A stretch of 50,342 nt of DNA, taken from contig CALGZA010000024.1 of assembly GCA_937934595.1 (NCBI GenBank), positions 1-50,342 of the forward strand, given 5' to 3'. The translations under genes and the position numbers were made by a program. Source of the stretch: an uncultured Verrucomicrobiales bacterium (GTDB lineage Bacteria; Verrucomicrobiota; Verrucomicrobiia; Verrucomicrobiales; Akkermansiaceae). How positions within the stretch are numbered: the first letter of the stretch is position 1; each line of letters begins with the position of its first letter. Positions 1-50,342 of the stretch are shown piece by piece. The notes under the pieces are model-generated. The model was not told where the DNA came from. It was given only the letters and a program-made list of their open reading frames with translations, and did no database searches.

Positions 1-286
1 CCAGCTCAAAACCCTCTTCAGCCTCAATAATTTTTCCACTAGTCCCATGAATCAGAAGAATCTTGTCAGGCTCACCACCAACCTCGACTAAATAGTAATC
101 ACCAACAGGAGCAACTGATCGGACCACGGAATACTTAGGGAAATTCACTTCCCATAAAAAAGCATCATCATTGATTGAGTATAATCTAAAGGCTCTTCCA
201 TCATCTTCTATGATAATAATTTTATCAGAACCCTCAAAGCCGTGGACTTTACCAACATACCTGTTTTTTACATTTATATTTTCCAT
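1..286 (-). CDS. C-terminally truncated unknown protein (runs off left edge)
   Basis: An open minus-strand frame starts at ATG (284-286) and stays open for 95 codons to the window edge, so only the N-terminal part is present. The product begins MENINVKNRYVGKVHGFEG and has alternating short hydrophobic strands and turns (KIIIIEDDG, DYYLVEVGG, KILLIHGTSG). This looks like all-beta, propeller-like repeats, but I recognise no family. There is no signal peptide and no Shine-Dalgarno sequence; the upstream bases read AAACGTGTTGT. Codons end in G or T more often than in plus-strand genes, as in other minus-strand genes here. It is divergent from the esterase at 706. Confidence 0.6.
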   Translation of the reverse strand, partial: MENINVKNRYVGKVHGFEGSDKIIIIEDDGRAFRLYSINDDAFLWEVNFPKYSVVRSVAPVGDYYLVEVGGEPDKILLIHGTSGKIIEAEEGFEL

Positions 287-705
287 ACAACACGTTTCTA
301 ATAACTTTCACCACTATGTATCCTAGCACACATCACCGGCTTCATATCAAGTTTTATTAAACACAGCAAAAACAAAAACAGCAGATTTCCCCATAAAATT
401 CTACGCAGGAGGTGCAGGAATAGCTCTAGGATTAGCTTCACTACATTGGAGCTGCGTCATCATCGATGTCGTCCTGTACTTATTATCTGCGTTATCTCTC
501 GGAGATATCAGCATTAGTTAATAAAAATCAATCGCCCCATCTCTATTCTAACATAATTACGCACCTAAAATCATCAAATCAGACAATTTCAGTTTATTCT
601 CTGATAAGATTTATCTGCTTGACTTTACCCTAATTGAAAACATAAACATCACATTAATAATAAGTTATAATTAAAAATCAGTTTCACATACAATAGATCA
701 ATATA
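287..705. other. Intergenic region with a possible decayed ORF
   Basis: This divergent intergenic stretch carries no convincing gene. From about 327 to 519 the plus strand is open without any start codon and would encode a glycine-rich hydrophobic tail (KFYAGGAGIALGLASLHW...). This may be the remnant of a membrane protein or chance. The last 100 bases are very AT-rich and presumably hold the promoter of the esterase at 706, but I cannot identify a well-spaced -35/-10 pair. Confidence 0.3.
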
Positions 706-2187
706 ATGAAAATCAAAAATATAAAGAAAACATCCTGCCTCCTAACTAGCCTTGTACTCTCCACAAATATAATCACCAAAGCACAACAACTACCTGATCC
801 AGACGGCTTACCCGCCGACATGACTAAACCTGTCAAAGTCTTCATCATCATGGGCCAATCCAATACTCTAGAATTCGGCAATGTCGCCGGTATTACAACG
901 GATGGCACACTAGAACACGCCACCAAAACAGAAAACCTATACCCCTTCATGATCGACAATGCTGGAAACTGGACCACCAGACAAGACGTCCGGAACGTTT
1001 CAGCCATGGAAAGAAGGGGATCGATGAATGTATACAGAAATGACTGGCTTACAGTTAGCGGTAATAAAATCGGCATCGAAATTGGCATCGGCCACCAGCT
1101 CGGTAACGCCCTTAATGAACCCGTCATGATCCTCAAAAGTTCCATCGGTAATCGCGCACTCGGATGGGATCTTCTGCCTCCAGGTAGCAGGCAATACGAA
1201 TTCGATATCCCAGACTCATCAGGAAATAACACAACATACGTATTCCCAGGATACAAAGGAAGCCCTGAAAAGTGGGTCAAAGGCACAGAACCCGTCCCCA
1301 TAGGCTGGTATGCAGGCCTTCAATATGATGCCGATACCAGAAACGCAAAAACCATACTCAGTGAATTAGACAAATACTACCCAGGTGCTACCAACTATGA
1401 AGTCGCCGGATTCCTCTGGTGGCAGGGGGATAGAGACTCTCGTAGCCCCGCACACACAGCAATGTACGAAAAAAACCTAGTCCAACTCATCAAATCACTG
1501 AGAACTGATTTTAATGCACCTAACGCAGCATTCGTAACAGCTTCCCTTGGCCAATCTCTAGAAAATGACTCAACCTCTAATCATGGAAAAATTCTCCAAG
1601 CCATGAAATCCGCAGCAAGCGATAAATACCAACAAGAGCTCGGCGACAACATCGGCTTTGTTTACACAAACCCATTATCTAAAGGTGGAACATCAGGAGG
1701 ACACTACAACGGTAACGCTCAAACATACATGAATGTCGGGTTAGCCATGGGTAAAGAAATGATAAAACAGCTCGAAGGTGACACTGCAGACCCCAATAGC
1801 GCCATTGAAATATGGCGTAAAGAAACATTCACACCCAACGAAGCTGCCATCTCTGGAAACGCTGCTGATCCTGATAAAGACGGAATTAAAAATATTATCG
1901 AATACGCTATTGGAACAGACCCTAAAGTCAAAAATACAACCGATGCAATCCAATTAGAAAAAACAGGAAATACCATTACCCTGACTTATAACAAAAACAA
2001 TAATGCTACAGACATAGACCTAAGCGTTGAATACTCATTCGGCCTAGAAAGCTCAAGTTGGAATCTACTAAGCACTAACCCTGTAATCACTCCAACCCCT
2101 GGAAATGTCGATCAAATGAAAGCCACTATCACCGTCCCAAGTTCTGAGAAAACACGCTTCTACAGACTAAAGGCTTCTATGAAATAA
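706..2187 (+). CDS. Secreted SASA-family carbohydrate esterase with Ca-binding repeat
   Basis: This 493-residue protein has an N-terminal signal peptide (about 1-26). A SASA/DUF303 esterase domain follows, with the nucleophile motif MGQSNT (Ser52), a conserved block WWQGDRDS near 238-245 and a candidate catalytic His333 in GGHYNGNA. The family removes acetyl groups from sialic acid or other glycans; the substrate here is unknown. From about 385 the sequence changes to a DPDKDGIKNIIEYAIGTDP segment, a thrombospondin-type-3-like calcium loop, then a beta-rich tail ending in FYRLKA. The lyase at 43745 has the same kind of tail. That C-terminal layout is common in secreted verrucomicrobial enzymes. 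It is a single gene with no Shine-Dalgarno sequence, convergent with the sulfatase. The usual Met after GQSN is Thr here. Confidence 0.8.
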   Translation: MKIKNIKKTSCLLTSLVLSTNIITKAQQLPDPDGLPADMTKPVKVFIIMGQSNTLEFGNVAGITTDGTLEHATKTENLYPFMIDNAGNWTTRQDVRNVSAMERRGSMNVYRNDWLTVSGNKIGIEIGIGHQLGNALNEPVMILKSSIGNRALGWDLLPPGSRQYEFDIPDSSGNNTTYVFPGYKGSPEKWVKGTEPVPIGWYAGLQYDADTRNAKTILSELDKYYPGATNYEVAGFLWWQGDRDSRSPAHTAMYEKNLVQLIKSLRTDFNAPNAAFVTASLGQSLENDSTSNHGKILQAMKSAASDKYQQELGDNIGFVYTNPLSKGGTSGGHYNGNAQTYMNVGLAMGKEMIKQLEGDTADPNSAIEIWRKETFTPNEAAISGNAADPDKDGIKNIIEYAIGTDPKVKNTTDAIQLEKTGNTITLTYNKNNNATDIDLSVEYSFGLESSSWNLLSTNPVITPTPGNVDQMKATITVPSSEKTRFYRLKASMK

Positions 2188-2294
2188 AATAGTCCGTTCC
2201 AAAATCAAAAAACAAACCCAAACTTGAATTCAACCTCCCTACTTCCAACATCACTGCCAGATCGCCCAAATCAGTAAGACTCCCCCACCTAAAA

Positions 2295-3749
2295 TCAACG
2301 CCCCAAAGCCGGCACAGCCATCCCATACTGCTTCCAAAACATCAAATGAAAAGCATTATGCCCCTCTAACTTCTCCCCCTCATTCACCATCAAAGGCAGC
2401 GCCCTCTCCCACCAAGCATGATAATGATCCATCATCCTTCGCACCACATCAGGATGATCCCCAGCCACATCCCTCTTTTGTAAAGGATCTCTCCTAACAT
2501 CATAAAGCCTATCACCCACCAGTCGCCAGCGCTCACTCCGTAAAGCAAACCCCTTATCCCTAGTAGGCTCTCTCATATAACCCCACCGGCCACCATGAAA
2601 CACACTCAAACGGTCCGGCCACACCTCAGAAGAAGCAGTCGGATCTTCTAACAAACCCACAAAACTCCGCCCCGCTAACTTATCTTCCTCCTTTATCGCA
2701 GCACCAGTAATCGCAGCCAAAGTAGGTAATAAATCATAATGCCTAACCAGCCTATCACATCGCTCCCCACCATTTATCCTACCCGGCCACCGTATGAAAA
2801 ACGGAACCCTAGTACCACCCTCATCCAAGCTCCCCTTCTTCCCCCTCATACCACCATTCCATGCATTCCCAGCCACATTCGGACCATTATCAGACATAAA
2901 TATAAAAATCGTATCCCGCCCTATACCCCACTCATCCAGCTGAGCCAATAGCCCCCCAACGCGTTCATCAATATTACAAATCATCCCATAAAAACCCTGC
3001 TGCTTATAACTATAACCAGCCTTCTCAAATGGAACCTTATAACGCGAGCTACAAATAAACGGCCCATGAGGAGCATTAGTCGCTAAATAAGTAAAAAAAG
3101 GCTTACCTCTATCCTTCACCTCCTTCATCCAGCCTATGGCCCTATCAAAAAAAACATCCGTACAAAAACCCTTCGTCTTCACAAACCTATTATTATGAAG
3201 AACAAACGGATCAAAATACTTATTCCACGGCGCATCACCACTCGAACCCGGAAAACTATGCCCTATACCACCAGCACCATGCATAAAAACCTCATCAAAT
3301 CCTCGCCTATCAGGCCTATACTCAGAACCATCACCCAAATGCCACTTACCAAACATCCCAGTACTATAACCATTATCTCTCAGCATCTCAGCCATAGTAG
3401 GAACCCCTAAAGCCATCCGCTCACGCTCAAAAATCGTATGAGTCACACCCACATAAAAGGGATCTCTACCAGACATAAGCGCAGCCCGAGTCGGCGCACA
3501 AGTCGGACTTGCATGAAACGCATCAAAACTCAGACTCTCACCCCTCAACTTATCCAGATTCGGCGTCTTCAACACAGGATGCCCATGACTACTCATATCC
3601 GCATAACCCTGATCATCAGTCACCAACAAAATAATATGAGGCTTACCACCACCCAACAATGACTCCCGCCCCATACACCAAGAACCACCCATCACCAGTG
3701 CCGCCATACTCACCACCACCATTACCAACCCTTTATAACCAATCTTCAC
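2295..3749 (-). CDS. Secreted sulfatase (arylsulfatase type)
   Basis: This 484-residue type I sulfatase hydrolyses sulfate esters, probably on a polysaccharide outside the cytoplasm. Metal-binding aspartates lie in VTDDQGYADM (Asp45, Asp46). The formylglycine signature is CAPTRAALMSGR, with Cys84 as the residue to be modified, and FGKWHLGDG follows near 133. An FMSDNGPN block supplies the second metal site. A hydrophobic N-terminus (about 7-24) fits a signal peptide. The frame starts at GTG (3747-3749); an internal ATG seven codons in would also leave a signal peptide. Upstream bases GGGGAGGG abut the GTG without the usual spacer, so I do not read them as a ribosome site. No sulfatase-maturating enzyme is visible in the window. 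Confidence 0.9.
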   Translation of the reverse strand: MKIGYKGLVMVVVSMAALVMGGSWCMGRESLLGGGKPHIILLVTDDQGYADMSSHGHPVLKTPNLDKLRGESLSFDAFHASPTCAPTRAALMSGRDPFYVGVTHTIFERERMALGVPTMAEMLRDNGYSTGMFGKWHLGDGSEYRPDRRGFDEVFMHGAGGIGHSFPGSSGDAPWNKYFDPFVLHNNRFVKTKGFCTDVFFDRAIGWMKEVKDRGKPFFTYLATNAPHGPFICSSRYKVPFEKAGYSYKQQGFYGMICNIDERVGGLLAQLDEWGIGRDTIFIFMSDNGPNVAGNAWNGGMRGKKGSLDEGGTRVPFFIRWPGRINGGERCDRLVRHYDLLPTLAAITGAAIKEEDKLAGRSFVGLLEDPTASSEVWPDRLSVFHGGRWGYMREPTRDKGFALRSERWRLVGDRLYDVRRDPLQKRDVAGDHPDVVRRMMDHYHAWWERALPLMVNEGEKLEGHNAFHLMFWKQYGMAVPALGR

Positions 3750-3938
3750 CCCTCCCCTATAACCCTAAAACACACCCATGACAAAACATTGATATCAAAA
3801 AAACCATCAAACAGTAAACAACATCATACCAAAAATCAAAAAACAAGACACACTTCAACCTTGGCAAAACCCACACACTAAAGTTAAATGCCATAACGTA
3901 ATCACACACAAAATCTCAACCACCAATTTCCCGCCGTC

Positions 3939-6900
3939 ATGACACCCTATCACCCAGCATTCACTCCAGACTCATCAGGCTCACTCCACTCACTCACCAA
4001 CGAAAAAGACAACTGCGGCATGGGAGCCATCGCCAACATCAACGGAACACCATCATACGACATCCTCAGCAAAGCCATCGAATCCGTCTGTAACATGACC
4101 CACCGTGGCGGAGTAGACGCAGACATGAAAACAGGTGACGGATCAGGCATCCTCTCTCAAATCCCCCGCAAACTCTTCAAACAAGAAGCAGAAAAACTCG
4201 GCGCCACAGTCACAGACCCCTCAAACCTAGCTGTCGGCGTATTCTTCCTGCCTAACAATAACCCATCCGCCTCAGATAACATCATCAACCTCACTGAAAA
4301 AACATTCAAAAACCGTAACATAGAAATCATCGGATGGAGAGACGTCCCAGTAGCACACAACGAACTCGGACTCGTAGCCCAGAAATCATGCCCTAATATC
4401 AAACACCTCATCATAACAAAACCAGAAAACTGGTCAGAACTCCAATTCGAAAGACAACTCTACCTCTGCCGTAGAACCATCGAACACGCCACATCAGACA
4501 TAGAAAACTTCTACATCCCATCACTCTCCAGTCGCCTCATCAGCTACAAAGGGCTTGCCATGCCAGCCACCCTAAAAGCATTCTACCTAGACATGCAAAA
4601 CCCAGACTTCGAGACCGCCATCGTCGTCTACCACCAACGCTTCTCAACCAACACATTCCCAGCATGGCCACTCGGCCAGCCATTCAGAATGCTCGCTCAC
4701 AATGGCGAAATCAACACAGTCAGAGGTAACCGTAACTGGATGGCATCACGTGAAGAATTCTTCGCCTCAGACGTCTGGGGAGATGACATCGACCTCGTCA
4801 AAAACCTCCTCAGCGACAACGAATCAGACTCAGCATCACTAGACCACTGCCTAGAACTACTCACCCTCTCAGGACGTGAAATAGAACACTCCATGTGCAT
4901 GCTCGTCCCACCAGCATTCCGCCATGACACAGAAATCTCAGAAGACCTCCGCTCATTCTACGCATACCACCGCTCATTCTCAGAACCATGGGACGGCCCA
5001 GCTGGCCTCGTATTCACAGACGGAACCAAAATCTGCGCAGGACTTGACCGTAACGGCCTGCGCCCATCACGCTTCGCACTATCAGATGACGGACTCCTAT
5101 ACATCGGCTCAGAAATAGGATGCATCGAATGCAATGAAGGTAACATCATCAAAAAAGGTCGCCTCGGCCCAGGACAAACAATCGTCGCTAACACCGCAAC
5201 AGGCAAACTAGAATCCAACAGCGAAGTCAAAGAACGCCTCGCCAAAAAAGCTCCATACGGTCGCTGGGTAGACGAAAACCGCGTCGTCCTAAGAGACTAC
5301 GTATCACCAGAACCCATCACTCCAACAGTAGACATTGACCCCATAACTCTCTCGCGCCAACAAATAGCTAACGCTGTCTCATCAGAAGAACTAGACATGG
5401 TCTTCCCACCCATGATCAAAGGCGCCCAAGAAGCAGTATACTCCATGGGTGACGACATCCCACTAGCCGTCCTCTCCAGCTACCCAAGACTCCTCTTCAC
5501 CTACTTTAAGCAACTATTCGCCCAAGTCACCAACCCACCCATAGACCCCATAAGAGAATGGGCAGTCATGACCCTCTCAGCCGGACTAGGTGCCGAAAAT
5601 AACCTCCTCAGCGAAACCCCAGAACACGCTCGCGTCCTCGCACTAGAATCAGCCATCCTCCTAGAACACGAAATAGACCGTATCAAACAAATGGACGAAT
5701 ACGGATTCAAAAGCAGCACCATAGACACCACATGGCCACTCACTGACGGTGCCGCAGGTCTAGAAAACGCCATCAAAAACGTCTGCTCAATCGTCGAAAA
5801 AGCTGTCGATGAAGACACAGACATCCTCATCCTCTCAGACCGCGCAGCTAACATAGACAGAGTAGCCATCCCATCACTCCTCATCACAGGAGCCGTTCAC
5901 CACCACCTAAACCGTGTCAAAAAACGCCTCCGCGCATCACTCATCGTAGAAACCGCAGAAGCTCGTGACACTCACCAAATCGCCTGCCTATTCGGATTCG
6001 GAGCCACCGCCGTCTGCCCATACCTCGGCTACGCTACCGTACGCCAAGTCGTCGCAGCAGACACAAAAGCTAAACTAGGCGAAGCCATGAGCCCAGAAAA
6101 AGCCATGACAAACTACCGCAAAGCCCTCGAAAAAGGCCTGCTTAAAATCATGTCCAAAATGGGAATCTCAGTCCTAAACTCATACCAAGGAGCCCAAATC
6201 TTCGAAGCAGTCGGAATCGGAAAAGAAGTCATGGAACTATGCTTCACAGCATGCCAATCTCGCATCGCAGGCATCGGATTCACTGACATCGCAGACGAAT
6301 CCATCATCCGCCACAAAGCAGCATACGCAGACATCATCGAAAAAGGCATCCCCACCACACAACCACTCAAACTAGACGACCCAGGATACTTCAGATACAG
6401 AAAATCAGGTGAACGCCACGCACTCACCACAGACGTCATCAAAAACTTCCACACATTCGTCAAAGACAACAAAAGAGAAGACTATGACGCATACGTAAAA
6501 GCATCCATAGAAACCCACCCAGTCACCATCAAAGACCTATTCGAATTCGTACCACTCGCATCAGGCCCCGTCCCCCTCACAGAAGTAGAACCCATAGAAA
6601 ACATACGCCGCCGTTTCACCACCGCAGCCATGTCAATGGGAGCACTCTCCCCAGAAGCACACGAAACTCTCGCCATCGCCATGAACCGCATCGGCGCAAA
6701 GTCAGACTCAGGTGAAGGCGGTGAAGACCCTAACAGATTCCTACCATACCCAAACGGTGACCTAGCACGCTCAAGCATAAAACAAGTCGCCTCCGGCCGC
6801 TTCGGAGTCTCAGCACACTACCTAGTCAACGCTGACGAACTAGAAATCAAAATGGCTCAAGGCGCCAAACCCGGAGAAGGAGGACAGCTCCCAGGCCACA

Positions 6901-8567
6901 AAGTAAATGGCATCATCGCCAGACTCCGAAACACCCAGCCAGGTGTCCAACTCATCTCCCCCCCTCCCCACCATGACATCTACTCCATAGAAGACCTAGC
7001 GCAGCTCATCCACGACCTAAAAGAAATCAACCCCACAGCCAAAGTCACCGTCAAACTCGTATCAGAAGCAGGAGTAGGAACCGTCGCAGCAGGAGTCGCA
7101 AAAGCATCCGCAGACAACATCCTCATCTCAGGCCACGATGGCGGCACAGCAGCATCACCACTATCATCCACAAAACACTGTGGACTACCATGGGAACTAG
7201 GTCTCGCAGAAGCCCAGCAAACACTCCTCCTAAACAACCTCAGATCCCAAGTCACACTCCGCACAGACGGAGGAATGAAAAACGGTAAAGACATCGTCAC
7301 AGCAGCCATACTCGGTGCAGAACAATTCAACTTCGGAACCATCGCCATGATCGCCATGGGTTGCGTCTACGTCCGTAAATGTCACCTCAACAACTGCCCA
7401 GTAGGAGTTGCCACAACAGACCCAAAATGGAGAGCCAAATTCAAAGGAACACCAGAACAAGTCGTCAACTTCTTCAACGCAGTCTCACAAGAAACACGTG
7501 AAATAATGGCTAGCCTCGGCGTCAAAAAACTAGATGACCTCATCGGACACCCAGAACTACTCAAACAACGCCACGTAAATGATCACCCAAAGGCTAACAC
7601 CCTAAACCTAGATCCCATCCTTAAAAACGTCATCCCAGAAACAGCCAAAGCACTCAACATCCCAGAATCAAAAATCTCAAGAATCTGCACCGAAGATCGA
7701 AACGACGGTAACCATATCCCTGAGCTAGATATCCAAATACTAGAAGACATCAAACAAAAACAAGGAATCAAAGAATTCAGCGAACTCGCTGACAGAGCTC
7801 CCATCTCACTAAATTACAAAGTCATTAACACCAACCGTAACCTCGGAACACGCCTCTCCGGACGCGTCGCAGAACACTTCGGAAAAGACGGACTCCCCTG
7901 CGGATCCATCATACTCAACCTCACAGGATCAGCCGGTCAATCATGCGGCACCTTCCTAACCTCAGGCATCCAACTCAACATAACCGGTGAAGGAAATGAC
8001 TACGTCGGAAAAGGAATGTCAGGTGGCCGTATCACAGTCAAACCACACCCAAACCACCAGTTCGATCCAGCAAAAAACTCCATCGTAGGTAACACATGCC
8101 TCTACGGAGCTACAGCAGGAAGACTATTCATCAACGGCAGAGCAGGTGAACGCTTCGGCGTCAGAAACTCCGGTGCTCACGCCGTCGTCGAAGGCTGCGG
8201 CGACCACGGATGCGAATACATGACCAATGGACTCATCGTCATCATAGGCACCACAGGTAAAAACTTCGGCGCAGGAATGTCAGGAGGCTCAGCCTACGTC
8301 TATGACGAAGACGGCATCTTCCAATCACGCATCAACACAGAAATGGTAGCAGCTCTCCCAGTCCAGCGTGAATCAGATAAAAAAGAAGCCAAGGCCCTCA
8401 TCGAAGACCACGCCAAATTAACACAATCACCAAGAGCCATCGCACTTCTACAAAACTGGGAAAAAACCTGTAAAAAACTCATCCGCGTCATCCCTAAAAC
8501 TAAAGCAGCACTTGAAGCCGCTGAAGAACAACACGAGGCCGCATCAACTCCAAAAGCAAAAACATAA
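3939..8567 (+). CDS. gltB: Glutamate synthase large subunit
   Basis: This 1542-residue protein makes two glutamates from glutamine and 2-oxoglutarate, the second step of ammonium assimilation. The N-terminal glutamine amidotransferase domain (about 26-430) would be exposed by removing a 25-residue propeptide, leaving Cys26 of NCGMGAIAN as nucleophile. The central domain, FMN-binding synthase domain and C-terminal GXGXG beta-helix (GGRITVKPHPN, YGATAGRLFINGRAGERFG, GAGMSGGSAYVYDEDG) are all present. The 3Fe-4S cysteines are in CVYVRKCHLNNCPVG. Length is normal for the family with a short charged C-terminal extension. Nothing resembling the small subunit gltD is adjacent. Codons end almost always in C or A. 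No Shine-Dalgarno sequence precedes the ATG. A strong hairpin terminator follows. Confidence 0.97.
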   Translation: MTPYHPAFTPDSSGSLHSLTNEKDNCGMGAIANINGTPSYDILSKAIESVCNMTHRGGVDADMKTGDGSGILSQIPRKLFKQEAEKLGATVTDPSNLAVGVFFLPNNNPSASDNIINLTEKTFKNRNIEIIGWRDVPVAHNELGLVAQKSCPNIKHLIITKPENWSELQFERQLYLCRRTIEHATSDIENFYIPSLSSRLISYKGLAMPATLKAFYLDMQNPDFETAIVVYHQRFSTNTFPAWPLGQPFRMLAHNGEINTVRGNRNWMASREEFFASDVWGDDIDLVKNLLSDNESDSASLDHCLELLTLSGREIEHSMCMLVPPAFRHDTEISEDLRSFYAYHRSFSEPWDGPAGLVFTDGTKICAGLDRNGLRPSRFALSDDGLLYIGSEIGCIECNEGNIIKKGRLGPGQTIVANTATGKLESNSEVKERLAKKAPYGRWVDENRVVLRDYVSPEPITPTVDIDPITLSRQQIANAVSSEELDMVFPPMIKGAQEAVYSMGDDIPLAVLSSYPRLLFTYFKQLFAQVTNPPIDPIREWAVMTLSAGLGAENNLLSETPEHARVLALESAILLEHEIDRIKQMDEYGFKSSTIDTTWPLTDGAAGLENAIKNVCSIVEKAVDEDTDILILSDRAANIDRVAIPSLLITGAVHHHLNRVKKRLRASLIVETAEARDTHQIACLFGFGATAVCPYLGYATVRQVVAADTKAKLGEAMSPEKAMTNYRKALEKGLLKIMSKMGISVLNSYQGAQIFEAVGIGKEVMELCFTACQSRIAGIGFTDIADESIIRHKAAYADIIEKGIPTTQPLKLDDPGYFRYRKSGERHALTTDVIKNFHTFVKDNKREDYDAYVKASIETHPVTIKDLFEFVPLASGPVPLTEVEPIENIRRRFTTAAMSMGALSPEAHETLAIAMNRIGAKSDSGEGGEDPNRFLPYPNGDLARSSIKQVASGRFGVSAHYLVNADELEIKMAQGAKPGEGGQLPGHKVNGIIARLRNTQPGVQLISPPPHHDIYSIEDLAQLIHDLKEINPTAKVTVKLVSEAGVGTVAAGVAKASADNILISGHDGGTAASPLSSTKHCGLPWELGLAEAQQTLLLNNLRSQVTLRTDGGMKNGKDIVTAAILGAEQFNFGTIAMIAMGCVYVRKCHLNNCPVGVATTDPKWRAKFKGTPEQVVNFFNAVSQETREIMASLGVKKLDDLIGHPELLKQRHVNDHPKANTLNLDPILKNVIPETAKALNIPESKISRICTEDRNDGNHIPELDIQILEDIKQKQGIKEFSELADRAPISLNYKVINTNRNLGTRLSGRVAEHFGKDGLPCGSIILNLTGSAGQSCGTFLTSGIQLNITGEGNDYVGKGMSGGRITVKPHPNHQFDPAKNSIVGNTCLYGATAGRLFINGRAGERFGVRNSGAHAVVEGCGDHGCEYMTNGLIVIIGTTGKNFGAGMSGGSAYVYDEDGIFQSRINTEMVAALPVQRESDKKEAKALIEDHAKLTQSPRAIALLQNWEKTCKKLIRVIPKTKAALEAAEEQHEAASTPKAKT

Positions 8568-8596
8568 ACACAGAACCCAAAATCTAACAAAACCAC

Positions 8597-8632
8597 AAAA
8601 GCCCGCTAGAATAAATCTCTAGCGGGCTTTTT
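8597..8632 (+). terminator. Intrinsic terminator of gltB
   Basis: A perfect 10-bp stem pairs GCCCGCTAGA (8601-8610) with TCTAGCGGGC (8618-8627) around a 7-base loop. It is followed by a T run and preceded by an A run. It lies 30 bases after the gltB stop. Because of the A run it could work in both directions. Confidence 0.9.
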
Positions 8633-8640
8633 ACAACAAG

Positions 8641-8724
8641 TAGCAAAATAAATCAGCTCTGCTGCTGCTTCCAAATATATTGAAACGACTACCAACCCAG
8701 TATAACTGTGAAAATGGTATTACT
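8641..8724. repeat. Partial copy (C) of a dispersed non-coding repeat
   Basis: This stretch matches the 3' third of the two longer repeats flanking rpsA (45105-45330 and 47408-47614). Shared blocks include AATCAGCTCTGCTGCTG, TCCAAATATATTGAAA and ATAACTGTGAAAATGG, in the same orientation. It begins just after the gltB terminator. The 5' two thirds of the element are missing. Confidence 0.75.
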
Positions 8725-8848
8725 TCCATTTGTATAATCTGTCTTAACAATTCATAGCATACACCCATAAACTACAGCGACTCATATTCTTGACCTCTGC
8801 CACCACTATGCTAAAAACAATCCTACCTAATAATTTTTAAATTCGTTC

Positions 8849-10114
8849 ATGCCTACACCTACTCCAAACATACCAGCCAATAGTTACCTCAAATACGAGC
8901 AAGAAGGAGATCAATCTATCATCACCGGTAACTCGCCTGTCCCAGGTGATCATCCTGAAGGCTTACTTAAATTTCTCCGAAAAATAGAAGAATTATCTCA
9001 TTCAAATTGGCTAGTTCACCCACTAGGTAAGATGATCATTACCATCCTCATACTTAACACCATAATAATAACTCTAATAATCACTAGTAAATTTTTATGG
9101 ATTTTATGCGCCCCCTTTCTAATGGTATACGTACTGTTTTTCTTCCTATTAAAATCTATGAGCAAATTCCGTAATCAAGGAGCCGCTGCTATAATAAATT
9201 CTAACAAGAATCAGTCCGCATCATGGGAACTTACTGTATCGAGTAGCCAAATCAGATACCACTACGGAGAATACTCTCAAAAAGCAGATGAAACTGTCAT
9301 CAACTCTAAAGACATCAAAAACTTCAACATCTCTCCTGAAGGATTTCTCTCAGTTGAATTAATATCTAGCCAATCAGTAAACACTCAATCAGCTAACATC
9401 ACAGGCATCCTTAGCCCACAAGATCAAGAATGGCTATTAGAACATTGCTCCCATCATATAAAGAAACAACCAACTGAAGAGCAATCCTACAGCCAATCCA
9501 TCAAAGTCAAAGAAGCAGGTCCTACCCCTAAAGACCTAAAAATCATCGAAGACACCCCAAGCTCATTAATCCTTACAAGCTCAACAACAGTACGATCCCG
9601 CATCTTTAGCACAGTTGCCACAGTAATTGTGGCTTTCGTCATATACTACTATTTTAAAGACTATTTCATCTCATTATTCTTCAGAGAAGCACAAAGTGTC
9701 ACAGAATTCTTAGATAAATCCCCGCTTTACTGGAAATTAATTACAGCAGTCTCTCTCATTATCATTCCTTGCTCCATAATATACAGTATCACATGGAAAA
9801 TCTTTGGCAAAAACTGCGTTCAAGCTAATGGCCAAGGCATAAAAATATCCAGAAAAGCTCTCGGATTAGGCACTACTCATAATATACCTAGAACCCAAAT
9901 AAAATCTCTAAAACAAATTACCTGGACAGTAAGCTCAGGAGGTAGCAATAGCAAAGTAAGAATCAAACACTGGAACCTCGAAATAGAAGGCAATAGAACA
10001 ATCAACATACTAGATAAGTCAAAAAAACACTCATTCGAAACCGTAGATTGGCTCGGCAGACGCCTATCAAACATCCTATCCATACCCTACACCAAAGCAT
10101 ACGAAGACGAATAA
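8849..10114 (+). CDS. Unknown membrane protein with two transmembrane hairpins
   Basis: This 421-residue protein is of no family I recognise. Two hydrophobic helices lie near residues 62-105 (a continuous block such as IITILILNTIIITLIIT). A further pair lies near 250-315. The region between them (about 110-240) is soluble and beta-rich. The tail after 320 resembles a bacterial PH-like fold (IKISRKALGLGTTHNIPRTQ), which suggests duplicated membrane hairpin plus PH-like modules, but that is inference. It stands alone between the gltB terminator and the convergent pseudouridine synthase. No signal peptide or Shine-Dalgarno sequence is evident. Codon choice (C/A-ending, but with more T than gltB) fits a resident gene. 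Confidence 0.75.
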   Translation: MPTPTPNIPANSYLKYEQEGDQSIITGNSPVPGDHPEGLLKFLRKIEELSHSNWLVHPLGKMIITILILNTIIITLIITSKFLWILCAPFLMVYVLFFFLLKSMSKFRNQGAAAIINSNKNQSASWELTVSSSQIRYHYGEYSQKADETVINSKDIKNFNISPEGFLSVELISSQSVNTQSANITGILSPQDQEWLLEHCSHHIKKQPTEEQSYSQSIKVKEAGPTPKDLKIIEDTPSSLILTSSTTVRSRIFSTVATVIVAFVIYYYFKDYFISLFFREAQSVTEFLDKSPLYWKLITAVSLIIIPCSIIYSITWKIFGKNCVQANGQGIKISRKALGLGTTHNIPRTQIKSLKQITWTVSSGGSNSKVRIKHWNLEIEGNRTINILDKSKKHSFETVDWLGRRLSNILSIPYTKAYEDE

Positions 10115-10185
10115 ACCCAAACAACAGATAAATCACCATCACATAATTAACCTCCCAATCCCACCATACATATTGAATCCGCCGA

Positions 10186-10836
10186 CTAAAACATTGGCTC
10201 ACTATGAAAACTCATAGTATCCCCAGAAAAAGGATGCCTAAACCTTAACTCAGTAGCATGTAACTTCATCGCCACCCCCTCTAACGCATTACCATAAAAA
10301 GGATCCCCTACTATCGGAACCCCAAGCCCCCTCTCATGTGCAGAATGAACACGTAGCTGATGTGTACGCCCAGTCAATGGCTCAAACTCAACACGAGTCA
10401 TGCCCCCCTCCACCGAAAGCCTCCTCCACTCAGTAATACCAACCTTCCCATGCTCCTCATCATAAATCTGAAATGGACGGTTATCCACATCCAACCGAAA
10501 CGGAAGCTCAATACGCCCTGAATCCAAATCTAACAAACCATCTAAAATAGCTACATAACGCTTATATACCTGCCTCTCCAAAAACTGAATCGATAAATCC
10601 CTATGCCCCTCAGAAGAAAACGCCAAAACCATAAGACCCGAAGTATCCATATCTAACCGATGCACAGCAGGCTGCTTAATGCAATCAGGATACAACCCCC
10701 TCACCCGATGACTCACTGAGTCCAACTTCTCTACCCCCCTCCCAGGAATAGACAGCAACCCACTAGGCTTATTAACAACCACAATATCACCATCCTGATA
10801 AACAACCTCTAATAAATCCATCCGATCATCTTCCAT
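10186..10836 (-). CDS. rluA: RluA-family pseudouridine synthase
   Basis: This 216-residue enzyme converts uridine to pseudouridine in RNA. The catalytic motif HRLDMDTSGLMV (59-70) places the active aspartate at Asp62. VVVNKPSGLLSIPGRG (19-34) and GRTHQLRVH near the C-terminus are also family hallmarks. The length and lack of an S4 domain fit RluA itself (23S U746 and tRNA U32 in E. coli) better than RluC or RluD, but the target cannot be fixed from sequence alone. It has an ATG start with an A/T-rich upstream region and no Shine-Dalgarno sequence. It is convergent with the membrane protein at 8849 and lies upstream of the paralogous secreted genes. Confidence 0.85.
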   Translation of the reverse strand: MEDDRMDLLEVVYQDGDIVVVNKPSGLLSIPGRGVEKLDSVSHRVRGLYPDCIKQPAVHRLDMDTSGLMVLAFSSEGHRDLSIQFLERQVYKRYVAILDGLLDLDSGRIELPFRLDVDNRPFQIYDEEHGKVGITEWRRLSVEGGMTRVEFEPLTGRTHQLRVHSAHERGLGVPIVGDPFYGNALEGVAMKLHATELRFRHPFSGDTMSFHSEPMF

Positions 10837-10882
10837 AGAAATAAATCAACAAATGCGCACCAAAAGACAACCAGCAAAAAAT

Positions 10883-11533
10883 TTACTTCACTAATTTAAC
10901 AGATTTAGCCTCTAAATCAGTCCAATATATCACAGATACTTCATCACTCTCCTTGATACCATCTAACATGAAAGTCTTCTGCTTCCCTATACTACTATAA
11001 CCAGAACTCAACACCTCTTTACCATCTCGTAACAAGCTAACAGACTTAATATACTTAAAGTCTCCAACAACCTTCACCCCGCTGGAATTATACTCAGCTG
11101 TGAACGAAGGAAATTTAACCGGTTTAGCGCCTTTCTTAAACTTAATCTTTCTCCTCTTCGTCTTAGACCCAACCATCACATCCACTGTCGCGCTCAACTT
11201 AACATCATTCAAATTATCCTTAAAACTCGCATTATACACAATCAAGCTTACTCGTTTACCATCTTTACTTATATTATTTACATGGTGCATCACCCACCCT
11301 TCAGCCTTAAATGAACTCCTATCAATACTAGTCATATTCTCCCCCTGAAGAAAAAAAGTCACCTTTAAACCTTTCTTATAGCCAAAAGGCCTATCCATAA
11401 AACCCACCTCATCAGGTAATCCAGAAGAGTAAGCCACGGTAACAGGAATCGCTGTCACCTCAGACTTCACTTTCGCAGACAAACAACCAACCATTAGCCC
11501 CAACGTAGTGAAAAAGTAAGTTAATAATTTCAT
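10883..11533 (-). CDS. Secreted unknown protein, paralog 1 of 3
   Basis: This 216-residue exported protein of unknown function has clear relatives at 12036 and 12762. The N-terminus (MKLLTYFFTTLGLMVGCLSA) is a signal peptide; the MVGC block could be a weak lipobox. All three share, in order, TAIPVTV-YSSGLPD, a KKGL-TF-LQG block, SFKAEGWV, the YN-F--NL-DVKLSA block, a KI-FKKG--PVKF block, GVKVVG, and a C-terminal segment ending YW-D---KSVKLV. The pattern is beta-rich with no catalytic signature I recognise. Conservation of cores with divergent surfaces suggests an extracellular binding or structural role. The remains of a CAP gene lie just upstream on the same strand. Confidence 0.75.
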   Translation of the reverse strand: MKLLTYFFTTLGLMVGCLSAKVKSEVTAIPVTVAYSSGLPDEVGFMDRPFGYKKGLKVTFFLQGENMTSIDRSSFKAEGWVMHHVNNISKDGKRVSLIVYNASFKDNLNDVKLSATVDVMVGSKTKRRKIKFKKGAKPVKFPSFTAEYNSSGVKVVGDFKYIKSVSLLRDGKEVLSSGYSSIGKQKTFMLDGIKESDEVSVIYWTDLEAKSVKLVK

Positions 11534-11740
11534 ATTATTACTAAATTACACATCATAACGAGAGATACAAAGCAAAAAATAAAGACTCATTGCTCCTAAT
11601 CCATAAACACAATAAAAACACTCATTAAACAAGTTCTCTATAATACATCCAGATTCACCTCTAACCATCTCTCAGCCAGCACTAATAAAGAAAAAAGCAA
11701 CTCTGCTCCTTCACTGAAACGGTTACAATTTAAGAGAGCA

Positions 11741-11960
11741 AAAAAATAATCACATCCCACCGTCAAAACCAAACAATGGCGTAGCATATACAGTATTATC
11801 AGAACCCCTAGCTACACCAACCCCCTATGGCTCCAGAGTCGTAAAATATTCTTCTTATGCAAAGGGTGATTTCATCCAGTTACGCGTAAACCTCAAAGCT
11901 AAATCATCCTTATATACCCAAACATAAGCAACTTTCTCACCATCCTCATATACTACATCC
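11741..11960 (-). pseudogene. Duplicated 3' fragment of the CAP-domain gene
   Basis: About 210 bases match the 3' end of the CAP lipoprotein gene at 14426-14965 nearly base for base. Shared blocks include ATCACATCCCACCGTCAAAA and TTATCAGAACCCCTAGCTAC. Two single-base indels disrupt the frame: CCCCCGTATGG in the intact gene is CCCCCTATGG here, and AAAGGTGATTT is AAAGGGTGATTT. Homology fades beyond about 11955, so the 5' two thirds are gone. It cannot make a CAP domain. The rest of the 11534-12035 gap holds no gene that I can see. Confidence 0.9.
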
Positions 11961-12035
11961 ATCAGAGCACGTGTTTATCGCAAAACCAAAAAAATCATTA
12001 CTCTTTAAAAATCCCCCCTTTAGCAACTATATGAA

Positions 12036-12683
12036 TCATCGAACTAACTTAACTGACTCGACCTTAATTTCCGTCCAATAAGTCAAACTTATCTCATCAG
12101 TATCTTTAATTCCTTCAAGCGTAAAAGTCTTAGTTTTTCCTAATTCTCTATACCCCCGACTAAATTTCTCACGACCATCTCGGACAACACTTATAGACTT
12201 AATCATTTCATGTTCACCTACAACTTTAACACCGCGCTGATTGACCTCCACAGTAAATCCCAAAAATTTTATTGGCTTGTCTCCTTTCTTAAAAAAAATC
12301 TTTCTCGTTTTAGATGAGATTCCATACATCACCTCTATTGCAGCAGAAAGCTTAACATCATCCAAATTACCTTTGAAGCCCTCATTATAAAGATTAAAAT
12401 TCACACTCTTACCATTAGTAACTAAATCTCTATCTTGGAAAACCCATCCCTCGGCTTTAAAGGACTTCTCATCAACACTCATTATATTGTTTCCTTGAAG
12501 TAAAAAAGTTAGCTGCAGACCTTTCTTATAATAAAATGGCCCGTCGCCAAAGCTTACATCGTCAGGCAGACCAGAAGAATATTTAACGGTAACAGGAATC
12601 GCGGTAATCTTTGGCTTATCTTGCGCAGACAAAAAACAAGCCATCAGCCCAAGCGAAGAAATAACATAAGTGAATAATTTCAT
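12036..12683 (-). CDS. Secreted unknown protein, paralog 2 of 3
   Basis: This is the middle member of the three-gene family described at 10883. I take the start at 12681-12683, giving MKLFTYVISSLGLMACFLSA, because it aligns with the signal peptide of paralog 1. An in-frame ATG 12 codons upstream would add an unlikely leader. About 215 residues follow the family block order, including KKGLQLTFLLQG, SFKAEGWVFQD, KIFFKKGDKPIKFLGFTVE and VESVKLVR. It is closer to paralog 3 than to paralog 1 (shared NQRGVKVVGE and KFLGFT). The Cys in the signal peptide lacks a preceding small residue pair, so lipidation is doubtful. No Shine-Dalgarno sequence. Composition is less skewed than in neighbouring core genes. 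Confidence 0.75.
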   Translation of the reverse strand: MKLFTYVISSLGLMACFLSAQDKPKITAIPVTVKYSSGLPDDVSFGDGPFYYKKGLQLTFLLQGNNIMSVDEKSFKAEGWVFQDRDLVTNGKSVNFNLYNEGFKGNLDDVKLSAAIEVMYGISSKTRKIFFKKGDKPIKFLGFTVEVNQRGVKVVGEHEMIKSISVVRDGREKFSRGYRELGKTKTFTLEGIKDTDEISLTYWTEIKVESVKLVR

Positions 12684-12761
12684 AGTTCTAACATATATAC
12701 ATATTAACGTGCGAAACAAAGTAAAAAAATAATGGATGAAAACCCCTGTCCTTTAAAAAAA

Positions 12762-13412
12762 TCATCTAACCAGCTTAACAGTTTTAACCTTAAAGTCTGA
12801 CCAGTAAGTCACTCTAATTTCATCAGTATCTTGAATTCCATTAAACATAAATGTCTTACTATTTCCATCGCTCATATCCCTACTACTAAATTCATCACGG
12901 CCATCACGGACAATGCTTATAGCCTTAATCAGTGCTTGTTCACCTACTACTTTAACCCCACGCTGATTAGCCTCCAGAGTAAACCCCAAAAATTTAACTG
13001 GCTTGTCTCCCTTCTTAAAAAGAATCTTCGTCGTCTTAGTTGTGATCCCAAACAACACATCTACTGCAGCAGAAAACTTGAAGTCATTCAACTTACCTTT
13101 AAAACCTTCGTTATAAAGAGTCACAACTAAGTTTTTATCACTAGATTTTTTACAAACACTATATTTCATCGTCCATCCCTCGGCTTTAAATGACTTCTCA
13201 TCTACACCTAATATGTTTTCTCCTCGCAGGAAGAAGGTTAGCCCTAAACCCTTCTTATGATTTGATGGCTTATTAATGCGATCTAACCCATCTGGCAAAG
13301 CAGAACAGTAAGTAATTATAACAGGAATCGCTTTCAAGTCAGACTTGACTTGCGCAGACAAACAACCAGCCACTAACCACAAAGATGTAAAAACGTAAAT
13401 CAATAAATTCAT
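12762..13412 (-). CDS. Secreted unknown protein, paralog 3 of 3 (possible lipoprotein)
   Basis: This third paralog has about 216 residues from the ATG at 13410-13412 (MNLLIYVFTSLWLVAGCLSA), chosen to match the other two; upstream in-frame ATGs exist. LVAGC is a good lipobox, so this copy may be a lipoprotein. The family blocks are retained (KKGLGLTFFLRGEN, SFKAEGWTMKY, KILFKKGDKPVKFLGFTLE, VKTVKLVR). It ends 78 bases upstream of paralog 2, probably in one transcript. It lies directly beside the decayed transposase, whose left end is about 70 bases upstream. Confidence 0.75.
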   Translation of the reverse strand: MNLLIYVFTSLWLVAGCLSAQVKSDLKAIPVIITYCSALPDGLDRINKPSNHKKGLGLTFFLRGENILGVDEKSFKAEGWTMKYSVCKKSSDKNLVVTLYNEGFKGKLNDFKFSAAVDVLFGITTKTTKILFKKGDKPVKFLGFTLEANQRGVKVVGEQALIKAISIVRDGRDEFSSRDMSDGNSKTFMFNGIQDTDEIRVTYWSDFKVKTVKLVR

Positions 13413-13478
13413 AATGCTTAGCATTTTATAGACTACAACCAATGAAACAAGACAAAAAATAAACTCACTTATCCTGAT

Positions 13479-14418
13479 TTAGGGCGTCCTCATTTTTAAA
13501 TGCTGGAAAAACAGCCTTGTACTTTTTATCAAACTATGGCACTTGAGCCGAATGGCTCAAAAAAAAACAAGATCAAATGAATATGCTGGAGGACTCCCTG
13601 ATGTTATTAAATCCTTTGAGATATTAGCAGATCCTCGTAATTGTAGGGCGAAACGCCACTACTTTGGTGAGATCATCTTTATCGCTCTTACCGCAATGAT
13701 CGCTAATTGTTACGGATTCAAGGACATGGAGGTTTTTGCTAAGTCAAAAGAGATTACAGCAATACCAAAATTACTTAAGAAATTAGATCTTAAAGGACAT
13801 ACCGTCAGCCTAGATGCCATGGGTTGCCAGTAAAAGATAGCCTAGGAGATTTATATTGCCGAAGCCGATTACCTATTAGCTCTCAAACCTAATCATGGGA
13901 ACTTATACATACAGGCGGAAGCATTTTTCAAAGATGCTCACTTCATCAAACAAGAAGCAGCCAAAGGTAAGATATTTAGTCATGACGATAGCTCTAGTAA
14001 AGGCCATGGAAGGCTTCAAAGAAAAATACTATTATGCACCGATGCTATATACTGGATTGATGAAAAAGAACGTAAGCACTGGCTAGGACTAAAGAGTATT
14101 TTATGCATTAAAGAGCACAGGAAAGCAGGGAAATATGATACCACAATAAACCGTAGATACTACCTCACAAGCCATGGACCTAAAGCTACAATGCTACAGA
14201 GATTGGTGCGCGAGCATTGGCATATCGAGAATCAATGCCATTGGGTGCCAGACATGGTTTGGGGAGAAGATAATTCACGTGTAAGGAAAGGTAATGCCAC
14301 AGAAAATATGGCTTTACTAAGAAAGTTAGCTCTAAATCTGATCAAGATCTGTAAGACAGTGAAGAGCTCTATAAGAATTAAACGCCTAAGAGCCTGCTTA
14401 GACGAATCCACACTAGAA
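13479..14418 (+). mobile_element. Decayed ISAs1-type insertion sequence
   Basis: The element starts near 13479, where TTAGGGCGTCCTCATTTTTAAA (13479-13500) resembles the outer end of ISAs1-type elements. It contains a broken transposase (next entry). The right end is missing: sequence identity with the CAP-fragment copy at 11741 begins at the AAAAAATAATCACATCCC junction (about 14419), which marks where IS DNA stops and resident DNA resumes. No matching inverted repeat is visible on the right. The element lacks the extreme A/C strand bias of its surroundings, consistent with a later arrival. Confidence 0.7.
13543..14418 (+). pseudogene. ISAs1-family transposase pseudogene
   Basis: One reading frame carries the remains of a DDE transposase of the ISAs1 type. 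The N-terminal associated domain (SFEILADPRNCRAKRHY, IIFIALTAMIANCYGF) leads after only about 68 residues straight into KEITAIPKLLKKLDLKG and DAMGCQ. In intact relatives roughly 100 or more residues including the first catalytic Asp lie between, so there is an internal in-frame deletion. TAA (after GCQ, 13831-13833) and TAG four codons later interrupt the frame. It then continues as ADYLLALKPNHGN, HGRLQRKI, REHWHIENQCHWVPDMVWGEDNSR and NMALLRKLALNL. The last codons before TAG at 14460 read into the end of the opposing CAP gene. It is not functional. Confidence 0.9.
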
Positions 14419-14425
14419 AAAATAA

Positions 14426-14965
14426 TCACATCCCACCGTCAAAACCAAACAATTGCGTAGCATATACAGTATTATCAGAACCCCTAGCTACACCAACCCC
14501 CGTATGGCTCCAGCGTCGTAAAATATTCTTCTTATGCAAAGGTGATTTCATCCAGTTACGCGTAAACCTCAAAGCTAAATCATCCTTATATCCCCAAACA
14601 TAAGCAACATTCTCACCAGTCTCATACATCCTATAATCACCCATCATAATTCGTGAGCGCTTACCTCCACCCTTGTGATTAACCACCCGTTTACCCCGCT
14701 TCTCAAAAACCCCTATCAGATATTCACTATGCCTTCGCGCCAGACCAGAAAGCTCAGAACTGTAAGACAAGGATTGTAAACCAGCAGCACGCCTCTGCGC
14801 ATTCACACGTGCCACAATCCTCCCCTCCAAGGTCTTAGTTTCCACAGAAACAGAGCGATTAGACTTAGCTATCTCCTCGGCCTCACCAAGATCTTGACCT
14901 ACACACCCACATACAAAAATCACAAGTGCTAATACTAAACTATTCCAGTAAACTTTAACGTGCAT
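14426..14965 (-). CDS. CAP/SCP-domain lipoprotein
   Basis: This 179-residue exported protein has a lipobox (FVCGC, Cys21) and a CAP domain (cysteine-rich secretory/antigen 5/PR-1 fold). Family marks are the first helix (LEGRIVARVNAQRRAAGLQ), HSEYL, GENVAYVWG, the W--SPLHKKNIL block, and HTGVGVARGSDNTVYATQLF at the C-terminus. Bacterial CAP proteins are exported; their biochemical role is mostly unknown. The ISAs1 remnant abuts the 3' end, and the transposase frame overlaps the last 35 bases on the other strand. A damaged copy of the 3' third lies at 11741-11960. No Shine-Dalgarno sequence. Confidence 0.85.
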   Translation of the reverse strand: MHVKVYWNSLVLALVIFVCGCVGQDLGEAEEIAKSNRSVSVETKTLEGRIVARVNAQRRAAGLQSLSYSSELSGLARRHSEYLIGVFEKRGKRVVNHKGGGKRSRIMMGDYRMYETGENVAYVWGYKDDLALRFTRNWMKSPLHKKNILRRWSHTGVGVARGSDNTVYATQLFGFDGGM

Positions 14966-15332
14966 ACTCCAGTTTATAAAGGATCACCTATCAAAAGCCA
15001 ATATAAACTTAACTCATAATCGAAACATCTATAAACCTACAAAATAAATTTTTCAGTCTATAGCCATTCCACACCATAAATAAAGCATCCTCCATGATCA
15101 ATACAACCACGGTAAGTTCTACTACCCTATCGGCATACCCATATCTTTCTCAGCACCCATTCTAAATATCATCCTATCTCAAAAAACGCTAAAACAGGGT
15201 TCATGCACTGGAACAGAAAAGCACAAGAGGCGCTAAATCTGAAAATAGACAAACAACACAACACAAAGGACACCCCATGAAAGCTATAAGAGTTTCTTTG
15301 ACTTCTCAATAAGAATCCCGTTTCATTGAACC
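14966..15332. other. Divergent intergenic region
   Basis: This AT-rich stretch separates the CAP gene (minus) from the esterase at 15333 (plus). I see no gene, RNA or strong hairpin. It contains only an 11-codon plus-strand ATG frame at 15278 that looks like chance. It should hold the promoters for both flanking genes. Confidence 0.4.
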
Positions 15333-16454
15333 ATGAACAAATTCTCACGTTTTACTTTAGCTAGTACCCTCCTCGCACTTGCTCTGACAGTTGCTCTAGG
15401 CTCAGCCAAAACCGTCAAAGTCTTCATCCTAGCAGGCCAGTCAAACATGGAAGGCCATGGCATCATTCACAGCACAAAAAATGGTGGCAAAGGCAGCCTA
15501 AGACATATCGCCGAAAACAACCAAGCATTCAAACACCTCCTAGACAAAGATGGCGACTGGATAGAACGTAAGGACGTCTCCATCTCATACCTATCAAGAA
15601 AAGGTAAACTCAAACCTGGATATGGAGCCAGATCATCACAAATTGGCCCTGAGCTTGGATTTGGACATATAGTCGGTGATGCTATAGATGACCAAGTCCT
15701 CCTCATCAAAACTGCCTGGGGAGGAAAAAGCCTAGCCGTCGACTTCAGACCACCCAGCTCCGGCGGACAGGTGGGCCCATTCTACACAAAGATGGTTTCC
15801 CTCGTCAGAAACACTCTAGATAACCTAAAAAAAGAATTCCCAAAACTAGGATCAAAATACGAAATCGTCGGATTTGGATGGCACCAAGGATGGAATGACG
15901 GGTGTGATATGGCAATGAGCCAAGAATATGAAAAAAATATGCAGAACTTCATTCGAGATGTTCGTAAGGAATTCAACGTACCAGATTTACCTTTCGTCAT
16001 CGCTGACAGCGGATTCGGTGGCGCGAAAGAAAAAAATGGCCGCAGATTTATTATAAGAGAAGCACAGGCCGCAGCCGCTAAAACTAAAGATTTAAAACTC
16101 GTCACATGCATTGAAACCGGCACCTTCTCTCGCGAGGTTACAGAATCACCTACTAATCAAATCTACCACTGGTACAGCAATGCAGAAACCTACTACCTCA
16201 TAGGGCAAGCTATGGGAAAAGAAATGCTTAAACTCACAGGAGCAAAACCAAAAACAAAAAAGAAAAATAAACGAATGCCTCTCAGAGCATTCCGTAACAA
16301 TGACGGCTCTAAATCATTCCAAGCCAGATTAAAAAGCTATAACGAAAAAACCGGAAAAGTTACCGTCATCAAAATCAACGGCCTAAGTAGCACATTCAAA
16401 ATAGACTTCCTACACCCAGAAGACCAACTATACGTTAAAGAAAACAGCCAGTAA
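15333..16454 (+). CDS. Secreted SASA-family esterase with SHD1-like tail
   Basis: This 373-residue protein has a signal peptide (about 1-25) and a SASA esterase domain. FILAGQSNMEG carries the nucleophile Ser37, GFGWHQGWNDG lies near 181-191, and a likely catalytic His is in IYHWYSNAETYYLIG. It is closely related to the esterase at 706 (IGPELGFGH versus IGIEIGIGH, GQAMGKEML versus GLAMGKEMI) but has a different C-terminus. From about 310 a basic linker (KTKKKNKR) leads to a ~55-residue domain with RAFRNNDGSKSFQARLKSY, like the SHD1-type domains of planctomycetes and verrucomicrobia. It would deacetylate a glycan outside the cytoplasm. The stop is 46 bases before the spermidine-synthase-like gene, so co-transcription is likely. 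Confidence 0.82.
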   Translation: MNKFSRFTLASTLLALALTVALGSAKTVKVFILAGQSNMEGHGIIHSTKNGGKGSLRHIAENNQAFKHLLDKDGDWIERKDVSISYLSRKGKLKPGYGARSSQIGPELGFGHIVGDAIDDQVLLIKTAWGGKSLAVDFRPPSSGGQVGPFYTKMVSLVRNTLDNLKKEFPKLGSKYEIVGFGWHQGWNDGCDMAMSQEYEKNMQNFIRDVRKEFNVPDLPFVIADSGFGGAKEKNGRRFIIREAQAAAAKTKDLKLVTCIETGTFSREVTESPTNQIYHWYSNAETYYLIGQAMGKEMLKLTGAKPKTKKKNKRMPLRAFRNNDGSKSFQARLKSYNEKTGKVTVIKINGLSSTFKIDFLHPEDQLYVKENSQ

Positions 16455-16500
16455 AACTGACTAACACACCCTCCCTTAACAAAGTTAAAAATCTCACCGA

Positions 16501-19032
16501 ATGATGATATACCTACTGGTTTTCCTATCTGGCTTCTGCGCCCTCATCTATCAGGTCCTATGGATGAAGCAACTCGGCCTTCTATTCGGTAACACATCAC
16601 ACGCAGCTGGCACCACACTAGCTGCATTCTTCACCGGTCTCGCCCTAGGGAGCTACTATTGGGGGAAAAAATCTGCCACGTCAAAAAACCAACTACGCAC
16701 CTACTCCTACCTAGAAATAGGAGTGGCTCTAACCGCCCTAATTTACTTCATCATCCACTGGGGATACCTATCCATATACCCATTAGTCTTTCAGAACCTA
16801 AATTCAGCTCCCTTGCTAATAGCAGTCAAATTCCTCTTAGCCTTAATACTCATATTCCCACCTGCATTCTGCATGGGCGGAACCATCCCCATCATTGGGC
16901 AACACGCCATTAAAAACCCATCCCAATTCGGATCCAAATCCGCCCTTCTATACGGAGTAAATACCCTCGGTGCCACACTCGGTGCATTACTCGCAGGCTT
17001 CTTTATGCCTCTCTGGTTTGGCTTCCAACTCACCTGCATCATCGCTATCGCTATCACATGCTTCATTGCCGCCATCGCATTCTTTATTTCACGTAATACA
17101 AATGAAAGAAAATCCCCTGTCCATGAAGCATCCACCGTAAATCCATCCACAGAACATAACGCCACTCAACCCCTCAAACAAAAAAATAAAATCTCACTTG
17201 CCCTAGTTTGCTTCATCTCAGGATTTGGAGTCCTAGCCCTAGAAGTACTCTGGACACGAATGTTCGCTCTCATACTAGAAAACTCAGTCTACACATTCGC
17301 AGCCATCCTTGTAGTCGTCCTCTTATGCCTTGCAGGAGGCGCCGTAATCAGCTCCATTCTCGCTCGCAGATCATGGCAACCCAGCACTGTCCTCACCACT
17401 TTACTCATACTCAGCGGACTAGCCATAGCCCTAACACCTAATGCTTTCATGCATCTAACGGATTCTTTTCAGTTCCAGTCTCCCAGAGAAACTTGGGCCA
17501 ACTTCGTCCTATTCATATTCAAAAAATGCACCCTCATCATAGGCCCTCCAGCTCTATTACTAGGAACTATTTTCCCATACCTTCTCAAAACTCAAGAAAC
17601 ACACACCAAATCACCAGGAAAAACATTAGGAAAACTCGCCACTATAAACACAATAGGCGCTGTCATAGGCTCCATAACATGCGCCTTCCTCCTTCTCGAA
17701 ATATTCGGACTATGGCAAAGCATGCAAATCATCAGTGCCATATATTTCCTCATAGCCCTTACCATATCCACCAACAATAAGCACACTAACATCATAACCA
17801 AAGCAGCCAGCATCGCAGGAATCACCCTCCTTTTCACCACCTTAAATCCAACTCACCTACCCACCACTGGAATCACCGAAGAAGCACAAAATCATACCAT
17901 ACTCAAAACTTGGGAAGGTAGCGACTGCACAGTATCAGTAATCCGTGACAACAATGGTATATCCATAAAAATAAACTCCGACTACGGACTAGGATCAACC
18001 AACGGCAGAATCAGACAAGCCTGCCAAGCAGAGATCCCACTCATGCTAAAGCCAGATACCAAATCAGTCTTCTTTCTCGGCATGGGAACCGGCGTCAGCG
18101 CTGGCGCCGCACTTTCAGATAAATTCCCAAACATCGAACAAGTCATCACCTGTGAACTTTCCCCTCACGTAATCGAAGCATCAAAAGAATTCATAACCAA
18201 TGTAAACGGCTCAGATCTTACTCAAGGATTGTTCTCAGACCCACGATCAAAAGTCCTCGCAGAAGACGGAAGACACTACCTCATGGCCACCAAAGAAAAA
18301 TTCGACATGATTAACGCAGACCTCTTTGTCCCATTCAGATCAGGCGCAGGTAGCCTCTACACAAAAGAACACTTCCAAAATGTAAACCAAAGACTCAATG
18401 AAAACGGCATCTTCGTTCAATGGCTACCCACATACCAAGTCACTGAATTCGAATTCCACGTCATAGGAAAAACCATGCTCCAAGTTTTCGATCAAGTATC
18501 GCTCATCCGCTGCGACTTCGAATCATTCAACGAAATCGTTGCCTTCGTTGGCCATAAAAACAATACACCACTTCCTCGCTGTGATATCGACGACTCACAA
18601 ATCAAAACAAAATTCCTCAGAAGTAACGGCAAAGACGATATCTACTCCACACTCAACCCTCAAACCGCTCTCATCTATTACGCAGGAAACATCTCAGAAG
18701 CTAAAGACAAATTCGAAAAATACCCCATTAACACCGACGACAAACCCATCATAGAATACATGTCTCCCAGACAATACAGAAACACAGGTGAAGATAAAAC
18801 ACCCTGGTTCGTTGGCCCGTTCTTACTCAAATTCATCAAAGACCTACAAGAAAACTGCCCTCCTGAAAAAGACCCCATCCTAAAAAACCGCGCTCCATCT
18901 AACATCCTGCTCCCCCGCGCCGGCAATGCCTTCCAAGAAACAAAACTTTGGGCTCACTTCGGAAACAACACCGAAACACAACGCTCCTGGAAAGAATTTA
19001 CTATCAACTGGATCAACAACACAAAAGAATAA
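16501..19032 (+). CDS. Polytopic membrane protein fused to spermidine-synthase-like domain (copy 1)
   Basis: This 843-residue protein starts with two hydrophobic halves (about 1-200 and 235-430, roughly five to six helices each), joined by a polar linker. The halves look like an internal duplication: FLSGFCALIYQVLWMKQLGLL is echoed by FISGFGVLALEVLWTRMFAL. A soluble domain from about 455 has a Rossmann methyltransferase-like aminopropyltransferase fold, with FFLGMGTGVSAG near 522 and EDGRHYL near 587. The canonical substrate block after that, DS-DP in true spermidine synthases, reads ADLFVPFRSGAGSLYT, so polyamine synthesis is doubtful. The substrate is unknown. A close paralog lies at 40998. 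Confidence 0.82.
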   Translation: MMIYLLVFLSGFCALIYQVLWMKQLGLLFGNTSHAAGTTLAAFFTGLALGSYYWGKKSATSKNQLRTYSYLEIGVALTALIYFIIHWGYLSIYPLVFQNLNSAPLLIAVKFLLALILIFPPAFCMGGTIPIIGQHAIKNPSQFGSKSALLYGVNTLGATLGALLAGFFMPLWFGFQLTCIIAIAITCFIAAIAFFISRNTNERKSPVHEASTVNPSTEHNATQPLKQKNKISLALVCFISGFGVLALEVLWTRMFALILENSVYTFAAILVVVLLCLAGGAVISSILARRSWQPSTVLTTLLILSGLAIALTPNAFMHLTDSFQFQSPRETWANFVLFIFKKCTLIIGPPALLLGTIFPYLLKTQETHTKSPGKTLGKLATINTIGAVIGSITCAFLLLEIFGLWQSMQIISAIYFLIALTISTNNKHTNIITKAASIAGITLLFTTLNPTHLPTTGITEEAQNHTILKTWEGSDCTVSVIRDNNGISIKINSDYGLGSTNGRIRQACQAEIPLMLKPDTKSVFFLGMGTGVSAGAALSDKFPNIEQVITCELSPHVIEASKEFITNVNGSDLTQGLFSDPRSKVLAEDGRHYLMATKEKFDMINADLFVPFRSGAGSLYTKEHFQNVNQRLNENGIFVQWLPTYQVTEFEFHVIGKTMLQVFDQVSLIRCDFESFNEIVAFVGHKNNTPLPRCDIDDSQIKTKFLRSNGKDDIYSTLNPQTALIYYAGNISEAKDKFEKYPINTDDKPIIEYMSPRQYRNTGEDKTPWFVGPFLLKFIKDLQENCPPEKDPILKNRAPSNILLPRAGNAFQETKLWAHFGNNTETQRSWKEFTINWINNTKE

Positions 19033-19114
19033 AAACATTCACTACCAAACACTTACAACAAATCACAACGCACTTATTTCTTTACCTCCACCCTCCTCCA
19101 GATATAACCCCATA

Positions 19115-20149
19115 ATGCCAATCAAAACCATTGCACTCATAATCACTTGCATAGGCAACATGCTTTTAATGCAATCCACCATGGCCAAAATAGACTGGCG
19201 CATCGACCTACTTCAATCTCAAGGAATCCCCACCACCCCCGAATCACTTAAAAAAACAGCAACTAGCTCAGACACCAACACAAACCAACTAGACATCTAT
19301 TTCAAACAACTCGGATCTAAAACATTCAAACAAAGAGAACAAGCTCAACTGCTACTCACTGCTCAAGGCTCATCAATAACCAGCTACCTCCTAGCTAAAA
19401 TGCCTATTTCTAACCCTGAAATAAAAAGCAGGACAGACCAAATCCTCCAGCACCTAGAAGATCAAGATGAATCCATAAAAAACATCATGACTCAGATCGC
19501 TGCCAAATCACTTATCATCTCACCAAATGACAGATCTACAAATGGCCAGTTTTATGAATGGTTCGGAACCCAGTCTCAAGACTGCTCTAAAGGATACCGC
19601 CAATTCATTTACCAAGGACCAAAAGAAGCCAGATCATTCATAAAAAACAGCCAGCTCGTCATCTCCGGTCAGCGCCAAGGCGAACATGACCAAAGGATCA
19701 TACTCCAATCACATAAATGGCCTAACAGAAAAAAACACCCTCACCACATCATCGTAAATTGCTCACTAGGCACTACAACCAGAGCATCAAGCTACCACGT
19801 TGGTATCACTATCGGTAAAATCAAAGCTCTCATCCACCCAGGTCACCTCGGCGGTGCATTCAGATGTGAACAAATTAACACCAAAAAAGAAATCATCCAA
19901 AATTGTCAAATGGGATACACCCCCAGCATAAACCAACTTCATCATTTCCAACTCACTGCCAAGCATATCGAAAATGAAAAGGTCAAACTTTCCATTATCA
20001 TCAAATCAAAAAATAAAAAACGCTTTGAAAAAAATATTATACTCAATAAAAACGACATTGGTGACTTTAGCCAAATCAGCCTAGACCGCAGCGGCAAAGA
20101 AGGAGGTGACGCCTTCTTCGATAACCTGCGCATCCAAATCAAAAATTAA
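19115..20149 (+). CDS. Secreted unknown protein with lectin-like C-terminus
   Basis: I start this 344-residue protein at ATG 19115-19117 because it gives a signal peptide (MPIKTIALIITCIGNMLLMQ) and avoids overlap with the gene at 16501. The frame is open further upstream. Residues about 55-115 are helical and HEAT-like (FKQLGSKTFKQREQAQLLL, IKSRTDQILQHLEDQ). The second half is beta-rich, ending in GGDAFFDNLRIQI, which resembles concanavalin/LamG-like domains in verrucomicrobial secreted proteins. I cannot assign a function. Lying 82 bases after the membrane-fused gene on the same strand, it may be in the same transcript. No Shine-Dalgarno sequence. Confidence 0.7.
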   Translation: MPIKTIALIITCIGNMLLMQSTMAKIDWRIDLLQSQGIPTTPESLKKTATSSDTNTNQLDIYFKQLGSKTFKQREQAQLLLTAQGSSITSYLLAKMPISNPEIKSRTDQILQHLEDQDESIKNIMTQIAAKSLIISPNDRSTNGQFYEWFGTQSQDCSKGYRQFIYQGPKEARSFIKNSQLVISGQRQGEHDQRIILQSHKWPNRKKHPHHIIVNCSLGTTTRASSYHVGITIGKIKALIHPGHLGGAFRCEQINTKKEIIQNCQMGYTPSINQLHHFQLTAKHIENEKVKLSIIIKSKNKKRFEKNIILNKNDIGDFSQISLDRSGKEGGDAFFDNLRIQIKN

Positions 20150-20171
20150 GCTCAGCAAGACCCTTATACTA

Positions 20172-20211
20172 TTCTAATCTTCTAATCTGCTAATCTTCTG
20201 ATCTGCTGATC
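20172..20211. repeat. 8-bp tandem repeat, five units
   Basis: Five 8-base units follow one another: TTCTAATC twice, then TGCTAATC, TTCTGATC and TGCTGATC. The array lies 22 bases after the stop of the gene at 19115. The drift between units shows that it is old rather than freshly expanded. Confidence 0.85.
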
Positions 20212-20408
20212 TACACCCCTTAACCAGTGATACAAAAAAACAAGCAAAACCACTCCACCTCCTCGCTATATGTGAAAAATATGTACTATAACTCACAAGT
20301 TCCATTCAGCTTATTTCTTTTACGGAGTGGTATTATTACTCTAGTAGCACCCACACACTCATGATAGAAATCAGATAGAAAAGCCAAGCAACCCACGTAA
20401 CACCTCAC

Positions 20409-22103
20409 ATGAAACACACCATCAAAAATTTAATAACCATAGCAACCTGTATTACTATGAGCCTGCCATACCTTGCAGCCTCAGACACCTTCGAACCCTT
20501 CCCCAAACGACCCGAAAAAACAGTCACTAAACTAGAAATAGCCAATGTATTCAACGATGGAGCCATCCTTCAGCGCAATCAAAAAGTCCGCATCTGGGGC
20601 TGGGCTAAACCAGAAGCAGAAGTAATCGTAAAATTTGCTGAACAATCTATCAAATCAAAAGCTGACTCAAAAGGCGCATGGCAACTCCTGCTCAACCCCA
20701 TGAAAGCAAGCTTCGAGGAACGCACACTAAAAGTCACCTCAGCGAATGATACCCTAACTATAAATAACATCCTTGTCGGCGAAGTCTGGCTATGTGGTGG
20801 ACAAAGTAACATGGAGCGCAAATTATTCAGTAGCCTTAACGCTGACCTAGAACTTCTCTCAGGAGACTTCCCCGCAATACGCTTTCTCCGCATTCCCAAA
20901 AAAGCAAACACCTACCCACAAGCAGACTTCACCCCAGCCCAGAACGGACAAGAAGGGCACTGGAAAAAATGCCAAGGTACAGACCTAAGCCAATGCTCCG
21001 CAGTCGGATACTACTTTGCTAAACGCCTCCACCGCATACTAAAAGTCCCCGTCGGCCTCATCGACACCTCATGGGGTGGAACCATGGCCCAGCACTGGGC
21101 AGAACACGGAATGCTAAAAAAAATAGAGGATATGAAACCCTACTTCGCAGCAGCGGAAAGCGCACAAAAATCCTGGATCGACAACGGTAAAGAAAAAGGC
21201 GCCATCAGAGATCACAAAAAAGCCATCGCCCAGTGGCAAGAAAAAATCAAATCACTCAAACCCGGCCAACGTAGACCAGGTAAACCCAAAATCAAAACAG
21301 ACCCAGTAAACGCCCACCAACCTGCAGGCATGGTAAACGGCCTCATCGCCCCAATATCAGGATACTCCATAAACGGAATTCTATACTACCAAGGAGAAAA
21401 TAACTCCTTCGCTGACACCTGGAAACCATACAAAGAAACTCTAAAAAGCGTCATCAAAACATTCCGCAAATCATTCGGTAACCCTAACATCCCCTTCGGC
21501 ATCATACAGATCGCAGGTTGGTCTACACGTCGCACCATGGTATACGACATGAACCACCACTGTAACATTGTCCGTGAAATACAATTTGACACCTGGCGCA
21601 ACACCCCAAACACAGGACTAATCGTAAGCTTTGATACCAACAGCGATAGCAACATACACCCAAAACACAAAAGACCACTCGGAGAAAGAAGCGCAAGATG
21701 GGCACTCGCAGATGTATACAAAATAAAAGACTACCGCAACCAACCCATAAAATGGCGCGGCCCAGTCTACAAAAACATGGAAATCAAAGGAAACAAATGC
21801 ATCGTCAGCTTTGAAAAACTAGGATCCCAAGGATTAAAATTAAACAAAAGCGTCGACGTCGGATTCTACATCGCCGGCGAAGACAAAGTCTTCCACCATG
21901 CCAAAGCTTCTGCTAGCCGTGGCAAAGTAACCATCTGGAGTGATGCAGTTCAAAAACCAGTTGCAGTCAGATACGCATCATCAAACCTCCCCATAGGCGG
22001 CCTCATCAACGGCAATGAAATACCAGCATATCCATTCAGAAGCGATAACTGGCCCATTAAACCTCACCGCTCTAAATTAGAATACCTCAGACATACCAAC
22101 TAA
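20409..22103 (+). CDS. Secreted sialate O-acetylesterase
   Basis: This 564-residue protein has the full two-part layout of sialate 9-O-acetylesterases. After the signal peptide (about 1-24) comes a beta-sandwich (VFNDGAILQRNQKVRIWGWA), then the SGNH/SASA core with GEVWLCGGQSNME (Ser133). DTSWGGTMAQHW (a substrate-binding block), ILYYQGENNS and the catalytic His segment NIHPKHKRPLGERSARWAL follow. All expected catalytic blocks are present, so it is probably active; it would remove O-acetyl groups from sialic acids or other acetylated sugars. An extra ~45-residue helical insert rich in Lys lies near 255-300. It is upstream of the cyclophilin gene by 41 bases on the same strand. No Shine-Dalgarno sequence. 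Confidence 0.9.
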   Translation: MKHTIKNLITIATCITMSLPYLAASDTFEPFPKRPEKTVTKLEIANVFNDGAILQRNQKVRIWGWAKPEAEVIVKFAEQSIKSKADSKGAWQLLLNPMKASFEERTLKVTSANDTLTINNILVGEVWLCGGQSNMERKLFSSLNADLELLSGDFPAIRFLRIPKKANTYPQADFTPAQNGQEGHWKKCQGTDLSQCSAVGYYFAKRLHRILKVPVGLIDTSWGGTMAQHWAEHGMLKKIEDMKPYFAAAESAQKSWIDNGKEKGAIRDHKKAIAQWQEKIKSLKPGQRRPGKPKIKTDPVNAHQPAGMVNGLIAPISGYSINGILYYQGENNSFADTWKPYKETLKSVIKTFRKSFGNPNIPFGIIQIAGWSTRRTMVYDMNHHCNIVREIQFDTWRNTPNTGLIVSFDTNSDSNIHPKHKRPLGERSARWALADVYKIKDYRNQPIKWRGPVYKNMEIKGNKCIVSFEKLGSQGLKLNKSVDVGFYIAGEDKVFHHAKASASRGKVTIWSDAVQKPVAVRYASSNLPIGGLINGNEIPAYPFRSDNWPIKPHRSKLEYLRHTN

Positions 22104-22144
22104 TTATCAACTCAACCAGAAGAACCATCAGCCACAAAAAAATC

Positions 22145-22966
22145 ATGAAAAAACTTTTTCTAACCATACTCGCAGCCATCACCCCCATCATCACATCAGC
22201 AGAGTCTAAAAACCCCATCGTGAGCATGAAAACCTCTCACGGAGAAATAACCATAGAGCTCCTACAAAAATCAGCCCCTAAAACCGTAAAAAACTTCATC
22301 GATCTAGCACAAGGAACCAAGGAATTCACAGACGCACTAGGCCAGAAAATCAAAAAACCATTCTATGATGGACTCACATTCCATCGCGTCATAGACGGAT
22401 TCATGATCCAAGGGGGATGCCCAGTCGGCAACGGCAGCGGTAATCCAGGATACAAATTCAGTGATGAAATAAATGCCAACAGCCTCGGTCTAGATAAAGC
22501 CAAAGTCATCCACCCAGAAAAAGGCATGCACGAATACCTCAGAGTCTACCCACCACAAAAGATCCAGCAAATGATCGTTCAGCCCATATTCAAAAAACTT
22601 GGCATCACCACACAACAACAGCTAGACCAAAAACAAAATCAAATCCAAGCCGAACACCAAAAAATCATCAAAACCCTTACCCTAAAAAACCTCTACGAAG
22701 GAATAGGATACAAATACAATGACAAACTAAAATCATTCCCAATGAAGACAGGATTCCTAGCAATGGCAAACTCAGGACCGAACTCCAACGGATGCCAATT
22801 CTACATCAACCTGGTTGATAACAACTACCTCGACGGCAAACACACCGTATTCGGAAAAGTAATCAAAGGAATCGAAGTAGTTCAAAAAATAGCTAAAGTA
22901 AAAACAGGATCCAGAAGCAAACCACTTACACCAGTTAAAATCATATCCATCAGACTCAAAAAATAA
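22145..22966 (+). CDS. Exported cyclophilin-type peptidyl-prolyl isomerase with insertion
   Basis: This 273-residue protein has a signal peptide (about 1-19) and a cyclophilin domain. Catalytic and binding blocks are intact: TFHRVIDGFMIQGG (78-91), NSNGCQFYINLVD (213-225) and HTVFGKVIKG (233-242). Ordinary bacterial cyclophilins are about 160-190 residues. Here about 85 residues (roughly 112-197), charged, helical and rich in Gln and Lys (QQQLDQKQNQIQAEHQK), are inserted between the two halves of the fold. It would assist folding of exported proteins. It follows the esterase at 20409 by 41 bases and is probably co-transcribed. Confidence 0.88.
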   Translation: MKKLFLTILAAITPIITSAESKNPIVSMKTSHGEITIELLQKSAPKTVKNFIDLAQGTKEFTDALGQKIKKPFYDGLTFHRVIDGFMIQGGCPVGNGSGNPGYKFSDEINANSLGLDKAKVIHPEKGMHEYLRVYPPQKIQQMIVQPIFKKLGITTQQQLDQKQNQIQAEHQKIIKTLTLKNLYEGIGYKYNDKLKSFPMKTGFLAMANSGPNSNGCQFYINLVDNNYLDGKHTVFGKVIKGIEVVQKIAKVKTGSRSKPLTPVKIISIRLKK

Positions 22967-23006
22967 CAAATAATAATAACCTAACCTCCCTCTATCCCAA
23001 CAAAAA

Positions 23007-23690
23007 CTAAACCTCATCCCATAACCGAAAACCTCCCACAAAAGCAGCAGAATTATCCACCACCCTCGCTCCCCTAGGAAAAGGATCCAAATCAACAGCA
23101 TTACCACCACCAATCACTAAGTCATCCGCACAAAAAGCATGACGAAGTAACTTGATTATCCGAAAAGAATGCTTCAGCCACCCCTCATCTCCTAGACGCT
23201 CACGCCCATCTTTCCCCACATAATCCTCCAGCGTCTTATTAGCCTTCCTATAAGGCAAATGCCCAGCCTCCATTGGTACCATCGTACCATTCACCACCAG
23301 CGCCGTCCCCAAGCCCGTCCCAAAACCTAAAAACAACATCGTCCCACCCTCATAGCACCCATATGCCTGCAGCGCCGCATCATTCACCAACTTAACAGGA
23401 CAACCAAAAGCCTCCTCAAAATCATATCCTACCCAGCCCTTCCCCAAATTCACCGGCTCCTTCTGTATGCGCTCACCCTTCACCACACAAGGAACCCCTA
23501 ATGAAATAACATCATAATCCCATCCAGCAGCAACAGCAGCGGCCATCACCTCCTCAACCATCTCCTCAGCACGCATCTCCTTACCAGAAGGTATCTTAAT
23601 GCGTGAGTCAGCACCAGTAGCTAGCATCTTGACATTAGTCCCACCAACATCAATCACCAAAACATTCTTCTCCTTCTTCTTTGCTACCAT
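23007..23690 (-). CDS. ROK-family sugar kinase (polyphosphate glucokinase-like)
   Basis: This 227-residue protein has the ASKHA kinase fold. The phosphate loop is DVGGTNVK (14-21), the catalytic Asp is in KLVNDAALQAYG (Asp104), a second glycine-rich loop is LGFGTGLGTALV (121-132) and EAGHLPY follows (141-147). The compact size and lack of the ROK zinc motif fit the PpgK/strictly polyphosphate- or ATP-dependent glucokinase branch; which phosphoryl donor is used cannot be read from the sequence. It phosphorylates a hexose, probably glucose. The stop of prfC's promoter-side neighbour is 81 bases away on the same strand, so it may be expressed with prfC. No Shine-Dalgarno sequence precedes the ATG. 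Confidence 0.82.
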   Translation of the reverse strand: MVAKKKEKNVLVIDVGGTNVKMLATGADSRIKIPSGKEMRAEEMVEEVMAAAVAAGWDYDVISLGVPCVVKGERIQKEPVNLGKGWVGYDFEEAFGCPVKLVNDAALQAYGCYEGGTMLFLGFGTGLGTALVVNGTMVPMEAGHLPYRKANKTLEDYVGKDGRERLGDEGWLKHSFRIIKLLRHAFCADDLVIGGGNAVDLDPFPRGARVVDNSAAFVGGFRLWDEV

Positions 23691-23771
23691 GTTTTAAATC
23701 ATATTGCCATCAACCTCAGAAAAACAATTCAATTATAAAATAATATCCCCTCCCATCTAACTCTAGACTAA

Positions 23772-25409
23772 CTAAATAGTCGCATGATCTCGAAACACAA
23801 GATGCTCATTTCGCTCCTGAAGTATCCCTACTAAATACTTCGCAGTTAACAAAACAACCCAGTTCCCATCCTGATCTTGAGCCACTGCACTCCCAGATGG
23901 AAGCTGCACAGCAGGCGGCTCAGATGACTTCCTAGAACGGTCAGCTTCTACCTCATCAAACCACTGCACCACCGACCATGGCGGACTATCCAGCCGAGTT
24001 TCCACATTATACTCAGAAACCAAACGCGCCTGTAATACTTCAAACTGCAAAGGCCCCACCGCTCCTAACATAGGAATCGCCTGCGAGCTTCCATACACCC
24101 TATAAGACTGTGCCACACCCTCTTTTAACAACTGCTCCATCCCTGAACGATAACGCTTAACATTAGCCGTATCGCTATTCACTATATAAGCAAAACACTC
24201 AGGTGTAAAACGTGGCATCTCATTATAAACCACCTTCGGATCACTCGTCAAAGTATCTCCTATCAAAAAATTATAATTCCCCACCAAAGCCAATATATCA
24301 CCAGCATACGCTGTATCCAAAGTCTCCCTATCCTGCCCAAACAACTTCTGTGCATTCGCCAACCTTACCTTCTTTCCAGAACGCTGATCCAATACCTGCA
24401 TATCCCTCTCAAAAACACCAGATACTATCCTAACAAAAACAGCCCTATCACGGTGCCTAGGATTCATATTCGCCTGAATCTTAAAAACAAACCCAGAAAA
24501 ATTATCAGTATCAGGACTCACCAGCTCACCATCACTCACTCGCCCAATAGGACATGGCGCCATCTCCAAAAAACTCTCCAACATATTCTGAACCCCAAAG
24601 TTATTCATCGCACTACCAAAATAAATCGGCATCTGCTCCCCAGCAAGCACCCGCTCTACACTCAAAGGCTCAGTCAAACCATCCAGCATCTCCACCTCCT
24701 GAGTCACTGACTCATACAGCTCATAATCCAAAGCCTCTCGCACCCTATCATCCTCTATACCTGCCACCTCCAAAGGCGCCTTAAAAGCACCATGCGAGGT
24801 CTTCTCAAATAAATTAACCTCCCCCTTACTCCTATCATACACCCCCCTAAAACGCGGCCCATCACCCAGCGGCCAGTTCACAGGAGCAGGTGCCAACTTC
24901 AAAACATTCTCCAACTCATCAATTAACTCCAAAGGCGGCCGTGACGGCCGATCCATCTTATTAATAAAAACAAATATAGGAACCCCTCGCCTACGGCAAA
25001 CCTCAAACAACTTCAACGTCTGCGCCTCTATTCCCTTACCCGCATCGATAACCATCACAGCAGCATCCACCGCAGACAGCACCCTATACGTATCCTCAGA
25101 AAAATCATGGTGACCAGGTGTATCCAGCAAGTTCACACAGCAGTCCTTATACTCAAACTGCAACACAGTCGAAGACACAGATATCCCTCTCTCCTTCTCC
25201 ATCGCCATCCAGTCACTTGAAGTGGACTGCTGCTCCTTCTTAGAAGTTACACTTCCAGCCAAACCTATCGCACCTCCATAAAGCAATAACTTCTCAGTCA
25301 ATGTCGTCTTACCCGCATCAGGATGTGAAATAATAGCGAAAGTCCTACGGCGTTTAATTTCGCGAGAAGCTGCGGCCGGTACCGTTTTAGTTGTAGCTGG
25401 AATAGTCAA
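23772..25409 (-). CDS. prfC: Peptide chain release factor 3
   Basis: This 545-residue translational GTPase removes RF1/RF2 from the ribosome after termination. The P-loop is HPDAGKTT (29-36), switch II is DTPGHHDF (96-103) and the base-specificity motif is NKMD (150-153). The downstream RF3-type domains (GPLQFEVLQARLVSEYNVE) are complete and distinguish it from EF-G. The start is TTG (25407-25409), as no ATG precedes the GTPase core. An Ala/Thr-rich leader of about 15 residues is unusual but harmless. Its length fits the family. It is upstream of the ROK kinase on the same strand. Confidence 0.96.
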   Translation of the reverse strand: MTIPATTKTVPAAASREIKRRRTFAIISHPDAGKTTLTEKLLLYGGAIGLAGSVTSKKEQQSTSSDWMAMEKERGISVSSTVLQFEYKDCCVNLLDTPGHHDFSEDTYRVLSAVDAAVMVIDAGKGIEAQTLKLFEVCRRRGVPIFVFINKMDRPSRPPLELIDELENVLKLAPAPVNWPLGDGPRFRGVYDRSKGEVNLFEKTSHGAFKAPLEVAGIEDDRVREALDYELYESVTQEVEMLDGLTEPLSVERVLAGEQMPIYFGSAMNNFGVQNMLESFLEMAPCPIGRVSDGELVSPDTDNFSGFVFKIQANMNPRHRDRAVFVRIVSGVFERDMQVLDQRSGKKVRLANAQKLFGQDRETLDTAYAGDILALVGNYNFLIGDTLTSDPKVVYNEMPRFTPECFAYIVNSDTANVKRYRSGMEQLLKEGVAQSYRVYGSSQAIPMLGAVGPLQFEVLQARLVSEYNVETRLDSPPWSVVQWFDEVEADRSRKSSEPPAVQLPSGSAVAQDQDGNWVVLLTAKYLVGILQERNEHLVFRDHATI

Positions 25410-25654
25410 AGCAAATCACTGATAACTCGAACTCTCAAAATTTGCAACCATTCCTAGCTAACGAGTAATTCCAATATCAATCACAACCACAACTCATACA
25501 CCTACAATAACAGCATTAGAACCTTAAAAATCTCGACACCTATACACAAGCCCACTACAAAACCCCTCCAGAATTATAATATTCAGTGTCGTTAGCTTCT
25601 GCATAGCATAATCAAGCCATCAGAAAAGAAGGCATCTAGAACCTATATAAAATC

Positions 25655-26938
25655 ATGAAACAAAAATATCTAACTATCATTCCAGCCATATTGGCTATGG
25701 CCCCTATGCACGCTTCAGCTCAGATCACACTCGAGCCATCTCTCACCAAAGTCGCACAGAAAGTTGACACAGACGGAACATACCTCCAACTCAACAAATT
25801 CGATGGCGACATCAAAGCACTCACCGAATACGGTGAACTAGGACTCGATATCGCTAAACAACACATTAAAGAGATCCCAGCAGACACATCCATCGCTAAA
25901 CTCTCTAAACTCATCGGTATCGACGCCATGAAAGCATCCGCAATGAGCTCAAAAAAAGAAGCAGGAGCTTGGAATAACAAAGCATACATCTACACCGGCG
26001 GAAGCAATGCAGGCATACTCTCAATGTATGGTAAAACAAATGCAGACTACATAGTCACAGGCTTCGCCCCAGAAACCACAGACATAGCCATCCAGCTCAC
26101 TCTAGACCTACGTAAAGCAGAAGAAATCATCTCAGGATTCGGTGCCGCATTCGGACAGACAGCGGATATCAACCAAGTCATGGACAAAAAACTACCCATG
26201 CTCGGAAACAAAACCGCGTTCGAGCTCATCTCCAAGCTCAACTTCAACGTAAACATCGCTCTCGATATCAACTCAGATAAGCGCCTCCCCATACCAATGC
26301 CCGTCGAAGGGTTCGCAGCACCCAGCACTGACATCCTAGTCCGTATTGACGGAATAGCATGGGCATGGGACTTATTTGGTGACAAGCTCATCTCGCAAAC
26401 CGGCCTACCCTGGAAAAAAAGCAAAAAAAAGACATCCATCACATACACATTACCAGCAGAAATGAAAGACGCTCTCATGGGCTACAACCCAGTAATTCGT
26501 GTCGATAAAACAAAAAACCATATCTGGATATCTTCCAAAGTCGCTACCGTCAAAGACGCACTAAACCCTAATAACAAAAAGCTCAAAGACAATGCCAACT
26601 TCAAAAACACAATGTCCAGCCTCCCCAGCAAAGGAAACTCACTCATCTACATATCAAAAGACATACTAGATGAACTCGTAAACCAATACAAACAAGCCGG
26701 CAAAAAAGGCCTCCTCGATGACCCAGACTTCAAAAAAGCAAAACCACTTGTCGACAGACTCATCAAAGACCTAACATCACCAGATTCCGGCATAGCCATG
26801 ACACTATCAAAAGACGACCTAGGAATCCTCTCAGTCATCAGAGCCCCATTCCCTACCAAAAACTACCTAAACCAACTATCACCAATGATCAGCCAAGCAA
26901 TTACATCTGCTTTATTGCTCAAAGGCATAGAAAACTAA
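25655..26938 (+). CDS. Secreted unknown protein
   Basis: This 427-residue protein has a signal peptide ending near AHASA (about residue 22) and no family I recognise. It contains alternating helical and beta segments with repeated aspartate-rich turns (NKFDGDIKALTEYGELGLD, LTLDLRKAEEIISGFGAAFG, LDINSDKRLPIPMP). A central Lys-rich patch (WKKSKKKTSITY) is also present. There is no transmembrane segment after the signal. The pattern is reminiscent of verrucomicrobial exported DUF3352-like proteins, but that is a guess. It is monocistronic by spacing (245 bases from prfC, 124 bases to yehS). Codons end in C/A as in core genes. No Shine-Dalgarno sequence. Confidence 0.65.
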   Translation: MKQKYLTIIPAILAMAPMHASAQITLEPSLTKVAQKVDTDGTYLQLNKFDGDIKALTEYGELGLDIAKQHIKEIPADTSIAKLSKLIGIDAMKASAMSSKKEAGAWNNKAYIYTGGSNAGILSMYGKTNADYIVTGFAPETTDIAIQLTLDLRKAEEIISGFGAAFGQTADINQVMDKKLPMLGNKTAFELISKLNFNVNIALDINSDKRLPIPMPVEGFAAPSTDILVRIDGIAWAWDLFGDKLISQTGLPWKKSKKKTSITYTLPAEMKDALMGYNPVIRVDKTKNHIWISSKVATVKDALNPNNKKLKDNANFKNTMSSLPSKGNSLIYISKDILDELVNQYKQAGKKGLLDDPDFKKAKPLVDRLIKDLTSPDSGIAMTLSKDDLGILSVIRAPFPTKNYLNQLSPMISQAITSALLLKGIEN

Positions 26939-27062
26939 TATCAACAGGCTTGTAGCTGAAGCCATAGAAAAAGCACGGCGCTAACTCAAAACCTTAAATA
27001 TAAACAAACAGAATCACCCTCCTTCATCACCAAAATACGATGAAAGAGAACTCCAAACACAC

Positions 27063-27512
27063 ATGACCAATAACGATATCCTGAGACGCCTACGCTACGC
27101 ACTTAACTACACCAACCTCGACGTAGCAAAAGCTATCAACCACATCGAAACCGGAACACCTCACTCCCAAGTTGGCAAGTGGATACAACCCGATAACCCA
27201 GAACCACTCTCTGACTCCATACTCTGCAAGTTCCTAGATGGCCTCATCATCGAAAAAAGAGGCCCTCACCCAGACGGTTCCAAGCCAGAGCCAATGGAAC
27301 CACTCTCTAGAAACGAGATCCTAAAAAAACTCAGAATAGCACTCTCACTGCGAGATGAAGGCATGATAGAGGTCTTCAAAAAAGCAGACTTCATCGTCAC
27401 CAAGTCAGAACTCGGCTCCTTCTTCCGCAAACCAGAACAACGTAACTTCACAGAATGCCCAGAACAAGTCCTGCGTAAATTCATCCACGGACTTGGCCAA
27501 GACCTCAGCTAA
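27063..27512 (+). CDS. yehS: YehS/DUF1456 family protein
   Basis: This 149-residue protein consists of two DUF1456 repeats. NNDILRRLRYALNYTN (3-18) is repeated as RNEILKKLRIALSLRD (83-98), and each repeat ends in a helix with FLDGLIIEKRG or FIHGLGQDL. The family is widespread, and its function is unknown. Length is normal. Its stop is 16 bases before the exonuclease gene, so both are probably on one transcript. No Shine-Dalgarno sequence. Confidence 0.9.
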   Translation: MTNNDILRRLRYALNYTNLDVAKAINHIETGTPHSQVGKWIQPDNPEPLSDSILCKFLDGLIIEKRGPHPDGSKPEPMEPLSRNEILKKLRIALSLRDEGMIEVFKKADFIVTKSELGSFFRKPEQRNFTECPEQVLRKFIHGLGQDLS

Positions 27513-27527
27513 ACACTCACTAAAATA

Positions 27528-28154
27528 ATGGATACTCCCAAAAAAACAAAACCATTAACTGCCCCTACTAAAGCAGAAACTTCCCTCCTACCTCTATTCC
27601 AAGGCCTCACACTTGACCAAATAGAAACACCCACCTCACAGGCCGACTGCCAAAAAGCCATCGAAGAAATCGCCCAAGCCAAAATCTGCGGGTTCGACAC
27701 AGAGGCAAAACCAACCTTCCGCAAAGGCCAAATAAGCGATGGCCCACACGTCGTCCAGTATGCACTCACAAATAAAGCATTCATCTTCCAGCTCCACCAC
27801 CCAGAATGCCTCAAAACAGCCGCCAAAATCATCGAATCTAAAGAAATCCTAAAAGTAGGCTTCGGGCTAAACAACGACCATAAACAAATCCGCCACAAGT
27901 TCAAAACCAATCTCAACCACACCCTTGACCTTGACCAAACCTTCAAAAATATCGGATACCGCGGCCAAATCGGCGTCCGCGGAGCCATCGGCGTCCTCCT
28001 AAACCAGTGCTTTAAAAAATCTAAATCCACCACCACCAGCAACTGGGCAGCAAAAATACTCTCAACGCGCCAACTCATCTACGCAGCAGATGACGCATAC
28101 GCAGCACTAAAAGTAATGGAAGCACTCCAGCTAAACGGCCACATCAAACCCTAG
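27528..28154 (+). CDS. 3'-5' exonuclease, DEDDy type (RNase D-like)
   Basis: This 208-residue single-domain nuclease has the DEDDy metal-binding residues: FDTEAK (Asp57, Glu59), GLNNDHKQI (Asp117) and the final YAADDAYAALKVM block (Tyr185 and Asp189). It is close to stand-alone 3'-5' exonucleases of the RNase D/WRN type. It lacks an HRDC domain, so it is not full-length RNase D. It would trim DNA or RNA 3' ends in the cytoplasm. It is the second gene after yehS with a 16-base gap. A Ser/Thr/Lys-rich loop (KKSKSTTTSN) precedes the last motif. Confidence 0.87.
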   Translation: MDTPKKTKPLTAPTKAETSLLPLFQGLTLDQIETPTSQADCQKAIEEIAQAKICGFDTEAKPTFRKGQISDGPHVVQYALTNKAFIFQLHHPECLKTAAKIIESKEILKVGFGLNNDHKQIRHKFKTNLNHTLDLDQTFKNIGYRGQIGVRGAIGVLLNQCFKKSKSTTTSNWAAKILSTRQLIYAADDAYAALKVMEALQLNGHIKP

Positions 28155-28170
28155 CCCCCAAAATCAAAAG

Positions 28171-28195
28171 CCTCCCACCCCCTCCCACCCCCTCC
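28171..28195. repeat. Short C-rich tandem repeat
   Basis: CCTCCCACCC occurs twice in direct tandem and is followed by a partial third unit (CCTCC). It lies just after the stop of the exonuclease gene. Confidence 0.8.
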
Positions 28196-28300
28196 AAATC
28201 TATCTAAGATTTTTCTTGGTCCAGATGCGTTTATCCATATACTAACAAAGATTTAAAAAAAATCTAAACCCACGCCCCCCAAAAAAAACGCAAACATCAT

Positions 28301-31216
28301 ATGCAAAATTTAACCATGAAAACAAAGCTCCGCTCATCCTTAATCCTAGCATTACTAGCCACTGCTTTTCTCTCAGCCATAACAGCAAGCGCTCAGAACA
28401 AAATCACTAAACCCACCATAGAGCTAGGAGCTCCCTTCACCCACAATGCCATACTACAGCGTGAAATGCCCATACCCGTCTGGGGTTGGAGCCCCCCAGG
28501 AACCAAAGTCACAGTAAAATTTTCAGACCAGAAACAACAAGCCACAGCTAATAAAGACGGCAAGTGGACTCTCTCCCTAAAGCCACTCAAAGCCAGCGCT
28601 GAACCCAGAAAAATGTCCATCACAGACAGTGCAGGTAACACCCGCACACTAGAAAATATCCTCGTCGGAGAAGTCTGGCTCGCATCAGGTCAGTCTAACA
28701 TGCAGTGGAACGTCGCTAAATGCGACGTCGGAAGAGTCCTACTCGCACAGATCAACAAACGCGTCAAAGAAGGAACAGAAACCACACCCATCATCAGAGA
28801 AGCCCTCATCACAAACTACTTCGCACACCTCCACCCCATAGAACACGCTGAAGCAGTATGGAGTGACGCAGGCGGAAAATCCAGCGCCATCGCATTCGCA
28901 TTCGCCTACGAACTCTACAAAGAACTCAATGTCCCCATCGGCATCCTCAACTGCTCATTCAGCCAAACCTCAATCCAAGCATGGACACCTCGCTGCGGAT
29001 TCGAAGGCGCATCAGACGAATACACTAAAGCCATCTACCAAAAAACCCTCCAGTCAGACCCATCTACGCCTGAACATAAAGCAGCATGGAACAAATTCTA
29101 CCAAGACATCGAAGACACCATCCAGCATAATAAAGAACAAGTCAAAAACGGCAAACCCGCAAAAAGCATCCCTAACAATGTCCCAGGTAACCTAGCTAGC
29201 AACCGTGACGCTAGCTGGCTATTCAACGCAAGACTGAACCCAATGATCCCATTCGCCATAAGAGGTGCCATCTGGAACCAAGGATACGCAAACTCAGGCG
29301 AAGGAATCTTCTACTACAACAACCTACACAGCCTCATCCGTGGCTGGCGTAAACTCTGGAACAAACCAGAACTACCTGTCTACTTCCACCAATTCTACTG
29401 CCCAGGACAAAAAAAAGAAGCATACCAACTCCCATCCATCAGTAGAACCGCAGAAATGCGCCTCGGAACCTGGCTAGCTAGAGACATTCCCCACACAGGA
29501 ATGGCAAGCCAGATAGACATCACCGGCTCCATCCATTACCGAAATAAAACACTCCCCGCCCAGCGACTCGCCCTACACGCCCTAAAAAACCAATACAAAA
29601 AAGCAATAACCGCAGATGGCCCAATGTTCAAATCATACGAGGTCAAAGCCAACAAACTCATCGTCACCCTAGACAACGCAGATACAGGCATAGTCATCGC
29701 AGAAACAGGAACGAACAGCCGCACAGGATTAGCCATCCCTACCATCATCCCTAACGGTGAAAAACAAGTAAAACTATTCTACATAGCCGACGAAAACCGC
29801 ATCTGGCACCCCGCTAACTTAAAAATAGACGGAAACAAAGTCATCCTATCATCACCTAACGTCAAATCCCCTCGCGGAGTATCATACGCCACTGCTGGCG
29901 TAGGAAACCAACCTAACATCTACAACAAAGCTCTCCTACCTACCACACCATTCATCTACTTTGACAACAAACTCGTCACCTCCAAAACCTGGCCAACAGA
30001 AACACTCAAAGTCGCCAATCAAATCATCGACCCCAAATCAATCGGTAAAGTATACGAGTACCGTAAAATGCCGTTGCTCAGCACCCAGTTCCGTGAAAAC
30101 GCCGTTCTCCAAGCCAACCAGCCACTTACCATCTGGGGATCCGCAGTCCATGACTGGGGCTACGAGGCAGATGGCAAAGCACTAATCAAATTCAGCTTCG
30201 CCGGTATCAACAAAACCATCCCAGTCACCCCAGGAATGAAAGAGTGGAAAGTCACACTCCCACCCATGAAACCCAGCGCCGATCCTAAAACCCTCAAAGT
30301 CAGCTTCGAAATCGATGGCAAACTCATTCACCAACGTATCTGCAAGAACATCGTCCTAGGTGATGTCTACTTCATCGCTGCTCCTAAAAATCCACTCGGA
30401 TTCAGAAGCAAAACCAAATCAAAAAACATAGTCCGAATGATCGTTAACAAATCAAAACGCTTCAGTAAAAATCACCCCAGCAGATTCACCGTTGCCGTAT
30501 CCAGCACTCCACTCAACAGATTTGCCGCCGTCTGGACAGAAGCCTCTGGTCTCGCAGCTCAAATAGCACACAGCATCGGAAGCAAAACAGGCAACCCAGT
30601 CGGAATCATCTTCATGCAATCCAAACATGCCAAAAACCCCACCACTCTAAAAAGCTGGATCAAAGCTTCAGATCTCCACCTCGCACCCAGCCTCAGCCAA
30701 GACTACAAAAACATCGCCGCATCATTCCCTGGAAATCAATACTACGACCAAAATGCTCACAACTACATCACACTCTGGAAAAAATACTGGGCAGAATATA
30801 TCCCCAAAATGATCGCCACCAAAAGCGTACCAGACTCCGCATCATGGGGAAGCTACCCCATACTCACATCATCAGTCACTACTAAAGCTGCAGAAGTCTA
30901 CAACGTCCTAGTTCACTCATTCACTCCAACAACACTGAAAGGCATCATCTTCCTGCCAGGAGCAAGCATGGTCGAAAAAGACCAAGGTGAACACTTTAGC
31001 TCAGAAATAACCACTCTCATCAACACATGGAAAAAGAAATTCTCTAACACTGACACACCTTTCTACTTCACCATCCCAAATAAAACAATGGCTCCAAAAA
31101 TAACAGCCCCATCTAAAATCACAGGCAAACACGCCCACACAGTAATGTCAGACTGGAACAACACACTAGACCTACAAAAACTAATAGAAATCATCTCGAA
31201 AGACGCGCTCAAATAA
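28301..31216 (+). CDS. Secreted double-domain SASA protein with a degenerate second half
   Basis: This protein has 971 residues; the ATG at 28316 is an equally good start. After a signal peptide (about 1-31) the first half repeats the sialate acetylesterase layout: FTHNAILQREMPIPVWGW, then GEVWLASGQSNMQWN (Ser132). The later blocks are altered. YYQGE of the copy at 20409 is WNQGYANSGEG here, and the catalytic DIHP-type segment reads GSIHYRNKT, losing the Asp. From about 595 a second copy begins (FRENAVLQANQPLTIWGSA), but its GQSN position is GDVYFIAAPKNPLG, so the serine is lost. The second half is probably non-catalytic and may bind glycan. It is followed by the isomerase at 31275. Confidence 0.82.
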   Translation: MQNLTMKTKLRSSLILALLATAFLSAITASAQNKITKPTIELGAPFTHNAILQREMPIPVWGWSPPGTKVTVKFSDQKQQATANKDGKWTLSLKPLKASAEPRKMSITDSAGNTRTLENILVGEVWLASGQSNMQWNVAKCDVGRVLLAQINKRVKEGTETTPIIREALITNYFAHLHPIEHAEAVWSDAGGKSSAIAFAFAYELYKELNVPIGILNCSFSQTSIQAWTPRCGFEGASDEYTKAIYQKTLQSDPSTPEHKAAWNKFYQDIEDTIQHNKEQVKNGKPAKSIPNNVPGNLASNRDASWLFNARLNPMIPFAIRGAIWNQGYANSGEGIFYYNNLHSLIRGWRKLWNKPELPVYFHQFYCPGQKKEAYQLPSISRTAEMRLGTWLARDIPHTGMASQIDITGSIHYRNKTLPAQRLALHALKNQYKKAITADGPMFKSYEVKANKLIVTLDNADTGIVIAETGTNSRTGLAIPTIIPNGEKQVKLFYIADENRIWHPANLKIDGNKVILSSPNVKSPRGVSYATAGVGNQPNIYNKALLPTTPFIYFDNKLVTSKTWPTETLKVANQIIDPKSIGKVYEYRKMPLLSTQFRENAVLQANQPLTIWGSAVHDWGYEADGKALIKFSFAGINKTIPVTPGMKEWKVTLPPMKPSADPKTLKVSFEIDGKLIHQRICKNIVLGDVYFIAAPKNPLGFRSKTKSKNIVRMIVNKSKRFSKNHPSRFTVAVSSTPLNRFAAVWTEASGLAAQIAHSIGSKTGNPVGIIFMQSKHAKNPTTLKSWIKASDLHLAPSLSQDYKNIAASFPGNQYYDQNAHNYITLWKKYWAEYIPKMIATKSVPDSASWGSYPILTSSVTTKAAEVYNVLVHSFTPTTLKGIIFLPGASMVEKDQGEHFSSEITTLINTWKKKFSNTDTPFYFTIPNKTMAPKITAPSKITGKHAHTVMSDWNNTLDLQKLIEIISKDALK

Positions 31217-31274
31217 ACCAGTATACATTAAATAGAAATCAATTTCAAAACATAACAAATTCAAATATTAACCA

Positions 31275-32207
31275 ATGAAGCTTAATCTCAAATCCACCAT
31301 CACAGCCATCACAATAGGCTCACTCATCACAGCTACCTCAGCTAACGCACAAACTATCCCAACCATACAAAACAACAACACCCAATCTAAACAAACCGAA
31401 AAAAGCTACTCCATCGGTCTATCCATGTACTCCCTCCGCCAGCTGTTCAAGGACGGGAGCCTCACGGCTCTAGACTACCCAGCATTCGCAAAAAAAACAT
31501 TCGGCATCACTCAAATCGATGTCTGGGACGGAGGATTCCCAAAAGGAAAACAAAATGACATCGCATACTACAAAGAACTAAAAAAACGATCCGATCAAGC
31601 AGGCACTAACATTTTCCTTGTCATGACTGGTGCCGTAGAAGCCAGAGGAAAAACCACAGAAGAAAGAAAAAAAGCAGGCATGCAATACGCATCAGCCGTA
31701 GACTACGCTGAAATCCTCGGCTCAGACTTCGTCCGCGTCTTCCTCAACGCTCCTAAAGGTGATCGTGATACAGCCATCAACCAATCCATCGATGCCCTAA
31801 CACCCCTCGCCGACTACGCAAAAAACAAAAATATCACCATCGTCATCGAACCAGGTTCATCACCATGGGCTAGAAAAGGACCATTCCTCGCCGACCTCGC
31901 AAAAAAAATCAACCACCCAGCACTCAAGCTCATGCCAGACTTCGGTAAAATGCGCTATGATGACCCATACGGTGGAACCATCGCCATGATGCCTCACAGC
32001 GTCTCAGTCTCAGCAAAAAGCTATGACTTCGATGAACAAGGAAACGAAAAACACCTAGACTACTCACGCCTCCTTAAAAGCGTCAACGATGCCAAATACA
32101 CTGGCATCATCGCCATCGAATACGAAGGACACAAACTAGGACCAGTAGAAGGAGTAAAAGCTACCCAAAAACTACTCCAGCGCTACCAAAAGAAATCTAA
32201 ACAATAA
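31275..32207 (+). CDS. Exported sugar phosphate isomerase/epimerase-like TIM barrel
   Basis: This 310-residue protein has a signal peptide (ATSANAQ, about 1-26) and an AP-endonuclease-2/xylose-isomerase-like TIM barrel. GLSMYSLRQLFKDG begins strand one, QIDVWDGGFP follows, then metal-ligand candidates in TIVIEPGSSPW (Glu) and LMPDFGKMR (Asp) and the C-terminal IAIEYEGHKLGP (Glu). Exported members of this family are common in verrucomicrobia and planctomycetes and are thought to act on sugars or inositol-like compounds; the substrate is unknown. It lies 58 bases after the double esterase, so it may belong to the same polysaccharide-handling transcript. No Shine-Dalgarno sequence. Confidence 0.85.
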   Translation: MKLNLKSTITAITIGSLITATSANAQTIPTIQNNNTQSKQTEKSYSIGLSMYSLRQLFKDGSLTALDYPAFAKKTFGITQIDVWDGGFPKGKQNDIAYYKELKKRSDQAGTNIFLVMTGAVEARGKTTEERKKAGMQYASAVDYAEILGSDFVRVFLNAPKGDRDTAINQSIDALTPLADYAKNKNITIVIEPGSSPWARKGPFLADLAKKINHPALKLMPDFGKMRYDDPYGGTIAMMPHSVSVSAKSYDFDEQGNEKHLDYSRLLKSVNDAKYTGIIAIEYEGHKLGPVEGVKATQKLLQRYQKKSKQ

Positions 32208-32311
32208 AACCATCAACCCTCTCACCACTCAAAAAAATCAATACCCTAACTAACAACCTATCACCACCCTCCCAAACCATTCATAATACTAAGTACAGAC
32301 TCAACACCTCT

Positions 32312-32992
32312 CTACTTCTTATCCTTCACACTTGACCGGAAGTCAGAAAACGCCTTGATCCTCGGCGCCCTGCGGTTCCCATTATTCATCACAAATACCA
32401 AAGTGCGGCATCTTGGATCATGCCGCCAATTACTCTCTGTTAGCGGATGCACACGCTCATCACCCGCCACCTTAAAATAAAGCTCAACTACAAAATTCCC
32501 TTTCCCTCTCCTCGGCTCCTTAACCATTGCAGATTTCTTCGCAGGCAAGCGCAGCTTTCGCTCTCCCACATTCCCCACCACTGGCTTCTGAGTTAAGTTA
32601 AACCACATCATTTCACCTCTTCCTAACTTATCTTTGCCAGCATTCACCACCTTCATCTTCATAGGTAAAACACTATTTGCCTTATCGTGAGATAATAATA
32701 AATAGAAATCTTTTACACCACCAGGAATCGTAACCACAGGACTACCCTTAGGAAGTAATTTAGGATCGGATACAGGCGCTTTCACTAACCAAATTTTAGC
32801 ACCCTTTCCCTTAAGTTTATAAACCGCAGAAAAATTCATTCTGGGAAACTTAGCTTTCACACTATTCTCACCATCATAGACATAATATTCACTCATCTTC
32901 TGCTTAAATCCATTCAAAAACAACGTCCTAAACGTTCTCTCGTTCGCTTTTAAATGTCCAGATAACATCAGTAATAGTAATATGTATTTCAT
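32312..32992 (-). CDS. Secreted unknown protein downstream of Verru_Chthon A-like gene
   Basis: I start this ~226-residue protein at the ATG giving MKYILLLLMLSGHLKANE, a clean signal peptide. The frame extends eight codons upstream. It contains no motif I recognise and is mostly beta with basic surface (GERKLRLPAKKSAMVKE). The segment HPLTESNWRHDPRCRTLVFV is distinctive. It lies 45 bases after the 1194-residue pilin-like protein on the same strand and is probably co-transcribed with it, so it may share that export or assembly route. This is inference from position only. Confidence 0.65.
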   Translation of the reverse strand: MKYILLLLMLSGHLKANERTFRTLFLNGFKQKMSEYYVYDGENSVKAKFPRMNFSAVYKLKGKGAKIWLVKAPVSDPKLLPKGSPVVTIPGGVKDFYLLLSHDKANSVLPMKMKVVNAGKDKLGRGEMMWFNLTQKPVVGNVGERKLRLPAKKSAMVKEPRRGKGNFVVELYFKVAGDERVHPLTESNWRHDPRCRTLVFVMNNGNRRAPRIKAFSDFRSSVKDKK

Positions 32993-33036
32993 AGGTGTAA
33001 ATTGAGTTTTAACCATAATACTAAGATCGAATCAAA

Positions 33037-36000
33037 TTAAATCTCATCTGCATTTAGCCACTTAAAGTTCACTATCTTAAAACGTCGTCCATATAAAACA
33101 TTCGCCTGCTCCGTAGGAACTCCTGTTATATCAGCCTCATCCTTCGTATTCACATATTCCCTGCTTCGCTTAACAACAGCCTCACACCATGCTCTAGCCA
33201 AAACCTTCCCACCTGCCCCGCGTGAATCCCCATATGCTCTTATAGTAAAAGTATCATCTCGGGCTGATAAGATCGGCGCTAAAGGTCTTAAAATATCCGC
33301 CTGCCTCGTCCAGCCAGGTAACCCATAAGTATTATGCCCCTCAGCTGCTTTTGGGAACAGATAGCCAGAATCAGGGTGATCTATCGTCGCTGTAGGATCA
33401 TCGGGCTTATTTGGATCCGGTAATGATGGCTTCCCTTCCGAGGCAACGGATAAATCCTGCATGACCTTAAACGGATTATTACTGCTCTCTGCTGTTAACT
33501 CATTCAAGGCTACCTGAATAGCTCCCCCTATCGCAAGGTCTTCATCATCGCTTAACTGACGATTCACAAACTCAGATAATGACAAAAATGGCCCCCTTAA
33601 CCTAACTTGTTTCACTATCTTCTCAGCTAGAGAATCTAACATCCCATCAGTAAACACACGGTAACCCGTAAACTCCGTACTATCCGCAAACTCACCAACT
33701 ATTTCAGGAGCTGATCCAGCAGACCTATCTCCTGCAACACTCGTGCGGCTATATGCATAATCTTCCTCACCAGATAAGCTAACAGAACCATCTCGCATCA
33801 TGTGTGGAACCTTCTTATTTCGTGCATGACCCAGTAAAGCCCTCCATGCCTTCACTGAAGTAGAATTCACATTGAACATACCCTCTACCTCTAGTCTTGA
33901 TGCAATCGTGCGCCAGGACTCAGCTGGCTCTACCTCCTTATCATACAACTTGTCAGCATCTTGCTGGCTAGATACCTGATCAACTCCTATTGGAAAATAA
34001 GCGCGGTTCGTTAACGAGTGTTCACCCAATAAAAATTTCTTATAGTTATCAGCTAATGTCAGCCCCCCCGTTCCTCCAAATCCTTCCGGACGAGGTGCAA
34101 TAGACGAAAAGAACCAGTCATCAAATAATACCTGATTCGCACAGTAAGAATCATCTTGCTGCTCATTCGTTTGCTTATCCCGGTGGACATTATCTTCACG
34201 CACTATTCCATCATTAGGTAAGATAGGTGACGCATCAGAATTACCCACTATGTTTGCAGCATATGGAGGCATAGGGTTCATACCCCTTATCTGCATCTGA
34301 CTAAGTTCAGCCAGAGAGGCTAAAGGTCGCGTTGGTAACTCCGCAGCTACCATCCGGGAAACACCATCTGCCTTCGTCATACCTGTTACTATATAGCCTC
34401 TATTGGAACTGGACTCAGGTAAATCACCTCCAGCAGAATGCGATATAATACTAAAATCCCAAGGACAGTTCAACAGATTATTATTAGCAGGATAATAATC
34501 ATAAAATTGCCTGTTTGAATTGTGACTAGATGCAAAAAAATCTGTTACCGGGTTTGCTTGTACGACGCCTTTCGTAGAGACAGCTTTATAATTGGCTATA
34601 CGTGTACCCATTATCATCGATAAAAAAGGCTTTGGCTCGTCATGAAACTCCTCAAGTGTTCCTCCCCTCAAATTCAACAAAGGAGGATACAGCTTATCTG
34701 CATCACTCTGAAGGTAATGAACTTCGAACCAACTATGAGATCTCCCTCCTTTGAAACCTGCTCCCAAGAACCACTGATAGGTTGTCCCACAGATAAAACC
34801 ATCTTTAGGATCACGAGTTGAAGACAAGCAAGGCACATCAAACTTAGCATCTATATCCACTCTAACAGAACCATCTAACTCCGTTGCCGCTTTATCGTCT
34901 AATGATTTAAGCTTTCGATCTAGAGTATAATAACCTCCTCCTCCAAGTCTAACTCCTGGAGCTAAATTAAAATTATATCCCCTAATATCCTCAGTTATAT
35001 TTTGTAAAGTACCCTCAGGCGGACTGAATATACGCGTCTCACCAGGCTCAAGAGTAATAGGGCCAGCTATAGCAAGCCTGAGTTGGTGCAGACCATCTAC
35101 ACCTAATGATTTACCAGTATAATTAGATGCTACATGCTGACCTTGAACAGACCAGTATTCCTCAGCAAGTCCCGAAGGAGATCCTACTCCGCTAAAACGG
35201 TGGTTTAGAGCCAGTGGTAATGTAAATGCAGGCATTGCTTCATATCTAGCATTAAGCACAATTTTCGTATTATATGGATTCCAAAGCGTAACACATGGCG
35301 TATACATTACAGCAGGCTTGTATTTACCTGAGGCTCCCTTGAGCGAATAGTGTGAAACTACTACCTGCATCCTTGCCATCTGCGGCACAATTCTGAGATC
35401 GTGAAATGCAGGAAAGGCCCTAGCTGCTGACTGATCGTCATACACACTCTGACAATTCATCTCAGGCATACGACTTCCACTAGCTGACATCTTTTTATAA
35501 ACAGTTGCATAATTCTTAATCCTCAGCCAACTAGCTATCGGCCCCCTCTTGGTCCAAAACTCTCTGGACCCATTCCTGTAATCAGCCCAATGATACAACA
35601 TCGTCTTCTCAAGGTTGTAATCCGCATTTTCAACCGGTCGATTAAACTTCAAATGCTCAGTCGGGTTCAATTTATAAAACTCCAATCCATCCTCAGGCTG
35701 CTCATCCCACTTCTCAGTCAGTAACGACATATCCTTTCGCCAGCCACCAGTCGCAACATTTGTCAATAACCCAACAGAACTCGATGATAAATCATGAAAA
35801 CTCTGACTCGGCAATATTGGTATATCTTCTATATCTTTCACTACAATATCGGCACTATTCCTGCTTATCGACTTTTCACCCTTCAAGGGAGCATCCAGAA
35901 TCCTATCTAAAATATAAGGCTCAGGGTCTGCTACAGAATGCGAGCGGTTCAGGTCAGCCCACTCAGCAGCTGTAAATGATTCACTATATATAGGCTTTGG

Positions 36001-36621
36001 TATCCTTGCCTTCTGGTTCTCGCCAGATACCCACCAAGCTATCGCACCATTACCTTCTATAATCTCGGGAACAACATGCACCTCCCTACCACTATCTTTG
36101 CCAAGGGTCCCCACACTCAGCAAAGGAACTCTATCTCCACCATGACTCGTACTAACTAAATCTTTAGCTTTTGATAATAAGGCCGTTTCTTTATCACCAG
36201 AAACAAGCCATGAAACAAAACGGCTTTCATCGCCTTCTAATTTCTTAGACGCATACTCAGGAGCTTTAGGCCTTCCCCGCAGATTTCCACTCTGCTCTTG
36301 ATTCGTCCCTTCCCAGCTTTTCCAAACACCTAGCAAAGGAGGATTAGACTCATCTATTATGTCAGCTGGCGCAGTTACTCTCATGTCATTTCCGGCATAG
36401 CGTTGAAGCTTCCCTATCGCCATCATCAAAGCCATCCTCGCATTACTTTGAGCCTCTAATAACACAGCTTCCTGATCCACACTTCTATTTGTAGTGCTTG
36501 ACAGCGTCATCATCGCAAATGCTAAAATTAACAATAACGAGGTAATCATAATAGATGATACCAAGGCAAAACCCCGTGACGTTTGCTTAGCCATTTTTTC
36601 TGTTAGATGTGATAATTTCAT
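33037..36621 (-). CDS. Verru_Chthon cassette protein A-like, prepilin-type leader
   Basis: This 1194-residue protein has a type IV prepilin-like leader and helix: basic KQTSRGFALVSSIMITSLL (about 13-31) and then hydrophobic to residue 45. The Glu at +5 of true pilins is absent (GFALV). The rest is a long extracellular beta-rich region with recurrent Pro/Gly-rich blocks and a C-terminal RAYGDSRGAGGKVLARAWCE segment. Large proteins of this type are described as cassette A of the Verru_Chthon system, which has shorter pilin-like partners B, C and D; none of those is visible here. The nearest neighbour is the secreted unknown at 32312. The function of the system is unknown; a surface filament or secretion role is inferred. 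Composition is less skewed than neighbours. Confidence 0.75.
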   Translation of the reverse strand: MKLSHLTEKMAKQTSRGFALVSSIMITSLLLILAFAMMTLSSTTNRSVDQEAVLLEAQSNARMALMMAIGKLQRYAGNDMRVTAPADIIDESNPPLLGVWKSWEGTNQEQSGNLRGRPKAPEYASKKLEGDESRFVSWLVSGDKETALLSKAKDLVSTSHGGDRVPLLSVGTLGKDSGREVHVVPEIIEGNGAIAWWVSGENQKARIPKPIYSESFTAAEWADLNRSHSVADPEPYILDRILDAPLKGEKSISRNSADIVVKDIEDIPILPSQSFHDLSSSSVGLLTNVATGGWRKDMSLLTEKWDEQPEDGLEFYKLNPTEHLKFNRPVENADYNLEKTMLYHWADYRNGSREFWTKRGPIASWLRIKNYATVYKKMSASGSRMPEMNCQSVYDDQSAARAFPAFHDLRIVPQMARMQVVVSHYSLKGASGKYKPAVMYTPCVTLWNPYNTKIVLNARYEAMPAFTLPLALNHRFSGVGSPSGLAEEYWSVQGQHVASNYTGKSLGVDGLHQLRLAIAGPITLEPGETRIFSPPEGTLQNITEDIRGYNFNLAPGVRLGGGGYYTLDRKLKSLDDKAATELDGSVRVDIDAKFDVPCLSSTRDPKDGFICGTTYQWFLGAGFKGGRSHSWFEVHYLQSDADKLYPPLLNLRGGTLEEFHDEPKPFLSMIMGTRIANYKAVSTKGVVQANPVTDFFASSHNSNRQFYDYYPANNNLLNCPWDFSIISHSAGGDLPESSSNRGYIVTGMTKADGVSRMVAAELPTRPLASLAELSQMQIRGMNPMPPYAANIVGNSDASPILPNDGIVREDNVHRDKQTNEQQDDSYCANQVLFDDWFFSSIAPRPEGFGGTGGLTLADNYKKFLLGEHSLTNRAYFPIGVDQVSSQQDADKLYDKEVEPAESWRTIASRLEVEGMFNVNSTSVKAWRALLGHARNKKVPHMMRDGSVSLSGEEDYAYSRTSVAGDRSAGSAPEIVGEFADSTEFTGYRVFTDGMLDSLAEKIVKQVRLRGPFLSLSEFVNRQLSDDEDLAIGGAIQVALNELTAESSNNPFKVMQDLSVASEGKPSLPDPNKPDDPTATIDHPDSGYLFPKAAEGHNTYGLPGWTRQADILRPLAPILSARDDTFTIRAYGDSRGAGGKVLARAWCEAVVKRSREYVNTKDEADITGVPTEQANVLYGRRFKIVNFKWLNADEI

Positions 36622-36959
36622 AATAAATTTTTATGTTTTTGCAAAATAATTACTTCTACTCCCCTCAAAGAAGTAATTACAATGTAACACACAGAGAATT
36701 CCTATCAACCTTTTTCTTACTACAAAAAAATGTCTCAAAATTAAAACCTCCACCAAGTATTCATTAAATCACACAAGGAATGGCATACACCATTCTCCCA
36801 CCAAGAAAAACTATAAATTGACGACCTACTACAAATCATATAAAAAAATAAAACATTATACCAATATCTTCACTAAATCCATTAAGTCGCTAACATTTAA
36901 ATCACACACCAACGCACTTAATGACAGAGACTAAGCAAACACAACGTATCTCTATCAAA
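36622..36959. other. Divergent AT-rich intergenic region
   Basis: This 338-base, very AT-rich stretch separates the Verru_Chthon A-like gene (minus) and the YdjY gene (plus). I see no ORF of note, no RNA and no obvious inverted repeat. It should contain promoters for both. Confidence 0.4.
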
Positions 36960-37769
36960 ATGAAATTATACCTTAAGACTATCATAGCAGGAATAACACT
37001 CCTCTCATCCAGCATCGCCTTTTCTCAAGATGAGCAAAAAAAAACAGAAGAACCTAATCCTGCAAAATTAAAAATCAATGCCACCAAAAAAAAGGTCACC
37101 ATGCCAGGCATTACAATACACCGTGATACTAAAGAGATACACATCGAGGCTGAAATTTGCCTCCAAGCTGGCATTCTAGAATACGTAGTTTGCAAGCCAG
37201 ACACATTCGAACACGAATCCATCTTTACCACCAAGGCCAAACCAGAACTAATCCATGCTTCAATGCTCCTTATTGGCATGCAAACTACCCCACTACTATC
37301 AGGAATCAGTGAACTCTGGGCCGAAAAAGCAATCAAACAAAAACTCTCAAGAGTCAAAATAGAAGTGGAATGGTTAGAAAATAATAAGAAAAAAAGAATC
37401 AACTTAAACGCACTCATAAAACAGAGAATAAACCACCAAGAAAACTTTGGAGCTCCACAACAAAAAAAGAAAAAGATTCAAAATGACCCTCCCATCAAAG
37501 ACGCCTGGATATTTGCTGGTTCTTTCCTCCATAAAAATAAACAAACAGGTAAAACATTCTACGCCGCTAACAGCAGTGGTATCATCGTCGGCATCTGGCC
37601 AGATAACTCTACTGTCATCCAATACGGAATAATTAGCCGTGACCCACACAAAGGAAAAGATGATGGATACGAAATTAACGAAAAAAATATACCAAAAAAT
37701 ACCACCAAAGTTAAACTCGTAATCTCACTTCTCGATACCCCGAACATTCCAGAGAACAGAAAAAAATAA
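36960..37769 (+). CDS. Secreted YdjY-domain protein
   Basis: This protein of about 269 residues starts at the ATG in MKLYLKTIIAGITLL (signal peptide); the frame opens 13 codons earlier at 36921, which I think is not the true start. The YdjY hallmark is CLQAGILEYVVCKPDTFEHES, with two cysteines and His/Glu, followed by HASMLLIGMQTTP. The domain is found in exported proteins of unknown function across verrucomicrobia and planctomycetes. A long Lys-rich region follows (KKRINLNALIKQRINHQE). It lies 46 bases upstream of the large DUF6288-like lipoprotein on the same strand. Confidence 0.78.
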   Translation: MKLYLKTIIAGITLLSSSIAFSQDEQKKTEEPNPAKLKINATKKKVTMPGITIHRDTKEIHIEAEICLQAGILEYVVCKPDTFEHESIFTTKAKPELIHASMLLIGMQTTPLLSGISELWAEKAIKQKLSRVKIEVEWLENNKKKRINLNALIKQRINHQENFGAPQQKKKKIQNDPPIKDAWIFAGSFLHKNKQTGKTFYAANSSGIIVGIWPDNSTVIQYGIISRDPHKGKDDGYEINEKNIPKNTTKVKLVISLLDTPNIPENRKK

Positions 37770-37815
37770 CCCCTAATTTATCACTTACCAAACAGCATCA
37801 TACCCAGTAATCACC

Positions 37816-40800
37816 ATGAAAACCAGATCAGCACTCAGAAAAAAACTCTTCTACTTCACCACGCTCGCTATCACAGCACTTACTTCATGCAGCCTACTCG
37901 CTGAAAAATACTACAAAGAAGAACCCCAGTTTCATGAATGGCCTAAATCAAAAGACGCCCGCTACCACATCAACCGTATAGGACCTATCGGAATCGGCCT
38001 CGAGCTCATTCAGCCCGCATTCACAATGCGTATCAGTAATGTAGAAAAAGGATCACCAGCTCACGCCACTGGACAGCTAAAAAAAGGCCAAATCATCGAA
38101 AGCATCAACGGCAAAACCCTCAAAGACTATGACCCGCGTGTCATCCTTGGTCAATGGATCACCCAGGCAGAAGCAACAGACGGCATTCTTAAAATGATGG
38201 TGAAAGACACTCCCACCGCCAAAGCTAAGCTCATCACCGTAAAAATACCTATTCTAGGAGCTTACAGCAAAACCTGGCCAGTCAAATGCAAAAAATCAGC
38301 CACCATCATCCGTAACTTCGCTGACTTCCTAGGCAAACGCCAAGCACCCAGCCACGGAGCTGCTCTATTCCTCCTCTCTACAGGTGAACAAAAAGACCTA
38401 GACGTCGTCAAAAAATGGTTCAGCGGTAAAAGAATCGGTGTAGCAAACAGCAATTACCCCTGGGACATCGGTTACGCAGGTCTCGCCATTTGCGAATACT
38501 ATCTCAGAACAGGAGACAAAAGCGTACTACCTAAAATCAAATCCATGGCTGATGCCCTCAAAAAAAGCATCTACAACGGAGGATGGGCCGGACGAGGAGC
38601 CGCACCATACTCCTACATGGCTGGTGGTCACTTAAATGCAGCAGGCGTCCATTGCGTCACATTCCTCATGCTTGCTAAAGAATGCGGCGTCAGTGTAGAC
38701 CAACACACATTCGATTCATCACTTAAACACTTCTACCGCTTCGCTGGTCACGGCAACGTAGCATACGGTGACGGACTCCCAGAAGGAGGATTCGTTGATA
38801 ACGGTAAAACAGGAGGCCTAGCATTCGCAATGGCTGCTGCTGCAGCTCTAACCCCCGAAGGAGAAAAATCCGTCTACGCAAAAGCCAGAGACATCAGCGG
38901 AACCAAAAGCTTCTACTCCACATCATGGCTATTCCACGGCCACACAGGCGGCGGAATCGGTGAACTCTGGAGAGGTCCTGCTATGGGAATCGTCAAAGAC
39001 AAAAGACCAAAACAATACCAATCATTCATGAATGAACGTCGCTGGATGTACGAACTCGCCAGAACCCATGACGGGGCATTCGCTTGGGCTACAGGGTGGA
39101 ACGTTAAAAGATACAGCATCACAGGACACGGAGGTGGAAGAACATGGGGAAACTACATCCCCCTCGTCTACACGCTCCCACTCAAAAAATTACGTATCTA
39201 CGGAGCTCCAAAAACAAAATTCTCTAACCCATACTCACTACCAAAACGCCCCTGGGGAACCAAAGCCGATGAGGCATTCTTCTCACTTAAACCAGGCGAA
39301 TACGCTCCAGGTAAATCACTAGACATCTCTAAAGAATTACTCAGAACTCACGCATCAAAGCCTCTCATGGCATTCCTTAACAACCCAAATATTAGCGATC
39401 AAGACCTCCTCGCATACTGCCACCACATAGACCAAGGCGTCAGATCTGCCACCGCAAGAGCCATCAACAAAGGCAACAGAATACACCTCATCACCCCACT
39501 CCTAAAATCAAAAGACCCCCGAGGCCGTCACGCAGGAATCACCTGCATCACTGGCATGTTCAAAGGCAAAGGAATACCCTCTAACAAAATAACTCCTGAA
39601 ATGTTCAATCTTATCACGGACATGATCAATAACCCAGAAGAAGCTTGGTGGGTCGTAGAAGGCGCACTTAACGCACTCGGCAGAGCTAACCCTTCCACTA
39701 TCGCTCCGCACGTCGAACGTCTCTCATTCTGGCTCAAACATGAAGACTGGTGGCTACGTAAGGCCGCAATGATAGCACTCACTCCTATCGCCACTGATAA
39801 AAGATTCTACAAAGACATCCTCCCCGTCATCGGTGATATGATAGCCAACAACGAAAGAGCTGTCGCTCTCCAACCAGTTTCAGGAATCGTTCGTAAACTA
39901 CAGTCAGCTCCACCAGAAATACAAAAATTCGCCGTCTCAGTTATCGGTGAAGCATACGTAAACTTCCCCACCAAACTCTCCGCCCCAGGCGGCCAAGACC
40001 TTACTAATGGTATCTCATACCTACTAAATAACATCGCCACCAACCTATCAAACACACCAGGCGGTTTTGATAAGCTCTTCGCTGTCGCAAAAAAACGATT
40101 CCCTGAAAAAATCGTTCCTCATGAAAATTTATTCATGAAAGCCAACTCAGACAAATTTGGCCCAGAAGTCAAAAAAGCCTTCCTCCCACTCGTCAAAAAC
40201 CAACTCATACCTAACTACATCAAAGAACACAAAAAAGCACTAAAATCAGAGCTTGCTAAAAACTCACCAGGCCGCGCAATTATGGGACTTATCAACCTCT
40301 ATGAGCGAGCCGGCATCACCGAATTCAGATGGAAAAACTACGGCCCCAAAAAAACAGAAATTAAATGGGACTACCACAGCTTCGATCCTAAAGACGGCAA
40401 GCTCTGGGAAAGAGGTTGGAGATACCGCAAAGTCAAATGGCCAAAAGGCATGGAAAACTGGTTCACCGCAGATTTCAAACCCAAAGAAGCAGGATGGAAA
40501 ACAGGATTCGCTCCCTTCGGATCAACAAACGGCAAACTCAAATTCAAAGGCCGCCACCACTGTAAAGCAAGCTTCTGTAACTGCACATCACCACTAAAAA
40601 CTCTCTGGGAAAAAGAAGTCCTCATGATGAGAGCCGTAATCAATATCCCACCGCTCAAAGATGGCTACGCATATCGTATCCTTGTCGGTGGCCGCAGCCA
40701 CGTCAACGCAGGCGACGGATCAGACGTCTGGATCGATGGTAAATACATGGCCACCAGAAACCCAAACGCCCCCTCAATCAGTGGAGTCAGTAAACGCGCA

Positions 40801-40968
40801 GGCGGAAGACCCTGGGGCCGTGCCATTGATAACAGCTTCAGAGACGCGTTCGCAGACGGTAAAATCATCCTCTCAGTTACAGGCTTCCTCAACCACGCAG
40901 GAGGTAATAAAGCCAACCGCCAAAGTTTCTGGCTTCAAGAAATGAAGTTGCCTAATCCAGAAAAGTAA
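37816..40968 (+). CDS. Large DUF6288-like lipoprotein (PDZ, alpha-toroid, HEAT)
   Basis: This 1050-residue protein has a signal peptide with lipobox (ITALTSC, Cys25). A PDZ-like domain follows (about 70-160: IGIGLELIQPAFTMRIS, GQLKKGQIIESINGKTL). Next is an alpha/alpha-toroid region (about 180-470) with repeated Gly/His/Trp motifs such as YAGLAICEYYLRTGD, AYGDGLPEGGFVDNG and GHTGGGIGELWRGPAM. Helical HEAT-like repeats follow (about 500-800). The C-terminal portion (from about 860) is beta-rich with Trp and His blocks (GWRYRKVKWPKG, FKGRHHCKASF, FLNHAGGN). This order matches DUF6288-type secreted proteins, whose function is unknown. It is 29 bases upstream of the second membrane-fused spermidine-synthase-like gene, so the two are probably translated from one message. 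Confidence 0.7.
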   Translation: MKTRSALRKKLFYFTTLAITALTSCSLLAEKYYKEEPQFHEWPKSKDARYHINRIGPIGIGLELIQPAFTMRISNVEKGSPAHATGQLKKGQIIESINGKTLKDYDPRVILGQWITQAEATDGILKMMVKDTPTAKAKLITVKIPILGAYSKTWPVKCKKSATIIRNFADFLGKRQAPSHGAALFLLSTGEQKDLDVVKKWFSGKRIGVANSNYPWDIGYAGLAICEYYLRTGDKSVLPKIKSMADALKKSIYNGGWAGRGAAPYSYMAGGHLNAAGVHCVTFLMLAKECGVSVDQHTFDSSLKHFYRFAGHGNVAYGDGLPEGGFVDNGKTGGLAFAMAAAAALTPEGEKSVYAKARDISGTKSFYSTSWLFHGHTGGGIGELWRGPAMGIVKDKRPKQYQSFMNERRWMYELARTHDGAFAWATGWNVKRYSITGHGGGRTWGNYIPLVYTLPLKKLRIYGAPKTKFSNPYSLPKRPWGTKADEAFFSLKPGEYAPGKSLDISKELLRTHASKPLMAFLNNPNISDQDLLAYCHHIDQGVRSATARAINKGNRIHLITPLLKSKDPRGRHAGITCITGMFKGKGIPSNKITPEMFNLITDMINNPEEAWWVVEGALNALGRANPSTIAPHVERLSFWLKHEDWWLRKAAMIALTPIATDKRFYKDILPVIGDMIANNERAVALQPVSGIVRKLQSAPPEIQKFAVSVIGEAYVNFPTKLSAPGGQDLTNGISYLLNNIATNLSNTPGGFDKLFAVAKKRFPEKIVPHENLFMKANSDKFGPEVKKAFLPLVKNQLIPNYIKEHKKALKSELAKNSPGRAIMGLINLYERAGITEFRWKNYGPKKTEIKWDYHSFDPKDGKLWERGWRYRKVKWPKGMENWFTADFKPKEAGWKTGFAPFGSTNGKLKFKGRHHCKASFCNCTSPLKTLWEKEVLMMRAVINIPPLKDGYAYRILVGGRSHVNAGDGSDVWIDGKYMATRNPNAPSISGVSKRAGGRPWGRAIDNSFRDAFADGKIILSVTGFLNHAGGNKANRQSFWLQEMKLPNPEK

Positions 40969-40997
40969 CACACTCTGTCTGTGATTTGCTTTCCCCC

Positions 40998-43670
40998 ATG
41001 GCCAATAACACAGAAGAAATAAATAATAATACTCAGAGCGGAATCCCCACCGCTCTGACTCTTGTCTTCATTTCCGGCTTCGTAGCTCTAATCTACCAAG
41101 TATTATGGATGAAGCAGCTCGGCCTACTCTTCGGAAATACCTCCCACGCCACTAGCGCTACACTTGCTTCATTCTTTGCCGGCTTAGCCACAGGCAGCTG
41201 GTTAATTGGAAAAAAAGTATCACTATCTAAAAACCCCATGCGCACATACGCATGGCTAGAAATAGGTATCGCTGTCACCGCCTTACTCTACTTCATCATC
41301 CTTGCTCTATTCCAAAGCATCTACCCATCCATTTATCAAAGCCTCGGTACCGGCAGCATTCTCATCATCATCAAATTCATACTCGCACTCATTCTCATCT
41401 TCCCACCTGCATTCTTCATGGGCGGCACCATCCCAGTCATGGGCCAATTCATGATCCGTCAGCGTGACTCCTTCGGAAAAATATCCGCCATGATGTATGC
41501 CACCAACACCCTAGGTGCTGCTACAGGAGCTGCCCTAGCTGGGTTCTTCTTACCCATCTGGCTAGGCTATAACATCACCTGCATAATAGCCATCTCACTC
41601 TCTCTATTCATCGCTATTTTAGCCTTTAAATTATCTCGCCACCCAGCACCAACTTACCCAGATCATTCTACCCCAAACACCAAGAAAACACACGTAAACC
41701 CTATCCCGCAAATGTCGCGCCAAGAACGCCGTGCACTGGAAAGAAAACCTACTAAAACAAAACTCCCTACCACTAAAGAACAATCCCTAGATAACACTAC
41801 CACACCTAAGCAAAAAACACTAACCGCACTCTGCTTCCTCTCCGGATTCGGCATACTCGCACTTGAAGTTCTATGGACACGCATGTTCTCTCAAGTATTA
41901 GAGAACTCAGTATACACCTTCGCCATCATCCTAGTAGTAGTCCTCATATGCCTTGCCATAGGAGCACTAGCCAGCTCATTCCTCGCTAGACTTAAAGCCC
42001 CACCCTTATTAGTCATCTCACTCCTCGTCCTATCCGGTGCTATTACCATTGCACTCACACCCACCATCTTCTTAAATCTAACCAACCAGATGGAACTAAT
42101 CACATCCACCAAAAGCTGGGCACACTACATCCTCATCGTCTTCAAAAACACCTTCCTCACTCTCGCTCCATCAGCACTCACTCTCGGCATGATATTCCCC
42201 TACCTCATGAAAATCGAGGAAACCACTCTCAAGTCACCAGGCCTTTCACTTGGCAGATTAGCCACCATAAACACAATAGGAGCCATCCTCGGAGCATCAC
42301 TCTGCGGATTTATCCTCCTAGACTGGCTCGGCATCTGGCACAGCATGCAAATGATCGCCGTCCTCTACCTTCTATCCGCTATCAGCATCCCACTAAACTG
42401 GAAACTCCCCAGCATCGTAACCAAAATCACCTGCATCACCACCCTACTGATAGTCATCATCGCTCCTGACTTCAATAACATCCCAGCTATAAGCTCCAAC
42501 CCCACCAATAAAATAAACAACCTAGAAAAAGTCATAGAAACTTGGGAAGGGAGCACCTGCAAAGTCTCAGTAACTAAAAGCAACCTCGGCACAGCAATCA
42601 AAATAAACTCTGACTACAGCCTAGGAAACACAGCAGCTTACATATCAGAAAAACTCCAAGCTGATCTCCCTCTATTCATCTACCCAAAAACACAAAACCT
42701 CTTCTTCCTCGGTGTAGGAACAGGAATTACAGCAGGTAGCGCACTTGATCCCAGACACCAAAATGTCAAAAAAATAGTAGCCTGCGAGCTCGTGCCAGAA
42801 GTCATCACTGCCGCTAAAAAATACATGACCAACATCAACGGATTCGACACAACAGGCGGCCTATTCACAGACCCAAGAGCAAATATCATAATAGAAGACG
42901 GCCGCCACCACCTCATGGCTACCAATGACAAATTCGACATGATCAATGCAGACCTCTTCGTCCCATTCCGCTCCGGGGCAGGTAGCCTCTACTCTAAAGA
43001 ACACTTCATCAACTCAAAAAAACGCCTCACACCAGACGGCGTCTTCGTCCAGTGGCTACCTCTCTATCAGCTCACAGAATATGAATTCTCTACCATAGCA
43101 CATACCATGATCGATGTCTTCGACCAAGTCTCGCTATGGAGACACAACTTCCAGCCAGGCCACGAACTAGTCGCCCTCATCGGACATCAAAAAGACCAAC
43201 CACTACCCCCATCTAACATAAACAGCCTGCCAGATAAAAAAACAGCCGTCCTCGGCAAAGATCACCTTGATCTCATGAGACTCAACCTACCACTAGATCC
43301 TCAAACCATCCTGCTCTTCTACGGAGGGAACCTATCGGCATCACGCTCTCTATTTGAAAACTACCCCATCAATACCGATAATCACCCCGTCATCGAATAC
43401 CAAGCTCCCAGAAACCATCGCTCAAGCAATGACAACTCACCCCCATGGTTTGTAGGCGAACCTTTCGCTAACTTAATCGACAAAATACAAACCATCTGCC
43501 CACCAGAAAAAGACCCCTTACTCATAAACAGAACCAGCACCAACCGCAAACTACCCATCGCAGGGAGCGCCTTCCACAGAGCTCGTATTGAAGCTAATAA
43601 AAATAACCCGTCAGCCACCAAAAAAGCATGGCAAAAATTCCTCTCAAACTGGCTTCCAGACCAAAACTAA
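40998..43670 (+). CDS. Polytopic membrane protein fused to spermidine-synthase-like domain (copy 2)
   Basis: This ~890-residue paralog of the protein at 16501 starts at the ATG giving MANNTEEIN; TTG four codons upstream is an alternative. It shares QVLWMKQLGLLFGNTSHA in the first membrane half and FGILALEVLWTRMFSQ in the second. A longer charged linker (MSRQERRALERKPTKTK) joins them. The soluble domain has FFLGVGTGITAG (near 567), EDGRHHL (near 632) and, in place of the canonical acidic substrate block, ADLFVPFRSGAGSLYSK. The two copies are therefore altered at the same position, which argues for a shared non-polyamine substrate. The stop is followed by the tandem repeat at 43701. Confidence 0.82.
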   Translation: MANNTEEINNNTQSGIPTALTLVFISGFVALIYQVLWMKQLGLLFGNTSHATSATLASFFAGLATGSWLIGKKVSLSKNPMRTYAWLEIGIAVTALLYFIILALFQSIYPSIYQSLGTGSILIIIKFILALILIFPPAFFMGGTIPVMGQFMIRQRDSFGKISAMMYATNTLGAATGAALAGFFLPIWLGYNITCIIAISLSLFIAILAFKLSRHPAPTYPDHSTPNTKKTHVNPIPQMSRQERRALERKPTKTKLPTTKEQSLDNTTTPKQKTLTALCFLSGFGILALEVLWTRMFSQVLENSVYTFAIILVVVLICLAIGALASSFLARLKAPPLLVISLLVLSGAITIALTPTIFLNLTNQMELITSTKSWAHYILIVFKNTFLTLAPSALTLGMIFPYLMKIEETTLKSPGLSLGRLATINTIGAILGASLCGFILLDWLGIWHSMQMIAVLYLLSAISIPLNWKLPSIVTKITCITTLLIVIIAPDFNNIPAISSNPTNKINNLEKVIETWEGSTCKVSVTKSNLGTAIKINSDYSLGNTAAYISEKLQADLPLFIYPKTQNLFFLGVGTGITAGSALDPRHQNVKKIVACELVPEVITAAKKYMTNINGFDTTGGLFTDPRANIIIEDGRHHLMATNDKFDMINADLFVPFRSGAGSLYSKEHFINSKKRLTPDGVFVQWLPLYQLTEYEFSTIAHTMIDVFDQVSLWRHNFQPGHELVALIGHQKDQPLPPSNINSLPDKKTAVLGKDHLDLMRLNLPLDPQTILLFYGGNLSASRSLFENYPINTDNHPVIEYQAPRNHRSSNDNSPPWFVGEPFANLIDKIQTICPPEKDPLLINRTSTNRKLPIAGSAFHRARIEANKNNPSATKKAWQKFLSNWLPDQN

Positions 43671-43700
43671 ACCATTTCCCACCCACCCACACACACCTAC

Positions 43701-43748
43701 CTAACTACCTAACTACCTAACTACCTAACTACCTAACTACCTAACTAC
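43701..43748. repeat. 8-bp tandem repeat, six perfect units
   Basis: CTAACTAC is repeated six times without error, and the minus-strand TAG stop of the lyase gene (43745-43747) lies in the last unit. The array separates two convergent genes. Perfect units suggest recent slippage. As the array begins at the stop codon, copy-number change would not alter the protein. Confidence 0.95.
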
Positions 43749-45019
43749 TGCCGGCGTATACTCAGACGCACAAAATAAGTATCATCTGAAGCAGCAGGAG
43801 TAATGCTCTGAGTCATCAATCCATCAATACCCTCCACAGGACCGCCAAGTGGCACCCAGGTAACCAAATCAGTCGACTTCTGTAGCTGATACCAATGCTG
43901 AGCTGATGATTGCCACTCTGCCGTCATCGTATTTCCTACCCCAGGAGTCACCTTAAGCGGTGAACCCACATCAGGACTGAGCGGATCACTCCTAAAGGCA
44001 TACTCCTGCATATCTGACCTCCCATCATTATCACTATCAGTCGTTCCATCAGCCGTCGTAATATTACCAAAATTCTCAACCTCCCAGTTATCCCTTAATC
44101 CATCATTATCAGAATCATCATAATTCACCCCCACCCTCGACTTAGAAATCACAAAATCATCAAAGTAAAAATACTCATTCTTATTCACAGGCCTATGAAA
44201 CTCTCCACCACCATAAAACACACTAAAATAAAAACCTGAAACCCATATAAAACCACCAGTATCACGCCACCTCATATTCCGGATATCCTGAACCTGGACC
44301 CCATCAATCCAAGCTTGGATTAACCCATCAGCCACACCAGGCGTATTTATCTTCACTCTGCACTCTATCTGATACCATTTCCCAGGACCTATCGTAACCC
44401 GGTCAGCTGCATCATTATTATAATACCAATTCCTAGTATCCCCACAATTCCCAGGCTTATCCATGTGATAAAGGTAAGATACAATATGAGTCTGCTTCGG
44501 AGCAGCAGTCAATAACGGATCAGCACCATCAATAGCACCAAACCCACGCCAACCCAAACGCGCAGAAAACCCATCCTGCCCAGTCACATTTACACAGCCA
44601 GTAGGCCCAGTCCCACCAATAAAACCCGGTAATTTACCACCCTGAACAAAATCAGTATCATCCTCAAAACGTATCCGATAACTAAAATATAAATCATTCT
44701 GAAAAGGAAAACCCAGATCCTTAGTCCAGCCAGCTCCTGAACTACCTCCAAACGTGTTTTGAAATTGAGTCACTCGCAAAGCATTCCCAGAGTAAGCACG
44801 ATTCCCCCCAGTAATGTGAGTTGTCCCTCCCGTCTGTCCTGCTGGAGCTACTCCACGCGCACCAGATGCACCCCAGTCTTCCAACAGCATCTGGGCATCA
44901 TAAGTCCCTACCGCCCGATGATCAAAATCCTGATAATAAATAATATCTGGGTTAAGCACCGTTTGAGCACACACAGAACCCTTAACACACAACAACACAG
45001 CAAAATAGAGTGATTTCAT
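43745..45019 (-). CDS. Secreted polysaccharide lyase PL14-like protein
   Basis: I start this protein at the ATG giving MKSLYFAVLLCVKGSVCAQ (signal peptide); an upstream in-frame ATG (45080-45082) would add 21 odd residues. It has about 424 residues. The catalytic region resembles PL14-type alginate or glucuronan lyases: LYFSYRIRFEDDTDFVQGGK, LPGFIGGTGPTG, GRGW-type turns and YYNNDAADRVTIGPGKWY. The C-terminus has thrombospondin-type-3-like DSDNDGLRDNWEVENFGN and DSDNDGRSDMQEYAFRSDP loops, as in the esterase at 706. It would cut an acidic polysaccharide outside the cytoplasm. The substrate is inferred. It is convergent with the gene at 40998. Confidence 0.75.
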   Translation of the reverse strand: MKSLYFAVLLCVKGSVCAQTVLNPDIIYYQDFDHRAVGTYDAQMLLEDWGASGARGVAPAGQTGGTTHITGGNRAYSGNALRVTQFQNTFGGSSGAGWTKDLGFPFQNDLYFSYRIRFEDDTDFVQGGKLPGFIGGTGPTGCVNVTGQDGFSARLGWRGFGAIDGADPLLTAAPKQTHIVSYLYHMDKPGNCGDTRNWYYNNDAADRVTIGPGKWYQIECRVKINTPGVADGLIQAWIDGVQVQDIRNMRWRDTGGFIWVSGFYFSVFYGGGEFHRPVNKNEYFYFDDFVISKSRVGVNYDDSDNDGLRDNWEVENFGNITTADGTTDSDNDGRSDMQEYAFRSDPLSPDVGSPLKVTPGVGNTMTAEWQSSAQHWYQLQKSTDLVTWVPLGGPVEGIDGLMTQSITPAASDDTYFVRLSIRRQ

Positions 45020-45104
45020 AACTCCATCTCTGGGAGTGGTTCTGGATAAACTTGTCATGCAAAAACAATGCTTCTCCAACAAACCAAAATCAAGCCTATT
45101 ATAA

Positions 45105-45330
45105 CATTTGAACTGCTAGAATGGATTGATAGCACAACAAGATAGCACAACAAGATAGCAAGAGTAGCAAGAGTAGCAAGGCACGTGGAAAGCGCATAGT
45201 GGACTTTGCAACTGACCAATAACGAAGCTAATCTTGATATATTGTTTTGCTCTTCAAGAAATCTGCTCTGCTGCTGTTTCCAAATATATTGAAATTACTA
45301 TCAACCCAGAATAACTGTGAAAATGCCAGT
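45105..45330. repeat. Dispersed non-coding repeat, copy A
   Basis: About 226 bases match copy B (47408-47614) nearly throughout in the same orientation. Shared blocks include AGAATGGATTGATAGCACAA, AAAGCGCATAGTGGACT, GCTAATCTTGATATATTG and CAGAATAACTGTGAAAATG. Copy A has an extra internal tandem stretch of GATAGCACAACAA and AGAGTAGCA units. The two outer ends resemble each other (AACTGCTAGAATGG and AACTGTGAAAATGC). No ORF is conserved between copies. It lies downstream of the rpsA terminator, between rpsA and the lyase gene. Confidence 0.92.
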
Positions 45331-45370
45331 ATTACAACCTAGCAGCAAACAAATAGCCCACCCCCATATT

Positions 45371-45400
45371 AAAAAAGCCGCCCAGATAACTGGACGGCTT
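45371..45400 (-). terminator. Intrinsic terminator of rpsA
   Basis: On the minus strand GCCGTCCAG pairs with CTGGGCGGC (one G-U) around a 4-base loop and is followed by a T run (45371-45376). It lies about 65 bases after the rpsA stop. Confidence 0.85.
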
Positions 45401-45463
45401 AAATAAACTTTTATTAAAGCACCATACCTAATGAAATCACCAGATACAGTAACCTTCTAAAAT

Positions 45464-47152
45464 TTAGTCTTCTGATGGACTCCACTCTTCAGTAGATGGA
45501 GAAGCAAGGTTGAATGCCTGCTCTAGACCCACCATCTCACTTGATGGCTTAAGCGTCTCGAATGACTGAGACTCCTTCTGAAGCTGCTCAGCACTATACT
45601 CAACTGCCTTAACGGAAAGCCCAATTCGGCGCTCAACTTTATCTACCTTGATAACACGTGCTTCAACATCATCTCCAACCTTGAGAACATCTTTCACCTT
45701 CTCAACGTGTTCCTCAGATAACTGAGAAATATGTATCAGTCCGTCAATGTCATCCTGCAGATTCACAAACGCTCCAAATGAAGCTATCTTAGCAACGGAT
45801 CCCTTAACCATGTCGCCAACCTTGAACTTGTCATCAATGTCTGACCACGGATCGTTCTCAGCCTGCTTGATGCCAAGTGAAACTCGCTGATTCTCCTTAT
45901 CAATGCTAAGCACAACCGCTTCCACTTCATCACCCTTCTTAAGAACTTCTGATGGATGGTTAATCTTACGCGTCCATGAAAGATCAGATACGTGAATCAT
46001 ACCGTCGATACCTTCTTCTAGCCCAACAAAGGCTCCATAAGTAGTAAGGTTACGCACTGCACCAGTGATGCGCTGGCCAATTGGGTAACGCGCCTCAATC
46101 TCGGTCCATGGATTAGCCTCTAACTGGCGAACTCCAAGAGAAATCTTCTGCTCCTCGATAGAAATACCAAGAACAACTGCCTCAATCTCCTGATCGATTT
46201 CAAGAACGTCTGATGGACGTGTGATTCGCTTAACCCATGATAGCTCAGATACGTGCACAAGACCCTCAACACCTTTCTCAATCTCAACAAACGCACCGTA
46301 AGGTAGAAGCTTAGTAACTTTACCACGAACACGCTGACTGATTGGGAACTTCGCCTCGATGTCTTCCCAAGGATTATCCTGCATCTGCTTAAGGCCAAGT
46401 GATACTCGCTCCTTATCTCTGTCAACATCTAGGATCTGCACCTCTAAAGACTTGCCAATGTGTAGCATCTCAGATGGATGTGAAATCCTACCCCAGCTCA
46501 TGTCCGTGATGTGAAGAAGTCCGTCCATCCCCTGAAGATCAACAAATGCACCAAAATCAGTGATGTTCTTAACAAGTCCTTCTACCTTATCACCAATCTT
46601 AACAGTCTGAAGAAACTCCTGACGTAGCTCACTGCGCTCCGCCTCGATCACTTCTCTACGTGAAACAACTACGTTCTGACGCTCGTCGTTAGCTTTCACT
46701 ATCTTAAATTCAAATACCTTACCAACATACTCAGTAAGATCTTTTGGCGGGATGATGTCTACCTGTGAACCAGGAAGGAATGCCTCCACTCCAACGTTCA
46801 CCATAAGACCACCTTTTACAACACTCTTGATCTTACCTTTAACAAGACCACCATCTTCGTAAACTTGGACAATCTTCTCCCAGTTCTGTCTATGTGCTGC
46901 TTTCTCCTTTGAAAGAACGACCATACCGTCGTCATTTTCAAGTTTCATGAGAAGCACTTCTACAACGTCTCCTAATTCGAACTCCTCGTCTTCGAACTCT
47001 GATACTGGAATAGCTCCCTCTGACTTATATCCGATATCAACGAGGATCACCTGTTGACGGATGTCAATGATAGTACCGTTAACGATGCTACCTTCTTTAA
47101 ATTCGCGGAATTTTGAATCAATCAAATCCGACAGTTCAGCATTAATGCTCAT
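45464..47152 (-). CDS. rpsA: 30S ribosomal protein S1
   Basis: This 562-residue protein has six S1 RNA-binding domains, the number in E. coli S1. They begin at KEGSIVNGTIIDIRQQ, GGLVKGKIKSVVKGGLM, GDKVEGLVKNITDFGAFVDL, SQRVRGKVTKLLPYGAFVEI, GQRITGAVRNLTTYGAFVGL and GDMVKGSVAKIASFGAFVNL. S1 brings mRNA to the 30S subunit, which is relevant because genes in this window lack Shine-Dalgarno sequences. Its own ATG is preceded by AACAATATAAAAAT. The usual upstream partner cmk is absent. Base composition is more balanced than in flanking genes. Two direct repeats flank the transcription unit. Confidence 0.95.
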   Translation of the reverse strand: MSINAELSDLIDSKFREFKEGSIVNGTIIDIRQQVILVDIGYKSEGAIPVSEFEDEEFELGDVVEVLLMKLENDDGMVVLSKEKAAHRQNWEKIVQVYEDGGLVKGKIKSVVKGGLMVNVGVEAFLPGSQVDIIPPKDLTEYVGKVFEFKIVKANDERQNVVVSRREVIEAERSELRQEFLQTVKIGDKVEGLVKNITDFGAFVDLQGMDGLLHITDMSWGRISHPSEMLHIGKSLEVQILDVDRDKERVSLGLKQMQDNPWEDIEAKFPISQRVRGKVTKLLPYGAFVEIEKGVEGLVHVSELSWVKRITRPSDVLEIDQEIEAVVLGISIEEQKISLGVRQLEANPWTEIEARYPIGQRITGAVRNLTTYGAFVGLEEGIDGMIHVSDLSWTRKINHPSEVLKKGDEVEAVVLSIDKENQRVSLGIKQAENDPWSDIDDKFKVGDMVKGSVAKIASFGAFVNLQDDIDGLIHISQLSEEHVEKVKDVLKVGDDVEARVIKVDKVERRIGLSVKAVEYSAEQLQKESQSFETLKPSSEMVGLEQAFNLASPSTEEWSPSED

Positions 47153-47210
47153 ATTTTTATATTGTTTTTTTGGTTAAGGTTATGTTCCTTGGTTTTCATT
47201 TTTTTCCTAT

Positions 47211-47243
47211 AAAAAAACCTCGTAGCGCCAATGAGAACCGAGG
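47211..47243 (-). terminator. Terminator-like hairpin in the rpsA leader
   Basis: On the minus strand CCTCG (47239-47243) and CGAGG (47218-47222) form a short stem with a 16-base loop, followed at once by seven T. It sits about 60 bases upstream of the rpsA ATG. No gene precedes it on this strand within the window, so it is either an attenuator of rpsA or the end of an unseen short transcript. The stem is only 5 bp, so it may be chance. Confidence 0.4.
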
Positions 47244-47407
47244 CTATAACAACCTCATCGGCAGGAAAAATATCAAGCGCTTTTTAGTCTCTTCAGGCCG
47301 CTTAGCAAGCAGAATGTATTCAATTGAGAGCTTTTTCACACTTTTTCACACAATTATCACCAAATTTACCCCTCCAAATAAAAATTCTCCCTAAAAAGAC
47401 AGTAATC

Positions 47408-47614
47408 CATTTGAACTGTTAGAATGGATTGATAGCACAACAAGATAGCAAGCCTAGCAAGGCAAGAGGAAAGCGCATAGTGGACTATGCAACTGACGAA
47501 TAACGAGGCTAATCTTGATATATTGTTTTGCTCTTCAAAAAAATCAGCTCTGCTGCTGTGTCCAAATGCATTGAAACTACTATCAGCCCAGAATAACTGT
47601 GAAAATGGTAGTAT
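47408..47614. repeat. Dispersed non-coding repeat, copy B
   Basis: About 207 bases are closely similar to copy A. B lacks part of the internal AGTAGCA tandem stretch of A and has AATCAGCTCTGCTGCTG as in partial copy C at 8641. It lies about 255 bases upstream of the rpsA start. Thus A and B bracket rpsA as direct repeats with their outer ends about 2.5 kb apart. I see no transposase, target-site duplication or conserved ORF. Confidence 0.92.
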
Positions 47615-47952
47615 GCCCTACAACAGCTAAATCAGACATAAAATCACCCCCAAAAAAAATATTTAACACCCTGACACTCCAAACACCATCACATCACAGC
47701 CAAGTCAAACCTCAAACTTGCCAAACAACCTTGCTGTTCAGCAAGTGGACACCCCGTCACCCGCTAAAAGCCATTAAAGAAGTCTCAACACGTAGTAAAT
47801 CACTGAGGCTAATGCACCAAATTAAAATCGCATAACTAACATCACCGAGAGCCCATTCACCAAGCGCTCGTCCAACAACGGATAACTTTCATGCGGAGCT
47901 AACGCCCCGATAGAAAGCTATCTTTGGGTTTCACTGCTTTTATTATTTTTGC
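47615..47952. other. Gene-free stretch with a possible cassette-end motif
   Basis: I see no convincing gene here. The only open frame (47599-47835, plus) looks like chance. On the minus strand GTTGGAC (47870-47876) fits the GTTRRRY core of integron attC sites and lies about 80 bases after the stop of the gene at 47953; the paired RYYYAAC half is not convincing. It marks the change from the A/C-rich plus-strand composition to a more balanced one. Confidence 0.3.
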
Positions 47953-48264
47953 TTAGTCTGAGATTCGGTCTTTGATCAGATCTCTATTTAGTTTAGTATA
48001 TTTAGTGAGAATTTGATTAGTTTGGTTCATCATATGATAATAAAACGAGAATGTAAGAAACATTCCAGAGAAACATATTAGGAGGTCACAAAGTCCTTGA
48101 ATGTAGCCTAACTTAGATAAATACATTCCGCAAATAACCAGAGTTGTTCCGATAAGGAAAAATATGACCTTCTTTCTGTTATTTGATCTAGCGACATCTT
48201 CAGGATTATCAAACAGCTTTTCTAGCTGCATAATTAGTTGATTCTCTAGTTTGGGATTCTGCAT
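47953..48264 (-). CDS. Small unknown membrane protein
   Basis: This 103-residue protein has a polar, acidic N-terminus (about 1-30), two transmembrane helices (VIFFLIGTTLVICGMYL and LLICFSGMFLTFSFYY) with a short loop, and a basic C-terminus ending LIKDRISD. No family is recognised. Small orphan membrane proteins on the minus strand, each separated by about 100 bases or more, are what gene cassettes often encode, but this is inference. No neighbouring partner is evident. Confidence 0.6.
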   Translation of the reverse strand: MQNPKLENQLIMQLEKLFDNPEDVARSNNRKKVIFFLIGTTLVICGMYLSKLGYIQGLCDLLICFSGMFLTFSFYYHMMNQTNQILTKYTKLNRDLIKDRISD

Positions 48265-48419
48265 GTTATTTTTAAGCTAGATTCTATGGCTGAAGCTCAT
48301 CGTGAGCCAAGCCTTGGTGAATAAAAATGATGAGCTTAGGGTTTCCGTGGGCTATCTCTCTGACACGAGGTCGGAGAGACATATCCAACATATTAACGTT
48401 ATTAATACCTAAATTCATC

Positions 48420-48840
48420 ATGAAAGAAATATACTACATCGGTCTAGGCGTGCACAAGGACACAATTGCAATCGCATCAATAAAATCTAATTCACGCGCA
48501 GAGGCCACCTATCACAGCACTTGTGGTGGTAGCAATGCAGCAGTAGAAAGAGCACTGCGAAAGCTTGCAAAAAAGCTAGGCGTAAAACTACAAGATCTCA
48601 AAGTCTGCTATGATGCTGGCCCCACTGGGTTCATTCTAGGTCGCAGACTCATCCAGCTTGGCGTTGAATGCGTGCTCTGCTCACCATCTAAAACAGAACG
48701 TAAGCCAGGCGAAAAAATAAAAACCGATAAACGCGATGCCCAGAAACTAGCTAAGCTCTTCAAAAACGGCGACATCACCCCCGGTTAGAATCCCACCAGA
48801 ACTTTACGAAGCTGTTAGAGATGTTTGCCGTATAAATATT
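48420..48840 (+). pseudogene. IS110-family transposase fragment, multiply damaged
   Basis: The frame starts at ATG 48420 and encodes the N-terminal half of a DEDD recombinase: YYIGLGVHKDTIAIA, KVCYDAGPTGFILGRRL, IKTDKRDAQKLAKLF. The first catalytic Asp of the GLDVHK-type motif is Gly here (GGC for GAC). After GDITP the frame runs into a stop (48786-48788), while the next frame continues with RIPPELYEAVRDVCR, the expected sequence. A single extra base near 48781 has therefore shifted the frame. The rest of the protein is missing beyond about 48835. It is non-functional. Upstream bases 48327-48419 are open but not part of the protein. Confidence 0.9.
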
Positions 48841-48900
48841 GTATGTCTTATTATTTTAATGCTAAGAAAGCACTAGAACAGCCTACAGGAAAGTAAGTCT

Positions 48901-49020
48901 GACACATTGAAACCGCCGTGCTACACTGCCAACATCAACCACGCAGTCACTCCGCAGAGTCCCCTGGCAAATCCGTATGGCCGGTGGTGTGGGGGGTGGC
49001 GGTTAGAACCCGTTACCTAC
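48901..49020 (+). other. Hairpin resembling a group II intron 3' end
   Basis: The stretch holds CCGTATGGCCGGTGGTGTGG, then a stem GGTGGCGG/CCGTTACC (with two G-U pairs) and CTACCCGATT. This pattern resembles the 3' end (domains V-VI) of bacterial group II introns as I remember them. No reverse-transcriptase ORF lies upstream, so if real it is a relic. Confidence 0.35.
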
Positions 49021-49040
49021 CCGATTAGTCTTATGTAATT

Positions 49041-49424
49041 TTAAGTATAAGTGGATGCTAAAACACCACTACACCAGTCATCATAAGTAAAACTCGTTGG
49101 TTCCTCCATAAGATTTGCAACTCTTTTACGAAATAGTGCCAATAGTATTGCAGAATGTGCCTTTGTTACCGATAGAACATAATTAACTCGATTCACGGTC
49201 TTTTCCGAAACACCTTGTCGAACACTGTGACCGATCGTGAAATAAAGAAGATGTAAAAAATAATCCGCCTTGGGACAATGATCATCAGCCGCTAATTTTG
49301 CATATAGCTCTTCATATGGAAGATCATGAATGATTATATCCCAATCCTGCACTGGCTCGGACGCCTTTGCATCATACGCCCACTGCTTGATCAAATCTTC
49401 TGATGGATTGTACCACTTAGACAT
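49041..49424 (-). CDS. Small soluble protein of unknown function
   Basis: This 127-residue cytoplasmic-looking protein has no signal peptide or membrane helix. It is rich in Trp, Tyr and His (MSKWYNPSEDLIKQW, ADYFLHLLYFTIGHSV) and ends TYDDWCSGVLAS. I recognise no family. It is predicted mostly helical. The gene stands alone on the minus strand in the accessory tail, upstream of the hairpin at 48901. A cassette or immunity-type origin is possible but unproven. Confidence 0.6.
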   Translation of the reverse strand: MSKWYNPSEDLIKQWAYDAKASEPVQDWDIIIHDLPYEELYAKLAADDHCPKADYFLHLLYFTIGHSVRQGVSEKTVNRVNYVLSVTKAHSAILLALFRKRVANLMEEPTSFTYDDWCSGVLASTYT

Positions 49425-49569
49425 ATGACAAATTTAGACTAACGATAGAGCGCACACACGGCGTCCAACGTCAACAGACTCGTGGATACGATAAAATAAA
49501 TCAAGGCTAAAACCTTTCAAACTCGCGATATAAAGCCGTTGTCGTGACGCGTCTTGTTCGGTCTTGGGC
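49425..49569 (-). other. Candidate attC-like recombination site
   Basis: Between two minus-strand orphan genes, the minus strand contains GTTGGAC (49463-49469), which fits the GTTRRRY core of integron attC sites. An imperfect partner ACCGAAC lies near the upstream gene's stop, and the arms share only short complementary blocks (ACGCGT versus ACTCGT). The same heptamer occurs 80 bases after the stop at 47953. The evidence is suggestive only. Confidence 0.25.
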
Positions 49570-49935
49570 CTATGCAACCCAAACAGCTTTACCTTCACGA
49601 ATAGCGTATTGAGTTGCTGTCAAGATGTTCCCAAACCGAAATTGAAGGCCTTCAACATCAATGCCTAGTTCAACACTGATTTCGGGAATAACGTCAATAA
49701 GACGCTCTAATTCCTTGCGAAATAGTATAAGATCTCCGCCGAAAATGAACAAATCTTCAGCAAAAAGCTTCGGCAAGAATACAGCCCCTCTAGATATTAG
49801 CGCATCAGAACCATACACCTTATGTCGCCACGATTCGAAACCCGCAAGATCGCTTCCGTCTTTAGGATATGGGTCTTGGTTAGTGATCTCTCCAGTTACA
49901 GGATCTATAGATGTAGTAGTGACTGATAGGGACAT
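49570..49935 (-). CDS. Small unknown protein
   Basis: This 121-residue protein of no recognised family has a polar N-terminus (MSLSVTTTSIDPVTGEITN), a helical middle (FRKELERLIDVIPEISVEL) and a beta C-terminus ending IREGKAVWVA. There is no signal peptide. It sits closest to the putative recombinase, in the position of the first cassette if this is an integron. A role as an immunity or orphan cassette protein cannot be told from sequence. Confidence 0.6.
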   Translation of the reverse strand: MSLSVTTTSIDPVTGEITNQDPYPKDGSDLAGFESWRHKVYGSDALISRGAVFLPKLFAEDLFIFGGDLILFRKELERLIDVIPEISVELGIDVEGLQFRFGNILTATQYAIREGKAVWVA

Positions 49936-50239
49936 TTTTTTGACCGAACAGTATTAGATCACTCCCCCTGATGTGATATCACATCTTAAGCTGGTTGCTA
50001 GTCGTAAGGTAGTGGTTTTCGTTTTGATACTATAAAGAATAAAGGTTTGAAGCTACTTGGCAAGTATTTATTATGGACTTTAATTTCATCTTTAATTATT
50101 AATAGTTACTCTTTCTTAATGAATTGATATCAGGTATTTTTCAACACGGTTGATATCACTTGTTTAGGGAAAATTAAATTTATAGATGATCGAAAGATGA
50201 CGATTTATGTTTTCATATGAACATATCGTGGTATTTTAT
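49936..50239. promoter_or_regulatory. Regulatory-looking region with palindromes before the recombinase
   Basis: This gene-free stretch is T- and G-rich on the plus strand, unlike the rest of the window. It contains the palindrome TGATATCA three times (within GTGATATCAC at 49973-49982, and at 50125-50132 and 50151-50158). A 10-bp inverted repeat ATGAACATAT/ATATGTTCAT (50217-50226 and 50238-50247) straddles the start of the next gene. They may be operators. An attI site would lie here if this is an integron. Confidence 0.4.
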
Positions 50240-50342
50240 ATGTTCATGAGAACAATTGTGAATTGGAGGGATGATTTGGAGTCGTCTAGAGATTTAAGGG
50301 AAAATGAAAAACAGGCTTATGGGTTTCTTATTTCCTGGTTCG
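50240..50342 (+). CDS. Probable tyrosine recombinase/integrase, N-terminal fragment
   Basis: An open plus-strand frame from ATG 50240 continues to the window edge (34 codons). The segment VNWRDDLESSRDLRENEKQA followed by YGFLISWF resembles the start of the SAM-like N-terminal DNA-binding domain of tyrosine recombinases (helix with W, then an aromatic Y---ISW helix). The catalytic R-H-R-Y domain lies outside the window, so the call rests on few residues. A second ATG (50246) is possible. It is divergent from the small minus-strand genes, the geometry expected of an integron integrase and its array. Codons are G/T-ending, opposite to plus-strand genes further left. Confidence 0.4.
   Translation, partial: MFMRTIVNWRDDLESSRDLRENEKQAYGFLISWF

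Follow-up and report, generated by a model that had tools for sequence, protein, structure and literature searches.

What is the ~210-bp non-coding sequence that stands in two direct copies on either side of rpsA, and does its position there matter? The window, that is the whole stretch of 50,342 nucleotides analysed, is one contig (C24) of a 3.15 Mb, 123-contig genome of the genus Rubritalea. An initial annotation of it described copies A and B around rpsA and a 3' partial copy C elsewhere, and offered three identities for the repeat: a non-autonomous mobile element, a structured RNA or a recombination site. All three copies are present in the same orientation, as seen in both the sequence and covariance matches (Table 1); their loci had been placed correctly, but about 6 bp were missed at each end. 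The absence of a shared ORF also holds, with no ORF of ≥100 aa spanning any copy, as does the variation in an internal AGTAGCA/GATAGCACAACAA tandem: additional GATAGCACAACAA/AGTAGCA units make copy A longer. The outer ends had been recognized as alike in direct orientation (AACTG..AATGG); this likeness is real, but a stronger terminal inverted repeat (TIR) had been overlooked. Copy B has the layout TAA/T-CCATTTGAACTGTTAGAATGG...CCAGAATAACTGTGAAAATGGTA/GTA, slashes marking the element boundaries: an AC is missing from its left TIR and its target duplication has decayed. Copy C terminates in ...GAAAATGGTA/TTA.

Table 1. Coordinates, in the window, of the three element copies, their parts and the intervening gene
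Feature	Position	Strand	Evidence
Copy A, full element	45102-45331; 45099-45334 including target duplication	+	sequence; covariance match 192 bits, 45099-45331
Copy A, target duplication TTA	45099-45101 and 45332-45334		
Copy B, full element	~47406-47610; with flanks 47403-47613	+	sequence; covariance match 240 bits, 47402-47613
Copy B, left TIR	47406-47428	+	alignment, 69 full copies
Copy B, right TIR	47588-47610	+	alignment, 69 full copies
Copy B, apical core hairpin (GCATAGTGGACTATGC)	47476-47491	+	sequence; helix 7 of consensus structure
Copy C, 3' fragment	8641-8719; with TTA 8641-8722	+	weak covariance match, 49.6 bits
rpsA, gene between copies A and B; 562 aa with six S1 domains	45464-47152	-	Pfam S1, 5.5e-92

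Elsewhere in the window, a broken DDE_Tnp_1 transposase with internal stops (13479-14420) is flanked by ~210-bp direct copies that are 94-99% identical (11741-11950 and 14417-14626). On the minus strand, paralogous ORFs arranged in tandem (10186-13442) are 63-79% alike in DNA, and two long ORFs 24.5 kb apart (16501-19032 and 40986-43670) share stretches of 70-81% DNA identity.

The repeat is not peculiar to this locus. With copy B as the query, 40 genome copies are recovered at E<1e-75; a 16-mer from the core hits the genome 95 times and its reversed control twice, and ~105 separate copies in sense orientation were detected with a covariance model in 1.3 Mb of scanned genome. Our final set of 109, which may be slightly inflated by a few duplicate contig-end pieces, comprises 105 covariance matches and four remnants of 25 bp; many contigs of the assembly end within a copy. 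The element is thus a ~205-bp intergenic sequence with ~110 copies in this Rubritalea genome, spread over more than 55 contigs beside ordinary genes such as rpsA. None lies within an ORF of ≥100 aa, and the flanking gene pairs are convergent in 29 cases versus divergent in 9. Since the copies around rpsA are just two of ~110, all co-oriented, rpsA is not special: it is a bystander outside the element, and the placement around it is incidental. Recombination between A and B could in principle duplicate or delete the 2.3-kb segment; for the option of a recombination site we found no evidence.

The anatomy of the copies is that of a transposable element. The 69 full copies, with a mean pairwise identity of 91.8%, end in imperfect TIRs of ~25 bp, TACCATTT...AAATGGTA, of which the left one reads TACCATTTGAACTGTTAGAATGG and the right one, as its reverse complement, TACCATTTTCACAGTTATTCTGG; the true boundaries are TNA/TACCATTTGAACTGTTAGAATGG...CCAGAATAACTGTGAAAATGGTA/TNA. 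TIR ends match 195 times in the genome, versus once for a control. The target duplication, deduced from the flanks of copies, is a 3-bp TNA: the triplet is identical on both sides in 49 of 67 copies (chance about 0.40; p 4e-8), whereas at 4 bp only 2 of 67 agree. These 49 triplets are TAA (24), TTA (19), TCA (4), TGA (1) and GTA (1), and an identical TNA duplication is found in 22 of 26 copies of R. profundi. At C36:69075 one copy is inserted, head to tail, in the TTA of another. The solo remnants of 25 bp (L222:4132-4156, L228:8539-8563, L072:17676-17700 and L140:17344-17368) have matching triplets and appear to have arisen by deletion between the GAATGG/AAATGG repeats at either end. The TIRs, the TNA duplications, the many copies and the cases of nested or tandem insertion therefore support the option of a non-autonomous mobile element.

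Beyond its ends, the element has a conserved interior. Its fold has a terminal stem, a long internal stem, a hairpin with three tandem G.A mismatches and a second small hairpin. In an alignment of 24 Rubritalea copies from five genomes (several subfamilies, nearly all 204-206 bp), 94% of cells are paired, versus 30-47% in slid controls; double compensatory changes occur in 27 of 56 pairs, and in 17 of 19 pairs of the internal helix, outside the TIR. Across 34 copies from six families such changes are seen in 56 of 58 pairs, with a covariation score of 0.761 (shuffled 0.233; slid 0.14-0.22). The consensus folds far better than shuffles, with z -5.9 as single-stranded DNA and, as RNA, z -4.7 for one strand and -5.3 for the other. 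The core, CAAGGCGCGAGGAGGGAG-hairpin-CGACTGACGAGCAACGC, contains three 5'-GA-3'/5'-GA-3' mismatches with G-C pairs between them, and its residues are nearly invariant: G73 (32/34), A74 (34/34), G99 (33/34) and A100 (32/34).

The folded strand can be told from the other. Counted on the element (+) strand, G.U cells exceed A.C cells by 102:15 in Rubritalea and 168:34 across the order, an excess part of which may stem from pair choice on that strand; for pairs common to both strands it is still 24:11. RNAalifold yields -51.0 for the element strand versus -25.5 for the reverse, and single-sequence folds are more stable on the + strand in 27 of 29 cases. Within this genome the ratio is inverted (A.C 92, G.U 38), with an excess of G>A and T>C among the mutations of its copies; this fits neutral decay of resident copies under the local mutation bias. 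We infer that the fold is selected in spreading lineages and not in resident copies. Covariation thus points to a strongly conserved single-strand fold that may act as RNA or as single-stranded DNA: the structured-RNA option was right in so far as such a fold is conserved.

The family extends well beyond this genome. As the initial annotation had suggested looking for, relatives carry further copies, namely R. profundi SAORIC-165 and uncultured Rubritalea, and many genomes of the same genus have none. A covariance model built on Rubritalea detects the element in 34 of 142 genomes and 18 of 39 genera of the order; a third model, which extends the family to other classes of the phylum, detects it in at least 18 of 338 genomes, a lower bound because the filters were strict and few candidates were scored per genome. 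Between genera the terminal repeats are unrelated (TAATACC, TTAGACC, TAGTGT, TTAGAACC), yet always pair, and the core persists while they change completely. The element matched neither a known RNA family nor a known repeat: Rfam 15 gave no match for the copies in the window, in Rubritalea or for 20 distant copies; a search for the core in plasmids, viral contigs and paper texts returned no useful match; and no description of the repeat family was found in the open-licence literature. This is apparently an undescribed family of structured MITEs spread through Verrucomicrobiota.

The copies in this genome are further distinguished by their orientation. The folded strand is the C-rich (lagging) strand in 108 of 109 copies, the four solo remnants included. 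Only C2:15323 departs from this; it is located where the cumulative skew of contig C2 reaches its minimum, and the copies to its left and right are oppositely oriented. This region (L070:15323-16500) is an origin-like skew minimum at which the orientation of the element flips; the genes near it encode a decarboxylase and a sugar transferase, and dnaA was not found there. Strand asymmetry in this genome is extreme throughout, as in the whole of the window (1-50342): genes lying on the element strand have a third-codon GC skew of -0.73 and those on the other strand one of +0.73, and the skew of intergenic DNA is -0.36. For comparison, the genome-wide skew effect is typically ~2.5% according to SkewDB (PMC8941118). 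Transcription cannot explain the orientation because genes are split 406:424 between the strands, and coding directions in the flanks are 57:44; gene direction was rejected as a cause on these counts. Skewed base composition acting on an asymmetric target motif fares no better: the motif asymmetry is limited to a weak C at +/-5 from the TNA, with an estimated effect of less than ~two-fold. Nor would strand-specific mutation purge wrong-way copies in the observed sense, as G.U tolerance would favour the G/T-rich strand. As an orientation control, no other repeat family with ≥5 copies was present in the sequence scanned.

The orientation rule is not universal, because copies of R. profundi, where skew is weak (~0.1), are randomly oriented (13:14) and those of another genome (G143) are mixed. 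In a complete genome from another taxonomic family (G029), the copies form two orientation arcs with which 24 of 27 agree (a level reached in 25 of 5000 random cases), and a second model recovers the same arcs with 3 exceptions. Among single loci of other genomes with an absolute skew ≥0.15, a cut-off picked after the data were seen, the folded strand is on the C-rich side in 7 of 7.

No autonomous partner sharing the TIRs was found in the genome and the R. profundi sequence scanned: none of the DDE_Tnp_1 loci of the genome has these TIRs, and no transposase of the IS5 or pogo/Fot families is linked to them. A 2.7-kb IS630 element of R. profundi was considered as a partner and rejected, as its matching 'TIRs' belong to the copy it entered. 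It lies within an element copy (L221:9132-11670, with an assembly N gap inside), of which 123 bp run on beyond the apparent IS630 end, and it has its own ends, TA/ACTCGC, and its own TA target duplication; it is a passenger nested in the copy. A second candidate from R. profundi (L235) proved to be a copy broken by an assembly gap.

In terms of class, the ~25-bp TIRs and 3-bp TNA duplication identify the element as a MITE-like non-autonomous transposon, and it is short, non-coding and of high copy number (~205 bp, ~110 copies). The 3-bp TNA, in place of TA, sets it apart from IS630-derived MITEs. Members of the IS200/IS605 group, which rely on an HUH transposase, are not known to have a TIR or a target duplication; both are present here, which speaks against an IS200/IS605-derived element (PATE). 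Probably, then, this is a MITE-type transposon whose fold serves its spread, mobilized in trans and inserted under the direction of the replication fork. A DDE-type transposase would be the simplest agent: acting in trans, it would cut TNA with a 3-bp stagger, thereby generating the TNA duplication, and join the ~25-bp inverted ends. Unlike an ordinary MITE, one strand would be kept foldable into a fixed three-part structure and, given selection on spreading lineages and not on resident copies, the fold would most likely be needed for mobility, as RNA or as extruded single-stranded DNA, and not for the host. Coupling of insertion to replication may be the reason why, in this Rubritalea genome, nearly all copies have the folded strand on the lagging (C-rich) strand, reading towards the origin. 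More tentatively, and with rather less than even confidence, the family might be a phylum-wide, undescribed superfamily in which a structured core swaps its terminal repeats, probably together with the transposase, and integrates one way at the fork.

Several other explanations have to be weighed against this transposon reading. The element might be a host-useful structured RNA or mRNA 3' element (a terminator, stabiliser or protein-binding RNA) that was copied around and whose fold is kept by host use. The strand-specific, covarying fold with its tandem G.A core and the intergenic, often convergent settings would suit this. The excess of A.C over G.U among resident copies, however, signals no purifying selection on their folds, orientation follows replication and not the neighbouring genes, many genomes of the genus do without copies, and mobility is indicated by the target duplications and by the exchange of terminal repeats; we therefore regard a host RNA as unlikely. 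One-strand selection, G.U tolerance and the near-uniform orientation would also be expected if the folded + RNA were copied at forks by a reverse transcriptase in trans, with the nascent 3' end as primer. Such RNA-templated spread is very improbable, as precise TIRs and a fixed 3-bp TNA duplication mark DDE transposition. Those inverted ends and that duplication count against single-stranded DNA mobility at the fork in the manner of IS200/IS605 or attC, with hairpins as the substrate. The selected strand, moreover, lies on the leading-strand template, whereas it is the lagging-strand template where single-stranded DNA is exposed. Strong folding as single-stranded DNA speaks in favour of such mobility, as does an orientation locked to replication, which has been reviewed for IS200/IS605 (PMC5371812); overall we hold this reading very improbable as well.

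A narrower alternative concerns the orientation alone and is otherwise compatible with the transposon reading: the lock might arise from selection removing wrong-way copies and not from biased insertion. In its favour, the lock is present under strong skew, both here and at the seven loci that reach the skew cut-off, and absent in weak-skew R. profundi. Yet old fragments and even the 25-bp solo remnants are locked, and R. profundi tolerates both orientations; we consider selection a possible but somewhat doubtful cause.

MITEs are usually viewed as ends plus filler. Under the transposon reading, it is the interior whose structure is kept from family to family, whereas the ends are replaced, so some property of the folded strand would matter for spread. 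Orientation is near-total in this genome and missing in a sister species, a contrast that provides a natural test of whether transposons read the replication fork; a covariance model is now available for annotating the family.

Several known systems share parts of this picture. ERIC and Correia (nemis) elements are intergenic palindromic MITEs of ~100-150 bp that fold when transcribed; they differ from the present element in sequence and plan and are not known to have the conserved tandem G.A core. Groups of the IS5 family produce 3-bp TNA target duplications. Fot elements produce TAA (PMC7386202), and the TNA or TAA duplication is the likeness of our element to IS5 groups and pogo/Fot. The R0 and R2 repeats of Pseudomonas fluorescens, candidate MITEs, are likewise short and intergenic with inverted ends; these ends are common to resident IS elements, so that their partner IS is known, unlike here, and tail-tail gene pairs are preferred, while the part of that account drawn on here reports neither replication orientation nor deep structural covariation (PMC2718517). 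The RUP, BOX and SPRITE repeats of Streptococcus pneumoniae resemble the element as small repeats with TIRs pairing in a folded transcript and convergent-gene enrichment; they are mobilised in trans, with RUP ends resembling an IS630, and are presumed parasitic (PMC3049150). Unlike the present family, however, they are confined to few streptococci, no core that covaries across a phylum while terminal repeats turn over is reported for them, and 60.8-63.3% (~61%) lie on the leading strand, in line with coding bias, as against 108 of 109 locked copies here (PMC3049150). Orientation that tracks chromosome replication is shared with IS200/IS605 and with Tn7 in its TnsE pathway, which achieve it through interaction with the lagging strand or the clamp (PMC5371812); those elements are autonomous, whereas here it is a non-coding 205-bp element with a TNA duplication that is so oriented.
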